Positions 1 through 64,000 of a stretch of 64,000 nt of DNA are shown here, one piece after another. The translations under genes and the position numbers were made by a program. Position 1 is the first letter of the stretch. Each line of letters starts with the position of its first letter. The stretch lies in contig NZ_PDDM01000003.1 of assembly GCF_002914585.1 (NCBI RefSeq), forward strand, positions 1 to 64,000, read 5' to 3'. The notes under the pieces are model-generated. The model worked only from the letters and a program-made list of their open reading frames with translations. It made no database searches and was not told the origin of the DNA. This DNA is from Pseudanabaena sp. BC1403 (GTDB lineage Bacteria; Cyanobacteriota; Cyanobacteriia; Pseudanabaenales; Pseudanabaenaceae).

Positions 1-492
1 CTTTCCCTCCGCTTGTCGTCGCTATTATCTTCTCCCTCTCCCTGATTCCTAATTGTTTTTTTACTTATTTTGAGAGCGGAATGTGGGATAGAAGACTTCT
101 CAACCAAGCTCTAAGGCAACCTTTTTTCTTGGCTTGATAAATCTTTAAACAACTTTTTTTGATTTGAGAGATAATGTAGTAATGCCAAAACACAAAATGG
201 CTACGCCATTTTGTGTTTTTAAAACCCTTACAGGGTTTGACTTTTAATTCGCAGAAGTGTTGTCACACTTTTGTGAATTGGTATAACAACTAAATATTAC
301 GTGGAAAGAATTCATGAGAGAGCAAGATTTAGGGCTGGCATGGGGGTCCATAATCCCGACCAAATCAACTTTTTCAGGCAAGGGCAATTCCTCTGTGGTT
401 GCCTCTCTTCGCTAACAGCAAGAGAACTTTCGTCCATATTCTACAAAGCATCAAAATAAATTATAAATTAATATTTACGGACTTTCGTCGTC
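1..492. other. Intergenic region, no gene seen
   Basis: I find no convincing coding region here. The only structured part is one copy of the ~103-bp triple-hairpin repeat at 183-284. The rest is AT-rich upstream sequence of the first kinase gene. Confidence 0.6.
183..284 (+). repeat. Triple-hairpin repeat, copy A
   Basis: About 102 bp made of three successive hairpins: one around ATGGCTACGCCAT, one AAACCCTTACAGGGTTT, and one around AAGTGTTGTCACACTT. The whole is bounded by TGCCAA at the left and TTGGTAT at the right. Four further copies lie at 22137, 33452, 36693 and, inverted, 41816. The left boundary here deviates by one base from the ATACCAA of the other copies. Confidence 0.85.
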
Positions 493-3084
493 GTGCTCCA
501 ACCCCATAGTCCAAATCTATTAAAACAATCGGTCGCCAGCAATCTGCTGATTATCAAAGCTGACTCCACTGTAAGGGATGTGGTGAAGTTGATGGCTCAA
601 GCGCAAGCGCTTGATGTAATGCAAGCTGAGCAGAGTGGGGGAGAGTTCAAGATCTTCAAAAGTTGCGTATCCTGCGTTTTGGTTGTTGCTGAGTCTCAAC
701 TCGTCGGGATCGTGACTCAATCTGACTTGATGCGGTTAATGGTTGAGGACTTAGATATTAATCAAACTCAGGTTGCGGCTGTAATGACTCAACCTGTGCT
801 GTCATTAGCGCTAAAAGATTTTCGGGATGTGGAAACGCCTCTCAATTTACTGCACCAACATCACTTTAGTCATTTACCTCTAATTGACGAGCATAACTAT
901 CCAGTCGGATTAATTACCCTGCAATCACTGCTATTGCTAAAAGACAAAGAGCGATCGCATCAGCGAAGTCAACCACATCAAATTGAACATGAATCGTTGT
1001 TAACAGCGATCGCCAATCGAATAAATGCATCCCTTGACTTGCAAGTTATTCTTGACACAACAGTTGCCGAAATACGCCAATTCCTGAATACTGACCGCGT
1101 TATCGCTTACCGATTTGAGCCAGACTGGAGCGGTATTGTTGTTGCCGAATCGGTTACGCATGGTTGCGACTCTCTACTAGGGAGAGTCCTCACCGATCCA
1201 CATTTTGGCGAAGCGATGGTGGAACCTTACAAAAATGGACGCATTCAGGTAACAGATAGTATCTATTTGGGTCTAACAGAATGCCATACCAAGTTTTTAG
1301 AGAACCTTCAGGTAAAGGCGATCGTTGTCGTACCGATTCTCCAAGAAGGAGAGCTTTGGGGATTATTGGCAGCGCAGGAATGTTGGCGATCGCGGCTTTG
1401 GGAGAGATCGTCAGTAACATTACTTCAGCAGTTGGCAACGCACGTTAGCATTGCGCTCCGACAAGCACATACAACGGCACAGATGCGGCAACTCAATCAG
1501 GAACTAGAGAATAAAATACTGGAGAGAACAAAAGCACTAATAACCAGTGAAACCCGTCTAAATCTGATTGTCTCGAATATATCTGATGGCATATTGATCG
1601 TCGATCAATATGGAAAAATAGTGTTTGCAAATCCATCAGCAGCAAAAATATTTGATCTGTCAATTGCGGAAATTATTGGTCAGAGCATTGGCATACCTAA
1701 CTCACTGAATAGACAATTTGAAATCAATCACCTCAAGAAAGATGGCAAAATAGGAGCAAGCGTTCTGCAATTTGTACTGATTGAGTGGAATAATTATCCT
1801 GCATATTTAATATCACTACATGATATTACGGAACGTCAGGAAGCAGAAGTTAAGCTGAGTGAGAGCAATCAGCAACTGGAGATATCCAATCAAGAACTCG
1901 CTCGCGCTACGCGACTTAAAGACGAATTCCTTGCTAATATGAGTCACGAGCTCCGTACTCCTCTCAATGCCATTTTAGGTATGACCGAAGGACTACAGGA
2001 GGGAGTTTTTGGTGCAGTAAATGAGAAACAAATCAAAGCGTTACAAACTGTTGAACGCAGTGGTTCGCATCTATTATCGCTAATTAACGATATCCTCGAT
2101 GTTGCCAAAATTGAATCGGGGCAGATTGAGCTAGACTACACACTCACCGATGTAGCTGCTCTTTGCCAATCTAGTCTTGCCTTTATCAAACAACAATCCG
2201 TGAAAAAGCGCATCCAACTGGAGATTAAACTACCGCAACAGCTTTCAGAACTATTAATTGACGAGAGGCGGATCCGTCAAGTATTGATTAATCTACTTAA
2301 CAATGCGGTTAAATTCACTTTAGAGGAAGGACGTATTACACTAGAAGTCACGCAGCTACCTACCGATATTGATCATCTCGATTTCCCTACGCCACAATTT
2401 ATCCGCATCGCCGTGATCGATACTGGTATTGGTATTACCCCAGAGAATATCCCCAAGTTATTCCAGCCATTCATCCAAATTGATAGCGCCTTAAATCGAC
2501 AATATGCTGGGACAGGATTGGGCTTATCACTAGTAAAGCGTATCGTAGAACTCCATGGGGGAAAAGTTTCACTAACGAGTGAGTTGGGAAGTGGCAGTTG
2601 TTTTGCGATCGATTTACCATGCACTCCTTTTTCTCCGATTCCTCTCTCACTCCCCGACATCAATATTTCAAGTCTAGAGGCTCTAATTTCTACAACAACT
2701 CGCAAAAAATCGCATCTAATTCTATTAGCAGAAGATAATGAAGCTAATATCATGACATTTACTAGCTATCTAGAAGCTAAGGGTTATCAAATGCTCTTGG
2801 CAAACGATGGACAACAGGCGATCGCCCTTGCTAAAGCCCAACATCCTGATTTGATATTGATGGATATGCAAATGCCTGTCATGGATGGTTTAGAGGCAAT
2901 CCAGCAAATCCGCCTCGATCCTAATCTGGTTGATATTCCAATTATTGCGCTGACGGCTTTGGCAATGATAGGCGATCGCGAAAGATTCCTTGAAGTTGGA
3001 GCTAGTGATTATTTAGCTAAGCCAGTTAAGCTAAAGTCTTTAGATCAAATGATTCAAATATGGTTGAATAGAGCATCTCCTTGA
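493..3084 (+). CDS. CBS-GAF-PAS hybrid histidine kinase
   Basis: An 863-residue soluble hybrid sensor kinase with a GTG start. Domains in order: a CBS pair (about 12-150), GAF (165-325), a short coiled coil, PAS (350-448), HisKA with phospho-acceptor His485 in NMSHELRTP, HATPase_c, and a C-terminal receiver with acceptor Asp791. The GAF contains Cys264-His265 in the position where cyanobacteriochromes attach a bilin, and DPHF (235-238) where the DXCF class has a second Cys, so a single-Cys bilin GAF is possible. CBS pairs usually bind adenine nucleotides, so this kinase may combine a metabolic input with a light input; that is inference. It is convergent with the receiver-kinase gene at 3151. 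No membrane segment is seen. Confidence 0.9.
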   Translation: MLQPHSPNLLKQSVASNLLIIKADSTVRDVVKLMAQAQALDVMQAEQSGGEFKIFKSCVSCVLVVAESQLVGIVTQSDLMRLMVEDLDINQTQVAAVMTQPVLSLALKDFRDVETPLNLLHQHHFSHLPLIDEHNYPVGLITLQSLLLLKDKERSHQRSQPHQIEHESLLTAIANRINASLDLQVILDTTVAEIRQFLNTDRVIAYRFEPDWSGIVVAESVTHGCDSLLGRVLTDPHFGEAMVEPYKNGRIQVTDSIYLGLTECHTKFLENLQVKAIVVVPILQEGELWGLLAAQECWRSRLWERSSVTLLQQLATHVSIALRQAHTTAQMRQLNQELENKILERTKALITSETRLNLIVSNISDGILIVDQYGKIVFANPSAAKIFDLSIAEIIGQSIGIPNSLNRQFEINHLKKDGKIGASVLQFVLIEWNNYPAYLISLHDITERQEAEVKLSESNQQLEISNQELARATRLKDEFLANMSHELRTPLNAILGMTEGLQEGVFGAVNEKQIKALQTVERSGSHLLSLINDILDVAKIESGQIELDYTLTDVAALCQSSLAFIKQQSVKKRIQLEIKLPQQLSELLIDERRIRQVLINLLNNAVKFTLEEGRITLEVTQLPTDIDHLDFPTPQFIRIAVIDTGIGITPENIPKLFQPFIQIDSALNRQYAGTGLGLSLVKRIVELHGGKVSLTSELGSGSCFAIDLPCTPFSPIPLSLPDINISSLEALISTTTRKKSHLILLAEDNEANIMTFTSYLEAKGYQMLLANDGQQAIALAKAQHPDLILMDMQMPVMDGLEAIQQIRLDPNLVDIPIIALTALAMIGDRERFLEVGASDYLAKPVKLKSLDQMIQIWLNRASP

Positions 3085-3150
3085 CTGGAGTATAGAAAGC
3101 ATTATTTTTCTAAATGTCTCCCTCCATTATCCATGATTCTAGATTCTTGG

Positions 3151-4284
3151 CTAACTGCGAACGATCGGCAGTGTCAGATGTACCGTAGTTTCATGCTGAT
3201 AGACACTCGTAATCCAAAATTGTCCTCCAGTTAGCTCGGCAATTTTTCGGGAGATGGTTAAGCCAAGACCAGTCCCCTGTTGCTCGTAAGTCTCGCGCTC
3301 AAACTGAATAAAGGCATCAATTTTAGCAATTTGCTCTTCGGTCATGCCTCGACCTAAGTCGAGTACGGATAACTTCAGCATATCCCCCTCGATTTGACTG
3401 CTAACAGTAATGGATGTCCCAGAAGAGGAGAATTTCAAAGCATTATCGACTAATTCATACAAAAGCGTGGATAGATATTGCTCTGATAGCGCGATCTCGG
3501 CATCCTCAAGCGAAAATACTAGGTCGTTACTACGGTTGCTACTCTGAGCCTGCGATCGCAATGTCGTTTCGATGGCGGTACTGGAGAATTTAGTTCGCAT
3601 TGGTTTAACAGGATGTTGCTTATTTACGAATGCTTCTAACTCAAAATAAACAAGTAATCTCTTTGTTAGCATTTCTATGCGACAGGCAGATTGATCGACT
3701 ATGTCCAGCATCTCAAGGGCTGGAGCTATCTTCATGTCTTTGAGAAAGTCTTTGATTAACTCGATCGGAGCGATGATGCCATAGAGGGGGGTATTTAATT
3801 CGTGGGATAGGTTTGAGGCTAAGTTGCCCCGCAGCGCTCCGAGAGAAATTTTTAAGGTATCGATCGTATTTTCTTGGATCTGCGTTAAGGACTGAATCTT
3901 GTCAAACTGCTTTTTGATTCTAAGCATTGACTTAATACGGGCGCGTAACTCCTCAGGATTAACTGGCTTGCTGATGAAGTCATCGGCTCCAGCATCTAAA
4001 CATTTGGCAAGGTCTGATTTGGAACTTAATGCTGTCACCATCACGATCGGAATTGCTTGCCATTTTGGCATGGCTTTGATTTGCTGACAGACCTCAATGC
4101 CGTTGATGCCAGGCATCATGACATCCAGTAAAATTAGATCGGGATTGTAGATATCTAGGGATGAAAGAGCTTGTTGACCGCTGGAAGCATAATGTATCTG
4201 ATAGTCACAATCGCTTAATTGGGCAGCAATCACTGCAAAATTATTCGGTTCGTCGTCAACGATCAAAATTGAGGGTGCGTTCAT
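3151..4284 (-). CDS. Receiver-histidine kinase (REC-HisKA-HATPase)
   Basis: A 377-residue protein with a receiver at the N-terminus (Asp54 acceptor in ILLDVMMPG), a short helical linker, HisKA with His161 (LSHELNTPL) and HATPase_c to the C-terminus, including the GTGLGL box. There is no sensory domain, so its input is probably phosphoryl transfer from another kinase, making it a relay component. It lies 19 bp downstream of the large hybrid kinase at 4304-8029 on the same strand and is likely co-transcribed with it. The domain call is firm; the partner is inferred from adjacency. Confidence 0.88.
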   Translation of the reverse strand: MNAPSILIVDDEPNNFAVIAAQLSDCDYQIHYASSGQQALSSLDIYNPDLILLDVMMPGINGIEVCQQIKAMPKWQAIPIVMVTALSSKSDLAKCLDAGADDFISKPVNPEELRARIKSMLRIKKQFDKIQSLTQIQENTIDTLKISLGALRGNLASNLSHELNTPLYGIIAPIELIKDFLKDMKIAPALEMLDIVDQSACRIEMLTKRLLVYFELEAFVNKQHPVKPMRTKFSSTAIETTLRSQAQSSNRSNDLVFSLEDAEIALSEQYLSTLLYELVDNALKFSSSGTSITVSSQIEGDMLKLSVLDLGRGMTEEQIAKIDAFIQFERETYEQQGTGLGLTISRKIAELTGGQFWITSVYQHETTVHLTLPIVRS

Positions 4285-4303
4285 ATTTTCTATTGAGCTA
4301 AAT

Positions 4304-7300
4304 TTATTGAACTAAAATTTGTTGAATTGCATCATTAAGTTGCTGAAACATGATCGGTTTAGTCAGATATTCATTGGCTCCCGCCTCTAAACATCTTTCG
4401 CGATCGCCTTCCATCGCCAGAGCTGTTAAGGCAATAATTGGAATTGCCGCAATTTGTGGATCGGTTCGGATCAGGCGAATCGCTGTTAGCCCATCCATTC
4501 TTGGCATTTGAATATCCATAATGATCGCATCTGGAGAATGAGCTTTAGCCATTGCCACAGCTTCTTCGCCATTTCTAGCAATGACCACTCGGTAATTGAG
4601 TGCTGTCAGATAAGCGGTAAGGGTGGCAATGTTTGCCTCATTATCTTCAGCTAGCAAAATCAGCGGAGCGATCGCTTTGCCAGAATTACCTGCGATCGAT
4701 CGTCGAGTAGCATCAGTCATGTCGGTCGAGGGAGCGCTAGTCCCAAACATTTCATAGGGTAGGGCAACGGTAAAGCAACTCCCCTTTCCTATTTGACTCT
4801 CGGCGATGACTTGCCCCCCATGAAGTTCGACGATCTTTTTAACGAGAGCTAGACCCAAGCCAGTACCTTCGTATTGTCGGTTGAGTGCGCTATCTAACTG
4901 CATAAAGGGTTGAAAGAGTCGTTGCAAATCTTCAGGAGCAATACCAATACCTGTATCCGTGACTTGAAATACGATCGCTGGCGAATTCATGGCTCTAATT
5001 TGTTGCGGAATCGTCGCCACTCCTTGCCATGTATCTCCACTACCGATAGCAACTAACAGGCTGACTTTCCCACCGCTTGGGGTGAATTTGACGGCATTGT
5101 TGAGTAAGTTAATTAAAACCTGTTTGATGCGACGTTCTTCGACATCGATTTTGTTGATATTTTGAGGAATATTGCTATAGATTTCCAATCCCTTCTGAAA
5201 TGCTTGTTGTTTGATGAAGACTAGGCTGGAATCACAGAGATTTTGGACTGAGGTGGGTTCAGTTTTTAATTCCACAATTCCTGATGAAATTTTTGATAAA
5301 TCGAGAATATCGTTAATCAGTTCTAGTAGGTGTATGCCGCTTGATTCTACAATGCCGATCGCGTTTAATTGAGATTCAGTCAACGAGCCTAAAAGCTTTT
5401 CTTTGAGCGCATTTGACAGTCCTAAAATGGCATTAAGGGGCGTGCGGAGTTCGTGACTCATGTTGGCGAGAAACTCGTCTTTGAGACGGGTGGCACGAAC
5501 GAGTTCTTTGTTAGTTTGCTCTAAAGCGGTGGTGCGGTTTGCCACACGGTCTTCGAGCTCTTGGTTGATCTGTTTTAGGGCTTGCGTGGCAATTTCCTGC
5601 TCGATCGCAATTTTGGCAATATTTGCCGCTAGGGCGATCGCCGCTAACTCTTGCTCTAGGGGAATGTGGATATCCCTGTGATAAATAGCAAAGGTCGCTA
5701 AAACAGAACCATTACTGGATATCGCTGGAAATGACCAACAGGATCTCAATTCATGCACCAATGCAAGTGACTTAAAGTTCTGCCAGAGTGGATCGGTGGC
5801 AATATCAGAGACAATCACAGGCTCCCGACGAAATGCAGCCGTCCCACAGAAACCAATCCCTTCGCCAATGGCAAGCCCTTCGAGCGCTTGATTGTAGGCA
5901 TTAGGCAAATTAGGAGCAGCACCATAATGCAGTTTACCTTCGCAACAGAGCATAATCGAACATAGTCCTCCTTCTATCTGTTCTTCGGTTGTTCGCGCGA
6001 GTGCGTCGAGAATGACAGGAAGAGGTTCAGCTTTAGCAATTCGCTCTAATATTGAATTTTGCATTACAGTTCGCAGTTCAGACAGCTTGCGATCGTTAAT
6101 ATTTGCGATCGCACCGATTATGCCAATGGTATTACCCATAAGGTCATATAGCCATTGATTACGGTCTTCCATCCAAAGGTAATGACCGTCACGATGCAGC
6201 ACCCTATATTGAGCAAACAAGGGGGTTTTATCGACTCTAGTCCGTTCTAAAACTTCCTGAAAATGAGATCGATCCTCAGGATGAATTAAATTCATCCACC
6301 CATCCAATTGCAGGGGCAGATCTGAATATGCATAGCCGAGGATGAGTTTTGCATTTGCGCCCCATGTAATCAAAGCAGTACTAAAATTATATTCGTATAG
6401 AACCTGTCCGATCGCTTGCCCTACTGTCTCATAGCGATTTTGCCATGTTATGGATTCGGTCAACTGCTGCTGGATCAGTACTTTCGCAACTTCTCTTGCC
6501 TCTAACTCAGTTTGAAGTTTTTCATAGGCGATCGCTTGTTGAATGACGATCGCAAATTGCACGGAAATATCTTGCAGGAATCGCACATCATCATCTTGCC
6601 AATCTCGATAATCGGTGCATTGGTGTCCGATTAAAAGCCCCCATAATCCTCCTGATGCGCGAATGGGAACCACCAAATTTGACTTGACCTGATATTCTTC
6701 TAGCAAGCGAATATGACAGTCAGCGTAGCCCGTAGTATAGATGTTTTTGACTGAGATTGGAGTGTCATGGGCATACAGTGTTGAAGTTTGTTCCTGAAAA
6801 CAAGAATCCTGAATGTGCCTGCCTAAGGACGAAGGCAAATTTCGCTCGACTGATTCGGCAATAATCACGCCGCTCCAATCAGGTTGAAATTGGTATACGA
6901 TTACGCGATCGCATTGTAAAAAGGCGCGTACCTCGGTAACGCAAATATCTAAAACCTCTTGCAGGTTCATGGAGACGCGAATGCGATCGGCAATTTCAGC
7001 GACGAGATGCTCTCTTTCTGCTTTTTTGAGTAAAGACTCCGTTCTTTCTGCGACCTGTCTCTCTAGCTCAACATTGCGATCTTCCAGTAGTTCTAACTTC
7101 TCTGCTTCTAATTGCAATACTTTGACTTCTAAAATCTTTGCCAAATTATAGATTTCAGTTGGATTTAGTGCGTTTAGCAAACTGGTCTGGGTAACAATGC
7201 CTAATAGTTCGCCAAGTTCCCCTGTTACTACCAAACGCCGAATCAATCGCTGCTCCATGATCTGATGCACAGTCCAGAGCGTATCCTCTTTTGTAACCGC

Positions 7301-8029
7301 AAAAATTGGCGCGCTCATCACTGAACTCGCTTGGTAGTTAGCAAGATTTAAACCTAGCGCCTGAAACTGGACGATATCTCTCTCGGTGACGATGCCTACT
7401 GGTCTCCTTAGAGATGTTTCATCAGCGATCGACTCTACGATAATGACGGAACTAACATTTTGGGTTGCCATTAGTTGGGCGACGGCTAACATCGAGCGAT
7501 CGCTCGCAGCACAAACTACATCGCCAGTCATTACCTCCGATACTAGCCGCAGTCGCATGAGATCGATGGGACGCGAAACTTGCCTTAAGCTTTCGTGAGT
7601 AACCATACCCACTAGGCAGTCTTGCTCATCGAGAATTGGCAAATGCCGAATGCGGAACTGTTGGATGAGGTTGACTGCTAAAAACAAATCTGTGAGGGCA
7701 GACTCATGCAGAGTCACCAAAGGTTGCGCCATCACCTCACTCACCAACAGGCAATCGAGATTTTGCGTCTGAGCGCTCAGACGTACTACGTCTCGCTCGG
7801 TCATGATGCCAATGACTTTTCGATCTTCGACCACAAATACACAGCTCGATCTCGACTCTTGCAGAAATTCTTGCTGGTGAATATCGCTATTACTGTCAGC
7901 ATCACATTGCGATCGCCCACTACTCATTAATGCGATCGCCTCCATGACTGTCGCAGCGCGATCGACGACCAAAAGATCTCGAATAATTGCTGACTTCAGT
8001 GCAGAAAGTTTGATAATGTCTGAGTTCAA
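4304..8029 (-). CDS. Four-CBS, DXCF-type GAF hybrid histidine kinase
   Basis: A 1241-residue hybrid kinase. Two CBS pairs fill residues 10-290, followed by a coiled coil, a GAF (335-505), a PAS (530-648), a second unrelated GAF (655-815), a coiled coil, HisKA with His859, HATPase_c and a C-terminal receiver with Asp1172. The first GAF has Asp408-Ser-Cys410-Phe and Cys438-His439. The two cysteines are 28 residues apart, as I recall for Cys494 and Cys522 of TePixJ, the founding DXCF cyanobacteriochrome. That predicts a dual-cysteine bilin-binding photosensor, usually blue-absorbing in one state. CBS pairs add a possible nucleotide input. It probably heads an operon with the receiver-kinase at 3151. 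Confidence 0.9.
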   Translation of the reverse strand: MNSDIIKLSALKSAIIRDLLVVDRAATVMEAIALMSSGRSQCDADSNSDIHQQEFLQESRSSCVFVVEDRKVIGIMTERDVVRLSAQTQNLDCLLVSEVMAQPLVTLHESALTDLFLAVNLIQQFRIRHLPILDEQDCLVGMVTHESLRQVSRPIDLMRLRLVSEVMTGDVVCAASDRSMLAVAQLMATQNVSSVIIVESIADETSLRRPVGIVTERDIVQFQALGLNLANYQASSVMSAPIFAVTKEDTLWTVHQIMEQRLIRRLVVTGELGELLGIVTQTSLLNALNPTEIYNLAKILEVKVLQLEAEKLELLEDRNVELERQVAERTESLLKKAEREHLVAEIADRIRVSMNLQEVLDICVTEVRAFLQCDRVIVYQFQPDWSGVIIAESVERNLPSSLGRHIQDSCFQEQTSTLYAHDTPISVKNIYTTGYADCHIRLLEEYQVKSNLVVPIRASGGLWGLLIGHQCTDYRDWQDDDVRFLQDISVQFAIVIQQAIAYEKLQTELEAREVAKVLIQQQLTESITWQNRYETVGQAIGQVLYEYNFSTALITWGANAKLILGYAYSDLPLQLDGWMNLIHPEDRSHFQEVLERTRVDKTPLFAQYRVLHRDGHYLWMEDRNQWLYDLMGNTIGIIGAIANINDRKLSELRTVMQNSILERIAKAEPLPVILDALARTTEEQIEGGLCSIMLCCEGKLHYGAAPNLPNAYNQALEGLAIGEGIGFCGTAAFRREPVIVSDIATDPLWQNFKSLALVHELRSCWSFPAISSNGSVLATFAIYHRDIHIPLEQELAAIALAANIAKIAIEQEIATQALKQINQELEDRVANRTTALEQTNKELVRATRLKDEFLANMSHELRTPLNAILGLSNALKEKLLGSLTESQLNAIGIVESSGIHLLELINDILDLSKISSGIVELKTEPTSVQNLCDSSLVFIKQQAFQKGLEIYSNIPQNINKIDVEERRIKQVLINLLNNAVKFTPSGGKVSLLVAIGSGDTWQGVATIPQQIRAMNSPAIVFQVTDTGIGIAPEDLQRLFQPFMQLDSALNRQYEGTGLGLALVKKIVELHGGQVIAESQIGKGSCFTVALPYEMFGTSAPSTDMTDATRRSIAGNSGKAIAPLILLAEDNEANIATLTAYLTALNYRVVIARNGEEAVAMAKAHSPDAIIMDIQMPRMDGLTAIRLIRTDPQIAAIPIIALTALAMEGDRERCLEAGANEYLTKPIMFQQLNDAIQQILVQ

Positions 8030-8404
8030 AATACTTCCCTATCGATATTTATACTATTGCACAGCACACGACCAACAACAATGCGCCAAAATCTAGATAC
8101 ATTCCTAAGCGGATGATGGGGATTCGTTAGTGTTTTTACCAGCCGCAGGCGCAGATGAATATCTATAGCAAGGGAATTACCCCACCCTAACCCTCCCCTT
8201 GCAAAGGGGAGGGAACAAGATTTCTGGTCTTCCCCCTTTGCAAGGGGGGAATTAAAGGGGGTAAGTCCGACTTGATATATACACGGTAGCCCTTTGCAAG
8301 GGGGAGTTAGAGGGGGTAAAGAAACTTCTCAAGCACGCTCTTAATTTAAGAAGTGGTATAACATGAGTTAAATAAATTGTTCAAACCTCTTACTATCTAT
8401 TTCT
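8030..8404. other. Intergenic region with C/G-rich palindromes
   Basis: This divergent promoter region between two kinase genes has no gene. At about 8180-8320 it holds several short inverted repeats of the form CCCCTTGCAAAGGGG and CCCCCTTTGCAAGGGGG, followed by runs such as TTAAAGGGGGTAAG. They resemble the C/G-rich elements at 19265, 22751, 53456 and 54686 but lack the long terminal inverted repeats. Confidence 0.6.
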
Positions 8405-10165
8405 GTGAGCCAACAGATCGAAGAACTACTGAACAAAGCTCCCTGTGGCTTTCTTTCGTTTACCGACGATGGCTTGATTGTGCTCGCAAATTTTACGCTA
8501 TCGCAACTATTAGGATATGAAGCTGACAGCCTTTTGGGAAAGAAGTTTGAAACAATCTTACCGATCGCTAGTCGTATTTTCTATCAGACACATTTCTTTC
8601 CAATTTTAAAACTCCATAACAAGGCTGAAGAGATCTACTTCTCATTGAGAGCAAAAGATGGTAATGATATCCCGATGCTGATCAATGCATCTCGGCGCAG
8701 TCAGGGAGAAGATTTTGTCAATGATTGTATTTTTATTCCCATTCGCCAACGTATTCAGTACGAAGATGAAATCCTGAAAGCGAAGAAAGTAGCTGAGGCG
8801 GCTACCATAGCCCAAAAGCAGGCAGAAATTGCGTTGCGATCACAATACGATCGCGCAATATTAGTGGGAGAAATTACTCAACGGATTCGACAATCCCTTG
8901 ATTTGGCGAAAATCTTTGAAATTGCTACATTGGAGATTCGTAAATCTATTCATGTTGAGCGCGTTTGCATCTATAAATTTACGCCCGACTCTGATTTTAA
9001 TGATGGCGAATTTGTTTCTGAATCAATCGCTGAAAATATCGACTCAATTCTTAATATTAAAATTGGCGATCACATTTTTGCTGAACAATATGCCGAGTTG
9101 TATTTGCGTGGACGCATTCAAATAGTTGATGATATTAGTCTTGCAGATCTAACGGAATGTCATAAAGAATTTTTGCAGCAATTTCAGATTCAAGCTAATT
9201 TAGTTGTACCTTTGCTTGAAGGAGAAGATTTTTTGTGGGGATTGCTATGCATTCATCAATGTTCTGCACCGAGACAATGGCAAGAGCTAGAGATTGAGTT
9301 TATACAGCAAATTGCTAATCAACTTGCGATCGCTATCCAGCAAGCTAATTTAGTGGAACAGTTGCAGTCTGAGCTAGCAGAACGACAGCGAGCCGAAGAC
9401 AGACTGATCGAGGCTAATGCCCAGCTCTCGATGTCTAATCTCGAACTACGAAAAACCAGTACTCAACTAGAAGCATCTAACCATGAACTAGAATCTTTTT
9501 CCTATTCTATTTCCCATGACTTACGTGCACCATTACGGGCGATCAATGGGTTCAGTCAAATCTTGCTCGAAGACTATGGCGATCGCTTCGATGATGATTG
9601 CAAAGATTACTTTCATCGTATCCAGCGTAACGTCGATCGCATGGGAACACTGATCGAAGACTTATTGTTGCTATCGCGGCTATCTAGATCGGAAATGCGC
9701 TATGACAAGGTCAATCTTAGCGAACTAGTCCAAGAGATTTCTGGCGACATCCAAGCTTTGCAGCCAGAGAGAATAGTGGAGCTGATCGTTGTGCCAGATG
9801 TCATGGTCTACGCCGATCGCAACCTCATGCGCGTAGTCTTAGAGAATCTTTTGCAGAATGCTTGGAAATTTACTAGTCGTCATCCTACGGCTCAGATTAG
9901 CTTTGGTATTACCCAAAATCCAGATCAAACGCTAGCACAAACGACTTATTTTATGCATGATGACGGTGCAGGGTTTAATATGGAGCAAAGCTCTAAACTC
10001 TTTGGAGTATTTCAACGATTACATAGCACCAGTGAATTCTCTGGCACTGGAATTGGCTTGGCAACAGTCCAGAGAATAATTCACCGTCATGGAGGCAAAA
10101 TTTGGGCAGATGCAGTGATCGAACAGGGAGCTACTTTTTACTTCACCTTACCCAATCCACCTTGA
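8405..10165 (+). CDS. PAS-GAF histidine kinase, bilin-type GAF
   Basis: A 586-residue kinase with a GTG start. An N-terminal PAS (1-115) is followed by a helix, a GAF (145-320), a coiled coil, HisKA with His371 (ISHDLRAPL, the phytochrome-like subtype) and HATPase_c. The GAF carries Cys252-His253 ahead of a conserved QANLVVPL strand, and the DXCF position reads DHIF (222-225), so only the canonical Cys is present. The insertion DSDFNDGEF in the GAF is shared with the kinase at 16140. There is no receiver, so the phosphoryl group must leave to a separate response regulator; the small receiver at 15709 is the nearest candidate. Confidence 0.9.
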   Translation: MSQQIEELLNKAPCGFLSFTDDGLIVLANFTLSQLLGYEADSLLGKKFETILPIASRIFYQTHFFPILKLHNKAEEIYFSLRAKDGNDIPMLINASRRSQGEDFVNDCIFIPIRQRIQYEDEILKAKKVAEAATIAQKQAEIALRSQYDRAILVGEITQRIRQSLDLAKIFEIATLEIRKSIHVERVCIYKFTPDSDFNDGEFVSESIAENIDSILNIKIGDHIFAEQYAELYLRGRIQIVDDISLADLTECHKEFLQQFQIQANLVVPLLEGEDFLWGLLCIHQCSAPRQWQELEIEFIQQIANQLAIAIQQANLVEQLQSELAERQRAEDRLIEANAQLSMSNLELRKTSTQLEASNHELESFSYSISHDLRAPLRAINGFSQILLEDYGDRFDDDCKDYFHRIQRNVDRMGTLIEDLLLLSRLSRSEMRYDKVNLSELVQEISGDIQALQPERIVELIVVPDVMVYADRNLMRVVLENLLQNAWKFTSRHPTAQISFGITQNPDQTLAQTTYFMHDDGAGFNMEQSSKLFGVFQRLHSTSEFSGTGIGLATVQRIIHRHGGKIWADAVIEQGATFYFTLPNPP

Positions 10166-10196
10166 AAGCCCAAAATTAGTTTCAGTAAGGTTTTGG

Positions 10197-10229
10197 GGTT
10201 TTCATTTTGCCTACAGCAAAATGAAAACC
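10197..10229. terminator. Hairpin after PAS-GAF kinase
   Basis: A perfect 14-bp stem around a CTACA loop, with sequence GGTTTTCATTTTGC on the left arm. It sits 32 bp after the stop codon of the kinase. It has no U-tract typical of an intrinsic terminator, so its role could be 3' end stabilisation instead. Confidence 0.5.
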
Positions 10230-10296
10230 GATACAAAAAGAGATCTACCGTTCGTTTCGGAAAGTAATTTCTATTCATACTACGCCGCAAACCTTT

Positions 10297-13200
10297 ATGT
10301 CTAAACCCACAACGACACTCACTCAAATCGAACTAAAATCGGCAATCGTGCGTAACCCTTTGGTGGTTACAGCCGAAACTACTGTGATGGAAGCGATCGC
10401 GAAAATGAGCGAGATGCGAAATATCTGTGCTGCTGATCACATCAGCGACTACGCAGATAACGTTCATCAAGAGGCTCGCTCAAGTTGTGTGTTGGTTATG
10501 GAAGGTGAAAAAGTTATCGGTATTATGACCGAACGCGATGTAGTGCGTCTCAGCGCCCAACAGCGATCGCTTAATACAGTTACCGTGCAAGATGTAATGG
10601 CATCACCTGTGCTCACGTTACAAGAAGCTAACTTTACCGATCTATTCTCGGCAGTGAATATGCTTCAGCATCTGCGCATTCGCCATATGCCTGTTTTAGA
10701 TCGAGACGCTCGACTGTTGGGCATGATCACCCACGAGAGCTTGCGACAACTAGCGCGACCTATCGATTTATTGCGTTTGCGTTTGGTGTCTGAGGTGATG
10801 ATGGCAAATGTAGTCTGTGCCGAGCCATCGACATCGATGCTAGCGATCGCCCAAAGTATGGCAGAGCGACGAGTTGGCTCAGTCTTGATTGTGGAAGCCC
10901 AAATCGATCCAGAGGGAAACCCCTTGCAAATTCCCTTAGGCATCACCACCGAACGCGATATTGTCCAGTTTCAATCTCTAGGTCTGCAATTAGAGCGTGT
11001 GGAAGTGCAGATGGTGATGAGTGCTCCTGTGTTTGCGGTACGCCCTAACGACACCTTGATGTTGGTGCAGCAGATCATGGAGCAGCGATCAATCCGTCGC
11101 TTGGTCGTGACTGGCGATCATGGTGAACTGTTAGGTGTTGTGACTCAGACCAGTCTATTAAATGCACTCAATCCATTAGAGCTATATACTCTGTCCAGAA
11201 TTTTGGAGCAAAAGGTTTCGCAGTTAGAGGCAGAGAAACTAAAACTGCTAGAAAATTACAATGCTGAACTAGAGCATCAAGTAGAGCAACGCACGGCGGA
11301 CCTCCATACTAAGTTCGAGCGGGAGCAGTTGATCGCCAAGATTTCAACAGATATTGCAGCTTTATTTAGTTTGCCAGAAATCCTCAATGCCGCTGTACGA
11401 GAACTGAGATCGTTCCTTAGTTGCGATCGCATGTTAATTTGGCAGTTTCAACCCGATTGGAAAGGGGAGGTCGTCTCCGAGTCGGTGGGTGCTGGTTGGC
11501 GGGCATCATTGCCTGATACGATCGAAGATTTTTGTTTTCTCGGGGATATTGCTCAGAGGTATCAAGAAGGTCGAACGATCGCGATCACCAATATCCATCA
11601 GGTCAATTATCCCAACTGTTATGTTGAGATGCTAGAGGGATATCAGGTTAAGTCCAATCTTGTCGTTCCAATTCATGTCTCAGGAAAATTATGGGGATTG
11701 TTGATTGCACATCAGTGTGACGATTATCGAGTATGGAAGGATGATGATTTAATCTTGTTAAATGAGTTGGCAGTACAGATTGCGATCGCAATCCAGCAAG
11801 CTGCCGCCTATGAGCAAGCCCAAATCGAACAAGCAGAGCGGCAACGCACTGAATCTGCTCTCAGGGAGAGCGAACAAAGATTTCGCGCCATTTTTGACAA
11901 CATGTTCCAATTTATTGGTCTATTGTCACCCGAAGGGATTTTGCTGGAGTCCAATCAAGCCTCGCTAACGGCGGCTGGGATAGAGCTTGAAGATGTCGTG
12001 GGGCAACCTTTTTGGGAAACTCATTGGTGGCAAGTTTCACCAGAAACACAACTACAGTTGCAGCAAGCGATCGCCCGTGCTGCCAAGGGTGAATTTGTGC
12101 GCTATGAAGTTGATGTCTTAGGAATAAATCAAACGATTATTCCCATTGACTTCTCATTACGCCCCATCTTTAATGATTCTGGACAAATCGTGTTATTAAT
12201 TCCTGAAGGGAGAGATCTCACGGATGTAAAACGTCGTGAGTTAGAACTTAAGCAGAGCGAGCAAAGATTTACCTCTTTGGCGAGTGCTGCCCCAGTCGGG
12301 ATTTTTCGGACGGATACTGAAGGTAGATGTCTTTATGTAAATGAGCGTTGGTGTGAGATTGCTGGACTTACACCTGAGCAGGCAGCAGGTTTTGGTTGGG
12401 TAAATGGCATTCATCCTAGCGATCGCGAACTAGTCTCGGCAGAATGGAATGCATCTGTGCAAGCTAACCGACCTTTTTATTTAGAATATCGATTTCTAAA
12501 TGACTTAGAGCAAGTTACTTGGGCACTTGGTCAGTCGGAGGCTGAACGAGATGAGTCGGGCGAAATCATCGGCTATGTTGGGACGATTACGGATATTAGC
12601 GATCGCAAACAAGCTGAAGCGTCCTTAGCTAAACTGGCAGCCATTGTCGAATCGTCTGCGGATGGCATCATTAGCAAGAATTTAGATGGCATAATAGTTA
12701 GTTGGAACTTAGGGGCAGAAAGACTTTTTGGCTACACTGCCGAGGAAGCCATTGGTCAATCAGTACTTCTATGCATCCCCCAAAACCTCAGGGATGAAGA
12801 ATCACTCCTGCTAGAGAAGCTTAATTCAGGAGAAATAGTCCAACATTATGATACATTTCGCCAACATAAAGATGGAAGATTGATTGATGTTTCATTAACC
12901 ATTTCGCCGATTAGAGATGAAACTGGAAAGATCGTTGGCGCATCAAAAATTGCAAGGGATATCAGAGATCGCAAACAAGCCGAGGCTGCCCTACTACAAC
13001 TCAATCAAGAGCTAGAAGCCAAGGTCGAAGAACGTACCCAAGCACTTTGGCAAGTCAATAGTTTACAAAGAGCTATTCTTGATGGTGCTGATTATGCATT
13101 TATTTCCACCGATTTAAATGGGGTAATTCAGACCTTTAACAAAGCTGCGGAAAGAATGTTAGGCTATAGCGCCTCTGAATTAATTGGTCAATTCACACCA

Positions 13201-15705
13201 GAGATTATCCACGAACCTCAGGAGGTAATTAATCGGGCTGCCATAATCTCTGCGGAACTGGAGCAAAATATTCCCATTGGCTTTGAAGTATTTGCCGCCA
13301 AAGCGCGTCTAGGTATTGCTAGTGAAGACGAATGGACTTATATCCGCAAAGATGGTTCTCGATTTCCTGTGTTGCTATCTGCTACCGCTTTAAAGGATAT
13401 CAATCAGCGAATTATTGGTTTCTTAGGTATCGCCCAAGATATTAGCGATCGCAAACGGGCAGAGCTAGCTATTCAAGAAAGTGAAGCAAGATTTCGCTAT
13501 TTAGCAGACTATGCACCTGTGTTGATTTGGATGTCAGGTTTAGATAAACTTTGCTTCCACTTCAACAAGACTTGGCTAGACTTTACAGGGCGGATGATGG
13601 AACAGGAATCTGGCAATGGCTGGGCTGAAGGGGTTCATCCTGACGATTTTCAAATTTGTCTAGATGTCTATACGACTTCTTTTGATATGCGTCAATCCTT
13701 TGAGATGGAATATCGTCTCAGAAGATTTGACGGTGAATATCGATGGATGCTAAATACTGGCAACCCTCGATTTGATGCTGACGGTGAATTTTTAGGCTAT
13801 ATCGGCTCTTGTATTGATATCACCGATCGCAAAGTGATCGAACAGGAGATTTTAGAAAACCAAAGATTTGTTCAAAAGATTGCCGAGGCATCGCCGAACA
13901 TTCTCTATCTCTATGACCTGCAAGAACATTGCAACGTTTACACCAATCGCGAGATTACTACATCCCTTGGTTATACTCCCGATGAGATACAAGCTATGGG
14001 GTCAGAGCTATTTGCGACACTCATGCATCCTGAAGACCTTGCGAAAATACCTGCCTACTATCAACAAATCAGGGCTGCTCAAGGGGAAGAAGTTTTTGAA
14101 ATTGAATATCGGATGCGTCATGCCAATGGCGAATGGCGATGGCTCTACAGTCGCGACACAGTATTTAGTCGAGACGATCGCGGACAGGTAAAGTTAACCA
14201 TTGGGACTGCACAAGACATTAGCGATCGCAAGCAAGCAGAGCAACAACTCAAACAACAACTCACTGCGATCGAAGCCGCCGTGGATGGCATTGCGATCCT
14301 CAAAGACAATTGCTATATTTACATAAACTCATCACATGTTAGTTTATTTGGCTATACTCGCCCAGAAGAACTCTTGGGCAAAAACTGGAGAATGCTCTAT
14401 TCCCCAGAAGAGCTTCAGCGTTTTGAGGACGAAGTGTTTCCAGTCTTAGGAGCTAATAGACATTGGGAAGGTGAAGCGATCGCTATCCGTAAAGATAGAA
14501 CTACATTTATGGAGGGGTTATCGCTCACCTTGACAGAAGATGGCTTGCTGATTTGTGTCTGTCGTGATGTTTCCGCCCGTAAACAACAAGAAGAAGAACT
14601 ACAAAACCTCTCGACTCGCCTCACCCTAGCAGTAAAGTCAGCAGCGATCGGTATTTGGGACTGGGATATCACTCAAAATATCCTCACTTGGGATGACCGC
14701 ATGTATGCGATATATGGCATTAAATCCAATCAGTTCACGAGCATTTATGAAGCTTGGTCAAACAGCTTACATCCAGATGATCGTAACGTGACTGAATTGG
14801 CAATTCAACAAGCACTAACAGGTGAAAAAGACTACGATCCTGAATTTCGGGTAGTGCACCCCGACGGAACAATTCGCTTTATCCAAGGCTATGCAATAGT
14901 ACAGCGCAACGCACAGGGTGAAGCACAGCGTATGGTTGGGGTTAACATCGACATTACCGATCGCAAACAGGCAGAATCTCAAATCTTGCAAACCACTGCT
15001 CAGTTGCAATCCTCCAACCAAGAGTTAGAAGCCTTTGCTTATTCTGTTTCCCATGATCTCCGCTCTCCTCTTAGGGCGATCGATGGCTATAGTAATGCAT
15101 TAATGGAGGATTATAATGATAAATTAGACGATGAAGGTCGTGATTACTTTGATCGCATCCGCCGCAATATTAAGCGGATGGGAATGCTGATTGATGACCT
15201 ATTGCGGCTCTCCCGCGTTTCGCGATCGGAAATGCAGTATAGCTTTGTTAACCTAAGTGCATTGGTTGAAGAACAAGTAAATGAATTACAAGTATTAGAG
15301 CCTGAACGAGAAGTAGAAGTAGTCATCACTCCAAACATATTCGTACCAGCCGATCTCACCTTAATGCGAATGGTGATCAGTAACTTAGTCCAAAATGCTT
15401 GGAAATTTACCAGCCATCATGCGACATCGCGCATTGAATTTGGCATAATGCAGCAGGAGGATCAGTTAATCTATTTTATTCGTGATGATGGCGCAGGATT
15501 TGATATGGCATTTGCTAAAATGCTCTTCGGAGTCTTCCAACGTCTACATAACACCAATGAATTTGCAGGCACTGGCATTGGTCTGGCAAGCGTGCAGAGA
15601 GCAATCCATCGACATGGGGGAAAAGTCTGGGCTGAGGGATTTGTCGAAAAAGGTGCGACAATCTATTTTACAGTACCCAATACGTCGCCTAGAATTGGAG
15701 ATTAA
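10297..15705 (+). CDS. Four-CBS, DXCF-GAF, eight-PAS histidine kinase
   Basis: An 1802-residue sensor kinase. Two CBS pairs (10-292) precede a coiled coil, a GAF (340-510), eight successive PAS/PAC units (about 525-1570, each unit ending in a 'DI(S/T)DRK'-like linker) and a phytochrome-type HisKA (His1586) with HATPase_c. The GAF has Glu410-Asp411-Phe-Cys413-Phe, a DXCF motif, and Cys441, again 28 residues apart; the residue after Cys441 is Tyr rather than His. This predicts a two-cysteine bilin photosensor of a less common subtype. The N-terminal 300 residues are clearly paralogous to the kinase at 4304. It has no receiver of its own; a stand-alone receiver begins 3 bp after its stop. Confidence 0.9.
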   Translation: MSKPTTTLTQIELKSAIVRNPLVVTAETTVMEAIAKMSEMRNICAADHISDYADNVHQEARSSCVLVMEGEKVIGIMTERDVVRLSAQQRSLNTVTVQDVMASPVLTLQEANFTDLFSAVNMLQHLRIRHMPVLDRDARLLGMITHESLRQLARPIDLLRLRLVSEVMMANVVCAEPSTSMLAIAQSMAERRVGSVLIVEAQIDPEGNPLQIPLGITTERDIVQFQSLGLQLERVEVQMVMSAPVFAVRPNDTLMLVQQIMEQRSIRRLVVTGDHGELLGVVTQTSLLNALNPLELYTLSRILEQKVSQLEAEKLKLLENYNAELEHQVEQRTADLHTKFEREQLIAKISTDIAALFSLPEILNAAVRELRSFLSCDRMLIWQFQPDWKGEVVSESVGAGWRASLPDTIEDFCFLGDIAQRYQEGRTIAITNIHQVNYPNCYVEMLEGYQVKSNLVVPIHVSGKLWGLLIAHQCDDYRVWKDDDLILLNELAVQIAIAIQQAAAYEQAQIEQAERQRTESALRESEQRFRAIFDNMFQFIGLLSPEGILLESNQASLTAAGIELEDVVGQPFWETHWWQVSPETQLQLQQAIARAAKGEFVRYEVDVLGINQTIIPIDFSLRPIFNDSGQIVLLIPEGRDLTDVKRRELELKQSEQRFTSLASAAPVGIFRTDTEGRCLYVNERWCEIAGLTPEQAAGFGWVNGIHPSDRELVSAEWNASVQANRPFYLEYRFLNDLEQVTWALGQSEAERDESGEIIGYVGTITDISDRKQAEASLAKLAAIVESSADGIISKNLDGIIVSWNLGAERLFGYTAEEAIGQSVLLCIPQNLRDEESLLLEKLNSGEIVQHYDTFRQHKDGRLIDVSLTISPIRDETGKIVGASKIARDIRDRKQAEAALLQLNQELEAKVEERTQALWQVNSLQRAILDGADYAFISTDLNGVIQTFNKAAERMLGYSASELIGQFTPEIIHEPQEVINRAAIISAELEQNIPIGFEVFAAKARLGIASEDEWTYIRKDGSRFPVLLSATALKDINQRIIGFLGIAQDISDRKRAELAIQESEARFRYLADYAPVLIWMSGLDKLCFHFNKTWLDFTGRMMEQESGNGWAEGVHPDDFQICLDVYTTSFDMRQSFEMEYRLRRFDGEYRWMLNTGNPRFDADGEFLGYIGSCIDITDRKVIEQEILENQRFVQKIAEASPNILYLYDLQEHCNVYTNREITTSLGYTPDEIQAMGSELFATLMHPEDLAKIPAYYQQIRAAQGEEVFEIEYRMRHANGEWRWLYSRDTVFSRDDRGQVKLTIGTAQDISDRKQAEQQLKQQLTAIEAAVDGIAILKDNCYIYINSSHVSLFGYTRPEELLGKNWRMLYSPEELQRFEDEVFPVLGANRHWEGEAIAIRKDRTTFMEGLSLTLTEDGLLICVCRDVSARKQQEEELQNLSTRLTLAVKSAAIGIWDWDITQNILTWDDRMYAIYGIKSNQFTSIYEAWSNSLHPDDRNVTELAIQQALTGEKDYDPEFRVVHPDGTIRFIQGYAIVQRNAQGEAQRMVGVNIDITDRKQAESQILQTTAQLQSSNQELEAFAYSVSHDLRSPLRAIDGYSNALMEDYNDKLDDEGRDYFDRIRRNIKRMGMLIDDLLRLSRVSRSEMQYSFVNLSALVEEQVNELQVLEPEREVEVVITPNIFVPADLTLMRMVISNLVQNAWKFTSHHATSRIEFGIMQQEDQLIYFIRDDGAGFDMAFAKMLFGVFQRLHNTNEFAGTGIGLASVQRAIHRHGGKVWAEGFVEKGATIYFTVPNTSPRIGD

Positions 15706-15708
15706 ATC

Positions 15709-16128
15709 ATGGCATCGCAACAGACTATTTTATTAGTTGAAGATAATCCTGATGACGAACGGCTGGCCGTCAGGGCATTGCGTCGAGCCAATATCTCTGC
15801 TGAAATCCTCATCGCCCGTAATGGAGAAGAAGCCCTAGCCACAGTCTTTAATGCAAATCCCCTTCCTATCGTTATGATTCTAGACTTAAAATTACCAAAA
15901 ATTGACGGTCTAGATGTTTTAAGAGCTATCCGCGCTAATGAAAGAACGCGCCTGTTACCAGTGGTGATACTCACTTCATCAAGTGAACAACGGGATATTA
16001 TAGAAAGTTATCAATTAGGTGCAAATAGCTATGTTCGGAAACCAATTGAATTTACTCAATTTACTGAAGCTGTAGGTCAATTGGCAACTTACTGGGCAGG
16101 AATTAATGAACCAATCACTCTACTCTAG
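15709..16128 (+). CDS. Rcp1-like single-domain response regulator
   Basis: A 139-residue receiver alone, with acidic pocket Glu11-Asp12, acceptor Asp59 (ILDLKLPKIDG), Thr/Ser near 'ILTSS' and Lys in 'RKP'. The 'DLKLPKIDG' signature is typical of regulators paired with cyanobacterial phytochrome kinases. It starts 3 bp after the stop of the 1802-residue kinase and ends 11 bp before the next hybrid kinase, so the three form one operon. The likely role is to accept phosphate from His1586 of the upstream kinase. Confidence 0.92.
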   Translation: MASQQTILLVEDNPDDERLAVRALRRANISAEILIARNGEEALATVFNANPLPIVMILDLKLPKIDGLDVLRAIRANERTRLLPVVILTSSSEQRDIIESYQLGANSYVRKPIEFTQFTEAVGQLATYWAGINEPITLL

Positions 16129-16139
16129 AGATGTAACCC

Positions 16140-19100
16140 ATGTCTGATGTTCTAAATATTTTAATAGTTGAGGATATTGAGAATGATGCGCTTCTAGTCG
16201 TTCGAGAGTTGCAGCGAGGAGATTTTATCGTTGAATGGGAGCGCGTGCAGGCCTCTGAAGCAATTCATAATGCCCTGTCTAACCGAGCTTGGGATGTGAT
16301 CATTGCAAATTATGATCTACCTGAAATTACAGCACCTGAGGTATTGGATCTCCTCCAGAAAAGCCATCTCGATCTACCCTTTATCATCATTTTAGGAAAA
16401 ATCAATGAATCTGTAGCAATTGATCTCATGAGGCAAGGGGCAGATGACTACCTGCAAAAAGATCACTTAAACAAACTAACAGAGGCGGTAAGACGAGGCA
16501 TAAAGGATATCAAGAGCCGTAAAGAACGTCAACAACAAACTCTAGAATTAGCTCGTACTAAGGAAAGATTGCAACTGGCGATCGCAGGTTCTGGTATTGG
16601 CTTATGGGATTGGGCGATTCAGACTGGATCTGTGACATTTAATGATCGTTGGGCGGAGATTATTGGTTATAGCATTGAGGAGCTAGAGCCTCTGAGCATT
16701 GAAACATGGCAGCAAAATACGTATCCTGATGATCTACAGAAGGCTACCTTAGCTTTAGAACAACATTTCCGCAAAGAAACTGAGACTTACGAGTGTGAAC
16801 TCAGGATGCGCCACAAAATAGGCGGATGGGTGTGGGTTTTGGCGAGTGGTAAGGTAGTGGAATGGGATACTGATGGTAATCCCCTGCGGATGATAGGGAC
16901 GCATCTCGATATTAGCGGACGTAAACAGTCGGTCGAGATGTTGCAAAATCTTAATGAAACCTTAGGAAAAAAGGTGCAAGCGCGGACTGCTGATTTGCAA
17001 AGAAGTGAGAGCCGCTTGCGTGAAGCTCAGCAAATCGCCCACCTCGGTAGTTGGGAGTTAGATGTTCAGACCAGAGAAAATTCTTGGTCAATAGAAGTTT
17101 TTAGGGTTTTTAAGCTCGATCCTAATTTCCCAGAGCCAAACTATGAAGAGTTGCTGGCATATTTCCCAATCGATGATCGCAAGCGATTTCTCCAACTTAT
17201 CGATAGAGCAATTCAGTTTGGGGAAACCTTTGAAACAGATTTACAGATTCTTCGCGCTGATGGTTCATCTGGTTATATATTTCTAAAAGCCGAAGCTGTC
17301 AGGAATGCAGAAGATGTGGTGGCGAGACTGTTTGGGATTGTGATGGATATAAGCGATCGCAAGCAAGCTGAAATACAGTTACAACAAAAAATAAAGCAGC
17401 AAATCCTGATGGCGGAAATCACCCAAAAGATAAGGCGATCGTTAGATTTGCAAACTATTTTTGATACGGCAGTGCAGGAAATGCAAAATTTTCTTAATAC
17501 CGATCGCATCGGGATCTTTAAGTTCTATCCCGAATCTAATTTTGATGATGGCGAAATTGTTGCCGAAGCTCTTGTTGAAGGCTTCGTATCAGCGTTGGCT
17601 GTCAGGGTTCATGACCATACCTTTGGCGAAAACTATGCAGCTCTCTATGCTAAGGGAAGAGCCTATATCGTCGATGATATCTATAAAAATGGTTCACAAG
17701 TCTGTCACGTTGATATCTTGGCTAAGTTTCAGGTGAAAGCAAATATCGTGATGCCATTACTTTGCGGTAAGGAGTTGTGGGGCTTGTTATGCATCCATCA
17801 ATGCGCGTCAACTCGCCATTGGTTACAGCATGAGATTAACTTTTGCTATCAGATATCCGATCAGTTAGCGATCGCAATTTATCAGTCGAGTCTATTAGAA
17901 CAATCTCAACTGGAGCTTGCAGAAAAGAAACAAGCAGAAATACTGCTAATGGAGAGCTACAAACAACTCGCCCACACAAATGAAGAACTCATCCGTGCAA
18001 CAAGGCTCAAGGATGAGTTTCTTGCTAACATGAGCCATGAGCTGCGCACACCGCTCAATGCTATTTTGGGAATGACTGAAGCGATGCAAGATCGTATTTT
18101 AGGTACAATCAGCGATCGCCAAATCAAGGCATTACTGACGATCGAGCGTAGTGGTAATCACCTCTTATCATTGATCAATGACATTTTAGATGTTGCAAAA
18201 ATCGAATCAGGAAAAATCACCCTAGATTTAACGGCTACATCCATTCAAATGTTATGCCAATCAAGCTTGGTATTCATTAGACAGCAAGCATTCCAAAAAT
18301 CTATTCAATTAATAGAGAAAATTCCAAATGATTTACCAGATCTAATGATTGATGAGCGGCGCATCCGTCAAGTGCTGATCAACCTGCTAAATAATGCTGT
18401 CAAATTTACGCCTGAAGGTGGGAGCATCACTCTAGAAATATCACGACTGACTCCTGAACAAATGCCCACAAAAGCCACGAGTTCTACAATGTCTTATTTG
18501 CGAGCTGCTGTAATTGATAATGGCATTGGCATTTCAGCAGAGAATATCTCGAAGCTATTTCAACCCTTTATCCAAATTGATAGTTCTCTAAATCGTAAAT
18601 ATGAAGGAACAGGATTGGGACTAGCGCTAGTGAAACGAATTGTGGAACTACATGGAGGGCAAGTGCGACTAACCAGCGAAAAAGGTGTTGGTAGCTGCTT
18701 TATGTTTGATTTGCCCTACAATGAAATTATCTCATCTTCTCAAAATCTTCCTCTTGAGCCAGATCTTAATACAGAAGATACTCCTGAGAAGAGTGAACCA
18801 AATCCAACATGGTCACCATTAATCTTGATCGCAGAAGACAACGAAGCTAATATCATTACTTTTTCTAGTTATCTAGAGGCTAAGGGTTATCGACATCAGG
18901 TGGCAAGGGATGGACAGGAGGCGATCGCTCTTGCCAAAATCCATCAACCTGATTTGATTTTGATGGATATCCAGATGCCATGTATCGATGGACTAGAGGC
19001 AACCCAACAAATTCGTCGTGATCCTAATTTGGTTAATATTCCGATTATTGCTCTGACCGCTTTAGCGATGATAGGCGATCGCGAAAAGTGCTTAGAAGCT

Positions 19101-19190
19101 GGAGCTAATGACTATCTGGCTAAGCCTATAAAACTGAAAGCTTTAGATCAAATGATTCAAACTCACTTAAGTCGTAGCCACTTGCGTTAG
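16140..19190 (+). CDS. REC-PAS-PAS-GAF hybrid histidine kinase
   Basis: A 1016-residue hybrid kinase. An N-terminal receiver-like domain (1-125) has Asn57 where the phospho-acceptor Asp is expected (IIANYDLP), so it may be a pseudo-receiver. Then follow PAS (140-262), PAS (290-407), GAF (420-590), coiled coil, HisKA with His633, HATPase_c and a C-terminal receiver with normal acceptor Asp943. The GAF has Cys522-His523 and the DXCF slot reads DHTF (492-495), consistent with a single-Cys bilin GAF. The HisKA-HATPase-REC part is a close paralogue of the first kinase in the window. It is the last gene of the operon. Confidence 0.9.
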   Translation: MSDVLNILIVEDIENDALLVVRELQRGDFIVEWERVQASEAIHNALSNRAWDVIIANYDLPEITAPEVLDLLQKSHLDLPFIIILGKINESVAIDLMRQGADDYLQKDHLNKLTEAVRRGIKDIKSRKERQQQTLELARTKERLQLAIAGSGIGLWDWAIQTGSVTFNDRWAEIIGYSIEELEPLSIETWQQNTYPDDLQKATLALEQHFRKETETYECELRMRHKIGGWVWVLASGKVVEWDTDGNPLRMIGTHLDISGRKQSVEMLQNLNETLGKKVQARTADLQRSESRLREAQQIAHLGSWELDVQTRENSWSIEVFRVFKLDPNFPEPNYEELLAYFPIDDRKRFLQLIDRAIQFGETFETDLQILRADGSSGYIFLKAEAVRNAEDVVARLFGIVMDISDRKQAEIQLQQKIKQQILMAEITQKIRRSLDLQTIFDTAVQEMQNFLNTDRIGIFKFYPESNFDDGEIVAEALVEGFVSALAVRVHDHTFGENYAALYAKGRAYIVDDIYKNGSQVCHVDILAKFQVKANIVMPLLCGKELWGLLCIHQCASTRHWLQHEINFCYQISDQLAIAIYQSSLLEQSQLELAEKKQAEILLMESYKQLAHTNEELIRATRLKDEFLANMSHELRTPLNAILGMTEAMQDRILGTISDRQIKALLTIERSGNHLLSLINDILDVAKIESGKITLDLTATSIQMLCQSSLVFIRQQAFQKSIQLIEKIPNDLPDLMIDERRIRQVLINLLNNAVKFTPEGGSITLEISRLTPEQMPTKATSSTMSYLRAAVIDNGIGISAENISKLFQPFIQIDSSLNRKYEGTGLGLALVKRIVELHGGQVRLTSEKGVGSCFMFDLPYNEIISSSQNLPLEPDLNTEDTPEKSEPNPTWSPLILIAEDNEANIITFSSYLEAKGYRHQVARDGQEAIALAKIHQPDLILMDIQMPCIDGLEATQQIRRDPNLVNIPIIALTALAMIGDREKCLEAGANDYLAKPIKLKALDQMIQTHLSRSHLR

Positions 19191-19200
19191 GACAAAATCA

Positions 19201-19253
19201 AAGCCCAAGAAGATAATGGCGGCGCGAAGCGCCGCCATTATCTTCTTGGGCTT
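19201..19253. terminator. Perfect 25-bp fold-back hairpin
   Basis: Two perfect 25-base arms around a GAA loop, with the core GGCGGCGC-GAA-GCGCCGCC, 10 bp after the kinase operon stop. It is one of the many fold-back palindromes in the window and probably ends transcription or protects the 3' end. Confidence 0.7.
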
Positions 19254-19264
19254 CAACTAAGAAA

Positions 19265-19394
19265 CCATTTAAGAATTACTTTCTGCGGTCAAAAACTCTA
19301 AGAGATCCCCCTCAATCCCCCTTTTTAAGGGGGAAGAATTAAATTCTCCCCCTTAAAAAGGGGGGCTGGGGGGATCTAGTGAATTCTTAAATGG
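19265..19394. mobile_element. C/G-rich MITE-like element, copy 1
   Basis: A 130-bp element bounded by a perfect inverted repeat CCATTTAAGAATT / AATTCTTAAATGG. Inside is a palindrome GATCCCCCTCAATCCCCCTT facing AAGGGGGGCTGGGGGGATC. A second full-length copy is at 53456-53587; partial copies are at 22751 and 54686. It encodes nothing, so any movement would need a transposase in trans. Confidence 0.75.
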
Positions 19395-19408
19395 CTTTCT
19401 AATTGGCT

Positions 19409-20296
19409 TTATATAGCTGTCGTTTCGTGAAAATACGTGTAATCTAGATATCGATGTCCATCATTTCCCATGTGAATCACATCAACAAAACGGCGATCGA
19501 ACTTGAGGTTGCGGGCTGCATAAAAGTGTCGAGCGTGAAGCGTACCTTCAACTGTTTCATCAACACCAGTCAGCGATACAAGGACTTGAGCATGTAATCG
19601 TTCCATTGATTCTAAAGTCAAACCATACAAAGGACTACTCTGATCGATAGTATGCATCACTGTCCATGATAGTAAAAAGACAGGAGAATGCTCGCGCACT
19701 AATTTTAATTCATGCAATCGCCGCATCATTTGTCCTTCTTCCGTCACTTCATCGATCATTAGATAAACACTCAACTTGGCTTCGAGAATATTATTACGTC
19801 GCTCGTTAGCAGCACGAAACATTAGAGTCGGAATACCATTGTAGTTATGAATCGTAGCAACACGACTGAACATCACACGAGAAGAAGATTTGGCAAATCT
19901 GGTAAAGGCTATTCCCGTGATCACCGCAAATAACATCAAACTTGCGATCGATTCTAGGGTAACAAGAAGATTGGCATAAAGTGTTTGGGGATTCATTACT
20001 CCATAGCCAATGGAAGCAAGGGTCTGCACACTAAAGAAAAAAGCTTCCATAAAGCCTACCTTTGGAATGCCTGCGATCGCATTAGCATCGAGTAAATAGA
20101 GAACAGCAAAAACCGCATTGAGGAATATATCAAATCCCACCACGATCCCCACAAATCCAATCCAAGGAATTGTTAATAAGAGATGATAAGGATCGCGAAA
20201 ATAAGAATGCCAAGAGTTTCCGCCGACAACTTGCAGAACGCCATCACGCTGTTCTAACTTAATTAGAGGACTATGCAGCCTACGTTTGATTCTCAT
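19409..20296 (-). CDS. KirBac-like inward-rectifier K+ channel
   Basis: A 295-residue membrane protein of KirBac length. The first transmembrane helix is at about 45-68, the pore helix and selectivity filter at 83-102 (Ser95-Ile-Gly-Tyr-Gly99), the second helix at about 108-135, and a cytoplasmic immunoglobulin-like domain follows to the C-terminus. The filter reads SIGYG, a conservative variant of TIGYG. Expected to pass potassium across the plasma membrane under cytoplasmic ligand control. Its 3' end abuts a MITE-like element and it is divergent from sfsA. Confidence 0.92.
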   Translation of the reverse strand: MRIKRRLHSPLIKLEQRDGVLQVVGGNSWHSYFRDPYHLLLTIPWIGFVGIVVGFDIFLNAVFAVLYLLDANAIAGIPKVGFMEAFFFSVQTLASIGYGVMNPQTLYANLLVTLESIASLMLFAVITGIAFTRFAKSSSRVMFSRVATIHNYNGIPTLMFRAANERRNNILEAKLSVYLMIDEVTEEGQMMRRLHELKLVREHSPVFLLSWTVMHTIDQSSPLYGLTLESMERLHAQVLVSLTGVDETVEGTLHARHFYAARNLKFDRRFVDVIHMGNDGHRYLDYTYFHETTAI

Positions 20297-20381
20297 ATTA
20301 ACTTACTGTCAAAGTGACTTTCTTCTCATGTTAATATGATCAGCGCTTTGCATCGTTCATATCAAACCAATTAAACTCAAG

Positions 20382-21095
20382 ATGTCACAAGTCCATACTT
20401 ACGCTGATCTCATCTCAGGTCGTCTGGTCAGCCGCTATAAAAGGTTCTTTGCCGATATAGAGCTAGAGAATGGCGAAATAATTACTGCTCATTGTGCTAA
20501 TACTGGCCCAATGACAGGTGTATGCAAAATTGGTAGTCCCGTTTTGATTTCTCATCACTCCAATCCTAAGCGTAAACTTGCCTATAGTTGGGAAGCAATT
20601 TATCTAGATGAACAATGGATTGGGATTAATACGAGTCTTCCCAATCGCGTAATCGGACATATGCTCGATCTCCATTTACTTCCAGAACTAGAACCATATA
20701 CCGATATCAAGGGTGAAGTTGGCTATGGTAACGAAAAGAGTCGTATTGATTTCCTATTGACTGATAGTGCTACTGCTAAAAAAACCTATGTAGAAGTTAA
20801 AAATACAACTTGGTGTAAGGGAAACTTAGCTTTATTTCCTGATACGGTGACAACAAGAGGACAAAAACATTTACGAGAGTTGATGTCAGTAATTACAGAA
20901 GATACATCTGCTGCTTTAATTTTCTTTATTAATCGTGGTGACTGCGATCGCTTTGCCGCAGGAGCAGAAGCCGATCCCGAATACGCCAAGCTTTTAAAAG
21001 AAGCGATCGCTAAAGGAGTGAAAGTATTACCCTGTCGATTTGCGATCGAGCCAACAAAAATTACATACTTAGGCTTAGCAAATTTAGAAATTTAG
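20382..21095 (+). CDS. sfsA: SfsA family DNA/RNA nuclease
   Basis: A 237-residue protein of the usual SfsA length. The N-terminal OB-like region (20-80) includes 'GRLVSRYKRF' and 'AHCANTGPMTG'. The C-terminal nuclease fold has 'RIDFLL' (Asp) and 'YVEVKNTTW' (Glu-x-Lys), matching the PD-(D/E)XK pattern. E. coli SfsA was first described as a sugar-fermentation stimulation protein and is now considered a nucleic acid-binding nuclease. Divergent from the Kir channel gene. Confidence 0.95.
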   Translation: MSQVHTYADLISGRLVSRYKRFFADIELENGEIITAHCANTGPMTGVCKIGSPVLISHHSNPKRKLAYSWEAIYLDEQWIGINTSLPNRVIGHMLDLHLLPELEPYTDIKGEVGYGNEKSRIDFLLTDSATAKKTYVEVKNTTWCKGNLALFPDTVTTRGQKHLRELMSVITEDTSAALIFFINRGDCDRFAAGAEADPEYAKLLKEAIAKGVKVLPCRFAIEPTKITYLGLANLEI

Positions 21096-21101
21096 CCCAA
21101 A

Positions 21102-21182
21102 AGTAGTCATAGACGAAGCTTTGCTCCGCCTATGACTACTCAAAAAAATAGAGGAGACGCTTTGCGTCTCCTCTATTTTTTT
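21102..21182. terminator. Two consecutive hairpins after sfsA
   Basis: The first hairpin (21102-21140) pairs AGTAGTCATAG with CTATGACTACT. The second (21142-21182) has 19-base arms around TTT, core GAGACGC-TTT-GCGTCTC, flanked by A7 on one side and T7 on the other, so it can work as an intrinsic terminator in both directions. It would end sfsA and also the small minus-strand frame at 21194. Confidence 0.75.
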
Positions 21183-21193
21183 GAGTTAAGTAG

Positions 21194-21280
21194 TTATACA
21201 TCCGTAAAAGGTTTAACGATTTTCCAGAATGTGTAAGGAACACCAAGACTCAAAACAAAACAAATTGCTAGTTCTGCCAT
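21194..21280 (-). CDS. Possible 28-residue membrane peptide
   Basis: A short frame starting at an ATG two codons after an in-frame TGA, so the 5' limit is fixed. The peptide begins MAELAICFVLSLGVPYTF and ends KPFTDV. It is one hydrophobic helix with a short basic C-terminal tail. That pattern is common among small photosynthetic and NDH subunits, but I do not recognise it as any named one. Its stop is 12 bp from a bidirectional hairpin terminator. No strong ribosome site is seen. It could be a non-coding coincidence. Confidence 0.4.
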   Translation of the reverse strand: MAELAICFVLSLGVPYTFWKIVKPFTDV

Positions 21281-21497
21281 ATGTCAAGAGACAAGTTTTG
21301 TATAGGTAAGTTTTTAATCGATAGCAGAATCTGCTAGATAGATCCTTGATACTACAGTCTTTTCTCTATTTTGGCTATATCCAGTTGGGTGATATAAATA
21401 TTTTCGCCAAACTCTCCAACTTGTGATAGTCTGTCTCCCTGACGGGGTTACTCAGAAAACCAAGTAAAAAACTAAGTAAATAAATCGTTTCTCACAC

Positions 21498-21504
21498 AAG
21501 GAAG
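21498..21504 (+). promoter_or_regulatory. Ribosome binding site deciding a start
   Basis: AAGGAAG lies 8 bp before the ATG at 21513. An upstream in-frame GTG at 21504 overlaps this purine tract and is therefore unlikely to be the start. Confidence 0.7.
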
Positions 21505-21512
21505 TGATATCA

Positions 21513-22040
21513 ATGAAAAATATAACTAACTTAAATAAAATTTTGATTGGCTTGACTGCATTGGGATGCATGTCAGCGATCGCAGCAGTTCCCTCAGCTC
21601 AAGCACAGCCAGCTTATGGCAGCTATGTAGGCGTAGGTGCTAGTTTTGGCTTTACAAGTGGCAATACTGCCGCAGGTGAGAGCTCTCGTACATCTGGTCT
21701 AATTGCAGCCCGCTATAAGTTTTTAGAACTCCCTGTTTCGATCAGAACCCAAATTTTGGTTGGTAATAGCACCGCAGTTGTACCAACAGTTTCCTTTGAT
21801 GTGCCATTAAACTTTGATACCGATGTTTATATTGGTGCTGGTGTAGCGCTTTCTAATACGGTTGATACGACACCTGTAGGCAACAAAAACAGCTTTGTAA
21901 TTCAACCTGGAATTGATTACACAGTACCTAATAGTAATCTTGTCCTATTTGGCAATGTGATCTTCGCCTTTGATGCCTATCGCAATTCTGGTGGAACATC
22001 GGCAACATCTTTACAAACTGGCTTGGGTTTGCGGTTCTAG
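21513..22040 (+). CDS. Secreted beta-rich protein, porin-like, unknown
   Basis: A 175-residue protein from the ATG chosen by its ribosome site. Residues 1-35 form a classical signal peptide with Lys near the N-terminus, a hydrophobic core and a likely cleavage after 'SAQA'. The mature part is rich in Gly, Thr, Ser and alternating hydrophobic residues and ends in Phe ('GLGLRF'), the usual ending of outer-membrane beta-barrels. About 140 mature residues suit an eight-stranded barrel. I do not recognise a named family; outer membrane or periplasm is inferred. Confidence 0.7.
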   Translation: MKNITNLNKILIGLTALGCMSAIAAVPSAQAQPAYGSYVGVGASFGFTSGNTAAGESSRTSGLIAARYKFLELPVSIRTQILVGNSTAVVPTVSFDVPLNFDTDVYIGAGVALSNTVDTTPVGNKNSFVIQPGIDYTVPNSNLVLFGNVIFAFDAYRNSGGTSATSLQTGLGLRF

Positions 22041-22073
22041 TAAAGGCAAATTTAATTATGTCTCCAAAAAATA

Positions 22074-22106
22074 AGCTAAAGGCAGCTCTAAGAGCTGCCT
22101 TTAGCT
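22074..22106. terminator. Hairpin terminator after secreted protein gene
   Basis: Arms AGCTAAAGGCAGCTCT and AGAGCTGCCTTTAGCT around a minimal loop, 34 bp after the stop at 22040. The stem is strong but no long T-tract follows. Confidence 0.6.
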
Positions 22107-22136
22107 TTAGCAATTTTCATTTTTATAGCTGTAGTC

Positions 22137-22239
22137 ATACCAAAACACAAAGTGGCGCAGCCATTTTGTGTTTTTAAAACCCTTACAGGGTTTGGTTTTT
22201 AATTCACAAAAGTGTGACAACACTTCTGTGAATTGGTAT
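22137..22239 (+). repeat. Triple-hairpin repeat, copy B
   Basis: 103 bp from ATACCAAAACACAAAG to TTCTGTGAATTGGTAT, with the same three hairpins as copy A. Base changes in the first hairpin are on one side only (AGTGG versus CCATT), so that stem has weak pairs here. Confidence 0.85.
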
Positions 22240-22340
22240 TAGGACAAATCAAAACCCAAGAATTGATTGGCGACGCTTCGTGCCGCCAATCAATTCTTGG
22301 GTTTTGATTCACAAAAAGGCTACGCCACTTTATGCTTAGG

Positions 22341-22450
22341 CATAAAATCAGTTTTGATGAAAGTCCGCCAAAGGCGGACTTTCATCAAAACTGATTTTGG
22401 ATTTTTTAACGCTGTAGGCGATGAAAAATCCAAAATCAGTTTCATAATGA
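22341..22450 (+). repeat. Covarying double-hairpin element X1
   Basis: Two adjacent hairpins followed by a tail. The first has arms TTTTGATGAAAGTCCGCC / GGCGGACTTTCATCAAAA flanked by AATCAG and CTGATT. The second has TTGGATTTTT / AAAAATCCAA arms. The tail repeats AATCAG and ends TTTCATAATGA. The same layout with a different hexamer occurs at 41943-42055. Confidence 0.7.
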
Positions 22451-22481
22451 TAGTATTCGTAAAACTGCCATAGGTAAGACG

Positions 22482-22706
22482 ATGAGCGCACCAACAGCAA
22501 CCAAAATCGGACTCAATACGGCTCTGCCAAGCATTCGCCGCATTCATGCCATTATTCGCGACAAAAACGAAGTCCAAGTAAAACTAACCACAGGCGATGA
22601 ATTGCGCGGCAAGATTATTTGGATTGATGATCAATGTATTTGCATGGATGCATCTGGACATAAAATCGTGATTTGGCAACATGCGATCGCCTTCATCAAA
22701 GGCTAA
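22482..22706 (+). CDS. hfq: Cyanobacterial Hfq homologue
   Basis: A 74-residue protein of the size and pattern of cyanobacterial Hfq. An N-terminal helix ('LPSIRRIHAIIRDK') precedes an Sm-like beta barrel with 'EVQVKLTTGDELRGKIIW' as Sm1 and 'IVIWQHAIAFIK' as Sm2. Cyanobacterial Hfq lacks much of the RNA-binding surface of the E. coli protein and, in Synechocystis, is known to act at the pilus base with PilB1. The ATG follows TAGGTAAG. It is preceded by a dense repeat cluster. Confidence 0.85.
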   Translation: MSAPTATKIGLNTALPSIRRIHAIIRDKNEVQVKLTTGDELRGKIIWIDDQCICMDASGHKIVIWQHAIAFIKG

Positions 22707-22750
22707 CTAACTTTTTAAAATTATTCTCCCTGTCTACGTTTCACGGTGTA

Positions 22751-22867
22751 GATCCCCCCCAGCCCCCCTTAAAAAGGAGAATAAATAAATAAAAAATTCT
22801 TCCCCCTTTTTAAGGGGGATTGAGGGGGATCTCTTAGAGCTTTTGACCGCAGAATGTAATTCCTAAG
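22751..22867. mobile_element. C/G-rich MITE-like element, degenerate copy 2
   Basis: Contains the GATCCCCCCCAGCCCCCCTT and AAGGGGGATTGAGGGGGATC halves and the right-hand tail CTCTTAGAGCTTTTGACCG, ending in a degraded terminal repeat AATTCCTAAG. The left terminal repeat is missing. Confidence 0.65.
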
Positions 22868-22906
22868 ATCAAAGCACTGTAACTAACCCAATTCTTTGGA
22901 GGATAT

Positions 22907-22972
22907 ATGGTTGCGACACCGCATTCTATTGTGAAATCTCCACTCGTCATCAAGTGGGAAAAATTGGATTAA
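22907..22972 (+). pseudogene. Truncated Uma2-family start fragment
   Basis: An ATG 5 bp after a perfect GGAGG opens a 21-codon frame, MVATPHSIVKSPLVIKWEKL plus Asp, then a stop. The 'IKWEKL' segment is typical of the N-terminus of cyanobacterial Uma2 (DUF820) proteins. After the stop, another frame reads NPDQLPQAEI and then ends in a fold-back hairpin at 23002. I read it as the remaining 5' end of a Uma2 gene with the rest lost. A functional 21-residue peptide cannot be ruled out. Confidence 0.5.
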
Positions 22973-23001
22973 TCCCGATCAATTACCTCAAGCTGAAATC
23001 T

Positions 23002-23032
23002 AATAAGGGCTGCGCGAAGCGCTGCTCTTATT
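23002..23032. repeat. Fold-back hairpin
   Basis: AATAAGGGCTGCGC-GAA-GCGCTGCTCTTATT, nearly perfect, 12 bp before the ATG of the next gene. It sits where the Uma2 fragment breaks off. Confidence 0.6.
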
Positions 23033-23044
23033 AACGAGTAAATC

Positions 23045-24160
23045 ATGAAAGTAGAATTTTATTACAGTCAGCGTAAGTATGAATGCATGGTTGTGGTGCT
23101 GTCTGATGATCAGGGGGAGAAAAAGGAATTACGCATCCGCAATCACGAAGGTGAAATATTAGCTATACGGCAAGGACAAAAGACTGCTTTGCGCGGTAAA
23201 AGTCGGGCTACTTCACAGGAAGTAGATATTTTAAAAAATAATTACTACAACTTAATCAAAGCCGCTGTCAATGCTCTCGATCTAGCAGAAAAGTACAAAC
23301 TCCTCAAGGATAAAGATGAGGAAATTCGCTTACTTAATGCAGAGATCGCTATTTTCAGGGAAAAGGCTAATCTTTCAGATACAGAAAGAGGAGAGATATT
23401 ACAACTCAGAGATCAACTCAAAACTTTAGCCGATCAGCAAAACATTGCAACCTTTAATTATGATGAACAAGAGACTAAATCAAAACTAATTAAAAGGCTT
23501 GGAGCTAAAGCTTGGGAAAATATTGAAATATCTAGTAAAAATGATTTGTTTAGTGCCTATAAACATAAGTATTTAGTTGAGTCTGACATTTTTACAGAAG
23601 ATTTTTCAGACTACAAACCCTCCTGTTTATATATTGCCAGCGTTGTTGAAAGAGAAATTGTGCAGTCTTTTTTTAAGAGCTTCTATCACTTTCTTTGCAA
23701 ACAAAATCCAATGCAAAAAGATTTTGCGATCGCTGGAGTGATTCTCAAAAACAGAGGGAAATATACTATTGGGAGTTTGCCTTATTTGATTGCGAAGGAA
23801 TGGGATACTTTTAGTGATGAAATTTTAAATAGAGATAGTTTATCTAATATTGATCGTGATCGCCTTTACTATCACAAAGTTAATGATCAGAAAATATCAA
23901 CCAGAGATCGCCAATTAGTAAACGAATTTTTAGAGCAGTGGGATCATCCAGTTTCTAGTTGGCTCTCAGGCAACCAAAAAGCCGCTAGTAAAATTGACCA
24001 AATCGCTAAATTACGCAACTTGACAGCGCATCCTATGCCAATATACAAATGGCAATTTACAGAATTATGGCTTCTAGTTATTGGTGGTAAAACTAAAAGC
24101 GGTCGTAACCAGAAGGGATTGCTCAAGGAAATATACGAGAACTCAAATGCAATCCATTGA
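23045..24160 (+). CDS. Coiled-coil protein with HEPN-like motif, unknown
   Basis: A 371-residue protein I do not recognise by name. The N-terminus (1-55) is beta-rich and basic ('RIRNHEGEILAIRQGQK'). Residues 80-135 form a coiled coil. The C-terminal half (160-371) is helical and ends with Arg324-Asn-Leu-Thr-Ala-His329, an R-x4-H motif as in HEPN ribonucleases, followed by a Trp-rich tail. HEPN proteins are often RNases in defence or toxin systems, but the motif alone is weak evidence. AT content is higher than in its neighbours, suggesting possible transfer. It stands alone between hfq and the acyl synthetase gene. Confidence 0.6.
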   Translation: MKVEFYYSQRKYECMVVVLSDDQGEKKELRIRNHEGEILAIRQGQKTALRGKSRATSQEVDILKNNYYNLIKAAVNALDLAEKYKLLKDKDEEIRLLNAEIAIFREKANLSDTERGEILQLRDQLKTLADQQNIATFNYDEQETKSKLIKRLGAKAWENIEISSKNDLFSAYKHKYLVESDIFTEDFSDYKPSCLYIASVVEREIVQSFFKSFYHFLCKQNPMQKDFAIAGVILKNRGKYTIGSLPYLIAKEWDTFSDEILNRDSLSNIDRDRLYYHKVNDQKISTRDRQLVNEFLEQWDHPVSSWLSGNQKAASKIDQIAKLRNLTAHPMPIYKWQFTELWLLVIGGKTKSGRNQKGLLKEIYENSNAIH

Positions 24161-24272
24161 AAATAACCAATGGTTTTAGAAATAATCCAATTCTTAAGTT
24201 AATGCTTATTTTTTAACTACAATTCCTAGTAATCAAAAATAATTAAACATTAGTGAGATCCGCCCCTAAATT

Positions 24273-26150
24273 ATGGCTATATCCTTTCCTCCTTCGCAAG
24301 CCTCTAGCCTCTGGCAACTCTGGCAACAGGGTGCAAAAAATCATCCCGATGCGATCGCACTTCACGATCCCCATGCTAAGCCCCCTGTCAGAATTTCTTA
24401 CAAAGATACCTTTGAGCAAATTAATGCCTTTGGTGCTGGTTTGAGATCGCTGGGTATCCAGTTTGGCGAAAAAGTTGCCCTAATTGCCGATAACTCACCA
24501 CGTTGGTTGATTGCTGATCAAGGAATTTTAGCGATCGGGGCAGCTAATGCCACCCGTAGCTCTCAAGCTGAACGGAGCGAATTACTCTACATCATCGAGC
24601 ATAGTGATAGTGTTGCGATCGTCGTTGAAAATCTCGCCACCCTCAAAAAACTCGAACCTGAACTACATACATTACCTGTCAAGCAAATTATTTTGCTCTC
24701 AGACGAAACGCCGCCAGAAGGAGCTTATAACTTCCAGCAATTGCTGCAAAAAGGCAGTAGTAAAGATTTAGGCAATCCCCTAATTCAGCGCGATACACTT
24801 GCCACACTGATCTACACCTCAGGCACTACAGCCAGACCTAAAGGAGTAATGCTCACTCACGGGAATTTCTTATACGAAGTGGAAGGAGCGCAGTCGGTTT
24901 TGCAGCTAAAAGTCAACGAAAAAGTATTAAGCATCCTACCGACATGGCATTCCTACGAGCGCACCTTTGAATATTTCATCTTTTCCCAAGGATGCACCCA
25001 GATTTACACCAATCTCCGCACCATCAAAAAAGATCTCAAGGAACACAAGCCTGACTATATGGTCGCAGTGCCACGTCTGTGGGAATCGATTTATGAAGGT
25101 GTGCAGAAAAATTTTCGGGATCAACCTGCTAAGAAGCAGCGTTTAGTGAATTTCTTCCTAAAAGCCAGTCAGAAATACATTACGGCAAAGCGAATTGTCC
25201 AAGGTTTGAATGTCGAAAACCTCTACCCTTCACTTGGTGATAAGTTAAAGGCTTCGCTAGTAGTTGTAGGGCTGTGGGTAATTCACAAGCTCGGCAATAA
25301 GTTGGTTTATCAGAAAGTCCGAGAGGCGACTGGCGGCAACTTCAAATACATCGTTAGCGGTGGCGGCTCGATCGCAGAACACCTCGAAGACTTTTATGAA
25401 ATTGTCGGTATCGAGATTTTGGGCGGCTATGGCTTGACTGAAACTTCTCCGATTACCCATGTGCGTCGTCCAGCTCGTAATATTCGCGGCGGCGATGGGC
25501 AGCCATTGCCCAATACCGAAACTCGCATTGTCGATATGTCTACAAGAGCCGATGTGCCAGTCGGTCAGCAAGGGCTAGTTTTAATTCGTGGTCCACAAGT
25601 GATGCAGGGATATTACAAAAATCCTGAAGCCACGGCAAAAGCGATCGATCCGCAGGGCTGGTTTGATACAGGGGATTTGGGCTATGTCAGTAAATGGGAT
25701 GATTTGGTCATCACAGGTCGCGCCAAGGATACGATCGTCTTAACTAATGGTGAGAATATCGAACCGCAGCCGATCGAAGATGCTTGTATCCGTAGTACCT
25801 ATATTGATCAGGTAGTACTAGTGGGGCAAGACCAAAAGCAGTTGGGGGTCTTGATTGTTCCTAATCTATCGGCACTAGAAGCCGCAGGTTTAGTTCCTGC
25901 TGATTCTAATTTGGCGAATATTTTGCCAATGTTAAATAATCCCAAAATTCGTAATCTCTATCGTGACGAACTCAACCGTGAAGTCCAAAACCGCCCAGGG
26001 TATAGCATCAACGATCGCATCGGAGTTTTCGAGTTCTTGCCTGAACCCTTTACCATCGATAATGGGTTCCTAACGCAAACATTCAAGATCCGACGTAACA
26101 TCGTATTTGAGCGTTATCAAGATATTATTGTCAAAATGTTTACTTCATAA
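24273..26150 (+). CDS. aas: Long-chain acyl-CoA/acyl-ACP synthetase
   Basis: A 625-residue AMP-forming ligase. The P-loop-like motif is Tyr181-Thr-Ser-Gly-Thr-Thr with 'ARPKGVMLTH'; 'GGYGLTET' and 'GWFDTGDLG' are the A5 and A7 motifs, and 'LTNGENIEPQPIE' is the A8/A10 region. In cyanobacteria the single enzyme of this type activates free fatty acids to acyl-ACP for recycling of membrane lipids. I cannot decide between CoA and ACP as acceptor from sequence. The last codons (ACT TCA TAA) are part of a tandemly duplicated hairpin. Confidence 0.88.
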   Translation: MAISFPPSQASSLWQLWQQGAKNHPDAIALHDPHAKPPVRISYKDTFEQINAFGAGLRSLGIQFGEKVALIADNSPRWLIADQGILAIGAANATRSSQAERSELLYIIEHSDSVAIVVENLATLKKLEPELHTLPVKQIILLSDETPPEGAYNFQQLLQKGSSKDLGNPLIQRDTLATLIYTSGTTARPKGVMLTHGNFLYEVEGAQSVLQLKVNEKVLSILPTWHSYERTFEYFIFSQGCTQIYTNLRTIKKDLKEHKPDYMVAVPRLWESIYEGVQKNFRDQPAKKQRLVNFFLKASQKYITAKRIVQGLNVENLYPSLGDKLKASLVVVGLWVIHKLGNKLVYQKVREATGGNFKYIVSGGGSIAEHLEDFYEIVGIEILGGYGLTETSPITHVRRPARNIRGGDGQPLPNTETRIVDMSTRADVPVGQQGLVLIRGPQVMQGYYKNPEATAKAIDPQGWFDTGDLGYVSKWDDLVITGRAKDTIVLTNGENIEPQPIEDACIRSTYIDQVVLVGQDQKQLGVLIVPNLSALEAAGLVPADSNLANILPMLNNPKIRNLYRDELNREVQNRPGYSINDRIGVFEFLPEPFTIDNGFLTQTFKIRRNIVFERYQDIIVKMFTS

Positions 26151-26226
26151 TGTGAAAGCGGCAAAGCCGCCTGCACATTAAAAACTACTTCATAATGTGA
26201 AAGCGGCAAAGCCGCTCTCGCATTAA
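26141..26226. repeat. Tandem duplicated hairpin at aas 3' end
   Basis: Two copies of a unit reading TACTTCATAATGTGAAAGCG followed by GCAAAGCCGC and ending CATTAAA-ACTAC. The stems are GCGGC-AAA-GCCGC with partial outer pairing TAATGTG / CACATTA. The first copy includes the aas stop codon. Confidence 0.75.
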
Positions 26227-26250
26227 ACACTACTAAATTTGGAGATAAGT

Positions 26251-26715
26251 GTGAATTCGATGGATTTTTCTAATCAGCTTTTATTGCGTCGCACCGCCAA
26301 TATTCAAGTAATTGTGACGCAGCGCTGGAAAGAGGAAATGCAGCAACAACTGCAACAACAAATTGCCCAACTGGATGGTCAAGTTCAGCAAGTCGATGCT
26401 CAAGGCTCACGTCAGATTAACGAAATTGAACGCCAAAGCATCAAACCATTTTCTGCCGAAGTTTCCAATGCGATCGAAGGTATTCGCGCCGAAATGAATC
26501 GAGTCAAGGCAGAATTATTAGAACAAAAGAATCAATTGTTGACCCAATTGACCCAAGTTCAAAATCTGGAACTAGAGCAAGAAGTTTCCCAAGGGCAGCT
26601 TGACAGCTACTTCCCCGCAGGTAAAGGTGATAACTTGATTGCCCAAATGCGCGTAGAAATTGTCCTCCGCGACGGCATTATCGAAGATATCCGTACTGGT
26701 TTTCCTGCTGTCTAA
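26251..26715 (+). CDS. YlqD-like coiled-coil protein
   Basis: A 154-residue protein. The GTG at 26251 is preceded by GGAGATAAGT with 6-bp spacing, so I prefer it to the upstream TTG at 26239 and the ATG at 26260. Residues 10-110 form a continuous Gln/Glu-rich coiled coil ('EEMQQQLQQQIAQLDGQV'). The C-terminus has short strands ('VEIVLRDGIIEDIRTG'). This fits the YlqD family (PF11068), widespread in cyanobacteria and of unknown function. A strong intrinsic terminator follows immediately. Confidence 0.75.
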   Translation: MNSMDFSNQLLLRRTANIQVIVTQRWKEEMQQQLQQQIAQLDGQVQQVDAQGSRQINEIERQSIKPFSAEVSNAIEGIRAEMNRVKAELLEQKNQLLTQLTQVQNLELEQEVSQGQLDSYFPAGKGDNLIAQMRVEIVLRDGIIEDIRTGFPAV

Positions 26716-26718
26716 TTA

Positions 26719-26748
26719 AAAAGCCTGCTGTGTACAGCAGGCTTTTTT
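26719..26748 (+). terminator. Intrinsic terminator
   Basis: AAAAAGCCTGCTG-TGTA-CAGCAGGCTTTTTT: a 13-bp stem followed by a T run, directly after the YlqD-like gene. A longer in-frame extension of the next gene begins inside this structure and is therefore rejected. Confidence 0.9.
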
Positions 26749-26774
26749 GTATCCGCCCACTTATCCCTAAACGA

Positions 26775-28364
26775 ATGAACGTTTTACTGGTTTATCCACT
26801 TTTTCCAAAAACGTTTTGGTCTTACGAAAAAATCTTAGAGCTAGTAAATCGTAAAGTGTTACTACCGCCGCTAGGTTTGATCACAGTTGCGGCAATCTTG
26901 CCCCAAGAATGGAGCTTTAAACTAGTCGATCGCAATGTACGCACAATCACAGAGGCGGAGTGGCAATGGGCGGATTTAGTACTTTTGTCGGCAATGATCG
27001 TCCAAAAAGATGACCTTTTGTCTTTAATTAAAGAAGCAAAGCGACGTGGCAAAAAAGTTGCTTGTGGTGGGCCTTATCCTACTTCGATGCCTGAAGACCC
27101 TCAAGGTGCAGGTGTTGATTACCTTATTTTAGATGAGGGCGAAATTACTTTGCCAATGTTTGTGGAGGCGATCGCCAAGGGCGAACCCAGTGGCACTTTC
27201 CGCACTACTGAAAAGCCAGATATTACGGGTACTCCTGTGCCGCGTTTTGATCTTTTAGAGCTTGATGCTTATGATTCGATGTCGATTCAGTTCTCGCGGG
27301 GATGTCCTTTCCAATGCGAATTCTGCGACATCATTGTGCTGTATGGACGCAAACCCCGTACCAAGACTCCCGCCCAACTACTTGCCGAACTTGACCGTCT
27401 CAATGAGTTAGGGTGGCGACGTAGCGTATTTATGGTTGATGATAATTTTATTGGTAACAAGCGTAACGTCAGACTGTTGTTGCAAGAGTTAAAAACTTGG
27501 CAGCTAAATCATCAATATCCTTTCAGTTTTATCACCGAAGCATCTGTAGATCTGGCGGCTGATCAAGAACTGATGGATCTGATGATGGAATGTCGTTTTG
27601 ATGCTGTGTTCGTCGGTATTGAAACTCCTGACGAAGAAAGCTTACAACTTACTCAAAAATTCCAAAATACACGCTCTTCTTTGATTGAAGCCGTCGAAAC
27701 AATCACCAAGACAGGATTGCGGGTAATGGCTGGCTTTATCATTGGGTTTGACGGTGAAAAATCTGGAGCAGGCGATCGCATTGTCCAATTTGTAAAACAG
27801 ACTGGCATTCCTGCCACCACTTTTGCGATGTTGCAAGCACTGCCTCATACGGCACTCTCACATCGACTAGAAAAAGAAGGTCGCTTGCGGAGTGGTAATG
27901 GCAATATTAACCAGACCACACTGTTGAATTTTGTGCCGACTCGCCCCATCGAAGAGATCGCTCATGAATATGTTGAAGCCTTTTGCGCTCTCTACGAGCC
28001 GAATGCCTATCTAGATCGTGTTTATAGTTACTACCTTAAAATGGGCGCACCTAGAGTTAAACCTCCAGATCAGTCCCCTAGCTGGGTTGATCTCAAGGCT
28101 CTGGCGATCGTTATTTGGCGGCAAGGATTTAAACGCAATACTCGTTGGAAGTTCTGGCATCATTTGTTTAGCATGATCAAGACTAACCCTGCGGTTTGGG
28201 AACAATACCTAACTGTCTGCGCACACAATGAACATTTCATGGAGTACCGCGATATCGTGCGCAATGAAATCGAAGGACAATTGGCTGTTTATTGGGTAGA
28301 AGAAAAACGTCTGAAAAAACTTCAGGATGTTTCTAAAAAGGAGCTTGATCTTCTTGCTAGCTAA
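26775..28364 (+). CDS. B12-binding radical SAM protein (paralogue 1)
   Basis: A 529-residue protein. An N-terminal cobalamin-binding-like Rossmann domain (1-140) starts MNVLLVYPLFPKTFW. The radical SAM core follows with Cys177-x3-Cys181-x2-Cys184 ('RGCPFQCEFCDI'), and a C-terminal helical domain of the DUF4070 type completes it. The family includes hopanoid C-2 methylase HpnP and the bacteriochlorophyll methylases BchQ/BchR, so a methyl transfer to an unactivated carbon is plausible; the substrate is unknown. No DxHxxG motif is seen, as in other B12-radical SAM enzymes. The start at 26775 lies beyond the terminator hairpin. A second copy follows 82 bp downstream. Confidence 0.85.
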   Translation: MNVLLVYPLFPKTFWSYEKILELVNRKVLLPPLGLITVAAILPQEWSFKLVDRNVRTITEAEWQWADLVLLSAMIVQKDDLLSLIKEAKRRGKKVACGGPYPTSMPEDPQGAGVDYLILDEGEITLPMFVEAIAKGEPSGTFRTTEKPDITGTPVPRFDLLELDAYDSMSIQFSRGCPFQCEFCDIIVLYGRKPRTKTPAQLLAELDRLNELGWRRSVFMVDDNFIGNKRNVRLLLQELKTWQLNHQYPFSFITEASVDLAADQELMDLMMECRFDAVFVGIETPDEESLQLTQKFQNTRSSLIEAVETITKTGLRVMAGFIIGFDGEKSGAGDRIVQFVKQTGIPATTFAMLQALPHTALSHRLEKEGRLRSGNGNINQTTLLNFVPTRPIEEIAHEYVEAFCALYEPNAYLDRVYSYYLKMGAPRVKPPDQSPSWVDLKALAIVIWRQGFKRNTRWKFWHHLFSMIKTNPAVWEQYLTVCAHNEHFMEYRDIVRNEIEGQLAVYWVEEKRLKKLQDVSKKELDLLAS

Positions 28365-28446
28365 GCTCATAAGGGTGGTGCTTCTCACCTCCCCTTATAA
28401 TATTTACAGTACAACATTAATCAAACCCAACCCCAAAATATAAATA

Positions 28447-30075
28447 ATGCGTGTTTTACTCGTCTATCCCTTATTCCCCAAAAGCTTTTGGTCGTTTGAA
28501 AAAACTCTAGAATTAGTTGGTTATAAGGCTCAACTACCACCTCTTGGCATGGTTACAGTTGCTGCGATCTTGCCACAAACTTGGGAATTTAAGCTAGTCG
28601 ATCGCAATGTGCGTGATATCACCGAATCCGAGTGGGAATGGGCGGAAGTGGTGATCCTCTCAGCGATGATCGTCCAAAAGACAGATTTTCTCGCTCAAAT
28701 TCAAGAAGCGAAAAAACGCGGTAAATTGGTCGCCGTTGGTGGCCCCTACCCCACCGCTTTACCTGAAGAAGCGAAAGTTTCAGGTGCAGACTTCTTGATT
28801 CTGGACGAAGGCGAAATCACTTTGCCGATGTTTGTTGAAGCAATAGAAAGAGGCGATCGCAGTGGTATTTTGCGAGCCAATGGCGAGAAACCTGCGGTCA
28901 CTGATACGCCTATACCCCGTTTTGATCTATTAGAAATGAACCGCTATGCGGAAATGTCGGTGCAATTCTCCCGTGGTTGCCCCTTCCAGTGCGAATTTTG
29001 CGACATCATCGTTCTCTATGGACGTAAACCTCGTACTAAGACCCCTGCTCAGATTCTTGCTGAATTACAATGTCTCTACGATCTCGGATGGAGACGCAGT
29101 ATTTTCATGGTTGATGATAACTTCATCGGCAACAAGCGCAACGTGAAGGTAATGCTCCAAGAGTTAAAACCTTGGATGAAAGAGCGTAATTTCCCCTTCT
29201 CCTTTGCAACAGAAGCATCAGTAGATCTTGCCCAAGACCCTGAAATGATGCAGATGATGGTGGAATGTAATTTTGGTTCCGTCTTCCTTGGCATCGAAAC
29301 CCCTGACACTGATAGTTTGGCGCTCACTAAGAAGTTCCAAAACAATCGTGATCCCCTGTCTGAATCGGTAATTAACATCGCCAAAGCAGGAATTCGGGTC
29401 ATGGCTGGATTTATCATTGGCTTCGATGGTGAGAAAAAAGGAGCAGGCGATCGCATTGTTCAGTTTGTGGAACTTACCGCTGTTCCGACGGCTCTCTTCA
29501 GTATGCTGCAAGCTTTGCCTGACACAGGGCTATGGCATCGATTGAACAAAGAAGGACGGATGATTACCCAGAATAGTAATGGGCATCAAGCCACTTTGAT
29601 GAATTTCATGCCCACTCGTCCTCTAGAAGATATTGCGACGGAATATGTTCACGCTTTCTGGACTCTTTATGATCCCCTTGTCTTCCTCAATCGTACCTAT
29701 CGCCATTTCTTGATTCTTGGCGAGTCGCCATATAAGCGGATCAAGCGTGAGAAGACTGATGCTAAGAAGAAAACTGATTGGACTGCAATCAAAGCCTTGC
29801 TAATCCTATGCTGGAGACAAGGTTTTGTGCGCAAGACCCGTTTCCAATTCTGGATTAATCTCTTTGACTTGATGAAGCGTTATCCAAATGTGGTGACTAG
29901 CTATCTATCAGTTTGCGCTCAAGGTGAGCATTTCCTCGAATATCGCTCGATCGTGCGCGAACAAATCGAAGCTCAACTTGCTGATTATCTCGCCAATCCT
30001 CCTGTACTTCAACCGAAGGTTCTGCCAACGGTTCAACCAGCGGAGCAAGTGCAAGACTTACAAGAAGTTAAGTAG
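28447..30075 (+). CDS. B12-binding radical SAM protein (paralogue 2)
   Basis: A 542-residue close paralogue of the gene before it, with the same domain order and the iron-sulfur cysteines at 178, 182 and 185. Identity is high through the radical SAM core ('VLYGRKPRTKTPAQ' in both). It diverges in the C-terminal 60 residues, which carry a Lys-rich insert ('KREKTDAKKKTDW') and a Pro/Val-rich tail. Conserved cores with divergent C-termini suggest different substrates or partners after duplication. It ends at a bidirectional hairpin. Confidence 0.85.
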   Translation: MRVLLVYPLFPKSFWSFEKTLELVGYKAQLPPLGMVTVAAILPQTWEFKLVDRNVRDITESEWEWAEVVILSAMIVQKTDFLAQIQEAKKRGKLVAVGGPYPTALPEEAKVSGADFLILDEGEITLPMFVEAIERGDRSGILRANGEKPAVTDTPIPRFDLLEMNRYAEMSVQFSRGCPFQCEFCDIIVLYGRKPRTKTPAQILAELQCLYDLGWRRSIFMVDDNFIGNKRNVKVMLQELKPWMKERNFPFSFATEASVDLAQDPEMMQMMVECNFGSVFLGIETPDTDSLALTKKFQNNRDPLSESVINIAKAGIRVMAGFIIGFDGEKKGAGDRIVQFVELTAVPTALFSMLQALPDTGLWHRLNKEGRMITQNSNGHQATLMNFMPTRPLEDIATEYVHAFWTLYDPLVFLNRTYRHFLILGESPYKRIKREKTDAKKKTDWTAIKALLILCWRQGFVRKTRFQFWINLFDLMKRYPNVVTSYLSVCAQGEHFLEYRSIVREQIEAQLADYLANPPVLQPKVLPTVQPAEQVQDLQEVK

Positions 30076-30079
30076 CGAT

Positions 30080-30112
30080 AAATAAAAGCGGCGCTAAGCG
30101 CCGCTTTTATTT
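30080..30112. terminator. Bidirectional hairpin terminator
   Basis: AAATAAAAGCGGCGC-TAA-GCGCCGCTTTTATTT, a perfect 15-bp stem with A/T flanks in both directions. It lies between convergent genes and overlaps the last two bases of the minus-strand stop codon. Confidence 0.85.
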
Positions 30113-30707
30113 ATTCAAAAATCTGGGCTAGGGGACAAGAGAATTCTGGTAATAATGGTGAAGTGATTGTATCACTTACAAATAGAGTCATGGTTAGTTT
30201 GAGAATGCCATTCTCGCGGCGATATACTTGGATTTGCTTAGCTCTCCAATCAGCGATCCAATATTCCAATACACCCTGAGATGAATAGAGCTTTAACTTA
30301 ACTTCGCGATCGCGTCTTTCATTTTCTTTGCCTGATGACAGGATCTCGATCGCAAGATCAGGCGCACCAAGTAAATGTCCTGACTCATCAATCAAAGCTT
30401 CATATTTTTCTTTGCTGACCCATACCACATCAGGAATAACATCATCTTTATCACCAAAGATCACACCTGCACCGATTGCTGCATATCCTAATTTGGTTTG
30501 ATCTGACCATAATTTGAGCTTGGCATAGAAGTTGCCGCAGGTGGTTTGATGTTTCCAGTGAGGCGCTCTAGTCACGCAAAGTTCTCCATTAATAATTTCA
30601 TAACGGTTGCCGTTGTCGGGTAGTAGCTCTAGGTCGGCACTTGTCCATAGAAGGCTATCTTCCTTGACATTGGTTGAGATTTCGGGGGGAGCGATCGCTT
30701 GAGTCAT
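30111..30707 (-). CDS. Uma2 family endonuclease-like protein
   Basis: A 198-residue protein of the Uma2/DUF820 family, expanded in cyanobacteria. It has the PD-(D/E)XK-like core: 'YEIINGEL', 'VIPDVVWVS' (Asp), 'APDLAIEILS' (Glu-x-Leu) and 'KLKLYSSQGVLEYWI' (Lys). Function in vivo is not established; members are thought to be nucleases, often carried by mobile DNA. Upstream spacing to the ccaS-like gene is 32 bp on the same strand, so read-through from it is possible. Confidence 0.85.
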   Translation of the reverse strand: MTQAIAPPEISTNVKEDSLLWTSADLELLPDNGNRYEIINGELCVTRAPHWKHQTTCGNFYAKLKLWSDQTKLGYAAIGAGVIFGDKDDVIPDVVWVSKEKYEALIDESGHLLGAPDLAIEILSSGKENERRDREVKLKLYSSQGVLEYWIADWRAKQIQVYRRENGILKLTMTLFVSDTITSPLLPEFSCPLAQIFE

Positions 30708-30739
30708 GATAGTTTTTCCTTGGCAGAGCGATATAGCAA

Positions 30740-33421
30740 TTATAACAAGCCATCCCCATTAAGGGGCTTGGATTTCAAGGGAATATTGATTACACAGGTT
30801 GTTCCTCGTCCAACTTCGCTACTGATGGAAATATGCCCTTGATGTAAATCCACACATTTTTTGACGACAACTAAACCTAGCCCAGTGCCAGAGATAGTTT
30901 TGACATTTTTACCTCGATGAAAGGGCTCAAACAATTGTTTTTGATCTTCTAGTAAAATACCAATCCCTTGATCTTGAACTTTAATTATGAGGTTGCCTGA
31001 TTGGAACTGTAGAGAAAGAGAGATATTCCCACCCTGTGGAGAATATTTAATAGCGTTAGAAAGTAAATTAGAGAGCATCGATCGCAATAGCTTTTCATCC
31101 AGACAAACATGCTGAGACCTTCCTTGACAACTAAAAGTGAGCTGATGCAGATTTCCAGCATTGAGTTGCATCTCTTCGACGAAATGACGGCAATAGGCTT
31201 CTAGTGCTAGAGATTTAGGGTTAAATGCGAGTTTTCCTGTCTCAGCACGATTGATTGTCAAAATGTCATCAAGTAACTGCACCATATTCCTCACTGAATC
31301 TTGGATACGATGTAAGTTACGCAATCTTTTTTCAGTATTATCCCATTCCTGTTGAGAGTTTTCGAGAACCTGAGCTGCTGCTAAAGCTGTGCTCAATGGC
31401 GTGCGAAACTCATGGGATGCCATGGAGAAAAAGCGCGTTTTTAACTCACTTAGTTCTTTCTCTCTTTCAAGAGCTAGCCAAATTTCATCAAGGCGTTTAC
31501 GCTCAGTGATGTCACGGGCATTGACCATAACGCGCAAAGTTGCTGCACTATCAGCAAAGGGCTGACTGATGGCTTCAAGAATTCGCCAAGAACCATCTTG
31601 ATGCCGATGCCGAAATTCGATGGGATTGAGAATTTCGGCTTGATTATTATTGGTAAGGCGATCGCGCAATGTCACTTGCGGAAAACTTTGGGCGATCGGC
31701 AAATCCTCTGGATGAATAAATGCATTTACATTTTCGCCAACAAGCTCAGTGACAGCATAGCCTAAAACTTTTTCGACAGAGGGACTAACATAGCCAATTG
31801 TGCCATCAGGATCGAGGATCATAATAATATCTAAGGCATTTTCGATCAGCGATCGGAAGCGTTCTTCGCTTTGTCGCAGTGCTTGTTCAACTTGCTTACG
31901 CTCAGTAGTGTCACGCTGCACAGCAATCCAATGGGTATACCAACCTTTTGCATTCGCGACAGGCACTAGGCTAAATTCATTCCAAAATTCTGATCCATCT
32001 TTGCAATAGTTAATGACTTCAACCGTGATAGATTCCCATCGGCAAAGTGCATTGCGGACTTTCTTGAGTTGGGCTTGATCCGTTTTTGCTCCTTGCAAAA
32101 TTCGTGGCGTTTTTCCTAACACCTCTTCAGGTTTGTAGCCAGTGATTCTTGTAAAAGCTTCATTTACATAGAGGATTCTGGGACCAGGAGCGTCGATAGA
32201 TTCTGCTTCTGTAACGATTACTGCGTCATTGGTATTGACTACGACGGATTGCAATAGTCGCACCTGTTCTGCTTGTCTTTTTTGTTCGGAAATATCCGCG
32301 ATTACAGCAACGAGTCCGCTGATTTCCCCATTTGAGTCGGGCAAGGGAGCCGCCGAGAAAATGATGTCGATCGCTGAGCCATCTTTTTTTAAGCGAGACA
32401 TTTCTAATCGAGTATAGGTTTTACCTTGAAGAACGCTATTTAGGATGGTGGTACGATCTTCTAATTGTTCATCTAATGGAATTGGACTAGGATGATTAAT
32501 TACCTCATCTTCTTTCCAGCCAAACATCTGTTCAGCCGCAGGATTCCAGATTTTAACTCTCCCTTCTAAATCCAGCATAAAAATTGCACGGGGAGAAGCA
32601 CTGACTAGAGCTTGGAGGGTTTCATTGGTATGGCGCAGGGCAACTTCCGTACGCTGCCGTTCTGAAATCTCATCTCGTAGGGAAGCATTAACATTAGCAA
32701 GTTCGATGGTACGCTGTTGAACTCGCAGTTCGAGTTGCATATTGAGATGTTGAAGTTGCTTATAAAGCTCTGATTGTTGAATAGCGATCGCTACCTGAGT
32801 AGCGAGTTGCTTCATTAGCTCCACTTCCCAGTCTTCCCATTGGCGTGGATGATTGCATTGATGCGCGATCAATAATCCCCAGAGATAGGGATGAGAAGTT
32901 TCTGACTCATTCCCTTTGCGATTTTCTTGAATAATTGGTACTACTAGTTTAGCTTGAACTCCAAACTGTTTTACAAAATCAGCAAGACACAGTTCTACAT
33001 CAGCCTGCATAACGTTAGCAATGGAGCGAGCTTTTCCTAAAGAGTAAGCTTGATGATATTGTTGAGGGAAAACTTCTTCGGGAAAGACTTGACCTAAAAT
33101 ACTGGGGTAGGCTGGTAAGACAGTTTCATGGATAGCGCTACCAGTGCCATCGTCCCATAGGCGATAAATTAGGACGCGATCTGCTTGCAAAAAGAGTTGG
33201 ACTTCTTTGACTGTGGTGGCAAGGACTTCATCAAGATTGAGGGATTGGCGAATTTGGTGAGCAATTTGTGTAACCAGTCTTTCGCGATCGCTCTGCTGTC
33301 GCAATAATTTTTCTGTACGACGACGATTTCCTTCTCTTGTAAAAAAAAGGAAGCCTACCAATAGGATGAAAAGGCTAAGGCAAATTGCGATCGCATAAAA
33401 ACTGGTCATACTCCCAACCAT
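30740..33421 (-). CDS. ccaS: CcaS-like green/red cyanobacteriochrome kinase
   Basis: An 893-residue membrane kinase. One transmembrane helix is at 8-27, then a GAF (45-222) with Cys145-Leu146 in 'ELCLADFVKQFG', the CL-type chromophore site of CcaS. Also CcaS-like are 'DDGTGSAI', 'EEVFPQQYHQAY' and the long insert before 'PYLWGLLIAHQC'. Three PAS domains (270-380, 388-508, 515-642) precede HisKA (His670, ASHEFRTPL) and HATPase_c. In Synechocystis and Nostoc, CcaS is a phycocyanobilin-binding green/red photosensor that phosphorylates CcaR under green light. The adjacent cpcL and ccaR genes support this. There are two possible ATG starts 12 bp apart (33421, 33409). Confidence 0.9.
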   Translation of the reverse strand: MVGSMTSFYAIAICLSLFILLVGFLFFTREGNRRRTEKLLRQQSDRERLVTQIAHQIRQSLNLDEVLATTVKEVQLFLQADRVLIYRLWDDGTGSAIHETVLPAYPSILGQVFPEEVFPQQYHQAYSLGKARSIANVMQADVELCLADFVKQFGVQAKLVVPIIQENRKGNESETSHPYLWGLLIAHQCNHPRQWEDWEVELMKQLATQVAIAIQQSELYKQLQHLNMQLELRVQQRTIELANVNASLRDEISERQRTEVALRHTNETLQALVSASPRAIFMLDLEGRVKIWNPAAEQMFGWKEDEVINHPSPIPLDEQLEDRTTILNSVLQGKTYTRLEMSRLKKDGSAIDIIFSAAPLPDSNGEISGLVAVIADISEQKRQAEQVRLLQSVVVNTNDAVIVTEAESIDAPGPRILYVNEAFTRITGYKPEEVLGKTPRILQGAKTDQAQLKKVRNALCRWESITVEVINYCKDGSEFWNEFSLVPVANAKGWYTHWIAVQRDTTERKQVEQALRQSEERFRSLIENALDIIMILDPDGTIGYVSPSVEKVLGYAVTELVGENVNAFIHPEDLPIAQSFPQVTLRDRLTNNNQAEILNPIEFRHRHQDGSWRILEAISQPFADSAATLRVMVNARDITERKRLDEIWLALEREKELSELKTRFFSMASHEFRTPLSTALAAAQVLENSQQEWDNTEKRLRNLHRIQDSVRNMVQLLDDILTINRAETGKLAFNPKSLALEAYCRHFVEEMQLNAGNLHQLTFSCQGRSQHVCLDEKLLRSMLSNLLSNAIKYSPQGGNISLSLQFQSGNLIIKVQDQGIGILLEDQKQLFEPFHRGKNVKTISGTGLGLVVVKKCVDLHQGHISISSEVGRGTTCVINIPLKSKPLNGDGLL

Positions 33422-33451
33422 CCTGAAAAGGACGTAGCTCCAAACGCTCTA

Positions 33452-33554
33452 ATACCAAAACACAAAGTGGCGCAGCCATTTTGTGTTTTTAAAACCCTTA
33501 CAGGGTTTGGTTTCTAATTCACAGAAGTGTTGTCACACTTTTGTGAATTGGTAT
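33452..33554 (+). repeat. Triple-hairpin repeat, copy C
   Basis: 103 bp, ATACCAAAACACAAAG to TTTTGTGAATTGGTAT, between ccaS and cpcL. It could separate their transcripts together with the adjacent terminator. Confidence 0.85.
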
Positions 33555-33562
33555 AACTAACT

Positions 33563-33615
33563 ATAAACAATCTTAAAAAAGCCTTGCTTTGCAAGGCTTT
33601 TTTAAGATTGTTTAT
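33563..33615. terminator. Terminator hairpin after cpcL
   Basis: Perfect 24-base arms (ATAAACAATCTTAAAAAAGC left) around CTTTG. On the minus strand it follows the cpcL stop by 12 bp. The A/T-rich outer stem supplies a T run in either direction. Confidence 0.8.
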
Positions 33616-33627
33616 AAATTATAAAGT

Positions 33628-34365
33628 TTACAACCCAATTAAAACTCCCAATAGCAATACACCAACAAAAGCAGCACCAGCATAGGTAATACCTGCACCA
33701 ATTTTGCTAACAATAGCAGGTGGATTCTTTTGCCATTCCCAACGGACATAATCCAATCTAGCCGCGCCTTTATTGCCTTTAAAGACTTGTTTAGGCATAC
33801 GATCTCGATAGTCAGCACCATAACGAGCAGTATGAGCAAAGGTGACTTCGCCCTTGGTCTGCTTAGCCAAGATACGACGACGTTGATAGGGAACAACACT
33901 ATCACCAAAGTTACTGAGATATTCTTCGCTACTGAGCAACTCATCAACAAAAGCTTGGATGCCCTTGGTCGCAATCACAATTGACCATGCAATCTTTTCG
34001 CGATCGCTATAGACATTACGACCAAGAATTCGCTGGATACAAATCTCGGCAAAGCGATAGTTATTATTACTATCAAAAGTCAATCGTCTGAAGGAATCAG
34101 ATAATACCAAGCCACGAATGAATCCTCTAACTGTAATTTGTCCTGCTCGCAGCTGAGACTCTAGATTTACTTGACGATGGCTTTCTAGCATCTGCTGTTC
34201 ATTGCAGATTTGACGATAGGCGGCGCTGATCAACAAATCCATCTCAAAGCCAGATAGCAGATTGTCGGTGCTATAAATCCGAGGTTGCTCATCACCTGCG
34301 ACTTCAAATCCAGCCACGCGCTGATTTTGGGATAAAGGTTTGTACTCTAACAATGGAAGCGACAT
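33628..34365 (-). CDS. cpcL: Membrane-anchored rod linker CpcL (CpcG2)
   Basis: A 245-residue phycobilisome rod-core-type linker. The N-terminus 'SLPLLEYKPLSQNQRV' is the CpcG signature, the PBS linker domain spans about 30-165, and residues 219-245 form a hydrophobic C-terminal helix. That helix distinguishes CpcL from CpcG1: it anchors a core-less rod of phycocyanin to the thylakoid, where it feeds photosystem I and associates with NDH-1. AGGAG precedes the ATG by 9 bp. It is co-directional with the rod linker 71 bp upstream and probably transcribed from the G-box promoter region. Confidence 0.95.
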   Translation of the reverse strand: MSLPLLEYKPLSQNQRVAGFEVAGDEQPRIYSTDNLLSGFEMDLLISAAYRQICNEQQMLESHRQVNLESQLRAGQITVRGFIRGLVLSDSFRRLTFDSNNNYRFAEICIQRILGRNVYSDREKIAWSIVIATKGIQAFVDELLSSEEYLSNFGDSVVPYQRRRILAKQTKGEVTFAHTARYGADYRDRMPKQVFKGNKGAARLDYVRWEWQKNPPAIVSKIGAGITYAGAAFVGVLLLGVLIGL

Positions 34366-34436
34366 AAATAATTCTCCTAAAAAATTTTAATGAATTTTTA
34401 GAACTTGGCGCAAAGCGTCAAGCTCTACATTGAGCG

Positions 34437-35498
34437 TTAACTATTGAAAACGCGGCTGCGCCATTTGTTCAATCGCGCATCACCGATCGAGGCATATCTC
34501 CGCGCATCGGCAATCTGAGCTTGCAGGTTTGCAATCTGTTTAATCTGATTGTCTGACTGTTGTAATAAGGAGTCAGAGGCATCTCCTTGAACTGAGACGA
34601 CCAAAGGTTGCCAAGAATTTTTGAGATAAGATGCACCAATAGAAGCCGCTGGACGAAGATCGGCAAGTTGTGTTTGCAAACTTTCGATAATGAGATCTTG
34701 ATCGAGTAGAGTTTGGCGTAATGCTTGTTCGGCAGCAAACCTTGCCGATGTCCCCCAAGAATCGGCTTGTCCGATACCTGAGACTTTAGGCTTAAAGACT
34801 TCAGCAAGAATGGCAGCAGTATCACTAACTTTGAGCTTGCCGTAGGGAGCAGAAGATGCGCCCTTGAGTGGTGCGATCGCGCTTGGACGATTTCGGAAAA
34901 TACAACTATTCAGTCGAAAGCGATTTTGATGAGTTGGATCTTTATCGCTGCTAGCTGATCCGCGCAAAAGCTGAAACATATGCGTAAATCCCACCATTTT
35001 CTTCCCCATTTGGGATTTATGCCCACGATAGTAAGGAACGGTATCTTCGCCAAAAGCATGATGATATTCATCGCTATCGATGTAATTATTGATTTCCATC
35101 TCAAACCCACCGCGATCGAGTAACTGAGCATGATCAGCCATCTCTTCAGCACTTTCAGGAGCACGACCGAGCAAATGTTTGAAGTTGAGTTCAATTAATC
35201 GCATTCGTGGACATGGCTCAAAAAATCTAGCGCGATACTGATCCGATAGGGCAATCTGACGCACAAATTCGCGTACAGAGAGTTCTCCCTGTCTAAGTTG
35301 AGATTCGGCAACAAGCAACCGTTCGCTTTCCATTAAATAGGCATTGCCAAGTACTTGGCGATAGGCGGCACGAATAACTAAATCGACCTCAGATTCGGAA
35401 TGATTTTGCCAAAGTTGGATTGGTTCTGTTTCATCGAATCGACTAACCCCAAGGTTTGCTTCTGGGTTAACCAATGGATTAATAAAAGTACTGACCAT
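34437..35498 (-). CDS. Phycobilisome rod linker with repeated C-terminal motif
   Basis: A 353-residue linker. The PBS linker domain (about 25-175) has 'VIRAAYRQVLGN', 'LIELNFKHLLGRAP' and 'DTVPYYRG', closest in my memory to CpcC-type rod linkers. Instead of a CpcD domain, the C-terminal ~100 residues hold two copies of a motif: 274-296 (LQTQLADLRPAASIG, then YLKNSW) and 325-347 (LQAQIADARRYASIG, then RLNKW), each starting with a short coiled coil. In Nostoc punctiforme the CcaR-controlled operon carries a cpeC linker in this place, so it may be a phycoerythrin or phycocyanin linker. First gene of the linker-cpcL operon. Confidence 0.85.
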   Translation of the reverse strand: MVSTFINPLVNPEANLGVSRFDETEPIQLWQNHSESEVDLVIRAAYRQVLGNAYLMESERLLVAESQLRQGELSVREFVRQIALSDQYRARFFEPCPRMRLIELNFKHLLGRAPESAEEMADHAQLLDRGGFEMEINNYIDSDEYHHAFGEDTVPYYRGHKSQMGKKMVGFTHMFQLLRGSASSDKDPTHQNRFRLNSCIFRNRPSAIAPLKGASSAPYGKLKVSDTAAILAEVFKPKVSGIGQADSWGTSARFAAEQALRQTLLDQDLIIESLQTQLADLRPAASIGASYLKNSWQPLVVSVQGDASDSLLQQSDNQIKQIANLQAQIADARRYASIGDARLNKWRSRVFNS

Positions 35499-35680
35499 GT
35501 TAAATATCTTCTCGGAATAAAAATGGATTCTAATGTTAAATGAATATAATTAAAGGGAGTAGAAGAATTAAACCTGTCTATCAAGTATTGTGCGAAAAAT
35601 CGAAGTGATATAAAAACAATCACTGTTTTCTCACGATGAATCTAAATAATCCCATACCAAAAGTAAGGAAACTAGTTAGA

Positions 35681-35702
35681 GAATTGTAAAGAAAACGGAA
35701 AG
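35681..35702 (-). promoter_or_regulatory. CcaR G-box-like tandem site
   Basis: On the minus strand the 22 bp read as two abutting 11-mers, CTTTCCGTTTT and CTTTACAATTC. Each matches the G-box half-site recalled for Synechocystis CcaR (CTTTNCNATTT) at 10 of 11 positions counting N as a match. Orientation is toward the rod linker and cpcL, 183 bp upstream of the linker start codon. The direct-repeat spacing of 11 bp suits an OmpR-family dimer. Confidence 0.7.
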
Positions 35703-35790
35703 ATTGATTCTAGGCAATAAATCTTGATGTTCTGTTACATTTATTTGGGTTTACAAGTCGCAATCTGTGATATATAGCTGCCGCCACTCT

Positions 35791-35847
35791 CCAAAACCCA
35801 AGAAATAATGGCGGCGCTTCGCACTGCGATTATTTCTTGGGTTTTGG
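35791..35847. repeat. Fold-back hairpin upstream of ccaR
   Basis: Arms begin CCAAAACCCAAGAAATAATG and close with the complement. The inner core GGCGGCGC-TTC-GCACTGCG contains mismatches, unlike most other copies, so this copy looks older. Confidence 0.6.
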
Positions 35848-35918
35848 AATCGTAATTTTGGTAACAAATTTTTGTAGAATTAGAGAAGTCTGATCGCATC
35901 TCCAAAAAAATTCATCCT

Positions 35919-36608
35919 ATGAGGATTCTTCTAGTTGAAGATGATATCCGCCTTGCCGAAACCTTGGCTGAAGCGCTAACCGATGAGCGCTATGTTGTGG
36001 ATATTGCCGCTGATGGTGAAACTGGCTGGCATCAAGCTCAGTCCCTAGATTACGATCTGATGCTTTTGGATTTAATGTTGCCAGAACTGGATGGTATTAG
36101 TCTCTGCCATCGGTTGCGATCCCATGGCTACAGCTTACCAATCTTGATGCTTACTGCTTGCGACACGATCGATCATGAAATTAACGGGCTAGACGTGGGA
36201 GCCGATGATTATATTGTTAAGCCTGTTGATTTACAAAAGCTATTTGCAAGGATTCGCGCCCTATTACGTCGTGGTAGTCAAATCGCATCGCCAGTCTTGG
36301 AGTGGGGTGAACTGTATCTTAATCCAAGCACTTGCGAAGTTGGCTATGGTGAAAATCCTATCCATTTAACGCCCAAGGAATATTCTCTTTTAGAATTGCT
36401 ACTTCGCAATGGAAGAAGGGTATTGAGCCGTAGTGTCATGATCGAGCATGTTTGGTCTTTGGAGTCACCGCCAGAGGAGCATACCGTGAAGGTGCATATT
36501 CGAGGTTTGCGTCAAAAGATGAAAGCCGCAGGTGCTAACGAAGATTTAATTGAGACAGTTCATAGTATGGGCTACCGTCTAAATCGGAATTACAGTAAAC
36601 TTCGCTAA
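35919..36608 (+). CDS. ccaR: CcaR-like OmpR-family response regulator
   Basis: A 229-residue regulator. The receiver (1-115) has acidic Glu7-Asp8-Asp9 and acceptor Asp51 ('LLDLMLPELDG'), followed by a winged-helix DNA-binding domain (125-225) with 'LTPKEYSLLELLLRNGRRVL' and 'HTVKVHIRGLRQKMKAAG'. Segments such as 'ESPPEE' and 'ETVHSMGYRL' closely match CcaR of Synechocystis. Its neighbours are ccaS, cpcL and a rod linker, as in other CcaS/CcaR loci, so it most likely activates the divergent linker-cpcL operon when phosphorylated in green light. Confidence 0.92.
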   Translation: MRILLVEDDIRLAETLAEALTDERYVVDIAADGETGWHQAQSLDYDLMLLDLMLPELDGISLCHRLRSHGYSLPILMLTACDTIDHEINGLDVGADDYIVKPVDLQKLFARIRALLRRGSQIASPVLEWGELYLNPSTCEVGYGENPIHLTPKEYSLLELLLRNGRRVLSRSVMIEHVWSLESPPEEHTVKVHIRGLRQKMKAAGANEDLIETVHSMGYRLNRNYSKLR

Positions 36609-36661
36609 AACCTAAAAACCTGTACCGCTTGCTTAGCTGGCGGTACAGGTTTTTAGGTTTT
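36607..36661 (+). terminator. Terminator after ccaR
   Basis: Perfect 22-base arms (AAAACCTAAAAACCTGTACC left) around an 11-base loop, immediately overlapping the ccaR stop codon and ending in TTTT. Confidence 0.8.
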
Positions 36662-36692
36662 ATAGTTGCAGTCACTCGTCTTAGGACAAATC

Positions 36693-36795
36693 ATACCAAA
36701 ACACAAAATGGCTACGCCATTTTGTGTTTTTAAAACCCTTACTGGGTTTAGTTTTTAATTCACAGAAGTGTGGCAAAACTTTTGTGAATAGGATA
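36693..36795 (+). repeat. Triple-hairpin repeat, copy D
   Basis: Begins ATACCAAAACACAAAATGG. The right end is altered to TGTGAATAGGATAT and merges with the fold-back hairpin at 36784-36846. Confidence 0.8.
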
Positions 36796-36846
36796 TAAAT
36801 TGATTGGCGGCGCTTCGCGCCGCCAATCAATTTATATCCTATTCAC
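36784..36846. terminator. Fold-back hairpin copying repeat D's end
   Basis: Two perfect 30-base arms around TTC with core GGCGGCGC-TTC-GCGCCGCC. The left arm starts inside the right end of triple-hairpin repeat D, so the right arm is an inverted copy of it. It ends 13 bp before the stop of the substrate-binding protein gene on the minus strand and can serve as its terminator. Confidence 0.7.
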
Positions 36847-36858
36847 ACTTGGCGACTG

Positions 36859-38178
36859 CTATATGTTTGATAATTTAGGATCGTAAGTTGAACCATCAAA
36901 AAAAGTTTCTACTCCTCGTGAAGTTGAAATGGGGATATTGGTATCAGGAACCCCGATCGCTTTAGCTGCATTTTTCCAAAGATCTTCACGATTTACGGCA
37001 TCAATGGTTTCTTTAGTCTCAAAATCATTAGGCAAAGGATTCCATCGATGATATTCTCTCAGAAACCAAAAATCGTGGCTTTTGTATGGATATGAAACCG
37101 ATATATCATCATTTGACCAATATTTAATAGAACTAATGGAATTAGGGCTATCTATCTTCAGCCTTTTCATGCTTTGTTTGGGACTATTTTGGAAAAGCTG
37201 AGAAAACATCTTGATCGGCTCAGATATGAGATTACGACTTGTAAAACTTAGAGCTAAAAGTGTATCCAACTCCCTAACATTAGCAGGATCATCACACCAG
37301 ATCTGTGCTTCCATAATCGCTTGGAGCAGAGCTTGAGTCGCGATCGGATATTTATCTACCCAATCAGCTCGCATTGCCAAAATCTCCCCAGGGTAATTGT
37401 GCCAGATCTCACCAATAGCGATCGCAGGGTCAGCAAGGTTAGCTTCAATTAATTTAAGGCTGCGCCAGCTATCTAGGCAGAGTAAATCAGCTTTATTCTG
37501 TTTAACTTGTGGAATGATCTCATCAAATGGAATCTCCAGAATATCGATATTTTGTTTAGGAATTACATCCATTGATGCTAGCCAATATCTTAGCCATAGG
37601 TCATAATTACTGCCTAGTTCTGCGATCGCACCATACATTGGCTGACCAAAGAACTTAGCAACATCTTGCCAAGGTGAGAAGGTAGCACGTTTAAGCTGAA
37701 TGCCAAAAGGCTTAAGTCGTTTAGAGGCAACAATATATCCGCCATGAGTATGCAGTCGCATCAGTACATACATAGCGGTTTTGCGCGGATGTCGTTTGAT
37801 TAAGCCCTCATTCATCAGTTCAGGTAAAGGACTATAGAAATGCCCGCCATCAATACCATCATCACTTGTGCCCAATTCGGTTCCTATTGCCGTGCGATCG
37901 CAGATATCTTGCCAAGATTTAAATGGAACCAGTTCCACATCAGTCATGCCATATTTGGCAAATAGTTTTTTATTTTGGGCAACTAAAATTGGCGCAATTT
38001 CGAGCGATGGAATTATGCCAAGCCGAACTGATTGTACTTCTGGGATGTCAGACACCTTCACTTCAGGATTAATCTGAAGTGACTGATTTACTGAGGTTTT
38101 AGGCGTACAGTTACTCAGCAATACTGTACTTGCTGCTACGCCAAAGCTAGTTAGGAGCTTACGTCTAGAGAGTTGCAT
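36859..38178 (-). CDS. ABC substrate-binding lipoprotein, NrtA/SsuA-like
   Basis: A 439-residue periplasmic binding protein. I start at 38178, because the upstream extension falls in a hairpin (38199-38249). The N-terminus MQLSRRKLLTSFGVAAS has twin arginines, a hydrophobic stretch and a lipobox ending at Cys24 ('LLSNC'), so it is a Tat-type lipoprotein candidate. 'VRLGIIPSLEIAPILVA' and 'FSPWQDVAKFFG' fit the nitrate/sulfonate/taurine class (cluster of NrtA/SsuA). The likely ligand cannot be read from sequence. The ATPase and permease of the same class lie at 47657-51021. Confidence 0.85.
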   Translation of the reverse strand: MQLSRRKLLTSFGVAASTVLLSNCTPKTSVNQSLQINPEVKVSDIPEVQSVRLGIIPSLEIAPILVAQNKKLFAKYGMTDVELVPFKSWQDICDRTAIGTELGTSDDGIDGGHFYSPLPELMNEGLIKRHPRKTAMYVLMRLHTHGGYIVASKRLKPFGIQLKRATFSPWQDVAKFFGQPMYGAIAELGSNYDLWLRYWLASMDVIPKQNIDILEIPFDEIIPQVKQNKADLLCLDSWRSLKLIEANLADPAIAIGEIWHNYPGEILAMRADWVDKYPIATQALLQAIMEAQIWCDDPANVRELDTLLALSFTSRNLISEPIKMFSQLFQNSPKQSMKRLKIDSPNSISSIKYWSNDDISVSYPYKSHDFWFLREYHRWNPLPNDFETKETIDAVNREDLWKNAAKAIGVPDTNIPISTSRGVETFFDGSTYDPKLSNI

Positions 38179-38198
38179 AACATTTCTTACAGCAATTA

Positions 38199-38249
38199 CA
38201 AAAAATTTGATAAAAGTGTTGCTCTGCAACACTTTTATCAAATTTTTTG
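38199..38249. terminator. Fold-back hairpin, GTGTTGC core
   Basis: Perfect 24-base arms around TCT, core AGTGTTGC-TCT-GCAACACT. It lies between wecB and the substrate-binding protein gene on the minus strand and probably ends the wecB transcript. Confidence 0.75.
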
Positions 38250-38258
38250 TTTTTCAGT

Positions 38259-39377
38259 TCAGCGCGAGGCGTTTAAAAAAGAATGAACTATATCTAGGAT
38301 ACGCTGACTAGATTTGCCATCGCCAAAGGGATTAGCAATATTCGCCATTTGGTCATAGGCATTGCGATCGCTGAGCAATTTGGAAGCCGCTGCCACAATA
38401 TCATCGGTTTCTGTGCCGACCAGCTTGCTTGTACCTGCATCAACCGCTTCTGGACGCTCAGTGGTGGAACGCAATACCAATACGGGTTTACCGAGACTCG
38501 GGGCTTCTTCTTGCAAGCCACCTGAGTCACTCATGATCAGATAGCAGCGCTGCATAGCCCCAACCAATTGTTCATAATCCAAAGGTTCAACCAAGAAAAT
38601 CCGTGGATGATTGCCCAGTTTCTCGATTAAAGGCTCCCGCACCACAGGATTAAGATGCAATGGCAATACCAAAGCCACATCAGGAAAGTCTGCCAAGATC
38701 TGCAACCATGCTTGGATAATTTGAGCTAACGGCTCTCCCCAATTCTCCCGACGATGGACGGTGGCTAAAATCACCCGATGGGCTGACCAATCTAAGCCTT
38801 TAATCTCACATTTAGGCGATCGCCCTGAAACATATAACAATGCATCAATTACTGTATTACCTGTGTTGTGGATACCAGTTTTTACGCCAGAAACTTGGAG
38901 ATTATGCACTGAGGCGTTGGTAGGCGCAAAATGAAGCTGGGCAATTTGTGAGACTAAACGACGATTTGCTTCTTCAGGAAATGGATTAAATAGATTGTCT
39001 GTTCGCAGCCCTGCCTCCACATGTCCAACAGGAATTTGCTGATAAAAGGCAGCTAACGCCGCCGCAAAAGCTGTAGTTGTATCACCTTGGACTAGAACAA
39101 TATTTGGCTGAATTTCTTTGTATAACTTCTCTAAACCGTTCAAACTGTTACAGGTAATCTGAGTGAGAGTTTGCTTCGGCTGCATGATGTCCAAGTCATA
39201 ATCTGCTTTGAGTTCAAACAACTGCATCACCTGTTCCACCATTTCTCGATGTTGCCCAGTTAAAATCACCGAAGTTTGGAACTCAAGATTATTTCTGAAT
39301 AGATGAATGATTGGAGCAAGTTTAATAGCCTCTGGACGAGTTCCTAAAGTAATACAAACATGGAATTGAGTTGACAC
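38259..39377 (-). CDS. wecB: UDP-N-acetylglucosamine 2-epimerase (non-hydrolysing)
   Basis: A 372-residue enzyme of the usual WecB length, converting UDP-GlcNAc to UDP-ManNAc for surface polysaccharides. Signatures: 'LGTRPEAIKLAPII' at the N-terminus, 'VQGDTTTAFAAALAAFY', 'GHVEAGLRTD', 'HRRENWG' and 'SDSGGLQEEAPSLGKPVLVLR'. All catalytic regions are intact. It begins 8 bp after the stop of the upstream unknown gene, so the two are co-transcribed. Confidence 0.96.
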   Translation of the reverse strand: MSTQFHVCITLGTRPEAIKLAPIIHLFRNNLEFQTSVILTGQHREMVEQVMQLFELKADYDLDIMQPKQTLTQITCNSLNGLEKLYKEIQPNIVLVQGDTTTAFAAALAAFYQQIPVGHVEAGLRTDNLFNPFPEEANRRLVSQIAQLHFAPTNASVHNLQVSGVKTGIHNTGNTVIDALLYVSGRSPKCEIKGLDWSAHRVILATVHRRENWGEPLAQIIQAWLQILADFPDVALVLPLHLNPVVREPLIEKLGNHPRIFLVEPLDYEQLVGAMQRCYLIMSDSGGLQEEAPSLGKPVLVLRSTTERPEAVDAGTSKLVGTETDDIVAAASKLLSDRNAYDQMANIANPFGDGKSSQRILDIVHSFLNASR

Positions 39378-39385
39378 AATAATCC

Positions 39386-40237
39386 TTACTTAATAACCAA
39401 TTGGGGTGAAACAGATACAGCTTTAGGTGCTTTGCTACTACCAAAAACGGTATGAATTCCTCTCAAGGTGGCAATAATAATCGCACAAACAACAACGTAT
39501 TGAGCAAGCTGAATTGCAAAAACTGGGGTTCTAATAATTAAATCTTGCCAAGAAATGTTATTTGTCGAAGGAATTGTTGCCTCAGAATGAAAATCACTAC
39601 TCTCTGTGGAATCAGGACTTAAAGGAACATCTGAAAAAAATAGTAGCTCTGTTTCCTTAGCCGATCGCATCTTAACTAAATCAGGATCTAGAGAATTAGT
39701 TGAATTAATATTTGGTAAAGATTCAGGAAAACTTGTGTCTCCAAACATTTCATCTAGGTCAGTACTAGATGCTGGAGGATTGTTTTCGCTATTTGTGTGA
39801 TCGCTGCGAACATTTCGCTCAATCATAGATTTTTGTGGCAATACTGGTAAAGGAGGTATTCTAGGACTTTGTTGAGTCTCAGTGATTCCGCCATTTTCAC
39901 TAATATTGCGATCTTCTTGCTCAACTAAGTAAATTTCCTCAGTCCATGCAGGTTCATCAAATCCTGTTTGCTGCCATGACACCGAGATTCTCGAAACTGT
40001 CTTAACTTCAAGGGTCACAAACCATTTCTTGAGCATCCCCACTAGTACCTGCCGATTAGGAATTCGTACCTCATCGTCTAGCGATCGCAGATCTGACTCA
40101 ATTAAAATTTCTAAGCGATCGCCGTCACGCTCAACGTTTGCTAGCATTGCTTGAGACTTGAGCAATCGATTCATTAGCGATGCGATCGCATTAACGTTAC
40201 CCTGTTTGGCTTGTTCAACTAGTGGATTTTGTGTCAT
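39386..40237 (-). CDS. Conserved cyanobacterial protein with C-terminal helix
   Basis: A 283-residue protein without a named function. The N-terminal ~100 residues form an alpha/beta domain ('NPLVEQAKQGNVNAIASLMN', then 'VLVGMLKKWFVTLEV') seen in many cyanobacterial proteins. The middle (115-225) is Ser/Glu/Asp/Pro-rich and probably disordered. A transmembrane helix lies near 245-265 ('YVVVCAIIIATLRG'). That makes it a single-pass protein with a cytoplasmic N-domain. Same operon as wecB, 8-bp gap. Confidence 0.65.
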   Translation of the reverse strand: MTQNPLVEQAKQGNVNAIASLMNRLLKSQAMLANVERDGDRLEILIESDLRSLDDEVRIPNRQVLVGMLKKWFVTLEVKTVSRISVSWQQTGFDEPAWTEEIYLVEQEDRNISENGGITETQQSPRIPPLPVLPQKSMIERNVRSDHTNSENNPPASSTDLDEMFGDTSFPESLPNINSTNSLDPDLVKMRSAKETELLFFSDVPLSPDSTESSDFHSEATIPSTNNISWQDLIIRTPVFAIQLAQYVVVCAIIIATLRGIHTVFGSSKAPKAVSVSPQLVIK

Positions 40238-40332
40238 GGCATCAACCTCGGATGCTAATCCTAAAATTGTTTTTCAGATTAAGCCAAATGTATCAGATTT
40301 TTGCAACTATAGCTGTCACCAAAAGCAAAAAG

Positions 40333-40424
40333 TAAATGGGGCGCTTTGCGCCCCCATTTATAGCTAAAAAATAAATACAGCTAAAAATAGAGTGGGCGCT
40401 TTGCGCCCACTCTATTTTTTAGCT
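40333..40424. terminator. Two fold-back hairpins, GGCGCTTTGCGCC cores
   Basis: The first, 40333-40360, is TAAATGGGGCGC-TTT-GCGCCCCCATTTA. The second, 40379-40424, has 21-base arms with one bulge, core GTGGGCGC-TTT-GCGCCCAC. On the minus strand they follow the TPR protein gene directly, the second touching its stop codon. Confidence 0.75.
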
Positions 40425-41634
40425 AGAAACTACCGCGCATGACTTTATTTAGCATTGCTTCAACCTGTGAGGCAATCTGGGTATTACTCATGCCAATTTG
40501 ATCTAAGACACTAAGCGATAATTCTAGCGATCGCAAAGACTTGCCTTGATATTGATATTGAAACTGCGAACTACCACATATCTGATATAGACAGGCTAAA
40601 TCGTAGAGAGATTTGGCATATTCAGGCATCATCCCAAATTGCTCAAAAGCGATCGAAGCATCAAGTAATGAGTCTTCAGCCGTTTCGATCGCATCTTCAT
40701 CAAGACTATCTAAGCCATCGAGCAATCGATATACATAGATGCGTCCTCGAATATGTTTGGCGATCGCAATCCCCCGTAGATATTGATAATCGCGGAAACG
40801 AGGCAGAACATTCACTCTGATACAGATCAGGCTGTCTTCAACCTGGCGATTGCCTAGCAGAGCTTCAGCCATATCACAATATAAATAGCCAATTTCGATG
40901 GAATCAACAGGCTCTTTGAGTAGAGATATCGCATCTTTACTTAATTCAATAGCTAATTGCCATTGAGACTCAGCGATCGCAACTTTTACCATTCCTTTAA
41001 GCGCCTGCAAACGCAAAAAATTATCGGAATTGGCTAAAGCAATATCGAGAGTACTTTGAAAAAGGCTAGCTGCTTGATGAATATCACCAGAAGCCAAATA
41101 CAATTGCCCCAAGTAAACGTAGCTTTTGGCAATCGTGCATTCGTCTTCTATTTCTAGTCGCGCTGACAGGGAGCGCTCAAAACTCATTAAAGCAGATTGA
41201 ATATCATTTACTTGTAAATAATATTGACCGATGGCATCATCAACGAGAGATTGTCCCTCCAAACTATTTCCATAAGATTCATGAGCCGCCTCCAAAACAT
41301 GTAAAACATCGCTCAATTCCCCCAATTCGAGCGCCAGAATTGCACGCACATACAGCAAATAAGCCTCTTGTCCGTGAACATGATCTGGATTTTGATTTAA
41401 AGCTTCCCCCGCCTGTTGCACAAGAGCTTGTGCTCTTTGCAATGATTCAGATTGTTTTGTGGCAATTAACTCCACAGCAAGATCAAGTAAAACCCTGATG
41501 GTCGTACTGGGATCTTCTTCGACGTTTTCACCAGTGGCTGTATTTTGAAGACATTGCTCAAAATAGGCGATCGCTAAGGTGCGATCCTGCTGCCGCAGTT
41601 GCTGTCCTTGGATCAGAAATTCAGCTAATTTCAT
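40423..41634 (-). CDS. TPR-repeat protein
   Basis: A 403-residue all-helical protein. I take the ATG at 41634, preceded by GGAG with a 6-bp gap, rather than the TTG four codons upstream. It has about six to eight degenerate tetratricopeptide repeats, clearest at 'AIGQYYLQVNDIQSALMSFE' and 'SYVYLGQLYLASGDIHQAAS'. No catalytic motif or membrane segment is seen, so it is presumably a scaffold. It is flanked downstream by two hairpins. Confidence 0.75.
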   Translation of the reverse strand: MKLAEFLIQGQQLRQQDRTLAIAYFEQCLQNTATGENVEEDPSTTIRVLLDLAVELIATKQSESLQRAQALVQQAGEALNQNPDHVHGQEAYLLYVRAILALELGELSDVLHVLEAAHESYGNSLEGQSLVDDAIGQYYLQVNDIQSALMSFERSLSARLEIEDECTIAKSYVYLGQLYLASGDIHQAASLFQSTLDIALANSDNFLRLQALKGMVKVAIAESQWQLAIELSKDAISLLKEPVDSIEIGYLYCDMAEALLGNRQVEDSLICIRVNVLPRFRDYQYLRGIAIAKHIRGRIYVYRLLDGLDSLDEDAIETAEDSLLDASIAFEQFGMMPEYAKSLYDLACLYQICGSSQFQYQYQGKSLRSLELSLSVLDQIGMSNTQIASQVEAMLNKVMRGSF

Positions 41635-41738
41635 GAGAAACTCCAAAATTATGCGTGTAAGCCACCTACTGCTAGGCGTTACACTTCATAAATCATATCG
41701 TACCCAAAATCATCTATCCCAAAATCACCCATAGGATT

Positions 41739-41801
41739 ATCAAATCGAACTTAGGGACTTGCCTCACCTTCGGTGAGGCAAGTCCCTAAGTTCGGTTTGA
41801 T
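41739..41801. repeat. Fold-back hairpin, 30-base arms
   Basis: ATCAAATCGAACTTAGGGAC opens the left arm; the core is TGCCTCACC-TTC-GGTGAGGCA. There is one G-T type mismatch in the outer arm (CGAAC versus GTTCGG). Confidence 0.75.
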
Positions 41802-41815
41802 ATGGATTTCTCCTA

Positions 41816-41918
41816 ATACCAATTCACAAAAGTGTGACAACACTTCTGTGAATTAAAAAGCAAACCCTGTAAGGGTTTTAAAAGTACAAAGTGGCTACGC
41901 CACTTTGTGCTTTGGTAT
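41816..41918 (-). repeat. Triple-hairpin repeat, copy E (inverted)
   Basis: The reverse complement of copies A-D, from ATACCAATTCACAAAAG to GTGCTTTGGTAT, 103 bp. The first-hairpin loop is GGCTACGCC as in copies A and D. Confidence 0.85.
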
Positions 41919-41942
41919 AAGGAGATTTCCAAGCAGCAGTTC

Positions 41943-42055
41943 TCATTATAAAAATTGGTTGTTTGAAATCCCGCCGTTGGCGGGATTTCAAACAACCAAT
42001 TTTGGTGTTTCCAGCGCCTTTGGCGCTGGAAACACCAAAATTGGTTTCATAATGA
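41943..42055 (+). repeat. Covarying double-hairpin element X2
   Basis: Starts TCATTATAAA and ends TTTCATAATGA, near-inverted ends. Hairpin one is TTGTTTGAAATCCCGCC-GTT with its complement, flanked by AATTGG / CCAATT. Hairpin two is TTGGTGTTTCCAGCGCC-TTT with its complement. Then comes AATTGG again and the tail. Same plan as element X1 at 22341. Confidence 0.75.
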
Positions 42056-42150
42056 GAATTGCTGATTTCCAAGAGAAAATATACCCATGCGTAGGGGCAG
42101 GTGGGAGAATAATAGGCTTTATATAGCTGTCGCCAAGCGCACTAGGACAT

Positions 42151-42205
42151 AAAACCCAAGAATTGATTGGCGGCGCTTCGCGCCGCCAATCAATTCTTGG
42201 GTTTT
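42151..42205. terminator. Fold-back hairpin after hydrolase-fold gene
   Basis: Perfect 26-base arms (AAAACCCAAGAATTGATTGG left) around TTC, core GGCGGCGC-TTC-GCGCCGCC. It shares its whole arm with the hairpin at 22251, 20 kb away. Lies 8 bp beyond the minus-strand gene's stop. Confidence 0.8.
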
Positions 42206-42212
42206 GAAGAAA

Positions 42213-42974
42213 TCACCTAAGTTCAATTTGCTGTTTAATGGAAACAACATGATTAAGATCTAAAGAATTCCAAAAAGAACGAATTTGATTGCTGACTGCT
42301 TGCCACTGCGAATAATGAAAGAAATGCTTTCCCTGATTACTCAACCAAAGGCGATCGCTATCTTTAAGATGCAATCTCCATCTTTGGTAGGCATTTTCGC
42401 CGCCAATAACATAGTCATCTAATGCACCACAAACTAACATTGGTACAGCAATCGGAGCTGGTGCGATATATGTAGGTGCATAGAGAGAATGGGGAACCAG
42501 AGAATTATCGAGATCTTGCTTAAGCAAATTGGCTAGCCAAGACAACATCTCTCGATCGCGATAGCCAAATAGATAAAACGCTGTCCGCATCAGCATCGTT
42601 TCCCGACTACAACCTATTAACTGACGCTGCTCGTAATAGTGACTATGCCAGCTAGTTGCTAAGTTAACTCCCACAGATAACAAAGTTAGCGATCGCACCT
42701 GCTCGGGATATTGTTTTGCATAGAGCCACCCAACTAAACCCGCAATTCCATGTCCAACTAAATGCACGGAGCCTTTACAAGTTTGTAAGTATTCGTGCAA
42801 TGAGGCGATCGCTAAATTTAGATCGATTGCTTCGTCAGGGTTTTGGCAATATTCCCACTGGGCGATCTCATATTGTCGCGATAGCGATCGCAATAGTTGT
42901 AAATCGAAGCGGCGTAAAGATTGACTGGTGCAAATACCGACAACCTGAGGCGAGGCAGACTGTTTAAAGGTCAT
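42213..42974 (-). CDS. Alpha/beta-hydrolase fold protein lacking nucleophile Ser
   Basis: A 253-residue alpha/beta-hydrolase fold protein. The nucleophile elbow reads 'HLVGHGIAGLVGW', i.e. G-H-G-x-A-G, with Gly where Ser is expected. A late 'VCGALDDYVIGG' strand carries the usual acidic residue and 'NQGKHFFHYSQW' a His. The missing Ser suggests either loss of ester hydrolysis or a non-hydrolytic role. Conservation of 'GHG' in relatives would indicate a real subfamily. It stands alone with a hairpin at its 3' end. Confidence 0.75.
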   Translation of the reverse strand: MTFKQSASPQVVGICTSQSLRRFDLQLLRSLSRQYEIAQWEYCQNPDEAIDLNLAIASLHEYLQTCKGSVHLVGHGIAGLVGWLYAKQYPEQVRSLTLLSVGVNLATSWHSHYYEQRQLIGCSRETMLMRTAFYLFGYRDREMLSWLANLLKQDLDNSLVPHSLYAPTYIAPAPIAVPMLVCGALDDYVIGGENAYQRWRLHLKDSDRLWLSNQGKHFFHYSQWQAVSNQIRSFWNSLDLNHVVSIKQQIELR

Positions 42975-43359
42975 ATTGGGGTAGTTTTTATTGCTATTAA
43001 TTATTAATAAACTTTTAAATATCGGTTGTTGTTCTATCCAGAGAAAAGAAAGGAGTGAGTGACAAATAGTTACTTTTACTAAAATTTATATCAGCAATCC
43101 CTGTAAAAAGCATTTCACCACTCACTCCTGCCAACGCATTTGAACTATGTGTAATGAAGCGTGCTGAGTCAAGCCGCATCAGAACATAATCAACACTCTA
43201 ACACTATTGATTATAATTATCAATAGGAAAACAAAATAAATAAAAAATAAAAGTGCTACTTTTGTTTTTGATACTAAGTACCTACGCACAATTAAATTTG
43301 TCGAAAGTGTTGCCAAGCAACACTTTCGACAAATTTAATTGTGCGTAAAGCATTGTGCT
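42975..43359. other. Intergenic region with hairpin and distant inverted repeat
   Basis: No gene of more than a dozen codons is supported. A 10-bp inverted repeat GGAGTGAGTG / CACTCACTCC spans about 43051-43131 with a ~60-bp interior, and a perfect fold-back hairpin occupies 43283-43347. The stretch 43190-43260 is very AT-rich. Confidence 0.55.
43283..43347. terminator. Fold-back hairpin, 31-base arms
   Basis: TACGCACAATTAAATTTGTC opens the left arm, core AAAGTGTTGC-CAA-GCAACACTTT, all 31 pairs perfect. It is 12 bp past the stop of the kinase-WD40 gene on the minus strand. Confidence 0.8.
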
Positions 43360-45324
43360 TTACTTAGCTTGCAATTGCCAGACCTTGACTGTGCGATCGG
43401 CACTACCACTGACTAGAGTTTCATCTTTAGGACTAAAACTGAGCGATAGGACTGGTGCTTCATGTTGATTGAGGATTTGCATTGATTTACCTGTTTTCAC
43501 GTCCCAAATCTGAATTGTTTTATCCACACCACCAGAAGCGATCACACTGCCATCACGATTAAACTCAACCGCTAACACCCCACCTACATGCCCAGCAAGA
43601 GTACGAACGACTTTGCCAGAACTCACATCCCAGATTTTTACAGTTTGATCTTGGCTACCACTGGCGAGTAGTTTGCCATCGGGACTAAAGGCGATCGCAT
43701 TTACAGGAGACCCATGTCCAGACATGCTAAGAACTTGCTTTCCTGTATTTACATCCCAGATTTTAATGGTTTTGTCAAAACTTGCACTGGCAATTCTTTT
43801 ACCATCTGGATAAAAAGCGACAGAGACAACCTTATCCTGATGACCTTCAAAAGTTTGTAATAGTTCGCCTTTACGCCAATTCCAAAGCTTAATCGTTTTA
43901 TCAGCACTAGCGCTGACCAAAGTGTTCCCATCAGGGCTATAGGCAACACTGTAGACCTGTCCAAGATGTCCTTCGATATTTCGTACTGGTTTGCCACTAC
44001 GGAAGTTCCATAACTTGATCGATTTATCGATACAGGCGGTAGCGAAAGTATTGCCATTGGGATGTACGGCGATCGCATTAATTCCCGAAATCGAGCCAAG
44101 GTGATTCGATAAAGTCCCAAAAGACTGATTGTCACGGGTATTCCATAATTTTAAAGTGCGATCGTAACTACCACTAGCAAGACTAAATCCATTGGGAAAG
44201 AAAGCTACGGCTCTCACCCAACCTGTATGTCCTTTGAGAGTCTGTCGCAATATATAATTAGAAGTTACTGGCGCAGGCTCAGCAACTGTAGGAGTCGGGG
44301 TAGGAGTAACGGCTAGTTTGGGAAGATATTGAGAGAAACTGATCACACCCCAACTAATTCCAGCGATACAGGCTAGCGCTATCGCCCAACGATTCGTATT
44401 TTGACTAAAGGTAAACGTGGGCATTTGGAAATTTTCAGCATCTTGCATAGGCAAGTTATCGAGATCGTAGAGAACTTCTTGAGCAGTCTGATAGCGATCT
44501 TCAGAATGATGCTTGACCATGCGATTGAGAATGAGCGCTAATTTAGGGTGAATCGTTGAACCCATCTGCCAGTCAAGCAAATTCAGATCTTCTCGGCGAA
44601 CTAGCTGGCTAGGATGTAAGCCAGTGAGAAGTTGTATCGCAGTTAAGCCAAGGGCGTAAATATCACAACTAGGAGTAAAATTTCCAAGGGCTTGCTCGTA
44701 AGGCATATAGCTAGGCGTACCGAGGACAACTCCATTTTGAGCTGCCGTTGCATAGATACCTTTAAGAACTGCAAAATTAGTGAGCACAAAATGCTGATCA
44801 CCACTATTGACAGATTGATTGCTGCCCTGATAGTCTCTCTGATTCTGCTTACGGCGAATTAAATTTCTGGGGCAGATATCTCCATGCACCATATTAGAAC
44901 TATGGGCTATATGAAGACTAGTCAATAATTGTCGCAGAAATTGAATTAATTCTGACTCACTATAGAGTCTACCTAATGCAGTCTCATCACTAAGACGAGT
45001 TCCATCAATCGCTTCTTCTACGATATAAAATCCCTCCTCTTGTTCAAAATAGGTTGTAATCTTTGGGAAGTCAGTACTGCGATCGCTAAGTTGCTGCAAT
45101 TTAGGAACTTGATTGCGAAATAGTGATCGCGCCCAGTCGAGTTGCGGATTAGTTTTATTAATCAAACAAAAACTCTTCGCAATCCAGCGCGGCATTTCCG
45201 CTGCAACGGTATCTTCAACCAAGTAGGTCTGCCCATAAGCGTCATCAGCGATCGTTTGGACAACTCGAAAGCGTCCGCCTAACAGATTGCCAAACGCTTT
45301 ACCTATTGTTTGTGATGTCGCCAT
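43360..45324 (-). CDS. Ser/Thr kinase-like protein with seven WD40 repeats
   Basis: A 654-residue protein; ATG 45324 is preceded by AAGG at 5 bp. The kinase domain (15-310) keeps the ATP lysine Lys50 and a catalytic-loop 'HGDICPRN' (His147, Asp149, Asn154), but the DFG motif reads Asn183-Phe-Ala185. The metal-binding Asp is therefore missing and activity may be weak or absent. A transmembrane helix at about 325-345 and a Pro/Thr-rich linker lead to seven WD40 repeats (365-654), enough for a closed propeller outside the membrane. Such fusions are common in cyanobacteria and are thought to scaffold signalling complexes. Confidence 0.88.
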   Translation of the reverse strand: MATSQTIGKAFGNLLGGRFRVVQTIADDAYGQTYLVEDTVAAEMPRWIAKSFCLINKTNPQLDWARSLFRNQVPKLQQLSDRSTDFPKITTYFEQEEGFYIVEEAIDGTRLSDETALGRLYSESELIQFLRQLLTSLHIAHSSNMVHGDICPRNLIRRKQNQRDYQGSNQSVNSGDQHFVLTNFAVLKGIYATAAQNGVVLGTPSYMPYEQALGNFTPSCDIYALGLTAIQLLTGLHPSQLVRREDLNLLDWQMGSTIHPKLALILNRMVKHHSEDRYQTAQEVLYDLDNLPMQDAENFQMPTFTFSQNTNRWAIALACIAGISWGVISFSQYLPKLAVTPTPTPTVAEPAPVTSNYILRQTLKGHTGWVRAVAFFPNGFSLASGSYDRTLKLWNTRDNQSFGTLSNHLGSISGINAIAVHPNGNTFATACIDKSIKLWNFRSGKPVRNIEGHLGQVYSVAYSPDGNTLVSASADKTIKLWNWRKGELLQTFEGHQDKVVSVAFYPDGKRIASASFDKTIKIWDVNTGKQVLSMSGHGSPVNAIAFSPDGKLLASGSQDQTVKIWDVSSGKVVRTLAGHVGGVLAVEFNRDGSVIASGGVDKTIQIWDVKTGKSMQILNQHEAPVLSLSFSPKDETLVSGSADRTVKVWQLQAK

Positions 45325-45355
45325 GAGAACCTTACTCCAACCGCAACTCATTTGA

Positions 45356-45408
45356 TTATAATCCAAAGCGCCTTGTTGCCATCGGCAACAAGGCGCTTTG
45401 GATTATAA
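45356..45408. terminator. Fold-back hairpin after pgsA
   Basis: Perfect 25-base arms around ATC, core AAGCGCCTTGTTGCC-ATC with its complement. It abuts the pgsA stop codon on the minus strand and lies upstream of the kinase-WD40 gene. Confidence 0.8.
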
Positions 45409-45948
45409 CTAGCCCTTTGCTGCTGGCACAACATAGAGAATGCCAGAAATCAACGTGAGTAAGACTGCAATCCAGAAAAAGGCGATCGCATAGGGAATTT
45501 TGACCAATAAAGCGGCAATTGCTATGATTTGCATTACAGTTTTCGCTTTCCCCCAAAAATTTGCACCAACAATTTGCGGTTTACTTGTTTCGCCAGAAAT
45601 CTCCTGACTAGATGCACTCGGCGCACCACGCCAAGCGGTGATCAATAGCTCTCGCGTAATAATTAAAAATACTGCCCAAGCAGGAACCTGACCGAGTTCA
45701 ATGAACAATAAGAATAAGGCGATCGTCAGGACTTTATCGACAAGGGGATCAAGGAATTTACCCAGTTCTGTTATTTGATTAAGTTTTCTTGCTAAATATC
45801 CATCTAGCCAATCGGTAATTGCCGCAATGATAAACACGCTTAGCGCAATTAGGCGAGTAAGTTCGCTATCTTGCCAAAGAAATAGCCCAAAAATAATAGG
45901 AACCGCGATCAACCTTGATAAAGTTACCCAAGTTGGTAATGTAATCAT
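45409..45948 (-). CDS. pgsA: CDP-diacylglycerol-glycerol-3-phosphate phosphatidyltransferase
   Basis: A 179-residue membrane enzyme making phosphatidylglycerol phosphate from CDP-diacylglycerol and glycerol 3-phosphate, the first committed step to phosphatidylglycerol, which photosystems need. The CDP-alcohol phosphotransferase motif is visible: 'DWLDGYLARKLNQITELGKF LDPLVDK' (read without the space), matching D-G-x2-A-R-x8-G-x3-D-x3-D. Start is ATG 45948; the upstream extension lies inside a fold-back hairpin. Four to five hydrophobic helices. Second gene after the GT2-GtrA gene. Confidence 0.93.
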   Translation of the reverse strand: MITLPTWVTLSRLIAVPIIFGLFLWQDSELTRLIALSVFIIAAITDWLDGYLARKLNQITELGKFLDPLVDKVLTIALFLLFIELGQVPAWAVFLIITRELLITAWRGAPSASSQEISGETSKPQIVGANFWGKAKTVMQIIAIAALLVKIPYAIAFFWIAVLLTLISGILYVVPAAKG

Positions 45949-45954
45949 AAATAA

Positions 45955-46003
45955 CCAAATAATATAAAAAGTGGTGCTTTGCACCACTTTTTATATTATT
46001 TGG
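45955..46003. terminator. Fold-back hairpin between GT2-GtrA and pgsA
   Basis: Perfect 23-base arms around TTT, core AGTGGTGC-TTT-GCACCACT. The right arm contains the last codons and stop of the GT2-GtrA gene, so the end of that reading frame is one arm of the palindrome. Confidence 0.8.
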
Positions 46004-47255
46004 TTTGGGTAACTCGCCAGCTAAGTTTGAGATTAAACCAGAAGTTCCATATTGTGACGATCGCGATCGCAATCAAGTTAGCAATATATTTATTGACACC
46101 GAAATAATTGTAAAGGAGATTGAGGATTATCAGATTCAATCCAATCCCCAGTAAGCAAATTAGATTGAACTTCACAAATCTCTTAATTACTTTTTTCCAC
46201 CCAGATTGTTGCTGAGAAAGATCCCGAAATGTCCAGAGATCATTCCAAAGAAAATTATTGAGAACTGCCACTTCAGACGCAATTATCTTACTACGTGTTA
46301 GTCCCCATCCCAGAGAAGAAGCATCACTAAGTAAATAGAAGATTGCCATATCTATAAATACGCCACTCAAGCCAACAAGTCCAAACTTAAAAAAACGTTT
46401 GACAGGAACTCGCAATTTTTCACGTAGTTTGGTAACTCGACCACGCGATCGCAAACGCAATAGATGCAAAATATAATCCACATATTGCCGCCAAGTCACC
46501 TTACTCTCGCCCTCTTGACGTTCTTGAAATACATAGCCAACCTCAGCAACAGAGCCAATATTGCCGCGCCCAAGTACTTCAATCAAAATTTTATAGCCTA
46601 AGGGATTCATCGGACAGTTAGCGATCGCACTGCGCCTGACCATAAAATAGCCACTCATCGGATCAGAAACTCGACCGATTACATTAGGTAAAATGAGCAG
46701 ACCTAGCATCTGTGCGCCCCTTGATAGAACCCGCCGCATAAATCCCCAATCGCTGACACCGCCACCCTCGACATGGCGACTAGCCACCGCTAAATCTGCT
46801 CCCTTCGCCATTTCATCAAGCATCTTAATCAGCGTTTCTGGTGGATGCTGCAAATCTCCATCAATCACCCCCAAAATCTCTCCTTGCGAAGATTGCCAAC
46901 CCCGAATCACCGCTGTCGAAAGCCCTTTCTCTCCTTGACGACGCATTACTCGCAATTGAGGATAGTTTGGCAATAGATCTAATCCAACTTGCCAAGTCAA
47001 ATCTGGACTATCATCATCAACGATAATTAACTCATAGTTTTCATGGAAATAATTATTTAATAACTGAGTCAGGATTTCCACTAGCTTCGCTAAGTTCTTG
47101 CTCTCATTGTAAGTAGGTACAATTAGCGAAAATTTAACTAGGTTCGCCTGCGACTGAGAAACTTGATCAAAATTTGACTCATCTACACTTTCAGAGAAGA
47201 GAAGTTCATTAACTTGAAATGTGCCCAGAGGAACAGAGATGAGAGAGTAGGACAT
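45996..47255 (-). CDS. Dolichol-phosphate mannosyltransferase-like GT2 with GtrA domain
   Basis: A 419-residue fusion. The family 2 glycosyltransferase (38-265) has 'FSLIVPTYNESKNLAKLV', 'VDDDSPD' and 'GVIDGDLQHPPE' (the DxD metal site). A GtrA-type four-helix membrane domain (about 285-415) follows. It is expected to load a sugar, often mannose or glucose, onto a polyprenyl phosphate and help flip it for surface glycans. Its last codons are inside a fold-back hairpin. Upstream of pgsA in the same direction. Confidence 0.9.
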   Translation of the reverse strand: MSYSLISVPLGTFQVNELLFSESVDESNFDQVSQSQANLVKFSLIVPTYNESKNLAKLVEILTQLLNNYFHENYELIIVDDDSPDLTWQVGLDLLPNYPQLRVMRRQGEKGLSTAVIRGWQSSQGEILGVIDGDLQHPPETLIKMLDEMAKGADLAVASRHVEGGGVSDWGFMRRVLSRGAQMLGLLILPNVIGRVSDPMSGYFMVRRSAIANCPMNPLGYKILIEVLGRGNIGSVAEVGYVFQERQEGESKVTWRQYVDYILHLLRLRSRGRVTKLREKLRVPVKRFFKFGLVGLSGVFIDMAIFYLLSDASSLGWGLTRSKIIASEVAVLNNFLWNDLWTFRDLSQQQSGWKKVIKRFVKFNLICLLGIGLNLIILNLLYNYFGVNKYIANLIAIAIVTIWNFWFNLKLSWRVTQTK

Positions 47256-47656
47256 TATCTAACAATTAAAAAGAATTTTATGGCGACCCAATCTAAGGAA
47301 TGGGTGATTATTTTAGGACTTACGCAAAAGAACGAGTAGGGGCAATTCATGAATTGCCCTTACGATAAAATGAGATAAAATGAGGATTTTAGGGCATTTT
47401 TGCGCAAGTCCTATATTTGCTATATCTACAATGGACTTTAGACTAACTTACAACAAATTGTGAATAAGCGAGCCACTATATTTTTATAAAAGCCATGCGA
47501 AGCATAGCTTTTATGAAAATATGGATTAAGCGATCCAAAAATTCATGGAAAACATATGTAGTGTAATTTCTGAGCGCTCTTAGATGATAATGTATTGGGT
47601 TGGGTAGCGAAAACTTCCCTGTCTATGTAGCTCAAAACACCTGCACAGATAACATT
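47256..47656. other. Intergenic region with small MITE-like element
   Basis: 401 bp of divergent promoter DNA without a gene. It holds a 100-bp element with terminal inverted repeats at 47314-47413 and an imperfect hairpin at 47478-47522 with core CCATGC-GAA-GCATAG. Confidence 0.6.
47314..47413. mobile_element. 100-bp MITE-like element, TAGGACTTACGC ends
   Basis: Ends TAGGACTTACGCAAAA and TTTTTGCGCAAGTCCTA are inverted with one mismatch in the first 12 bases. The interior has a GGGCAATTCATGAATTGCCC palindrome. TAGGACTTACGCA ends are frequent in cyanobacterial intergenic repeats as I recall. No coding capacity. Confidence 0.65.
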
Positions 47657-49003
47657 ATGGTTCAAAAAGCCGCAAAAAATAGCTTCGTTGCCTTAGAAGG
47701 TGTTGGTAAGTCTTACTTACAGCCAAATGGGCAGACTATTTCGATTATTGAAAATATTAATTGTCAGTTGCAAGTAGGTGAAATTATTGCTTTGTTAGGA
47801 CCATCAGGCTCTGGCAAGTCAACATTAATGCGAATGATTGCTGGGTTAATCCCACCTTCCTCTGGGAAAGTACTTTATTACAATCGCCCATTAGTAGGAT
47901 TAAACCCAGGGGTAGCGATCGTTTTTCAAAATTTTGCACTTTATCCTTGGTTAACTGTCTTAGAGAATGTAGAACTTGGGCTAAAAGCAAAGGGAGAAGC
48001 AAAGGATACTAGAGAGCAAAAAGCCCTTCGGATGATCGATGTGATTGGTTTAGATGGATTTGAGAATGCTTATCCTAAAGAGCTATCAGGCGGGATGCGT
48101 CAGCGTGTTGGTTTTGCCAGAGCTTTGGCGGTGGAGCCAGAATTGTTATGTATGGATGAGCCATTTTCGGCATTGGATGTGTTAACTGCCGAGAACTTAC
48201 GTTTTGAGTTGCTTGACCTTTGGCTAGAAAAACGTATTCCCACTAAGTCAATTTTGATCGTGACGCATGGGATTGAAGAGGCGGTGACGCTTGCCGATCG
48301 CGTAATTGTTTTGGGGCGTAACCCTGGGCGAATTCGTGCTGATTTGCCAATTACACTCCCCCATTATCGCGATCGCAAAAGCCCTGAGTTCCAAGCCTTA
48401 GTTGACCAAGTTTACAAGATCTTGACAAATCCTGATCTGCCAGATTTATCGACGCAGACTGCCACCACCACGACTTCCAGCTCTGAGCCTAAAACTCAAG
48501 CAAAATATCAATCCCTTCCCCATGTCCGCATTGGCTCAGTAGCTGGCTTATTAGAACTTCTGGAAGGTCGTCAAGATAAAGATCTATATCGAATTGCTCA
48601 AGAACTTTTGTTGGAAGTAGATGATATATTGCCAATTGTGGACGCTAGCAAACTAATGGAACTAGTTGCGGTCACGGAGGGTGATATTCAACTATCAGCG
48701 ATCGGTGAGAATTTTATTAATAGTAATATTGATGAGCGCAAAGCAATTATTCGCGATCTTTTGCAAAAGAATATTCGCTTAGTCCAACAAATTTGCCAGC
48801 TTTTGCAGGCCAAGCGTAATCATCGCATTTCGGAGGAATTAGTTCTCGATCTTTTAGAGAATCATTTCACTAGTAAAGAAGCTCAGCGCCAACTCAGGAC
48901 AGCAATGGACTGGGGACGCTATGCTGAATTATTCAGCTATGACGAACCTTCAGGTGAAATCTTTATTGAAGAGAGTACTACAGAAACTGAAGAGTCTGAA
49001 TAA
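47657..49003 (+). CDS. ABC transporter ATPase with AAA-associated C-domain
   Basis: A 448-residue ATP-binding subunit of the nitrate/sulfonate/taurine class. Walker A is at 48-56 (GPSGSGKST), the signature is 'LSGGMRQRVG', Walker B is 'LLCMDEPFSALD' and the switch His is in 'IVTHGIEEA'. After residue 285 comes an AAA_assoc_C-type domain (PF09821 family, about 310-440) that is thought to regulate such transporters. ATG 47657 is chosen over a TTG 19 codons upstream. It precedes the fused permease by 287 bp containing three hairpins. Confidence 0.9.
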   Translation: MVQKAAKNSFVALEGVGKSYLQPNGQTISIIENINCQLQVGEIIALLGPSGSGKSTLMRMIAGLIPPSSGKVLYYNRPLVGLNPGVAIVFQNFALYPWLTVLENVELGLKAKGEAKDTREQKALRMIDVIGLDGFENAYPKELSGGMRQRVGFARALAVEPELLCMDEPFSALDVLTAENLRFELLDLWLEKRIPTKSILIVTHGIEEAVTLADRVIVLGRNPGRIRADLPITLPHYRDRKSPEFQALVDQVYKILTNPDLPDLSTQTATTTTSSSEPKTQAKYQSLPHVRIGSVAGLLELLEGRQDKDLYRIAQELLLEVDDILPIVDASKLMELVAVTEGDIQLSAIGENFINSNIDERKAIIRDLLQKNIRLVQQICQLLQAKRNHRISEELVLDLLENHFTSKEAQRQLRTAMDWGRYAELFSYDEPSGEIFIEESTTETEESE

Positions 49004-49007
49004 ATTA

Positions 49008-49214
49008 AGATAGGCAGCGGAAATCGCCGCCTATCTTACAGCGCTTTGTGTTCAAGCCCAAAACAATAAATTATTGAAAAGTGTTGCGAAGCAACACTTT
49101 TCAATAATTTATTGTGGTTCGTTTGATCGTAAGTAACTAAGCAAAACTAAATATAAAACCCCAGAATTTGTACCGCCCACTAAGCGGGCGGTACAAATTC
49201 TGACCCTAGGTTTT
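49008..49214. repeat. Three hairpins between ATPase and permease genes
   Basis: 49008-49036 pairs AGATAGGC with GCCTATCT. 49063-49115 is a perfect 25-base-arm fold-back with core AAAGTGTTGC-GAA-GCAACACTTT. 49156-49214 is an imperfect hairpin around GTACCGCCCACTAAGCGGGC. They may reduce but need not prevent read-through into the permease. Confidence 0.75.
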
Positions 49215-49290
49215 TAATTTTGCTTAGCTACTTCAATTGCTGTAAATGTCAATCGTAAATCGCCTAATTCATGTTTAGTCTGGATTGCTT

Positions 49291-51021
49291 ATGTATCAGC
49301 CCACTATCGATCCCAAATCAAAATTTAGCTCGCGTTGGAGCCTTGGTGATGTTTTACTACCTTTGGCGATCATTGCTTTTATATTCATCATTGTACAAAC
49401 TGCTAGGAACTTTACAGGTACTTACGAAAGTGGCTATGTAGTTAATCTATCCCTGAGTTTTTTACCTAGTTACGCATTGCAAACACTAGTGAGAATGTTG
49501 GCTGCATACTCGATCTCGTTGGTGTTTAGCCTCTTATATGCCTATGTCGCCTATCGTTCGGCTTTGTGGTCAAAGGTTCTCATTCCTCTATTAGATGTTC
49601 TCCAGTCGATTCCAGTACTGTCATTTTTGCCTGCTGTTGTACTTGCTTTAGTAGGTTTGTTTCCTGGGCAACGATTGGGAATTGAGATTGCTTCGATTTT
49701 ACTGATTTTTACGGGCATGACTTGGAATATGACCTTTAGTTTTTATCAATCGCTAAGTAGTATTCCTAAAGAATTGATCGAAGCAAGTCAAGTTTATCGG
49801 CTCGGAGCTTGGCAGCGTTTCTGGACGCTAGAACTACCTTCAGGCGTGGTGGGTTTAGTTTGGAATAGTGTGATGTCTGTGGCTGGCGGTTGGTTCTTTT
49901 TGATGCAAACAGAATCATTTACGCTCTCCAATCGAGACTTTACGCTTCCAGGACTAGGTTCATTTCTGAAGGCGGCGGCAGATGCAGGCGATAACCGAGC
50001 AATTTTTAGTGGACTAGTGGTTTTAATTGGCATAATTACGATCATTGATTATTTTGTGTGGAGACCTCTAATTGCTTGGGCTGAGAAGTTTAAAAATGAG
50101 ACGGTTGAAGCTGCTCAAGTACCAGAATCACGAGTACTAGACTTTTTAAGGCGATCGCCTACGATGCGAATTATTAGCGATCGCTTGCTTATGCCAATCT
50201 CTGAAGCTGTCAATCATAGCTTTAGACGTAAAGCTCCAAGCTCTCTGATTAGTCTGCATAAAACATCGCAGTGGATTAATTGGTTTAACTGGCTATTAGT
50301 TGGGTTAGCAGGTTTTATTGTTTTGAGTGGTGCATCAAGTGCGATCGCGTTACTGAGTCATATGCCATTGAATTCTTGGAAACAAGTAGCGATCGGTGCT
50401 CTTTTTACTGCTATTCGAGTATTTATCGTCCTAATTATTTCTTTAATAATCACGGTTCCGATCGGAGTATCGATCGGGAGAAATCCTAAGCTAGCCCAGT
50501 TTTTGCAGCCAATTGTCCAAATCGCCGCTTCAGTTCCTGCGACAGCTTTATTTCCAGTTCTATTATTGTATTTAGGGAATATGGCTGGTGGTTTGGATAT
50601 TGGTGCAGTGATCCTGATGACTTTAGGAAGTATGTGGTACATTCTGTTCAATGTAATTGCTGGAGCACAAGCTATTCCTTCAGAACTGTTTGAAGCAGCG
50701 CGAGTATATAAACTTTCTCCATTGCAACGTTGGAAGACTTTGATTTTGCCAGGGATTTTTCCGTATTTAGTGACAGGGATTATTACAGCCGTTGGGGGTG
50801 CATGGAATGCGAGTATTGCTGGCGAATATGTCAAGTTTCAAGGAAGAGTGCTGACAGCAACGGGGCTAGGATCGACAATTACGCAAGCCTCGGACGTGGG
50901 GGATTTCCCACTTTTGCTGGCTTCCACCATTGTGATGTCGCTACTAGTTGTCACAACTAATCGCTTAGTGTGGCGACCACTTTATCGATTGGCTCAGGCT
51001 AAGTATCAATTAGTTGTTTAA
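49291..51021 (+). CDS. Fused double ABC permease, nitrate/sulfonate class
   Basis: A 576-residue membrane protein with two BPD_transp_1 domains in tandem. Domain one (about 20-270) has the EAA loop 'LIEASQVYRLGAWQRFWTLE'. Domain two (about 325-575) has 'LFEAARVYKLSPLQRWKTLI'. Each half has about six helices, so one polypeptide may serve as the whole membrane part. Works with the ATPase just upstream and probably with the lipoprotein at 36859, 10 kb away. ATG 49291 and TTG 49285 are both possible starts. Confidence 0.9.
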   Translation: MYQPTIDPKSKFSSRWSLGDVLLPLAIIAFIFIIVQTARNFTGTYESGYVVNLSLSFLPSYALQTLVRMLAAYSISLVFSLLYAYVAYRSALWSKVLIPLLDVLQSIPVLSFLPAVVLALVGLFPGQRLGIEIASILLIFTGMTWNMTFSFYQSLSSIPKELIEASQVYRLGAWQRFWTLELPSGVVGLVWNSVMSVAGGWFFLMQTESFTLSNRDFTLPGLGSFLKAAADAGDNRAIFSGLVVLIGIITIIDYFVWRPLIAWAEKFKNETVEAAQVPESRVLDFLRRSPTMRIISDRLLMPISEAVNHSFRRKAPSSLISLHKTSQWINWFNWLLVGLAGFIVLSGASSAIALLSHMPLNSWKQVAIGALFTAIRVFIVLIISLIITVPIGVSIGRNPKLAQFLQPIVQIAASVPATALFPVLLLYLGNMAGGLDIGAVILMTLGSMWYILFNVIAGAQAIPSELFEAARVYKLSPLQRWKTLILPGIFPYLVTGIITAVGGAWNASIAGEYVKFQGRVLTATGLGSTITQASDVGDFPLLLASTIVMSLLVVTTNRLVWRPLYRLAQAKYQLVV

Positions 51022-51048
51022 GGGAACTCCAAGGAAAAAATGATCCAT

Positions 51049-51105
51049 ATAGAGCCCAAAAACATAGCGGCGGGCTACGCCCGCCGCTATGTTTTTGGGC
51101 TCTAT
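51049..51105. terminator. Fold-back hairpin after permease
   Basis: Perfect 27-base arms around TAC, core GCGGCGGGC-TAC-GCCCGCCGC, 28 bp after the permease stop. Confidence 0.8.
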
Positions 51106-51140
51106 TATTTTGTATAAGAGCATTATTGCTTTGATTAATG

Positions 51141-51228
51141 ACAAAACTTTGCTGGACATTATCTAGGCTAAAAAGAAAGGCTGCAAGGCAGCCTTTCTTT
51201 TTAGTTACAAAACTTTGCTTGACATTAT
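51141..51228 (+). promoter_or_regulatory. Direct repeats flanking a hairpin upstream of heme oxygenase
   Basis: ACAAAACTTTGCTGGACATT-AT (51141-51162) and ACAAAACTTTGCTTGACATT-AT (51207-51228) differ at one base and flank a perfect hairpin with 17-base arms at 51168-51204. The downstream copy contains TTGACA, a possible -35 box, and ends 53 bp before the heme oxygenase start. Confidence 0.6.
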
Positions 51229-51280
51229 ATATAGGTATAAGGTCTAGGATGCAGTGATTAAGTTTAGTGAGTAAATACCG

Positions 51281-52015
51281 ATGACTAGTCACTTAGCTAC
51301 CCGTCTACGCGAAGGTACACAACAGTCTCATACAGCCGCCGAAAACACCGCATTTATGAAGTGCTTTCTTAAGGGAATTGTGGAAATTGTTCCTTTTAGA
51401 AAATTATTGGCTAATCTTTACCTTGTTTACAGTACGCTTGAGGCAGAGTTAAAGCGTCATGCCGATCATCCCATCGTTGGCAAAATGTATTTCCCAGAAA
51501 TCGATCGCCAAGCAAATTTAGAACAAGATTTGGCTTTCTATTTTGGTGATAATTGGCGTTCAGAACTTATTCCTTTAAAAGCAGGACAGGTTTATGTCGA
51601 TCGCATTCTGGAAATTTCTAACACTGATCCAGCCCTTCTCATTGCCCATTCCTACACGCGCTATATGGGAGATCTGTCAGGTGGACAGGCTTTGAAACAT
51701 ATTATTCGTTCGGCTTTGGATTTGCCAAGCGATCGCGGTACAACTTTCTATGAATTTGACCAACTACCAACCATTGAGGCAAAGAGAGATTTTAAGGATA
51801 AGTATCGACATACGCTAGATTCTCTGGTTGTGGATGAAGACACAATTTTGAGAATTGTGGAAGAGGCAAACTATGCTTTTACACTCAATCGCAATGTGGT
51901 AGATGAGTTAGAAGCCGATGTTAGAGCAGTAGTTGATCCCCATGTTTTTGAGCTACTTACTAAGCAGAATCGCGTCGGTAGCACAACACATCACGATCGC
52001 ATGGTATCAGTCTAA
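51281..52015 (+). CDS. ho: Heme oxygenase (biliverdin-producing)
   Basis: A 244-residue HO of the cyanobacterial/plant type. The proximal heme ligand is His17 ('QQSHTAAENT') and the distal helix glycines are in 'YMGDLSGGQAL'. It opens heme to biliverdin, the precursor of phycocyanobilin for phycobiliproteins and cyanobacteriochromes. The order HO, HemN, then AcsF further downstream is that of the ho2-hemN-chlAII low-oxygen cluster, so this is probably the HO2-type enzyme. That is inferred from context, since HO1 and HO2 are hard to tell apart by eye. Confidence 0.93.
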   Translation: MTSHLATRLREGTQQSHTAAENTAFMKCFLKGIVEIVPFRKLLANLYLVYSTLEAELKRHADHPIVGKMYFPEIDRQANLEQDLAFYFGDNWRSELIPLKAGQVYVDRILEISNTDPALLIAHSYTRYMGDLSGGQALKHIIRSALDLPSDRGTTFYEFDQLPTIEAKRDFKDKYRHTLDSLVVDEDTILRIVEEANYAFTLNRNVVDELEADVRAVVDPHVFELLTKQNRVGSTTHHDRMVSV

Positions 52016-52046
52016 AGGACAAGAGGAATTTAAGGGATTTGAATGG

Positions 52047-53447
52047 ATGAGCACATTATCACAAGCAGTTAAATTTGATATTAATTTATTACATAAATAC
52101 AATCAGCCAGTTCCACGCTATACCAGCTATCCACCAGCTACAGAATTAAATGAAGATTTTGATGAGATGGATTTTCGAGGAGCGATCGCCTTAGGGAATT
52201 TGCAGAAAACTCCGCTATCTCTCTATGCTCATATTCCTTTTTGTGACGAACCCTGTTATTTTTGTGGTTGCAACACCGTAATTAGCAATCGGAAGGAAAT
52301 TGCTGAGCCTTATTTAGGTTATTTGATCCGTCACATTGCCCAAGTTGCAGCAACCGTGCATCGCGATCGCTTAGTCCAACAAATGCACTGGGGCGGTGGC
52401 ACTCCCAATTATTTCTCCCTCGATCAAGTAGAACGCCTGTGGCATTGTCTACAAGAGCATTTTACCTTTGCTGCTGATGCGGAAATTTCCATCGAAGTGA
52501 ATCCGCGATCGCTGACTAAAGAATATTTGCAAGGCTTAAGAAATCTCGGATTTAATCGCATTAGCTTTGGTATTCAGGATTTTAACTTCAAAGTTCAAGA
52601 AGCCGTCAATCGCATTCAGCCAGAAGAGATGCTCTTTGATGGAATGCGTTGGATGCGCGAAGTGGGATTTGAAGGCGTAAATGTGGATTTAATCTATGGA
52701 TTACCTTTCCAAACCCTAGAGACATTCCGCGAAACCCTCGCCAAAACGATCGCGCTTAATCCCGATCGCATTGCCGTGTTTAACTTCGCCTATGTGCCTT
52801 GGCTGAAGCCATTACAAAAGAAGAAAATCGATCCCGAAACTTTGCCTTCACCAGAAGAGAAGTTGCAAATTATGGAAATGACGATTGAAACCTTAACCAA
52901 GCATGGTTATGTGTTTATCGGCATGGATCACTTCGCCAAACCCAATGATGAATTGGCGATCGCTCAGCGAGAAGGTAATTTACATCGTAATTTCCAAGGA
53001 TATACGACCAAGCCTGAATCTGACCTCTTAGGCTTCGGCATGACCTCGATCAGTATGCTGCAAAACGTCTATACCCAAAATCATAAGGGTTTACAGGACT
53101 TTTATAAGGCGATCGATGCAAGCGAATTGCCAATTGAGCGCGGTGTCACACTCAATGCCGACGACATTTTGCGCCGTTCCATCATTATGGAACTGATGTG
53201 TCAATTTGAACTCTCACAGCAAGAGATTGAAGCGAAATATCACTTAACCTGCGATCGCGATTTTGGCAAATATTTTGCACCAGAACGCTTGCAGTTGCGG
53301 CAGTTAGAAGTAGATGGCTTGATCGAAATAGAACGGGATCATATTGAGGTTACTCCTGCGGGACGCTTGTTAATCCGTAATATTGCCTCAGTGTTTGATG
53401 CCTATCTGAAAAAGAACGATCTTGGGAAGTTCTCAAGGTCAGTCTAG
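52047..53447 (+). CDS. hemN: Oxygen-independent coproporphyrinogen III dehydrogenase
   Basis: A 466-residue radical SAM enzyme oxidising coproporphyrinogen III to protoporphyrinogen IX without oxygen. The cluster cysteines are Cys66, Cys70 and Cys73 ('HIPFCDEPCYFCGC'), with an extra Cys75 as in true HemN. 'HWGGGTPNYFSLDQVERL' and 'SIEVNPRSLTKEYL' are also HemN motifs, and the N-terminal 'RYTSYPPA' helps separate it from HemW-like proteins. Start is ATG 52047 with AAGGGA upstream; the longer frame overlapping ho is rejected. It begins 31 bp after ho. Confidence 0.95.
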   Translation: MSTLSQAVKFDINLLHKYNQPVPRYTSYPPATELNEDFDEMDFRGAIALGNLQKTPLSLYAHIPFCDEPCYFCGCNTVISNRKEIAEPYLGYLIRHIAQVAATVHRDRLVQQMHWGGGTPNYFSLDQVERLWHCLQEHFTFAADAEISIEVNPRSLTKEYLQGLRNLGFNRISFGIQDFNFKVQEAVNRIQPEEMLFDGMRWMREVGFEGVNVDLIYGLPFQTLETFRETLAKTIALNPDRIAVFNFAYVPWLKPLQKKKIDPETLPSPEEKLQIMEMTIETLTKHGYVFIGMDHFAKPNDELAIAQREGNLHRNFQGYTTKPESDLLGFGMTSISMLQNVYTQNHKGLQDFYKAIDASELPIERGVTLNADDILRRSIIMELMCQFELSQQEIEAKYHLTCDRDFGKYFAPERLQLRQLEVDGLIEIERDHIEVTPAGRLLIRNIASVFDAYLKKNDLGKFSRSV

Positions 53448-53455
53448 ATATGAAG

Positions 53456-53587
53456 CCCTTTAAGAATTGTCTGGATCCCCCCCAGCCCCCCTTAAAAAGG
53501 GGGGAGAATTAAATTCTTCCCCCTTTTTAAGGGGGATTGAGGGGGATCTCTTAGAGTCTTTGACCGTAGAAAGTAATTCTTAAATGG
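53456..53587. mobile_element. C/G-rich MITE-like element, copy 3
   Basis: 132 bp from CCCTTTAAGAATT to AATTCTTAAATGG, with the GATCCCCCCCAGCCCCCCTT / AAGGGGGATTGAGGGGGATC palindrome and the tail CTCTTAGAGTCTTTGACCG. Inverted relative to copy 1. Its right end supplies an ATG (53584) in frame with the next gene. Confidence 0.8.
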
Positions 53588-53625
53588 CTTCTAAAGTTGC
53601 GATCGCAGAAACATTGGAGATTGAC

Positions 53626-54204
53626 ATGACACCACAACTCAATATCATGGGCTATCTGAATCGCTCTGAGGTAAATGGGCCTGGTTGTCGTGCTGTGGTC
53701 TGGGTACAGGGTTGCTGGCGCGAATGTCCAGACTGCTTTAATCCCTCCTCTTGGTATTTCGATGTTAATCAACTCGTGTCAGTAGAGGATCTCGCAGAAA
53801 GAATACTCAGTGATCCTGCTAATCAAGGAGTCACCTTTTCTGGAGGTGAGCCATTTTTGCAGGCTCCTGCTCTAGCTGCCCTTGCCAAGCAGGTTAAAGC
53901 CGCAGGACTGAATGTGATGTCGTTTACGGGATATACATTATCGGAACTGCGATCGCCTAGTGCTCCTGAGGGAGCTGAGGATCTCCTCGACCAACTTGAT
54001 ATTTTGATAGATGGCCCCTATGTTTCGGCTCTTGCCATTCATGCGCCCGATTCTCCTGTTTCGTCGCGCAATCAGCGTTTACATGTCTTTAATCCCGCTT
54101 TTGCAGACAAAATTGACTGGGCAAGCGATCAAACCGAAATCCATATTCTTAAGGATGGTACTCGTGTTTTTACTGGATTTCGCGGACAAATGGACTTCGG
54201 TTAA
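53626..54204 (+). CDS. NrdG-like 4Fe-4S/radical SAM activase family protein
   Basis: A 192-residue protein. Start is ATG 53626, preceded by GGAG at 6 bp; the ATG at 53584 comes from the adjacent MITE end and is rejected. The cluster motif is Cys30-x3-Cys34-x2-Cys37 ('GCWRECPDCFNP'), then 'GVTFSGGEPFLQ' (SAM-binding GGE). This is the single-cluster domain of anaerobic ribonucleotide reductase activases, though no nrdD is in the window. Members next to heme genes in cyanobacteria have no proven role. The position between hemN and a hemerythrin suggests low-oxygen expression. Confidence 0.85.
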   Translation: MTPQLNIMGYLNRSEVNGPGCRAVVWVQGCWRECPDCFNPSSWYFDVNQLVSVEDLAERILSDPANQGVTFSGGEPFLQAPALAALAKQVKAAGLNVMSFTGYTLSELRSPSAPEGAEDLLDQLDILIDGPYVSALAIHAPDSPVSSRNQRLHVFNPAFADKIDWASDQTEIHILKDGTRVFTGFRGQMDFG

Positions 54205-54266
54205 ATCCGCTTTCAAACACGTTTGTGCTTCGCACAACCTAACACATACATTGTTTCTACAAATTC

Positions 54267-54686
54267 ATGCTTTCTACTTTGACTAAACCAATCGCTTGTT
54301 GGCAACAGGAATATAACACTGGTAACTCACAGGTCGATGGACAACATCAACAACTATTTGAGATTGTTAATGCCCTCCATGAAGCTGTTGTTACCAAAAA
54401 AAATATTTATACAATGCAAGAGCTTCTAGAATGCTTAGCTAATCACACCATTGAGCATTTCCAAACGGAAGAGGCTTTGATGATGGCGGTGGATTATCCC
54501 GAATACGATATCCACAAACGCACCCATGATTGTCTCTTATCCAAAGTAGATCGGCTACTTCTAAAGTTGCGCGATCACAATACGGCAGCAGTAACAACAG
54601 AAATCACGCAATTTCTCACTGAATGGTTGGCGCACCATATCAAGGGTGAAGACAAAAAGATGGTTCAGTTTTTTCAAAATCAATAG
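54267..54686 (+). CDS. Bacteriohemerythrin
   Basis: A 139-residue single-domain hemerythrin. Iron ligands are visible in the expected order: His27 ('DGQHQQLFE'), His60, His64 with Glu68 ('HFQTEE'), His83/His87, His124 and Asp129 ('HHIKGEDK'). It binds oxygen at a di-iron centre in the cytoplasm. Placed before the oxygen-dependent cyclase acsF and after oxygen-independent hemN, it could deliver or buffer oxygen for the enzymes of this cluster; that is inference. Confidence 0.93.
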   Translation: MLSTLTKPIACWQQEYNTGNSQVDGQHQQLFEIVNALHEAVVTKKNIYTMQELLECLANHTIEHFQTEEALMMAVDYPEYDIHKRTHDCLLSKVDRLLLKLRDHNTAAVTTEITQFLTEWLAHHIKGEDKKMVQFFQNQ

Positions 54687-54760
54687 ATCCCCCCCAGCCC
54701 CCCTTAAAAAGGGGGGAGAATTAAATTCTTCCCCCTTTTTAAGGGGGATTGAGGGGGATC
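54686..54760. mobile_element. C/G-rich MITE core, copy 4 (no terminal repeats)
   Basis: Only the 75-bp palindromic core GATCCCCCCCAGCCCCCCTT / AAGGGGGATTGAGGGGGATC is present. It overlaps the last base of the hemerythrin gene (TAG at 54684-54686) and lies 44 bp before acsF. Confidence 0.75.
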
Positions 54761-54804
54761 AAACATCTCAAACTTTATAAAAACCTATATAACTAATTAC
54801 TACT

Positions 54805-55881
54805 ATGGTTTCAATTCAATCTAGACCCGAACCAGAACTCCTCCGTGAAGGTATTAAAGTTCCTGTTAAAGAAACCCTCTTAACTCCAAGATTCTACACC
54901 ACTGACTATGACGCTGTTGCGAAGATGGATGTATCATCGCAACAGGCAGAACTAGAAGCCGTAGTCGAAGAGCTTCGCACTGATTACAATCGCTATCACT
55001 ACAAGCGCGATCGAGAGTTTTTACAGTCTTGGGAACATATTGATGGCGAAACTCGCGCCGCTTTTATTGATTTCTTAGAGCGCTCTTGCACCTCGGAATT
55101 CTCTGGATTTCTGCTATTTAAAGAATTGTCTCGTCAACTAGGCGATCGCAGTCCTCTGTTGGCTGAAGCCTTTAACCTTATGGCAAGGGATGAAGCACGT
55201 CACGCAGGGTTTTTGAATAAGGCGATGAAGGATTTTAATCTGTCGTTGGATTTAGTCAATATGACTAAAAAACGCAGCTATACATTCTTCAAGCCAGAAT
55301 GGGTAATTTATTCTGTTTATCTGTCAGAGAAAATTGGCTACTGGCGCTATATTCTTGTCCATTACCATTTAAAAGAGCATCCAGAAAACCAGTTTTATCC
55401 TCTCTTCAAATATTTTGAAAGCTGGTGTCAGGATGAGAACCGTCATGGCGATTTCTTTAAGGTGTTGTTGCGATCGCAGCCTGCGCTATGGGGTACATGG
55501 AAGGCTAAATTATGGGCGCGGTTTTTCCTGTTGACGGTATTTGCTACGCACACGATTACCGTGTTTGAACGGGCTGATTTCTATAAATCCATTGGTTTAG
55601 ATGCTCGTGAATATAACAAGCAAGTGGTGATCAATACTAATCACACTGCCATCAGTGCATTCCCTGCGGTGCTAGATACTAGTCATCCCGACTTTTTCCC
55701 TAGATTGGAGAAATGCGTTGATTACAATTTCAAGCTGATGGCAATTAATGATAGCGATCGCCCCCAATTTGTGAAGACATTGCAGAAGTTGCCTTTATTC
55801 GTGGCGATTTTCTGGCAGTTGTTACTGGTGTATTTCGCCAAGCCTATTGATGCTGAAGCTAAGCGCGGCGAAGTTCATTAG
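54805..55881 (+). CDS. acsF: Mg-protoporphyrin IX monomethyl ester cyclase, aerobic
   Basis: A 358-residue di-iron enzyme forming the isocyclic ring of chlorophyll with O2. Both helix motifs are intact: 'ARDEARHAGF' (Glu130, His133) and 'CQDENRHGDFF' (Glu211, His214). Length and N-terminus ('KVPVKETLLTPRFYTTDYD') fit cyanobacterial ChlA/AcsF. In Synechocystis and Synechococcus the second copy (ChlAII) is grouped with ho2 and hemN and induced at low oxygen by ChlR. The grouping here argues for that isoform. ChlR itself is not in the window. Confidence 0.95.
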   Translation: MVSIQSRPEPELLREGIKVPVKETLLTPRFYTTDYDAVAKMDVSSQQAELEAVVEELRTDYNRYHYKRDREFLQSWEHIDGETRAAFIDFLERSCTSEFSGFLLFKELSRQLGDRSPLLAEAFNLMARDEARHAGFLNKAMKDFNLSLDLVNMTKKRSYTFFKPEWVIYSVYLSEKIGYWRYILVHYHLKEHPENQFYPLFKYFESWCQDENRHGDFFKVLLRSQPALWGTWKAKLWARFFLLTVFATHTITVFERADFYKSIGLDAREYNKQVVINTNHTAISAFPAVLDTSHPDFFPRLEKCVDYNFKLMAINDSDRPQFVKTLQKLPLFVAIFWQLLLVYFAKPIDAEAKRGEVH

Positions 55882-56058
55882 TATTTTTGGCAATTAAATA
55901 AGAATCACTAGCCCAAGCTCGTAGAAATCTATTTGGATTTCTATGAGCTTAAGCTGTATTTATAGGGCGATCGCCTACTTCTTCAATATCTAATCGCTCT
56001 ACAAAATTTGACGGTTGATCAAAAGAGGGTTTTAGCTAATAATCACTATTTCAGTAAG

Positions 56059-56496
56059 TCAAAAGGAGCTAGGTTCAAGTTGAAATCCTAAGCCGACTTG
56101 GGTAAAATGTGCATCTTCTGTCAAGATGCGATAGATATCAAATTCTTGCATAATTAGCATTGAAGTTAAGTCTGTGAAAGAGATTTGGGGTTTGTCGAGA
56201 TACTTTAAACGCAACATTTGAGTTTGAGTAAAGCGAAATTCATCTATTTGGATTAGTTCAAATTGCTCTGTAGAAAATGCTTCAGATAGTTGGAGCATTG
56301 CTTGTTTGGCTTGGAAGGAGTTAAGGCGCTTAAAAAATAATGTGAATGTTTCATCTAGAACGAAAGTACTGGAATAGATGGGTATTCTTTCTGCGATTAA
56401 CGTTTGATAAAGATTTGCAACTTCTTTATGTCTGCGTTCTCCTGCATCGTTTAGGGTGAGCCATCCCCATGTATCGATGAATATGGCGTTACTCAT
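56059..56496 (-). CDS. PIN-domain toxin (VapC-like)
   Basis: A 145-residue PIN nuclease. The four acidic residues are in place: Asp8 ('IFIDTWGW'), Glu49 ('VLDETFTLF'), Asp109 ('SFTDLTSMLIMQ') and Asp128 ('LTEDAHF'). Such toxins cut tRNA, rRNA or mRNA. Start is ATG 56496, overlapping the last 8 bases of the upstream antitoxin gene (shared ATGAGTAA), which indicates translational coupling. A longer frame further upstream is rejected for that reason. Confidence 0.9.
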   Translation of the reverse strand: MSNAIFIDTWGWLTLNDAGERRHKEVANLYQTLIAERIPIYSSTFVLDETFTLFFKRLNSFQAKQAMLQLSEAFSTEQFELIQIDEFRFTQTQMLRLKYLDKPQISFTDLTSMLIMQEFDIYRILTEDAHFTQVGLGFQLEPSSF

Positions 56497-56701
56497 AGAG
56501 GTCTTGGTCAATTTGTTGGGCGAGATTGCCGTGATTGGTAGCTCCAATAAAGTTTGCTAGTGGATCGAATGGTGTAGAAGTTGGGTTAGAGAGCTTTTTG
56601 GGTTGCAGTGTTTGAATAAATCGTAAAACTATCTGGATCTGCTGCTGGCTAAGTTCACTGATCGCTTCTAAGATTTGTTGGTTTTGGTTTGTGGAATACA
56701 T
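56489..56701 (-). CDS. Antitoxin partner of PIN toxin
   Basis: A 70-residue protein. The first half is helical ('ILEAISELSQQQIQIVLRFI') and the tail is rich in Asn, Gln and Asp ('GATNHGNLAQQIDQDLYE'), the pattern of a dimerising N-domain and a toxin-blocking tail. No clear DNA-binding motif is seen. It overlaps the toxin gene by 8 bp. I do not recognise the exact family. Confidence 0.8.
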   Translation of the reverse strand: MYSTNQNQQILEAISELSQQQIQIVLRFIQTLQPKKLSNPTSTPFDPLANFIGATNHGNLAQQIDQDLYE

Positions 56702-57076
56702 GGTGAGTCAATGTATCTATATTTTTTCAGTGTAGCAAATTTTGAATGTTGATGTAGTGGCCTAAAATCCTCAGTATCTAATCGCTCTACAAAACTTGGA
56801 AGAAATCGCCAAACCGCAACAAAATCCTAATGTATATCCAGATCCCCGATTTTTGTTAATGTCATTATTTATTCACGCCCATAGAGTCGAACTGTAGGGG
56901 CAGTGCATTCCCGCAGGAATTTATAAATTTTTAGATCATCTTCTTTTGGGAATGCACTGCCCAAAACTTTGCAACGCAGAGACAAATTGTCTGTAAAAGC
57001 AGAGAGGGCTTAGCATTTGCGGATCGAGATTTCTGTGATGGGTTTTAAAATTGTGGCGCAAATGCTAAGCCGCTAC
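56702..57076. other. Intergenic region with gene remnant and inverted repeat
   Basis: 375 bp without an intact gene. At 56775-56794 is a 20-bp sequence identical to 55987-56006. A short plus-strand frame around it, reading QYLIALQNLEEIAKPQQ, may be a gene relic. At 57007-57071 a perfect 15-bp inverted repeat lies at the 3' end of the STAND gene. Confidence 0.55.
57007..57071. terminator. Inverted repeat at STAND gene 3' end
   Basis: GGCTTAGCATTTGCG and CGCAAATGCTAAGCC, perfect 15 bp arms with a 35-base loop, starting 6 bp past the minus-strand stop codon. The loop is long for an intrinsic terminator. Confidence 0.5.
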
Positions 57077-60000
57077 TTATTGCGCCTTCTCAATCGCCTG
57101 ATGCAGCATCTCAACCACAGTATCAATGCCCTCAAGTTTAGTAGGAAATTGCGCTATAAGTTCTGCATCTTTAAGAACTTCTGTCAGAATACCCACTGGT
57201 GGTTTCTCTGTTTCTAAAATCTCTCGCAAGCTGTTTGTACCGCGCTCAATTTCACCAATTCCAACTTCATGTAATGTCCGAAATAGGCGGTCATATTGTG
57301 AATTGCCAGAAAGAATTGATAAGCTTTGTTTAAATAATTCAATAGCTTTATCCTGCTTGTCTTGAAGTCCCATTACAATACTAAGATTGAATATTGGACT
57401 AACATCAGTGGGATCAAGTTTGATTGCCTGTTGATAAGATTCAACAGCTAATTCATTATCTCCTTTAGATTGGTAAGCTATGCCTAGTCTATTGTGAGAA
57501 GACGCATATGTTGGGTCGAGTTCAAGAGCTTGTTGATAGGATGCGATCGCTAAGTCATACTCTCCTTGGACTTGGTAGACATAGCCCAAATCGTCATAAG
57601 CTGATGTAAGTTTTGAGTCTAGTTCAATTGCCTGTTGATAGAATGTGATTGCTAATTCGTAATGTCCTTGTAATTGAAAAGCATAGCCCAAGCTGTTGTA
57701 AGCTAATGCAAATTTTGGGTCGAGGTTGATCGCCTGTTGATAGGATACGATCGCTAATTCGTATTCTCCTTGTGCTTTGTAGACACTGCCCAATCCGTTG
57801 TGGGAATTGGCATATTTTGGGTCGAGGTTGATCGCCTGTTGATAGTATGCGATCGCTAATTCGTATTCTCCTTGTGTTTGGTAGATATAGCCCAAATTGT
57901 GGTGGGGAGTGGCATATTTTGGGTCGAGGTTGATCGCCTGTTGATAGTATGCGATCGCTAATTTGTATTCTCCTTGTGTGTGGTAGACACCGCCCAAATT
58001 GTTATGGGGATAGGCATGTTTTGGGTCGAGGTTGATCGCCTGTTGATAGGATGAGATCGCTGATTCATACTGTTCCAACTTATAATAACTAACACCTAAC
58101 TCTCGCCATCCAAGGGAATTGTCAGGATTTAATGTAACAGAACTTTGATAAGCAGTCTGAGCTTCAGTCGATGCAACTGGTTCTCCTTCTTTCCAAAGAA
58201 ATTTATAGCCAATTGCGCTAAATTCTTCTGCTAAATCTTTTTGTAAATGGGGTGCAGTTTTAGGAAGTTGCTTTTCTACTTCAAGATATATCTGTAGAGA
58301 TTCTGAATATTTCTCAAGTTGACGAGACAAACTGCCTTGTTGGAGTGAGAGAATCAACATACATTCAGTTTTATGATCGCCATCAAGCCAACCCCGTTTT
58401 GCTAACCTCTCCAACTCATCCAGCAAAACCTTCCGACTATCAGGATCGAACGAAGAGTAACCCAAATCTTTGCTAAAGATTTGCAATCGCTTCTTGCTAT
58501 CCCCATCAAACCGCACCTGAAACGCCTCAATAACCCCCAAAAGTTGCTTTTGCCAATCGCGGTCATATTGCCAACTCTCCACAAAAAGCGGCACAGCATA
58601 GCGCCAGCCAACCTCCACATCTTGCCAAAACTTAAACTGCACCAAATCCAACAAACCATTCGCAATCCGATCCGACTCGAAATAATCCGCCGTATCCGTA
58701 AACTCCTGAGTCCATTCACCCAAACGCGGTTCCAAATAAGCCACAGCCCGATCGCTCAACTCCCGCACCATAGATGACTGTCCCGCCAACCCACAACGCA
58801 GATAATCTTGCAAAAAGCTCTCTAGCTTGTCATGCAACCTAATGCCCTTACCCTCCAACAACACAAACGAATGCCTTGCCTTCAGCGATCGCATCTCTGG
58901 CTCAAGGTCATTCACCCCCAGCATCGCCTTTAAAAGCTCATTATCAGGACGGCGCATCATCGCCATTGCATACACCGCCTTTTGGTCATGCTCATCCAAG
59001 CAATACCGCAAAAAGCGATCGCTCGTTGCCCTGACCACCGCCTCACGGGGCGACTCATCATCCCGATCCGCCGATGGAGCGCTGAGAATCGTTGCCAGCT
59101 CGATCCCCTGTTGACGCATCGCCGCAATTTGCTGCACAACAAAGGGAATCCCCAAACTAAACTGCTTAACCGACTCCGCCGCCTCATCACTCAGAGGCAC
59201 ATTGATCTCAGGATGTGCGAAATATTCACTCACCTGCTCCCGACTAAACTCACTCATCGGATAAACATAGAGATTTTCCGAAAACACATCCCGATAGCCC
59301 TGAAAATAATCCTGAAATACTTTTTTGCTATCCGCCAGATTTTGCCGACCCGCGATCGCCCAAACCACACGCCGCCCCGCCGCCTTAATCACCATCCGCA
59401 ATACGCGATCGCACTCAAGGCGATCGACAATCTCATAGGTATCCAACAAAAGCACCAAGGGTTTCTGCGCGGAAATCGTCTGTAAGCCATGCCCCAAAGC
59501 CTCAGCCAATTGTCGATGGGGAGTCGCAAAAATCCTGCGTTCCTCCAAGGACAACTTCTTTTTCATCAAACCCACCAAAGCACTCACCGCCCCATCTGCG
59601 ATCGCCTCATCCACCTTGCCATCTCCTGCCCCCAGAATCGCCTCCACCTGTGGCAATTTCCGCAAAGCGCCCAATGACCAACTCAAACCTTTTTTCAAAA
59701 TCGGCGCATATTCCGCCCCCTCTCCCTGCCTTGCTTGCAGTTCCTTATCCACCTTCTCCTCAATTTGCTTCAGCGTTTTCTCCACCTGCCGATATTTCTC
59801 AAAAATCCCCTCGCGTCCCTTACTTACCGCCAAATAAATCGTCTCCAACACCGATTCAGGACGAATTGATTCATGTCCCACATTCAGCGATGGATACTCA
59901 TTCTTTGCCTCTTCCCAATCCAATCGCAAAACGTCAAAGCAATTAGGAAACTCTTTCGCAGCCAATTCACAAAACCGCCTCCCCAAACTAGTTTTCCCCA

Positions 60001-60190
60001 TCCCCCCTTCGCCATAGAGCAAGAAAATATGCGGCGAGGTGCCAACCGCTTCTTTCTTCGCAGATAAAAGTTTTGCTGCTGTGGGAAAGTTCTGCGAGAA
60101 TAACCGCGAAACAGCATTTGGTTGAAGCGATCGCAACACCTCCCGAAATCTTTTCTGCTCCTCAGTCCTCGCCAAAAAGATTCTTGTCAT
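57077..60190 (-). CDS. STAND-type ATPase with C-terminal TPR repeats
   Basis: A 1037-residue protein. The NTPase domain has Walker A at 60-68 (GEGGMGKTS) and a Walker B-like 'PLVLLLDTYEIVD' near 245. A winged-helix/helical bundle region follows to about 650. The C-terminus has about nine 34-residue TPR units (680-960). Five consecutive units around 57700-58070 are nearly identical also at DNA level, indicating recent expansion. STAND ATPases with sensor repeats often act as switches in defence or signalling, but no effector domain is seen at the N-terminus; residues 1-50 are short. Not assigned to a named defence family. Confidence 0.85.
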   Translation of the reverse strand: MTRIFLARTEEQKRFREVLRSLQPNAVSRLFSQNFPTAAKLLSAKKEAVGTSPHIFLLYGEGGMGKTSLGRRFCELAAKEFPNCFDVLRLDWEEAKNEYPSLNVGHESIRPESVLETIYLAVSKGREGIFEKYRQVEKTLKQIEEKVDKELQARQGEGAEYAPILKKGLSWSLGALRKLPQVEAILGAGDGKVDEAIADGAVSALVGLMKKKLSLEERRIFATPHRQLAEALGHGLQTISAQKPLVLLLDTYEIVDRLECDRVLRMVIKAAGRRVVWAIAGRQNLADSKKVFQDYFQGYRDVFSENLYVYPMSEFSREQVSEYFAHPEINVPLSDEAAESVKQFSLGIPFVVQQIAAMRQQGIELATILSAPSADRDDESPREAVVRATSDRFLRYCLDEHDQKAVYAMAMMRRPDNELLKAMLGVNDLEPEMRSLKARHSFVLLEGKGIRLHDKLESFLQDYLRCGLAGQSSMVRELSDRAVAYLEPRLGEWTQEFTDTADYFESDRIANGLLDLVQFKFWQDVEVGWRYAVPLFVESWQYDRDWQKQLLGVIEAFQVRFDGDSKKRLQIFSKDLGYSSFDPDSRKVLLDELERLAKRGWLDGDHKTECMLILSLQQGSLSRQLEKYSESLQIYLEVEKQLPKTAPHLQKDLAEEFSAIGYKFLWKEGEPVASTEAQTAYQSSVTLNPDNSLGWRELGVSYYKLEQYESAISSYQQAINLDPKHAYPHNNLGGVYHTQGEYKLAIAYYQQAINLDPKYATPHHNLGYIYQTQGEYELAIAYYQQAINLDPKYANSHNGLGSVYKAQGEYELAIVSYQQAINLDPKFALAYNSLGYAFQLQGHYELAITFYQQAIELDSKLTSAYDDLGYVYQVQGEYDLAIASYQQALELDPTYASSHNRLGIAYQSKGDNELAVESYQQAIKLDPTDVSPIFNLSIVMGLQDKQDKAIELFKQSLSILSGNSQYDRLFRTLHEVGIGEIERGTNSLREILETEKPPVGILTEVLKDAELIAQFPTKLEGIDTVVEMLHQAIEKAQ

Positions 60191-60291
60191 AGCTCGGCAT
60201 CCTCCACATCTGTTGCTATTCTAACGAAAACTTTTACCGATCAAGCTAATTGCAGTTTTTCTAAATAGATCTACAGATCGCACTGCAAAAT

Positions 60292-60331
60292 GTTTATACT
60301 TATGTTTAAACATAGAAATATAAGTATAAAC
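60292..60331. promoter_or_regulatory. Operator-like palindrome upstream of mazEF
   Basis: GTTTATACTTAT (60292-60303) and ATAAGTATAAAC (60320-60331) are a perfect 12-bp inverted repeat, with the palindrome GTTTAAAC directly after the left arm. It ends 3 bp before the mazE start codon. TATACT and TATAAG within it could be -10 boxes, so binding would block transcription and translation starts. Typical of toxin-antitoxin autoregulation. Confidence 0.75.
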
Positions 60332-60334
60332 CTC

Positions 60335-60589
60335 ATGACCGAAGCAATACTAGATATCAAAACATGGGGAAATAACTTAGGAGTACGCTTACCCGCCGCA
60401 ATCGCCCGTGCCGCCCACCTAAAAGTCAACCAGCGCGTGCGCCTCTCCGTAATTGACGGAGTAGTAATTATTGCCCCAGTTCCCAATCCTCCATTAACCC
60501 TCGAAGAACGCCTCGCCCAGTTTGACCCCGCTCGACATGGCGGCGAAGTCATGACAACCGCACAAAAGCTAGGCGCAGAAGAGTGGTAA
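60335..60589 (+). CDS. mazE: MazE-like antitoxin (AbrB fold)
   Basis: An 84-residue antitoxin. The N-terminal swapped-hairpin AbrB/MazE domain reads 'IKTWGNNLGVRLPAAIARAA', followed by 'LKVNQRVRLSVIDGVVIIAP'. The acidic tail 'LEERLAQFDPARHGGEV' would wrap the toxin. I place the start at ATG 60335 and reject an upstream ATG located in the operator palindrome. The stop overlaps the GTG start of mazF by 7 bp. Confidence 0.92.
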   Translation: MTEAILDIKTWGNNLGVRLPAAIARAAHLKVNQRVRLSVIDGVVIIAPVPNPPLTLEERLAQFDPARHGGEVMTTAQKLGAEEW

Positions 60590-60957
60590 AAGCCGCCAAA
60601 GATTGGATACCCGATCGCCAAGATATTATCTGGATTGATTGCAATCCACAGGTCGGCAAAGAAATGCGAGACATTCATCCTTTTTTGGTGCTATCACCAC
60701 GCATATTTAATGACAAAACCGCGATCGTGATTGGCTTACCAATGACGACGGCTGCATACAATGCTGACAACCCCTTTGCCATTGCTGTAGGTAAAGCTTC
60801 ACGCAGTAAAGCGAGTAAAACTAGCTATGTTCTCTGTCATCAGCCCAAGTCCTTTGGCTGGCGGCTCCGTGGAGCCAAGCCTCATCCACTGAGCAAATTG
60901 GATAACGATTTGTTTACGCAAGTATGCGATCGCCTAAATCAAATCATTCAACTATAG
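60583..60957 (+). CDS. mazF: MazF/PemK-like endoribonuclease toxin
   Basis: A 124-residue toxin with a GTG start overlapping mazE. 'PDRQDIIWIDCNPQVGKEMR' is the first strand and loop with the catalytic Arg, 'HPFLVLSPRIFN' follows, and 'VLCHQPKSFGWR' holds the region of the conserved Thr/Ser-Asp (here modified). MazF toxins cut single-stranded RNA at short motifs. The pair looks intact. Confidence 0.92.
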   Translation: MVKAAKDWIPDRQDIIWIDCNPQVGKEMRDIHPFLVLSPRIFNDKTAIVIGLPMTTAAYNADNPFAIAVGKASRSKASKTSYVLCHQPKSFGWRLRGAKPHPLSKLDNDLFTQVCDRLNQIIQL

Positions 60958-60960
60958 GAA

Positions 60961-61021
60961 ATCAAAACCCAAATAAATAAAGGCGGCGCAGAGCGCCGCC
61001 TTTATTTATTTGGGTTTTGAT
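60961..61021. terminator. Bidirectional fold-back hairpin
   Basis: Perfect 29-base arms around AGA, core AGGCGGCGC-AGA-GCGCCGCCT, starting 3 bp after the mazF stop. The right arm encodes the last six residues (HQNPNK) and stop of the minus-strand gene at 61002. Confidence 0.85.
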
Positions 61022-61445
61022 GTGTTAGACCACTCCAACATCCATCAATTTGAGCAATACCTCCAAACTTGGTGACTTGTTCTAAGGTCATCAAATAGGC
61101 CCACGAAAAACCTAGTGAATTTCCTTCCACATCAAAAACTTCTATCTGTTGACGATTATATACATTCTCAGCAGCAGCGCGATCGCACTGATAATCTTCC
61201 AAATCATCAAGTGATTCCAAAATGCTGATATCTGGAAATGAGAGTAAATATCCATGAACTTGTTGATCACCCAAAATCATCGCAGGATAGCCCATCGGCA
61301 GCGCGAATAATTCACCATAGGCGATCGCCTGTTGCTCAGCGATCGCTTTACCCGCACAATATTCTGCATAATTTGCTTCATTGGGTTTGAGTGTGCCATA
61401 GACAAAAACATGGCATAGGTCGGAAGTTGGAATATTTGCTGTCAT
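61002..61445 (-). CDS. Gamma-glutamylcyclotransferase-like protein
   Basis: A 147-residue AIG2/GGCT-fold protein. The signature 'HVFVYGTLKPNEANY' is at the N-terminus and 'GELFALPMGYPAM' and 'LESLDDLEDYQ' follow, typical of this family. Members release 5-oxoproline from gamma-glutamyl peptides or amines; the substrate is not readable. The C-terminal HQNPNK is encoded by one arm of the fold-back hairpin, so the natural end may have been replaced. Confidence 0.85.
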   Translation of the reverse strand: MTANIPTSDLCHVFVYGTLKPNEANYAEYCAGKAIAEQQAIAYGELFALPMGYPAMILGDQQVHGYLLSFPDISILESLDDLEDYQCDRAAAENVYNRQQIEVFDVEGNSLGFSWAYLMTLEQVTKFGGIAQIDGCWSGLTHQNPNK

Positions 61446-61589
61446 AATATTTTCGTGTTCGTGGGCTGAGCGAAGTTGAAACCCGCTTCTACTTTATGCT
61501 GATGCGATCGCGCCTGAATCAACGTTAGAATCAGCGCTAACATAGAATGTAACCGCTGCCCAGAAGATTATCAATAGGAAACTGCATCG

Positions 61590-63485
61590 ATGAGTAATGA
61601 CAAAGATAGTTTTAAGGACAAATTTGCCTTTAAAGTCGAGGGCTTGGAATCTCTAGTGGATGAGGTCAAGCAGTTACTAAACCTCGATCAACTCATCGAT
61701 CTGGCGCAAAAATTAGACGAAAAGCAGAAAGCTGGCGAAATACATACAGAAGTAAATGTTACTTCACGCCCATTATCGAGTATTCCCCGACGCGGTAATA
61801 TTCCTCGATCACCTCGTGCTGCTACGGCAACAGGTGGGAGTAGCGAAGTTACATCTCCCGATATCGTCAAACCCGAACCAGCAAAAGATAATTCTCAAAA
61901 TGAGAAACCACTAGCGATCGCAGAGTTAGTAGGCGGTTTAGGAGATACCTTAGCGCAGTTACGTGATTTAGTCGAAATTCCCCTAAAGCGTCCTGACATT
62001 CTAGCTAAACTGGGACTAGAACCACCTAAAGGCGTTCTGTTAGTTGGTCCCCCTGGAACTGGCAAAACCCTCACGGCGCGATCGCTTGCCAATTTGTTAG
62101 GCGTAAATTACATTGCGATCGTCGGGCCAGAAATTATTAGTAAATACTATGGTGAAGCGGAAACTCGCCTACGACAGGTTTTCGAGAAAGCGGCAAAATC
62201 CGCACCATGTTTGATTTTTATCGATGAAATTGATGCTCTCGTTCCCAATCGCGCCAATGTGGAAGGAGAAGTGGAAAAGCGACTAGTGGCGCAGTTGTTA
62301 GGCTTAATGGATGGATTTGCCGAAACTAAGGGCGTGATTGTCTTGGCGGCAACCAATCGACCTGATGCGATCGATCCTGCATTACGTCGCCCAGGCAGAT
62401 TCGATCGCGAGATTATTTTCCCGATCCCCGATCGCAAGGCTCGCCGTGAAATCCTCGAAATTCATACGCGATCGATGCCTTTGACTAGTGATGTCGATTT
62501 GGAAGATATCGCCGATCGCGCCTATGGCTATGTGGGAGCCGATATTAAGGGACTCTGCCAAGTAGCGGCAACTAATGCACTACGGCGACAAGTGACAAAT
62601 GTTGCCGATATTCCCGACAATCTAGATGTGAATCGGGAGGATTTTGAATTTGCGCTCAAGCAAGTCCAACCCGCCGTATTGAGATCGCTACAAATTCAAG
62701 TTCCCAAAGTGCAATGGTCAGAGATTGGTGGACTCACCAAAGTTAAGCAAACTCTCCAAGAAGCGGTCGCTGGGGCATTGGTCGATCCTGCACTCTATGC
62801 CCATACTCGCGCCAAGGCTCCTCGCGGTGTGTTGCTCTACGGTTCTCCTGGAACTGGCAAAACTTTACTCGCCAAGGCGATCGCAACTCAAGCCCAAGCG
62901 AATTTTATCTCCGTTGCAGGTTCAGAACTATTGACAAAATGGGTGGGTGCTTCCGAACAATCAATCAGACAGTTATTTTCCCAAGCGCGTCAGGCTGCTC
63001 CCTGCGTCATCTTTATTGATGAGATCGATACGCTTGCACCTGCGAGGGGCAGCTATCAAGGCGATAGTGGCGTTAGCGATCGCGTGATTGGACAGTTACT
63101 TACAGAACTTGACGGATTGCAATCTGCCGAGGGACTATTAGTAATTGGCGCAACTAATCGCCGTGATTCTATTGATCCTGCTCTATTGAGATCGGGGCGT
63201 ATCGAACTACATATGATGGTAGATTTACCCGATCGTGATAGTCGGAGTTCGATTTTAGAAGTGCATAACCGCGATCGCCCCCTTGCAAACAATCTCAATT
63301 TAGACATTTGGGCAGAAAGAACAGAGAATTGGAATGGAGCCGATCTTGCTTTCTTAAGTAATCGTGCTGCCATTTTTGCGATTCGTCGTCATCAGCGTGA
63401 TGCTAGTGATCTATTAGAAAATTTGCGGATTACAAATGAGGATTTTGAACAGGCTTTTGCGGAACTTGTAGAACAACGAGAATAA
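61590..63485 (+). CDS. CDC48/VAT-like double AAA ATPase
   Basis: A 631-residue protein. Residues 1-110 are a charged, Pro/Ser-rich N-region unlike the CDC48 N-domain. AAA domain 1 (112-360) has Walker A 153-160 (GPPGTGKT), Walker B 'CLIFIDEIDAL' and 'RRPGRFDREI'. AAA domain 2 (375-625) has 'GSPGTGKT', 'CVIFIDEIDTLAP' and 'SGRIELHMMVD'. Both domains look catalytically complete, expected to form a hexamer that unfolds proteins. Without the usual N-domain the substrate adaptors are unknown. Confidence 0.9.
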   Translation: MSNDKDSFKDKFAFKVEGLESLVDEVKQLLNLDQLIDLAQKLDEKQKAGEIHTEVNVTSRPLSSIPRRGNIPRSPRAATATGGSSEVTSPDIVKPEPAKDNSQNEKPLAIAELVGGLGDTLAQLRDLVEIPLKRPDILAKLGLEPPKGVLLVGPPGTGKTLTARSLANLLGVNYIAIVGPEIISKYYGEAETRLRQVFEKAAKSAPCLIFIDEIDALVPNRANVEGEVEKRLVAQLLGLMDGFAETKGVIVLAATNRPDAIDPALRRPGRFDREIIFPIPDRKARREILEIHTRSMPLTSDVDLEDIADRAYGYVGADIKGLCQVAATNALRRQVTNVADIPDNLDVNREDFEFALKQVQPAVLRSLQIQVPKVQWSEIGGLTKVKQTLQEAVAGALVDPALYAHTRAKAPRGVLLYGSPGTGKTLLAKAIATQAQANFISVAGSELLTKWVGASEQSIRQLFSQARQAAPCVIFIDEIDTLAPARGSYQGDSGVSDRVIGQLLTELDGLQSAEGLLVIGATNRRDSIDPALLRSGRIELHMMVDLPDRDSRSSILEVHNRDRPLANNLNLDIWAERTENWNGADLAFLSNRAAIFAIRRHQRDASDLLENLRITNEDFEQAFAELVEQRE

Positions 63486-63490
63486 AAAGA

Positions 63491-63610
63491 CAGAACACAG
63501 ATTTAGACGGATTAGAAGATGACGCAGATTTTTATGGCTGTAGATATAGCGCAAAGCGCTGTAAATAAAAATCAGTGAAATCTCAAAATCCGTCTAAATC
63601 TGTGATTCTG
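63491..63610. repeat. Long inverted repeat, MITE-like
   Basis: CACAGATTTAGACGGATT at the left (from 63497) and AATCCGTCTAAATCTGTG at the right (63587 on), bounded by CAGAA and TTCTG, with an inner ATAGCGC-AAA-GCGCTGT hairpin. 120 bp between two convergent genes. Confidence 0.7.
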
Positions 63611-63613
63611 CCT

Positions 63614-63904
63614 TCAATATTCAAATACCCAAATTGCCCAACCTTTTTTGATGACCGTAATCACGTAGGCAGCCGAAAGACGACTCGTTATTTTTTCTAC
63701 TTCTGTCCAGTCAAAGCTAGTACGAAATAAGCTGTAGGTCAACCCGTTATAGGCGATCGCAGCTACGGGCTTATCCAAATCTTCAACCTTAATATGGTGA
63801 TATCGAACTTCCGCAGGTGTAATCACAAAATTTGACTTTTTCCCTCCCAAACGAAATAACTCATCTTCATCTAAAGTATTGTTTTCATCTTTGTTATCTT
63901 TCAT
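63614..63904 (-). CDS. Small conserved protein of unknown function
   Basis: A 96-residue protein that I do not recognise. The N-terminus is acidic ('DENNTLDEDELFRLGGKK'), the rest alternates short strands ('SNFVITPAEVRYHHIKVED') and one helix ('EVEKITSRLSAAYVITVIKK'), ending in aromatic residues. No signal peptide. It is convergent with the AAA ATPase gene. Coding seems real from the regular hydrophobic pattern and composition. Confidence 0.6.
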   Translation of the reverse strand: MKDNKDENNTLDEDELFRLGGKKSNFVITPAEVRYHHIKVEDLDKPVAAIAYNGLTYSLFRTSFDWTEVEKITSRLSAAYVITVIKKGWAIWVFEY

Positions 63905-64000
63905 AGAGGCATTTAATCACTTGCAGGTATTCTCCTACTTTAACTTACTTGTCCTTGAGTCTGAGGTGAAAAACAGATTTTCATTCAAAGTAATTCTAAG
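63905..64000. other. Window edge, nothing identified
   Basis: No gene. The final bases AAAGTAATTCTAAG resemble the right part of the C/G-rich MITE tail (AAAGTAATTCTTAAATGG) and could be an element cut off by the window end; too short to call. Confidence 0.3.

Follow-up and report, generated by a model that had tools for sequence, protein, structure and literature searches.

A predicted CcaR operator (G-box) upstream of the linker-cpcL-ccaS operon of Pseudanabaena sp. BC1403, within a conserved promoter region

The closest described counterpart of the site considered here is the G-box of the Synechocystis PCC 6803 cpcG2 (cpcL) promoter, which, like ours, consists of tandem 11-bp repeats. In PCC 6803, cpcL, ccaR and ccaS lie in one cluster (PMC8256508, PMC12461855). 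When its 22-bp G-box was inserted between promoter and reporter in E. coli carrying CcaS/CcaR, transcript levels under red and green light differed 36.2-fold (PMC8256508). Clusters uniting kinase, regulator and phycobilisome operon are also found in Nostoc punctiforme, Geminocystis and Leptolyngbya PCC 6406, which differ in operon content and in which phycoerythrin or phycoerythrocyanin genes are controlled as well (PMC12461855). The L-box of CA3, bound by RcaC, is likewise a light-controlled response-regulator site at phycobilisome promoters (PMC8256508), but it has another regulator and another motif. The locus studied here lies in a stretch of 64,000 nucleotides from Pseudanabaena sp. BC1403 (contig NZ_PDDM01000003.1, positions 1 to 64,000), all of which we call the window. 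As in PCC 6803 and the other systems, kinase, regulator and phycobilisome operon are found together in one cluster; unlike PCC 6803, a rod linker gene precedes cpcL, and in contrast to CA3 a single regulator of 229 aa adjoins the operon.

The site is a 22-mer at 35681-35702 on the minus strand, composed of two abutting 11-bp direct repeats, CTTTCCGTTTT CTTTACAATTC, just where the preliminary description had placed them. Each 11-mer had been credited with 10 of 11 matches to the half-site consensus CTTTNCNATTT, taken here as the CcaR half-site. The figure stands if the two N positions are counted as matches; over specified positions the agreement is 8/9 and 8/9, that is, 2 mismatches in the 18 specified positions of the tandem, one per half. 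The further remark that no other perfect tandem was noticed in the window needs amending, as the site is the sole window match at up to 3 mismatches but, with a mismatch in each half, is not itself perfect.

How much weight can a match of this kind bear? The consensus, at up to 3 mismatches, occurs at least once in 23 of 100 shuffled windows, and over the whole genome there are 42 such places, against 14 for a reversed-pattern control. For that reason a match to the degenerate consensus is no strong evidence by itself, and we rejected it as proof. The PCC 6803 G-box, in the sequence printed in PMC8256508, served as a second reference. To that box the site is identical at 19 of 22 bases, the 3 mismatches falling at positions 8 (T for A), 18 (A for G) and 22 (C for T), and a scan of the 5.5-Mb genome found 35681-35702 to be the only place within 3 mismatches of it. 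A 61-bp promoter model, R2, whose 16 source loci all lie outside the genus, finds the site at E=1.5e-12 in the window and at E=1.3e-10 in the whole genome, where the next match has an E-value of 0.2. Given this one strong match, CcaR probably has one main target, as judged by promoter architecture.

The preliminary description had the box facing a linker-cpcL operon and had predicted a response regulator and a CcaS-like kinase nearby, and domain and homology searches bear out the orientation and all of these neighbours. The first gene of the operon, 182 bases from the box to its start codon, encodes a phycobilisome rod linker of 353 aa (34437-35498, minus strand, PF00427), whose best single-rod-linker matches in the PDB are phycocyanin-associated. 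It is followed by cpcL (33628-34365, minus strand, PF00427), encoding a cpcG2-type, photosystem I-associated linker of 245 aa, residues 1-242 of which align to the CpcL chain 8hfq_n at E=2e-85. Next comes a ccaS-like sensor kinase gene (30740-33421, minus strand) with GAF, three PAS, HisKA and HATPase domains. Divergent from the operon lies the cognate ccaR (35919-36608, plus strand), coding for an OmpR/PhoB-type response regulator with PF00072 and PF00486 domains.

The kinase merits closer comparison. Aligned to RcaE chains, its GAF domain keeps the Cys-Leu pair as well as the Glu and Lys of the protochromic triad, and these residues are as expected for a green/red sensor. A Leu adjoining the Cys is typical of both CcaS and RcaE (PMC9415938), and because RcaE has the same features, they do not separate the two kinds of sensor. 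The best solved-structure matches to the GAF domain are two RcaE-type sequences, and no chain named CcaS was found among the structure matches. We chose CcaS over RcaE because of the neighbouring regulator and the gene order. The RcaC of the RcaE-RcaF-RcaC system of CA3 is larger and has more domains, whereas the regulator adjoining the operon at this locus has one receiver and one DNA-binding domain. The co-presence of ccaS and cpcL, which marks a CA1 cluster (PMC9415938), is found here. Very probably, 35681-35702 serves the linker-cpcL-ccaS operon as its CcaR operator (G-box), in a CA1-like CcaS/CcaR system activated by green light. The assignment is based on sequence, conservation, orientation, fixed spacing and operon association; we infer CcaR binding, its two-dimer form, light dependence and the start site.

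Within the genus, CcaR orthologues of at least 88% identity occur in 11 of 23 genomes, our own included. Promoter model R1, for which the genus supplied 5 of the 20 loci, was searched against all 26 genus genomes; it matched at E<=1.3e-14 in 11, the 5 contributors among them, and these are exactly the genomes with CcaR of at least 88% in protein searches that covered all 26. Among the other 15, one genome (G016) gave a partial match at 1.9e-7 and another (G017) a weak one at 7.9e-4, and the rest gave nothing below 0.03. The weakly matched box of G017, a genome lacking CcaR of at least 88%, ends like the paralogue type discussed below. The operator itself carries a fixed lineage difference: position 8 of the first half-site is T in 11/11 genus loci and A in 22/22 others. 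Given this T in place of A, the affinity for CcaR may differ in the genus. Green-light control of the antenna operon would be a firm prediction for the genus.

Does the box keep company with CcaR beyond the genus? The 1.5 kb upstream of each of 58 distinct CcaR-like loci, drawn from the genus and a phylum sample, was scanned for the PCC 6803 box, with up to 3 mismatches allowed. Where CcaR identity was at least 66%, the box was upstream in 30 of 35 loci, every time oriented away from ccaR; below 66% it was upstream in none of 23. Across the phylum sample of 386 genomes, a box match at the same threshold was present in 22 of the 24 with CcaR of at least 66% and in 19 of the 362 others, while a reversed-pattern control matched in 36 of the 386 (hand count). 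The contigs of named relatives returned 80 loci, most of them holding other regulators, as the seeds were generic; a locus outside the 58, from Trichormus sp. M33_DOE_039 (L078, CcaR 81%), has the full module.

The genes beyond the box were surveyed in 35 loci by taking the longest ORF starting within 900 bp past it. By BLAST this was a linker or CpcL in 25, and in 7 it was as long as a phycobiliprotein beta subunit (a family search was run on 2 of them, and 3 more look alike on inspection). At one locus (L055) the ORF is putatively CpeR-like, a family search giving no match, and at two (L069 and L021) it was neither linker or CpcL, nor beta-length, nor CpeR-like. The box is conserved with CcaR orthologues in many families and is oriented toward phycobilisome genes, and the operator accompanies several kinds of them: linkers, cpcL and phycobiliprotein beta. 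As a representative of a known kind the site is ordinary, with strong comparative support. Operon content varies, as additional linker genes stand between box and cpcL at L039, L040 and L049.

The five loci of the 35 in which the upstream scan found no box at up to 3 mismatches (L017, L052, L060, L069 and L076) are of several sorts. For L017 the box is elsewhere in the same genome, together with the operon. The regulator of L052 is 279 bases from a contig end, and the box is on another contig, before linkers and ccaS. L060 has a distal box with 5 mismatches in unchanged register, and L076 is a second CcaR-like copy, of 67% identity, with no box. L069 (genome G042, CcaR 66%) has no upstream box; a divergent box with 4 mismatches lies downstream of its regulator gene and precedes a 95-aa DUF1816 gene. 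At L079 (CcaR 67%, outside the 58), too, no box is present upstream, and the one found downstream of the regulator gene is divergent with 4 mismatches, so that L069 and L079 may represent a variant layout. The coordinates of the downstream divergent boxes at two CcaR-like loci (66-67%) are L204:3350-3371 (minus strand) and L079:3298-3319 (plus strand); they are of the type CTT/TTA-CCCGATTT CTTC-CGAT.

Is the box attached to the regulator gene or to the operon? Genome G001 has its ccaR on contig C142, where the 14 kb around the gene hold no box, and a box with 0 mismatches to the genus pattern is on contig C112, before a linker, a 112-aa ORF, cpcL and ccaS; the conserved upstream element described below is there too. 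The 112-aa ORF is putatively CpeR-like and found no match in a family search. The 1067 bases that precede the box in genome G365 contain no ccaR. Because of these two genomes, and barring assembly errors, the module appears to travel with the operon and not with ccaR; assembly or binning errors could in principle account for both separations.

Another departure is found in G016, a genome 76% complete, where a single half-site, CTTTGCAATTT, matching the consensus at 11/11, replaces the tandem in the linker-operon promoter. The upstream element, the proximal region and the -10 are retained. This reduced promoter lies at L220 (G016:C472), about 1500-1580 on the minus strand. We had considered G016 as proof of joint loss of CcaR and box, and dropped it because the genome is 76% complete, the search of that assembly found no ccaR, and a ccaS fragment is present that runs to a contig end.

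What lies around the 22-mer? A set of 20 loci, less than 85% identical to one another, was aligned without gaps on the distal box, as we call the 22-mer. Box-bearing contigs (L198 and L203) stood in for L017 and L052 here and in the ORF survey; L060 belongs to the 20-locus set and to model R2, L198 takes its place in model R1, and L021, L069, L076 and L079 are in neither model. Conservation is strong from about -40 to +60 and near null by about -90 and +82, which suggests a promoter region conserved over about 100 bp, with the 22-mer as its distal part.

Scanning the alignment with a half-site matrix derived from the distal box gave, after the distal positions themselves, the highest scores at +23 and +34, a separation of 11 bp once more; an inverted position at -31 followed closely. 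The pair corresponds in the window to a degenerate tandem, CTAACTAGTTT CCTTACTTTTG, at 35658-35679 on the minus strand, a candidate site for a second CcaR dimer, which is offset downstream by 23 bp from the distal box (start to start), lies in the -35 region and has 7 mismatches in 18 to the consensus. Column permutation gives P of about 1e-4 for the pair, and tests of single offsets give P=0.0375 and 0.026. The proximal box is a weak one, as its half-site scores are low, with averages near or below zero log-odds (-1.3 and -3.3, or 2.5 and 0.2 with softer counts).

Downstream, at fixed spacing from the distal box, is a predicted extended -10, TG G GATTAT (35646-35654, minus strand, hexamer 35651-35646). 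The hexamer is 29 bp past the box; its A at position 2 and T at position 6 are found in 20/20 loci, and the T and G of the extension in 17/20 and 16/20. A sigma-70 pair scan of 35480-35940 found none, where shuffles lead one to expect 2.0. On the other side, 18-39 bp upstream of the distal box (35720-35741, minus strand), the 20 loci share a conserved element with a pattern of about TTnCnnAAnnTnAAnATTT, which carries 7.9 and 9.5 bits of information per 11 bp, where the null averages 1.1. An inverted half-site within it (P=0.012) is a lead only.

Such a layout would be expected of a promoter in which the -35 gives way to a second CcaR dimer. We would picture a head-to-tail CcaR dimer on the distal box and a second dimer probably on the degenerate proximal box, in place of a -35 and beside the extended -10, with RNA polymerase starting at about 35639 on the minus strand. 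Green-light induction may raise the CcaS sensor too, since ccaS follows cpcL on the same strand. The pho box of E. coli PhoB promoters, also built of tandem 11-bp repeats, would resemble this layout. As there, the proximal pair would replace the -35, and between the end of its last 7-mer core and the -10 there are 10 bp; the differences are a 12-bp step between pairs, another half-site, and a contact between CcaR and sigma that is putative.

A wider proposal, for which we see about an even chance, is that CcaR promoters across cyanobacteria have a fixed composite layout of some 100 bp, in which upstream element, strong distal G-box, degenerate proximal box and extended -10 follow one another at constant spacing and two dimers stand in series, the proximal one replacing the -35; the upstream element possibly includes an inverted half-site. 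If so, the published 22-bp G-box is only the anchoring half of the operator. The layout bears on how CcaR activates, which is relevant to the CcaS/CcaR promoter in wide optogenetic use; as late as 2019 the CcaR binding region of that promoter was called putative (PMC6629627). The composite architecture would be the new part of this account, though literature support for its novelty is weak: no account of a second box or of a fixed -10 gap was found in the literature searched, most subscription papers lying outside its reach.

Three other readings of the site were weighed. The one that survives best, though very unlikely, is that a paralogous OmpR-type regulator uses the box in place of CcaR. 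Similar boxes of the CTTTCCGAGTTCTTTACTTTTT type are indeed present at L200:5438-5459, L201:2997-3018 and L202:4383-4404, near CcaR paralogues of 59-63% identity that have separate histidine kinases, and for this reason the half-site code seems common to related regulators. Against it, the box has no counterpart within 3 mismatches elsewhere in our own genome, and the genus promoter tracks CcaR, while regulators of about 60% identity are found in 22 of 23 genomes, box or no box. The CTTTCCGAGTTCTTTACTTTTT-type boxes also appear, by eye, without the rest of the module, and at L037 model R2 covers just positions 2-26 of its 61. They possibly mark a sister regulon whose half-site code is almost identical. 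An iron-dependent dioxygenase gene lies near such a box at L201, and at L200 there is a weak PepSY_TM match, below the family cut-off.

Less likely still is that the box mainly serves ccaR, by autoregulation or repression, and not the linker operon. It does occupy a shared intergenic region in 30 loci, but its orientation and the fixed 29-bp gap to the conserved -10 point to the operon, and G001 and G365, as described, have the box with the operon or with no ccaR before it. That the box is a chance match in AT-rich intergenic DNA is hardly credible, for while the degenerate consensus is common in the genome and in shuffled windows, the match to the independent model R2 and the cross-family conservation with CcaR speak against it.

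Around the predicted CcaR operator, long hairpins were also observed at 35790-35848, in the spacer between box and ccaR, and at 36606-36662 and 36783-36847, after ccaR, with arms of 28-31 nt that are 89-100% complementary. In L220 a hairpin that looks similar by eye precedes the operon.
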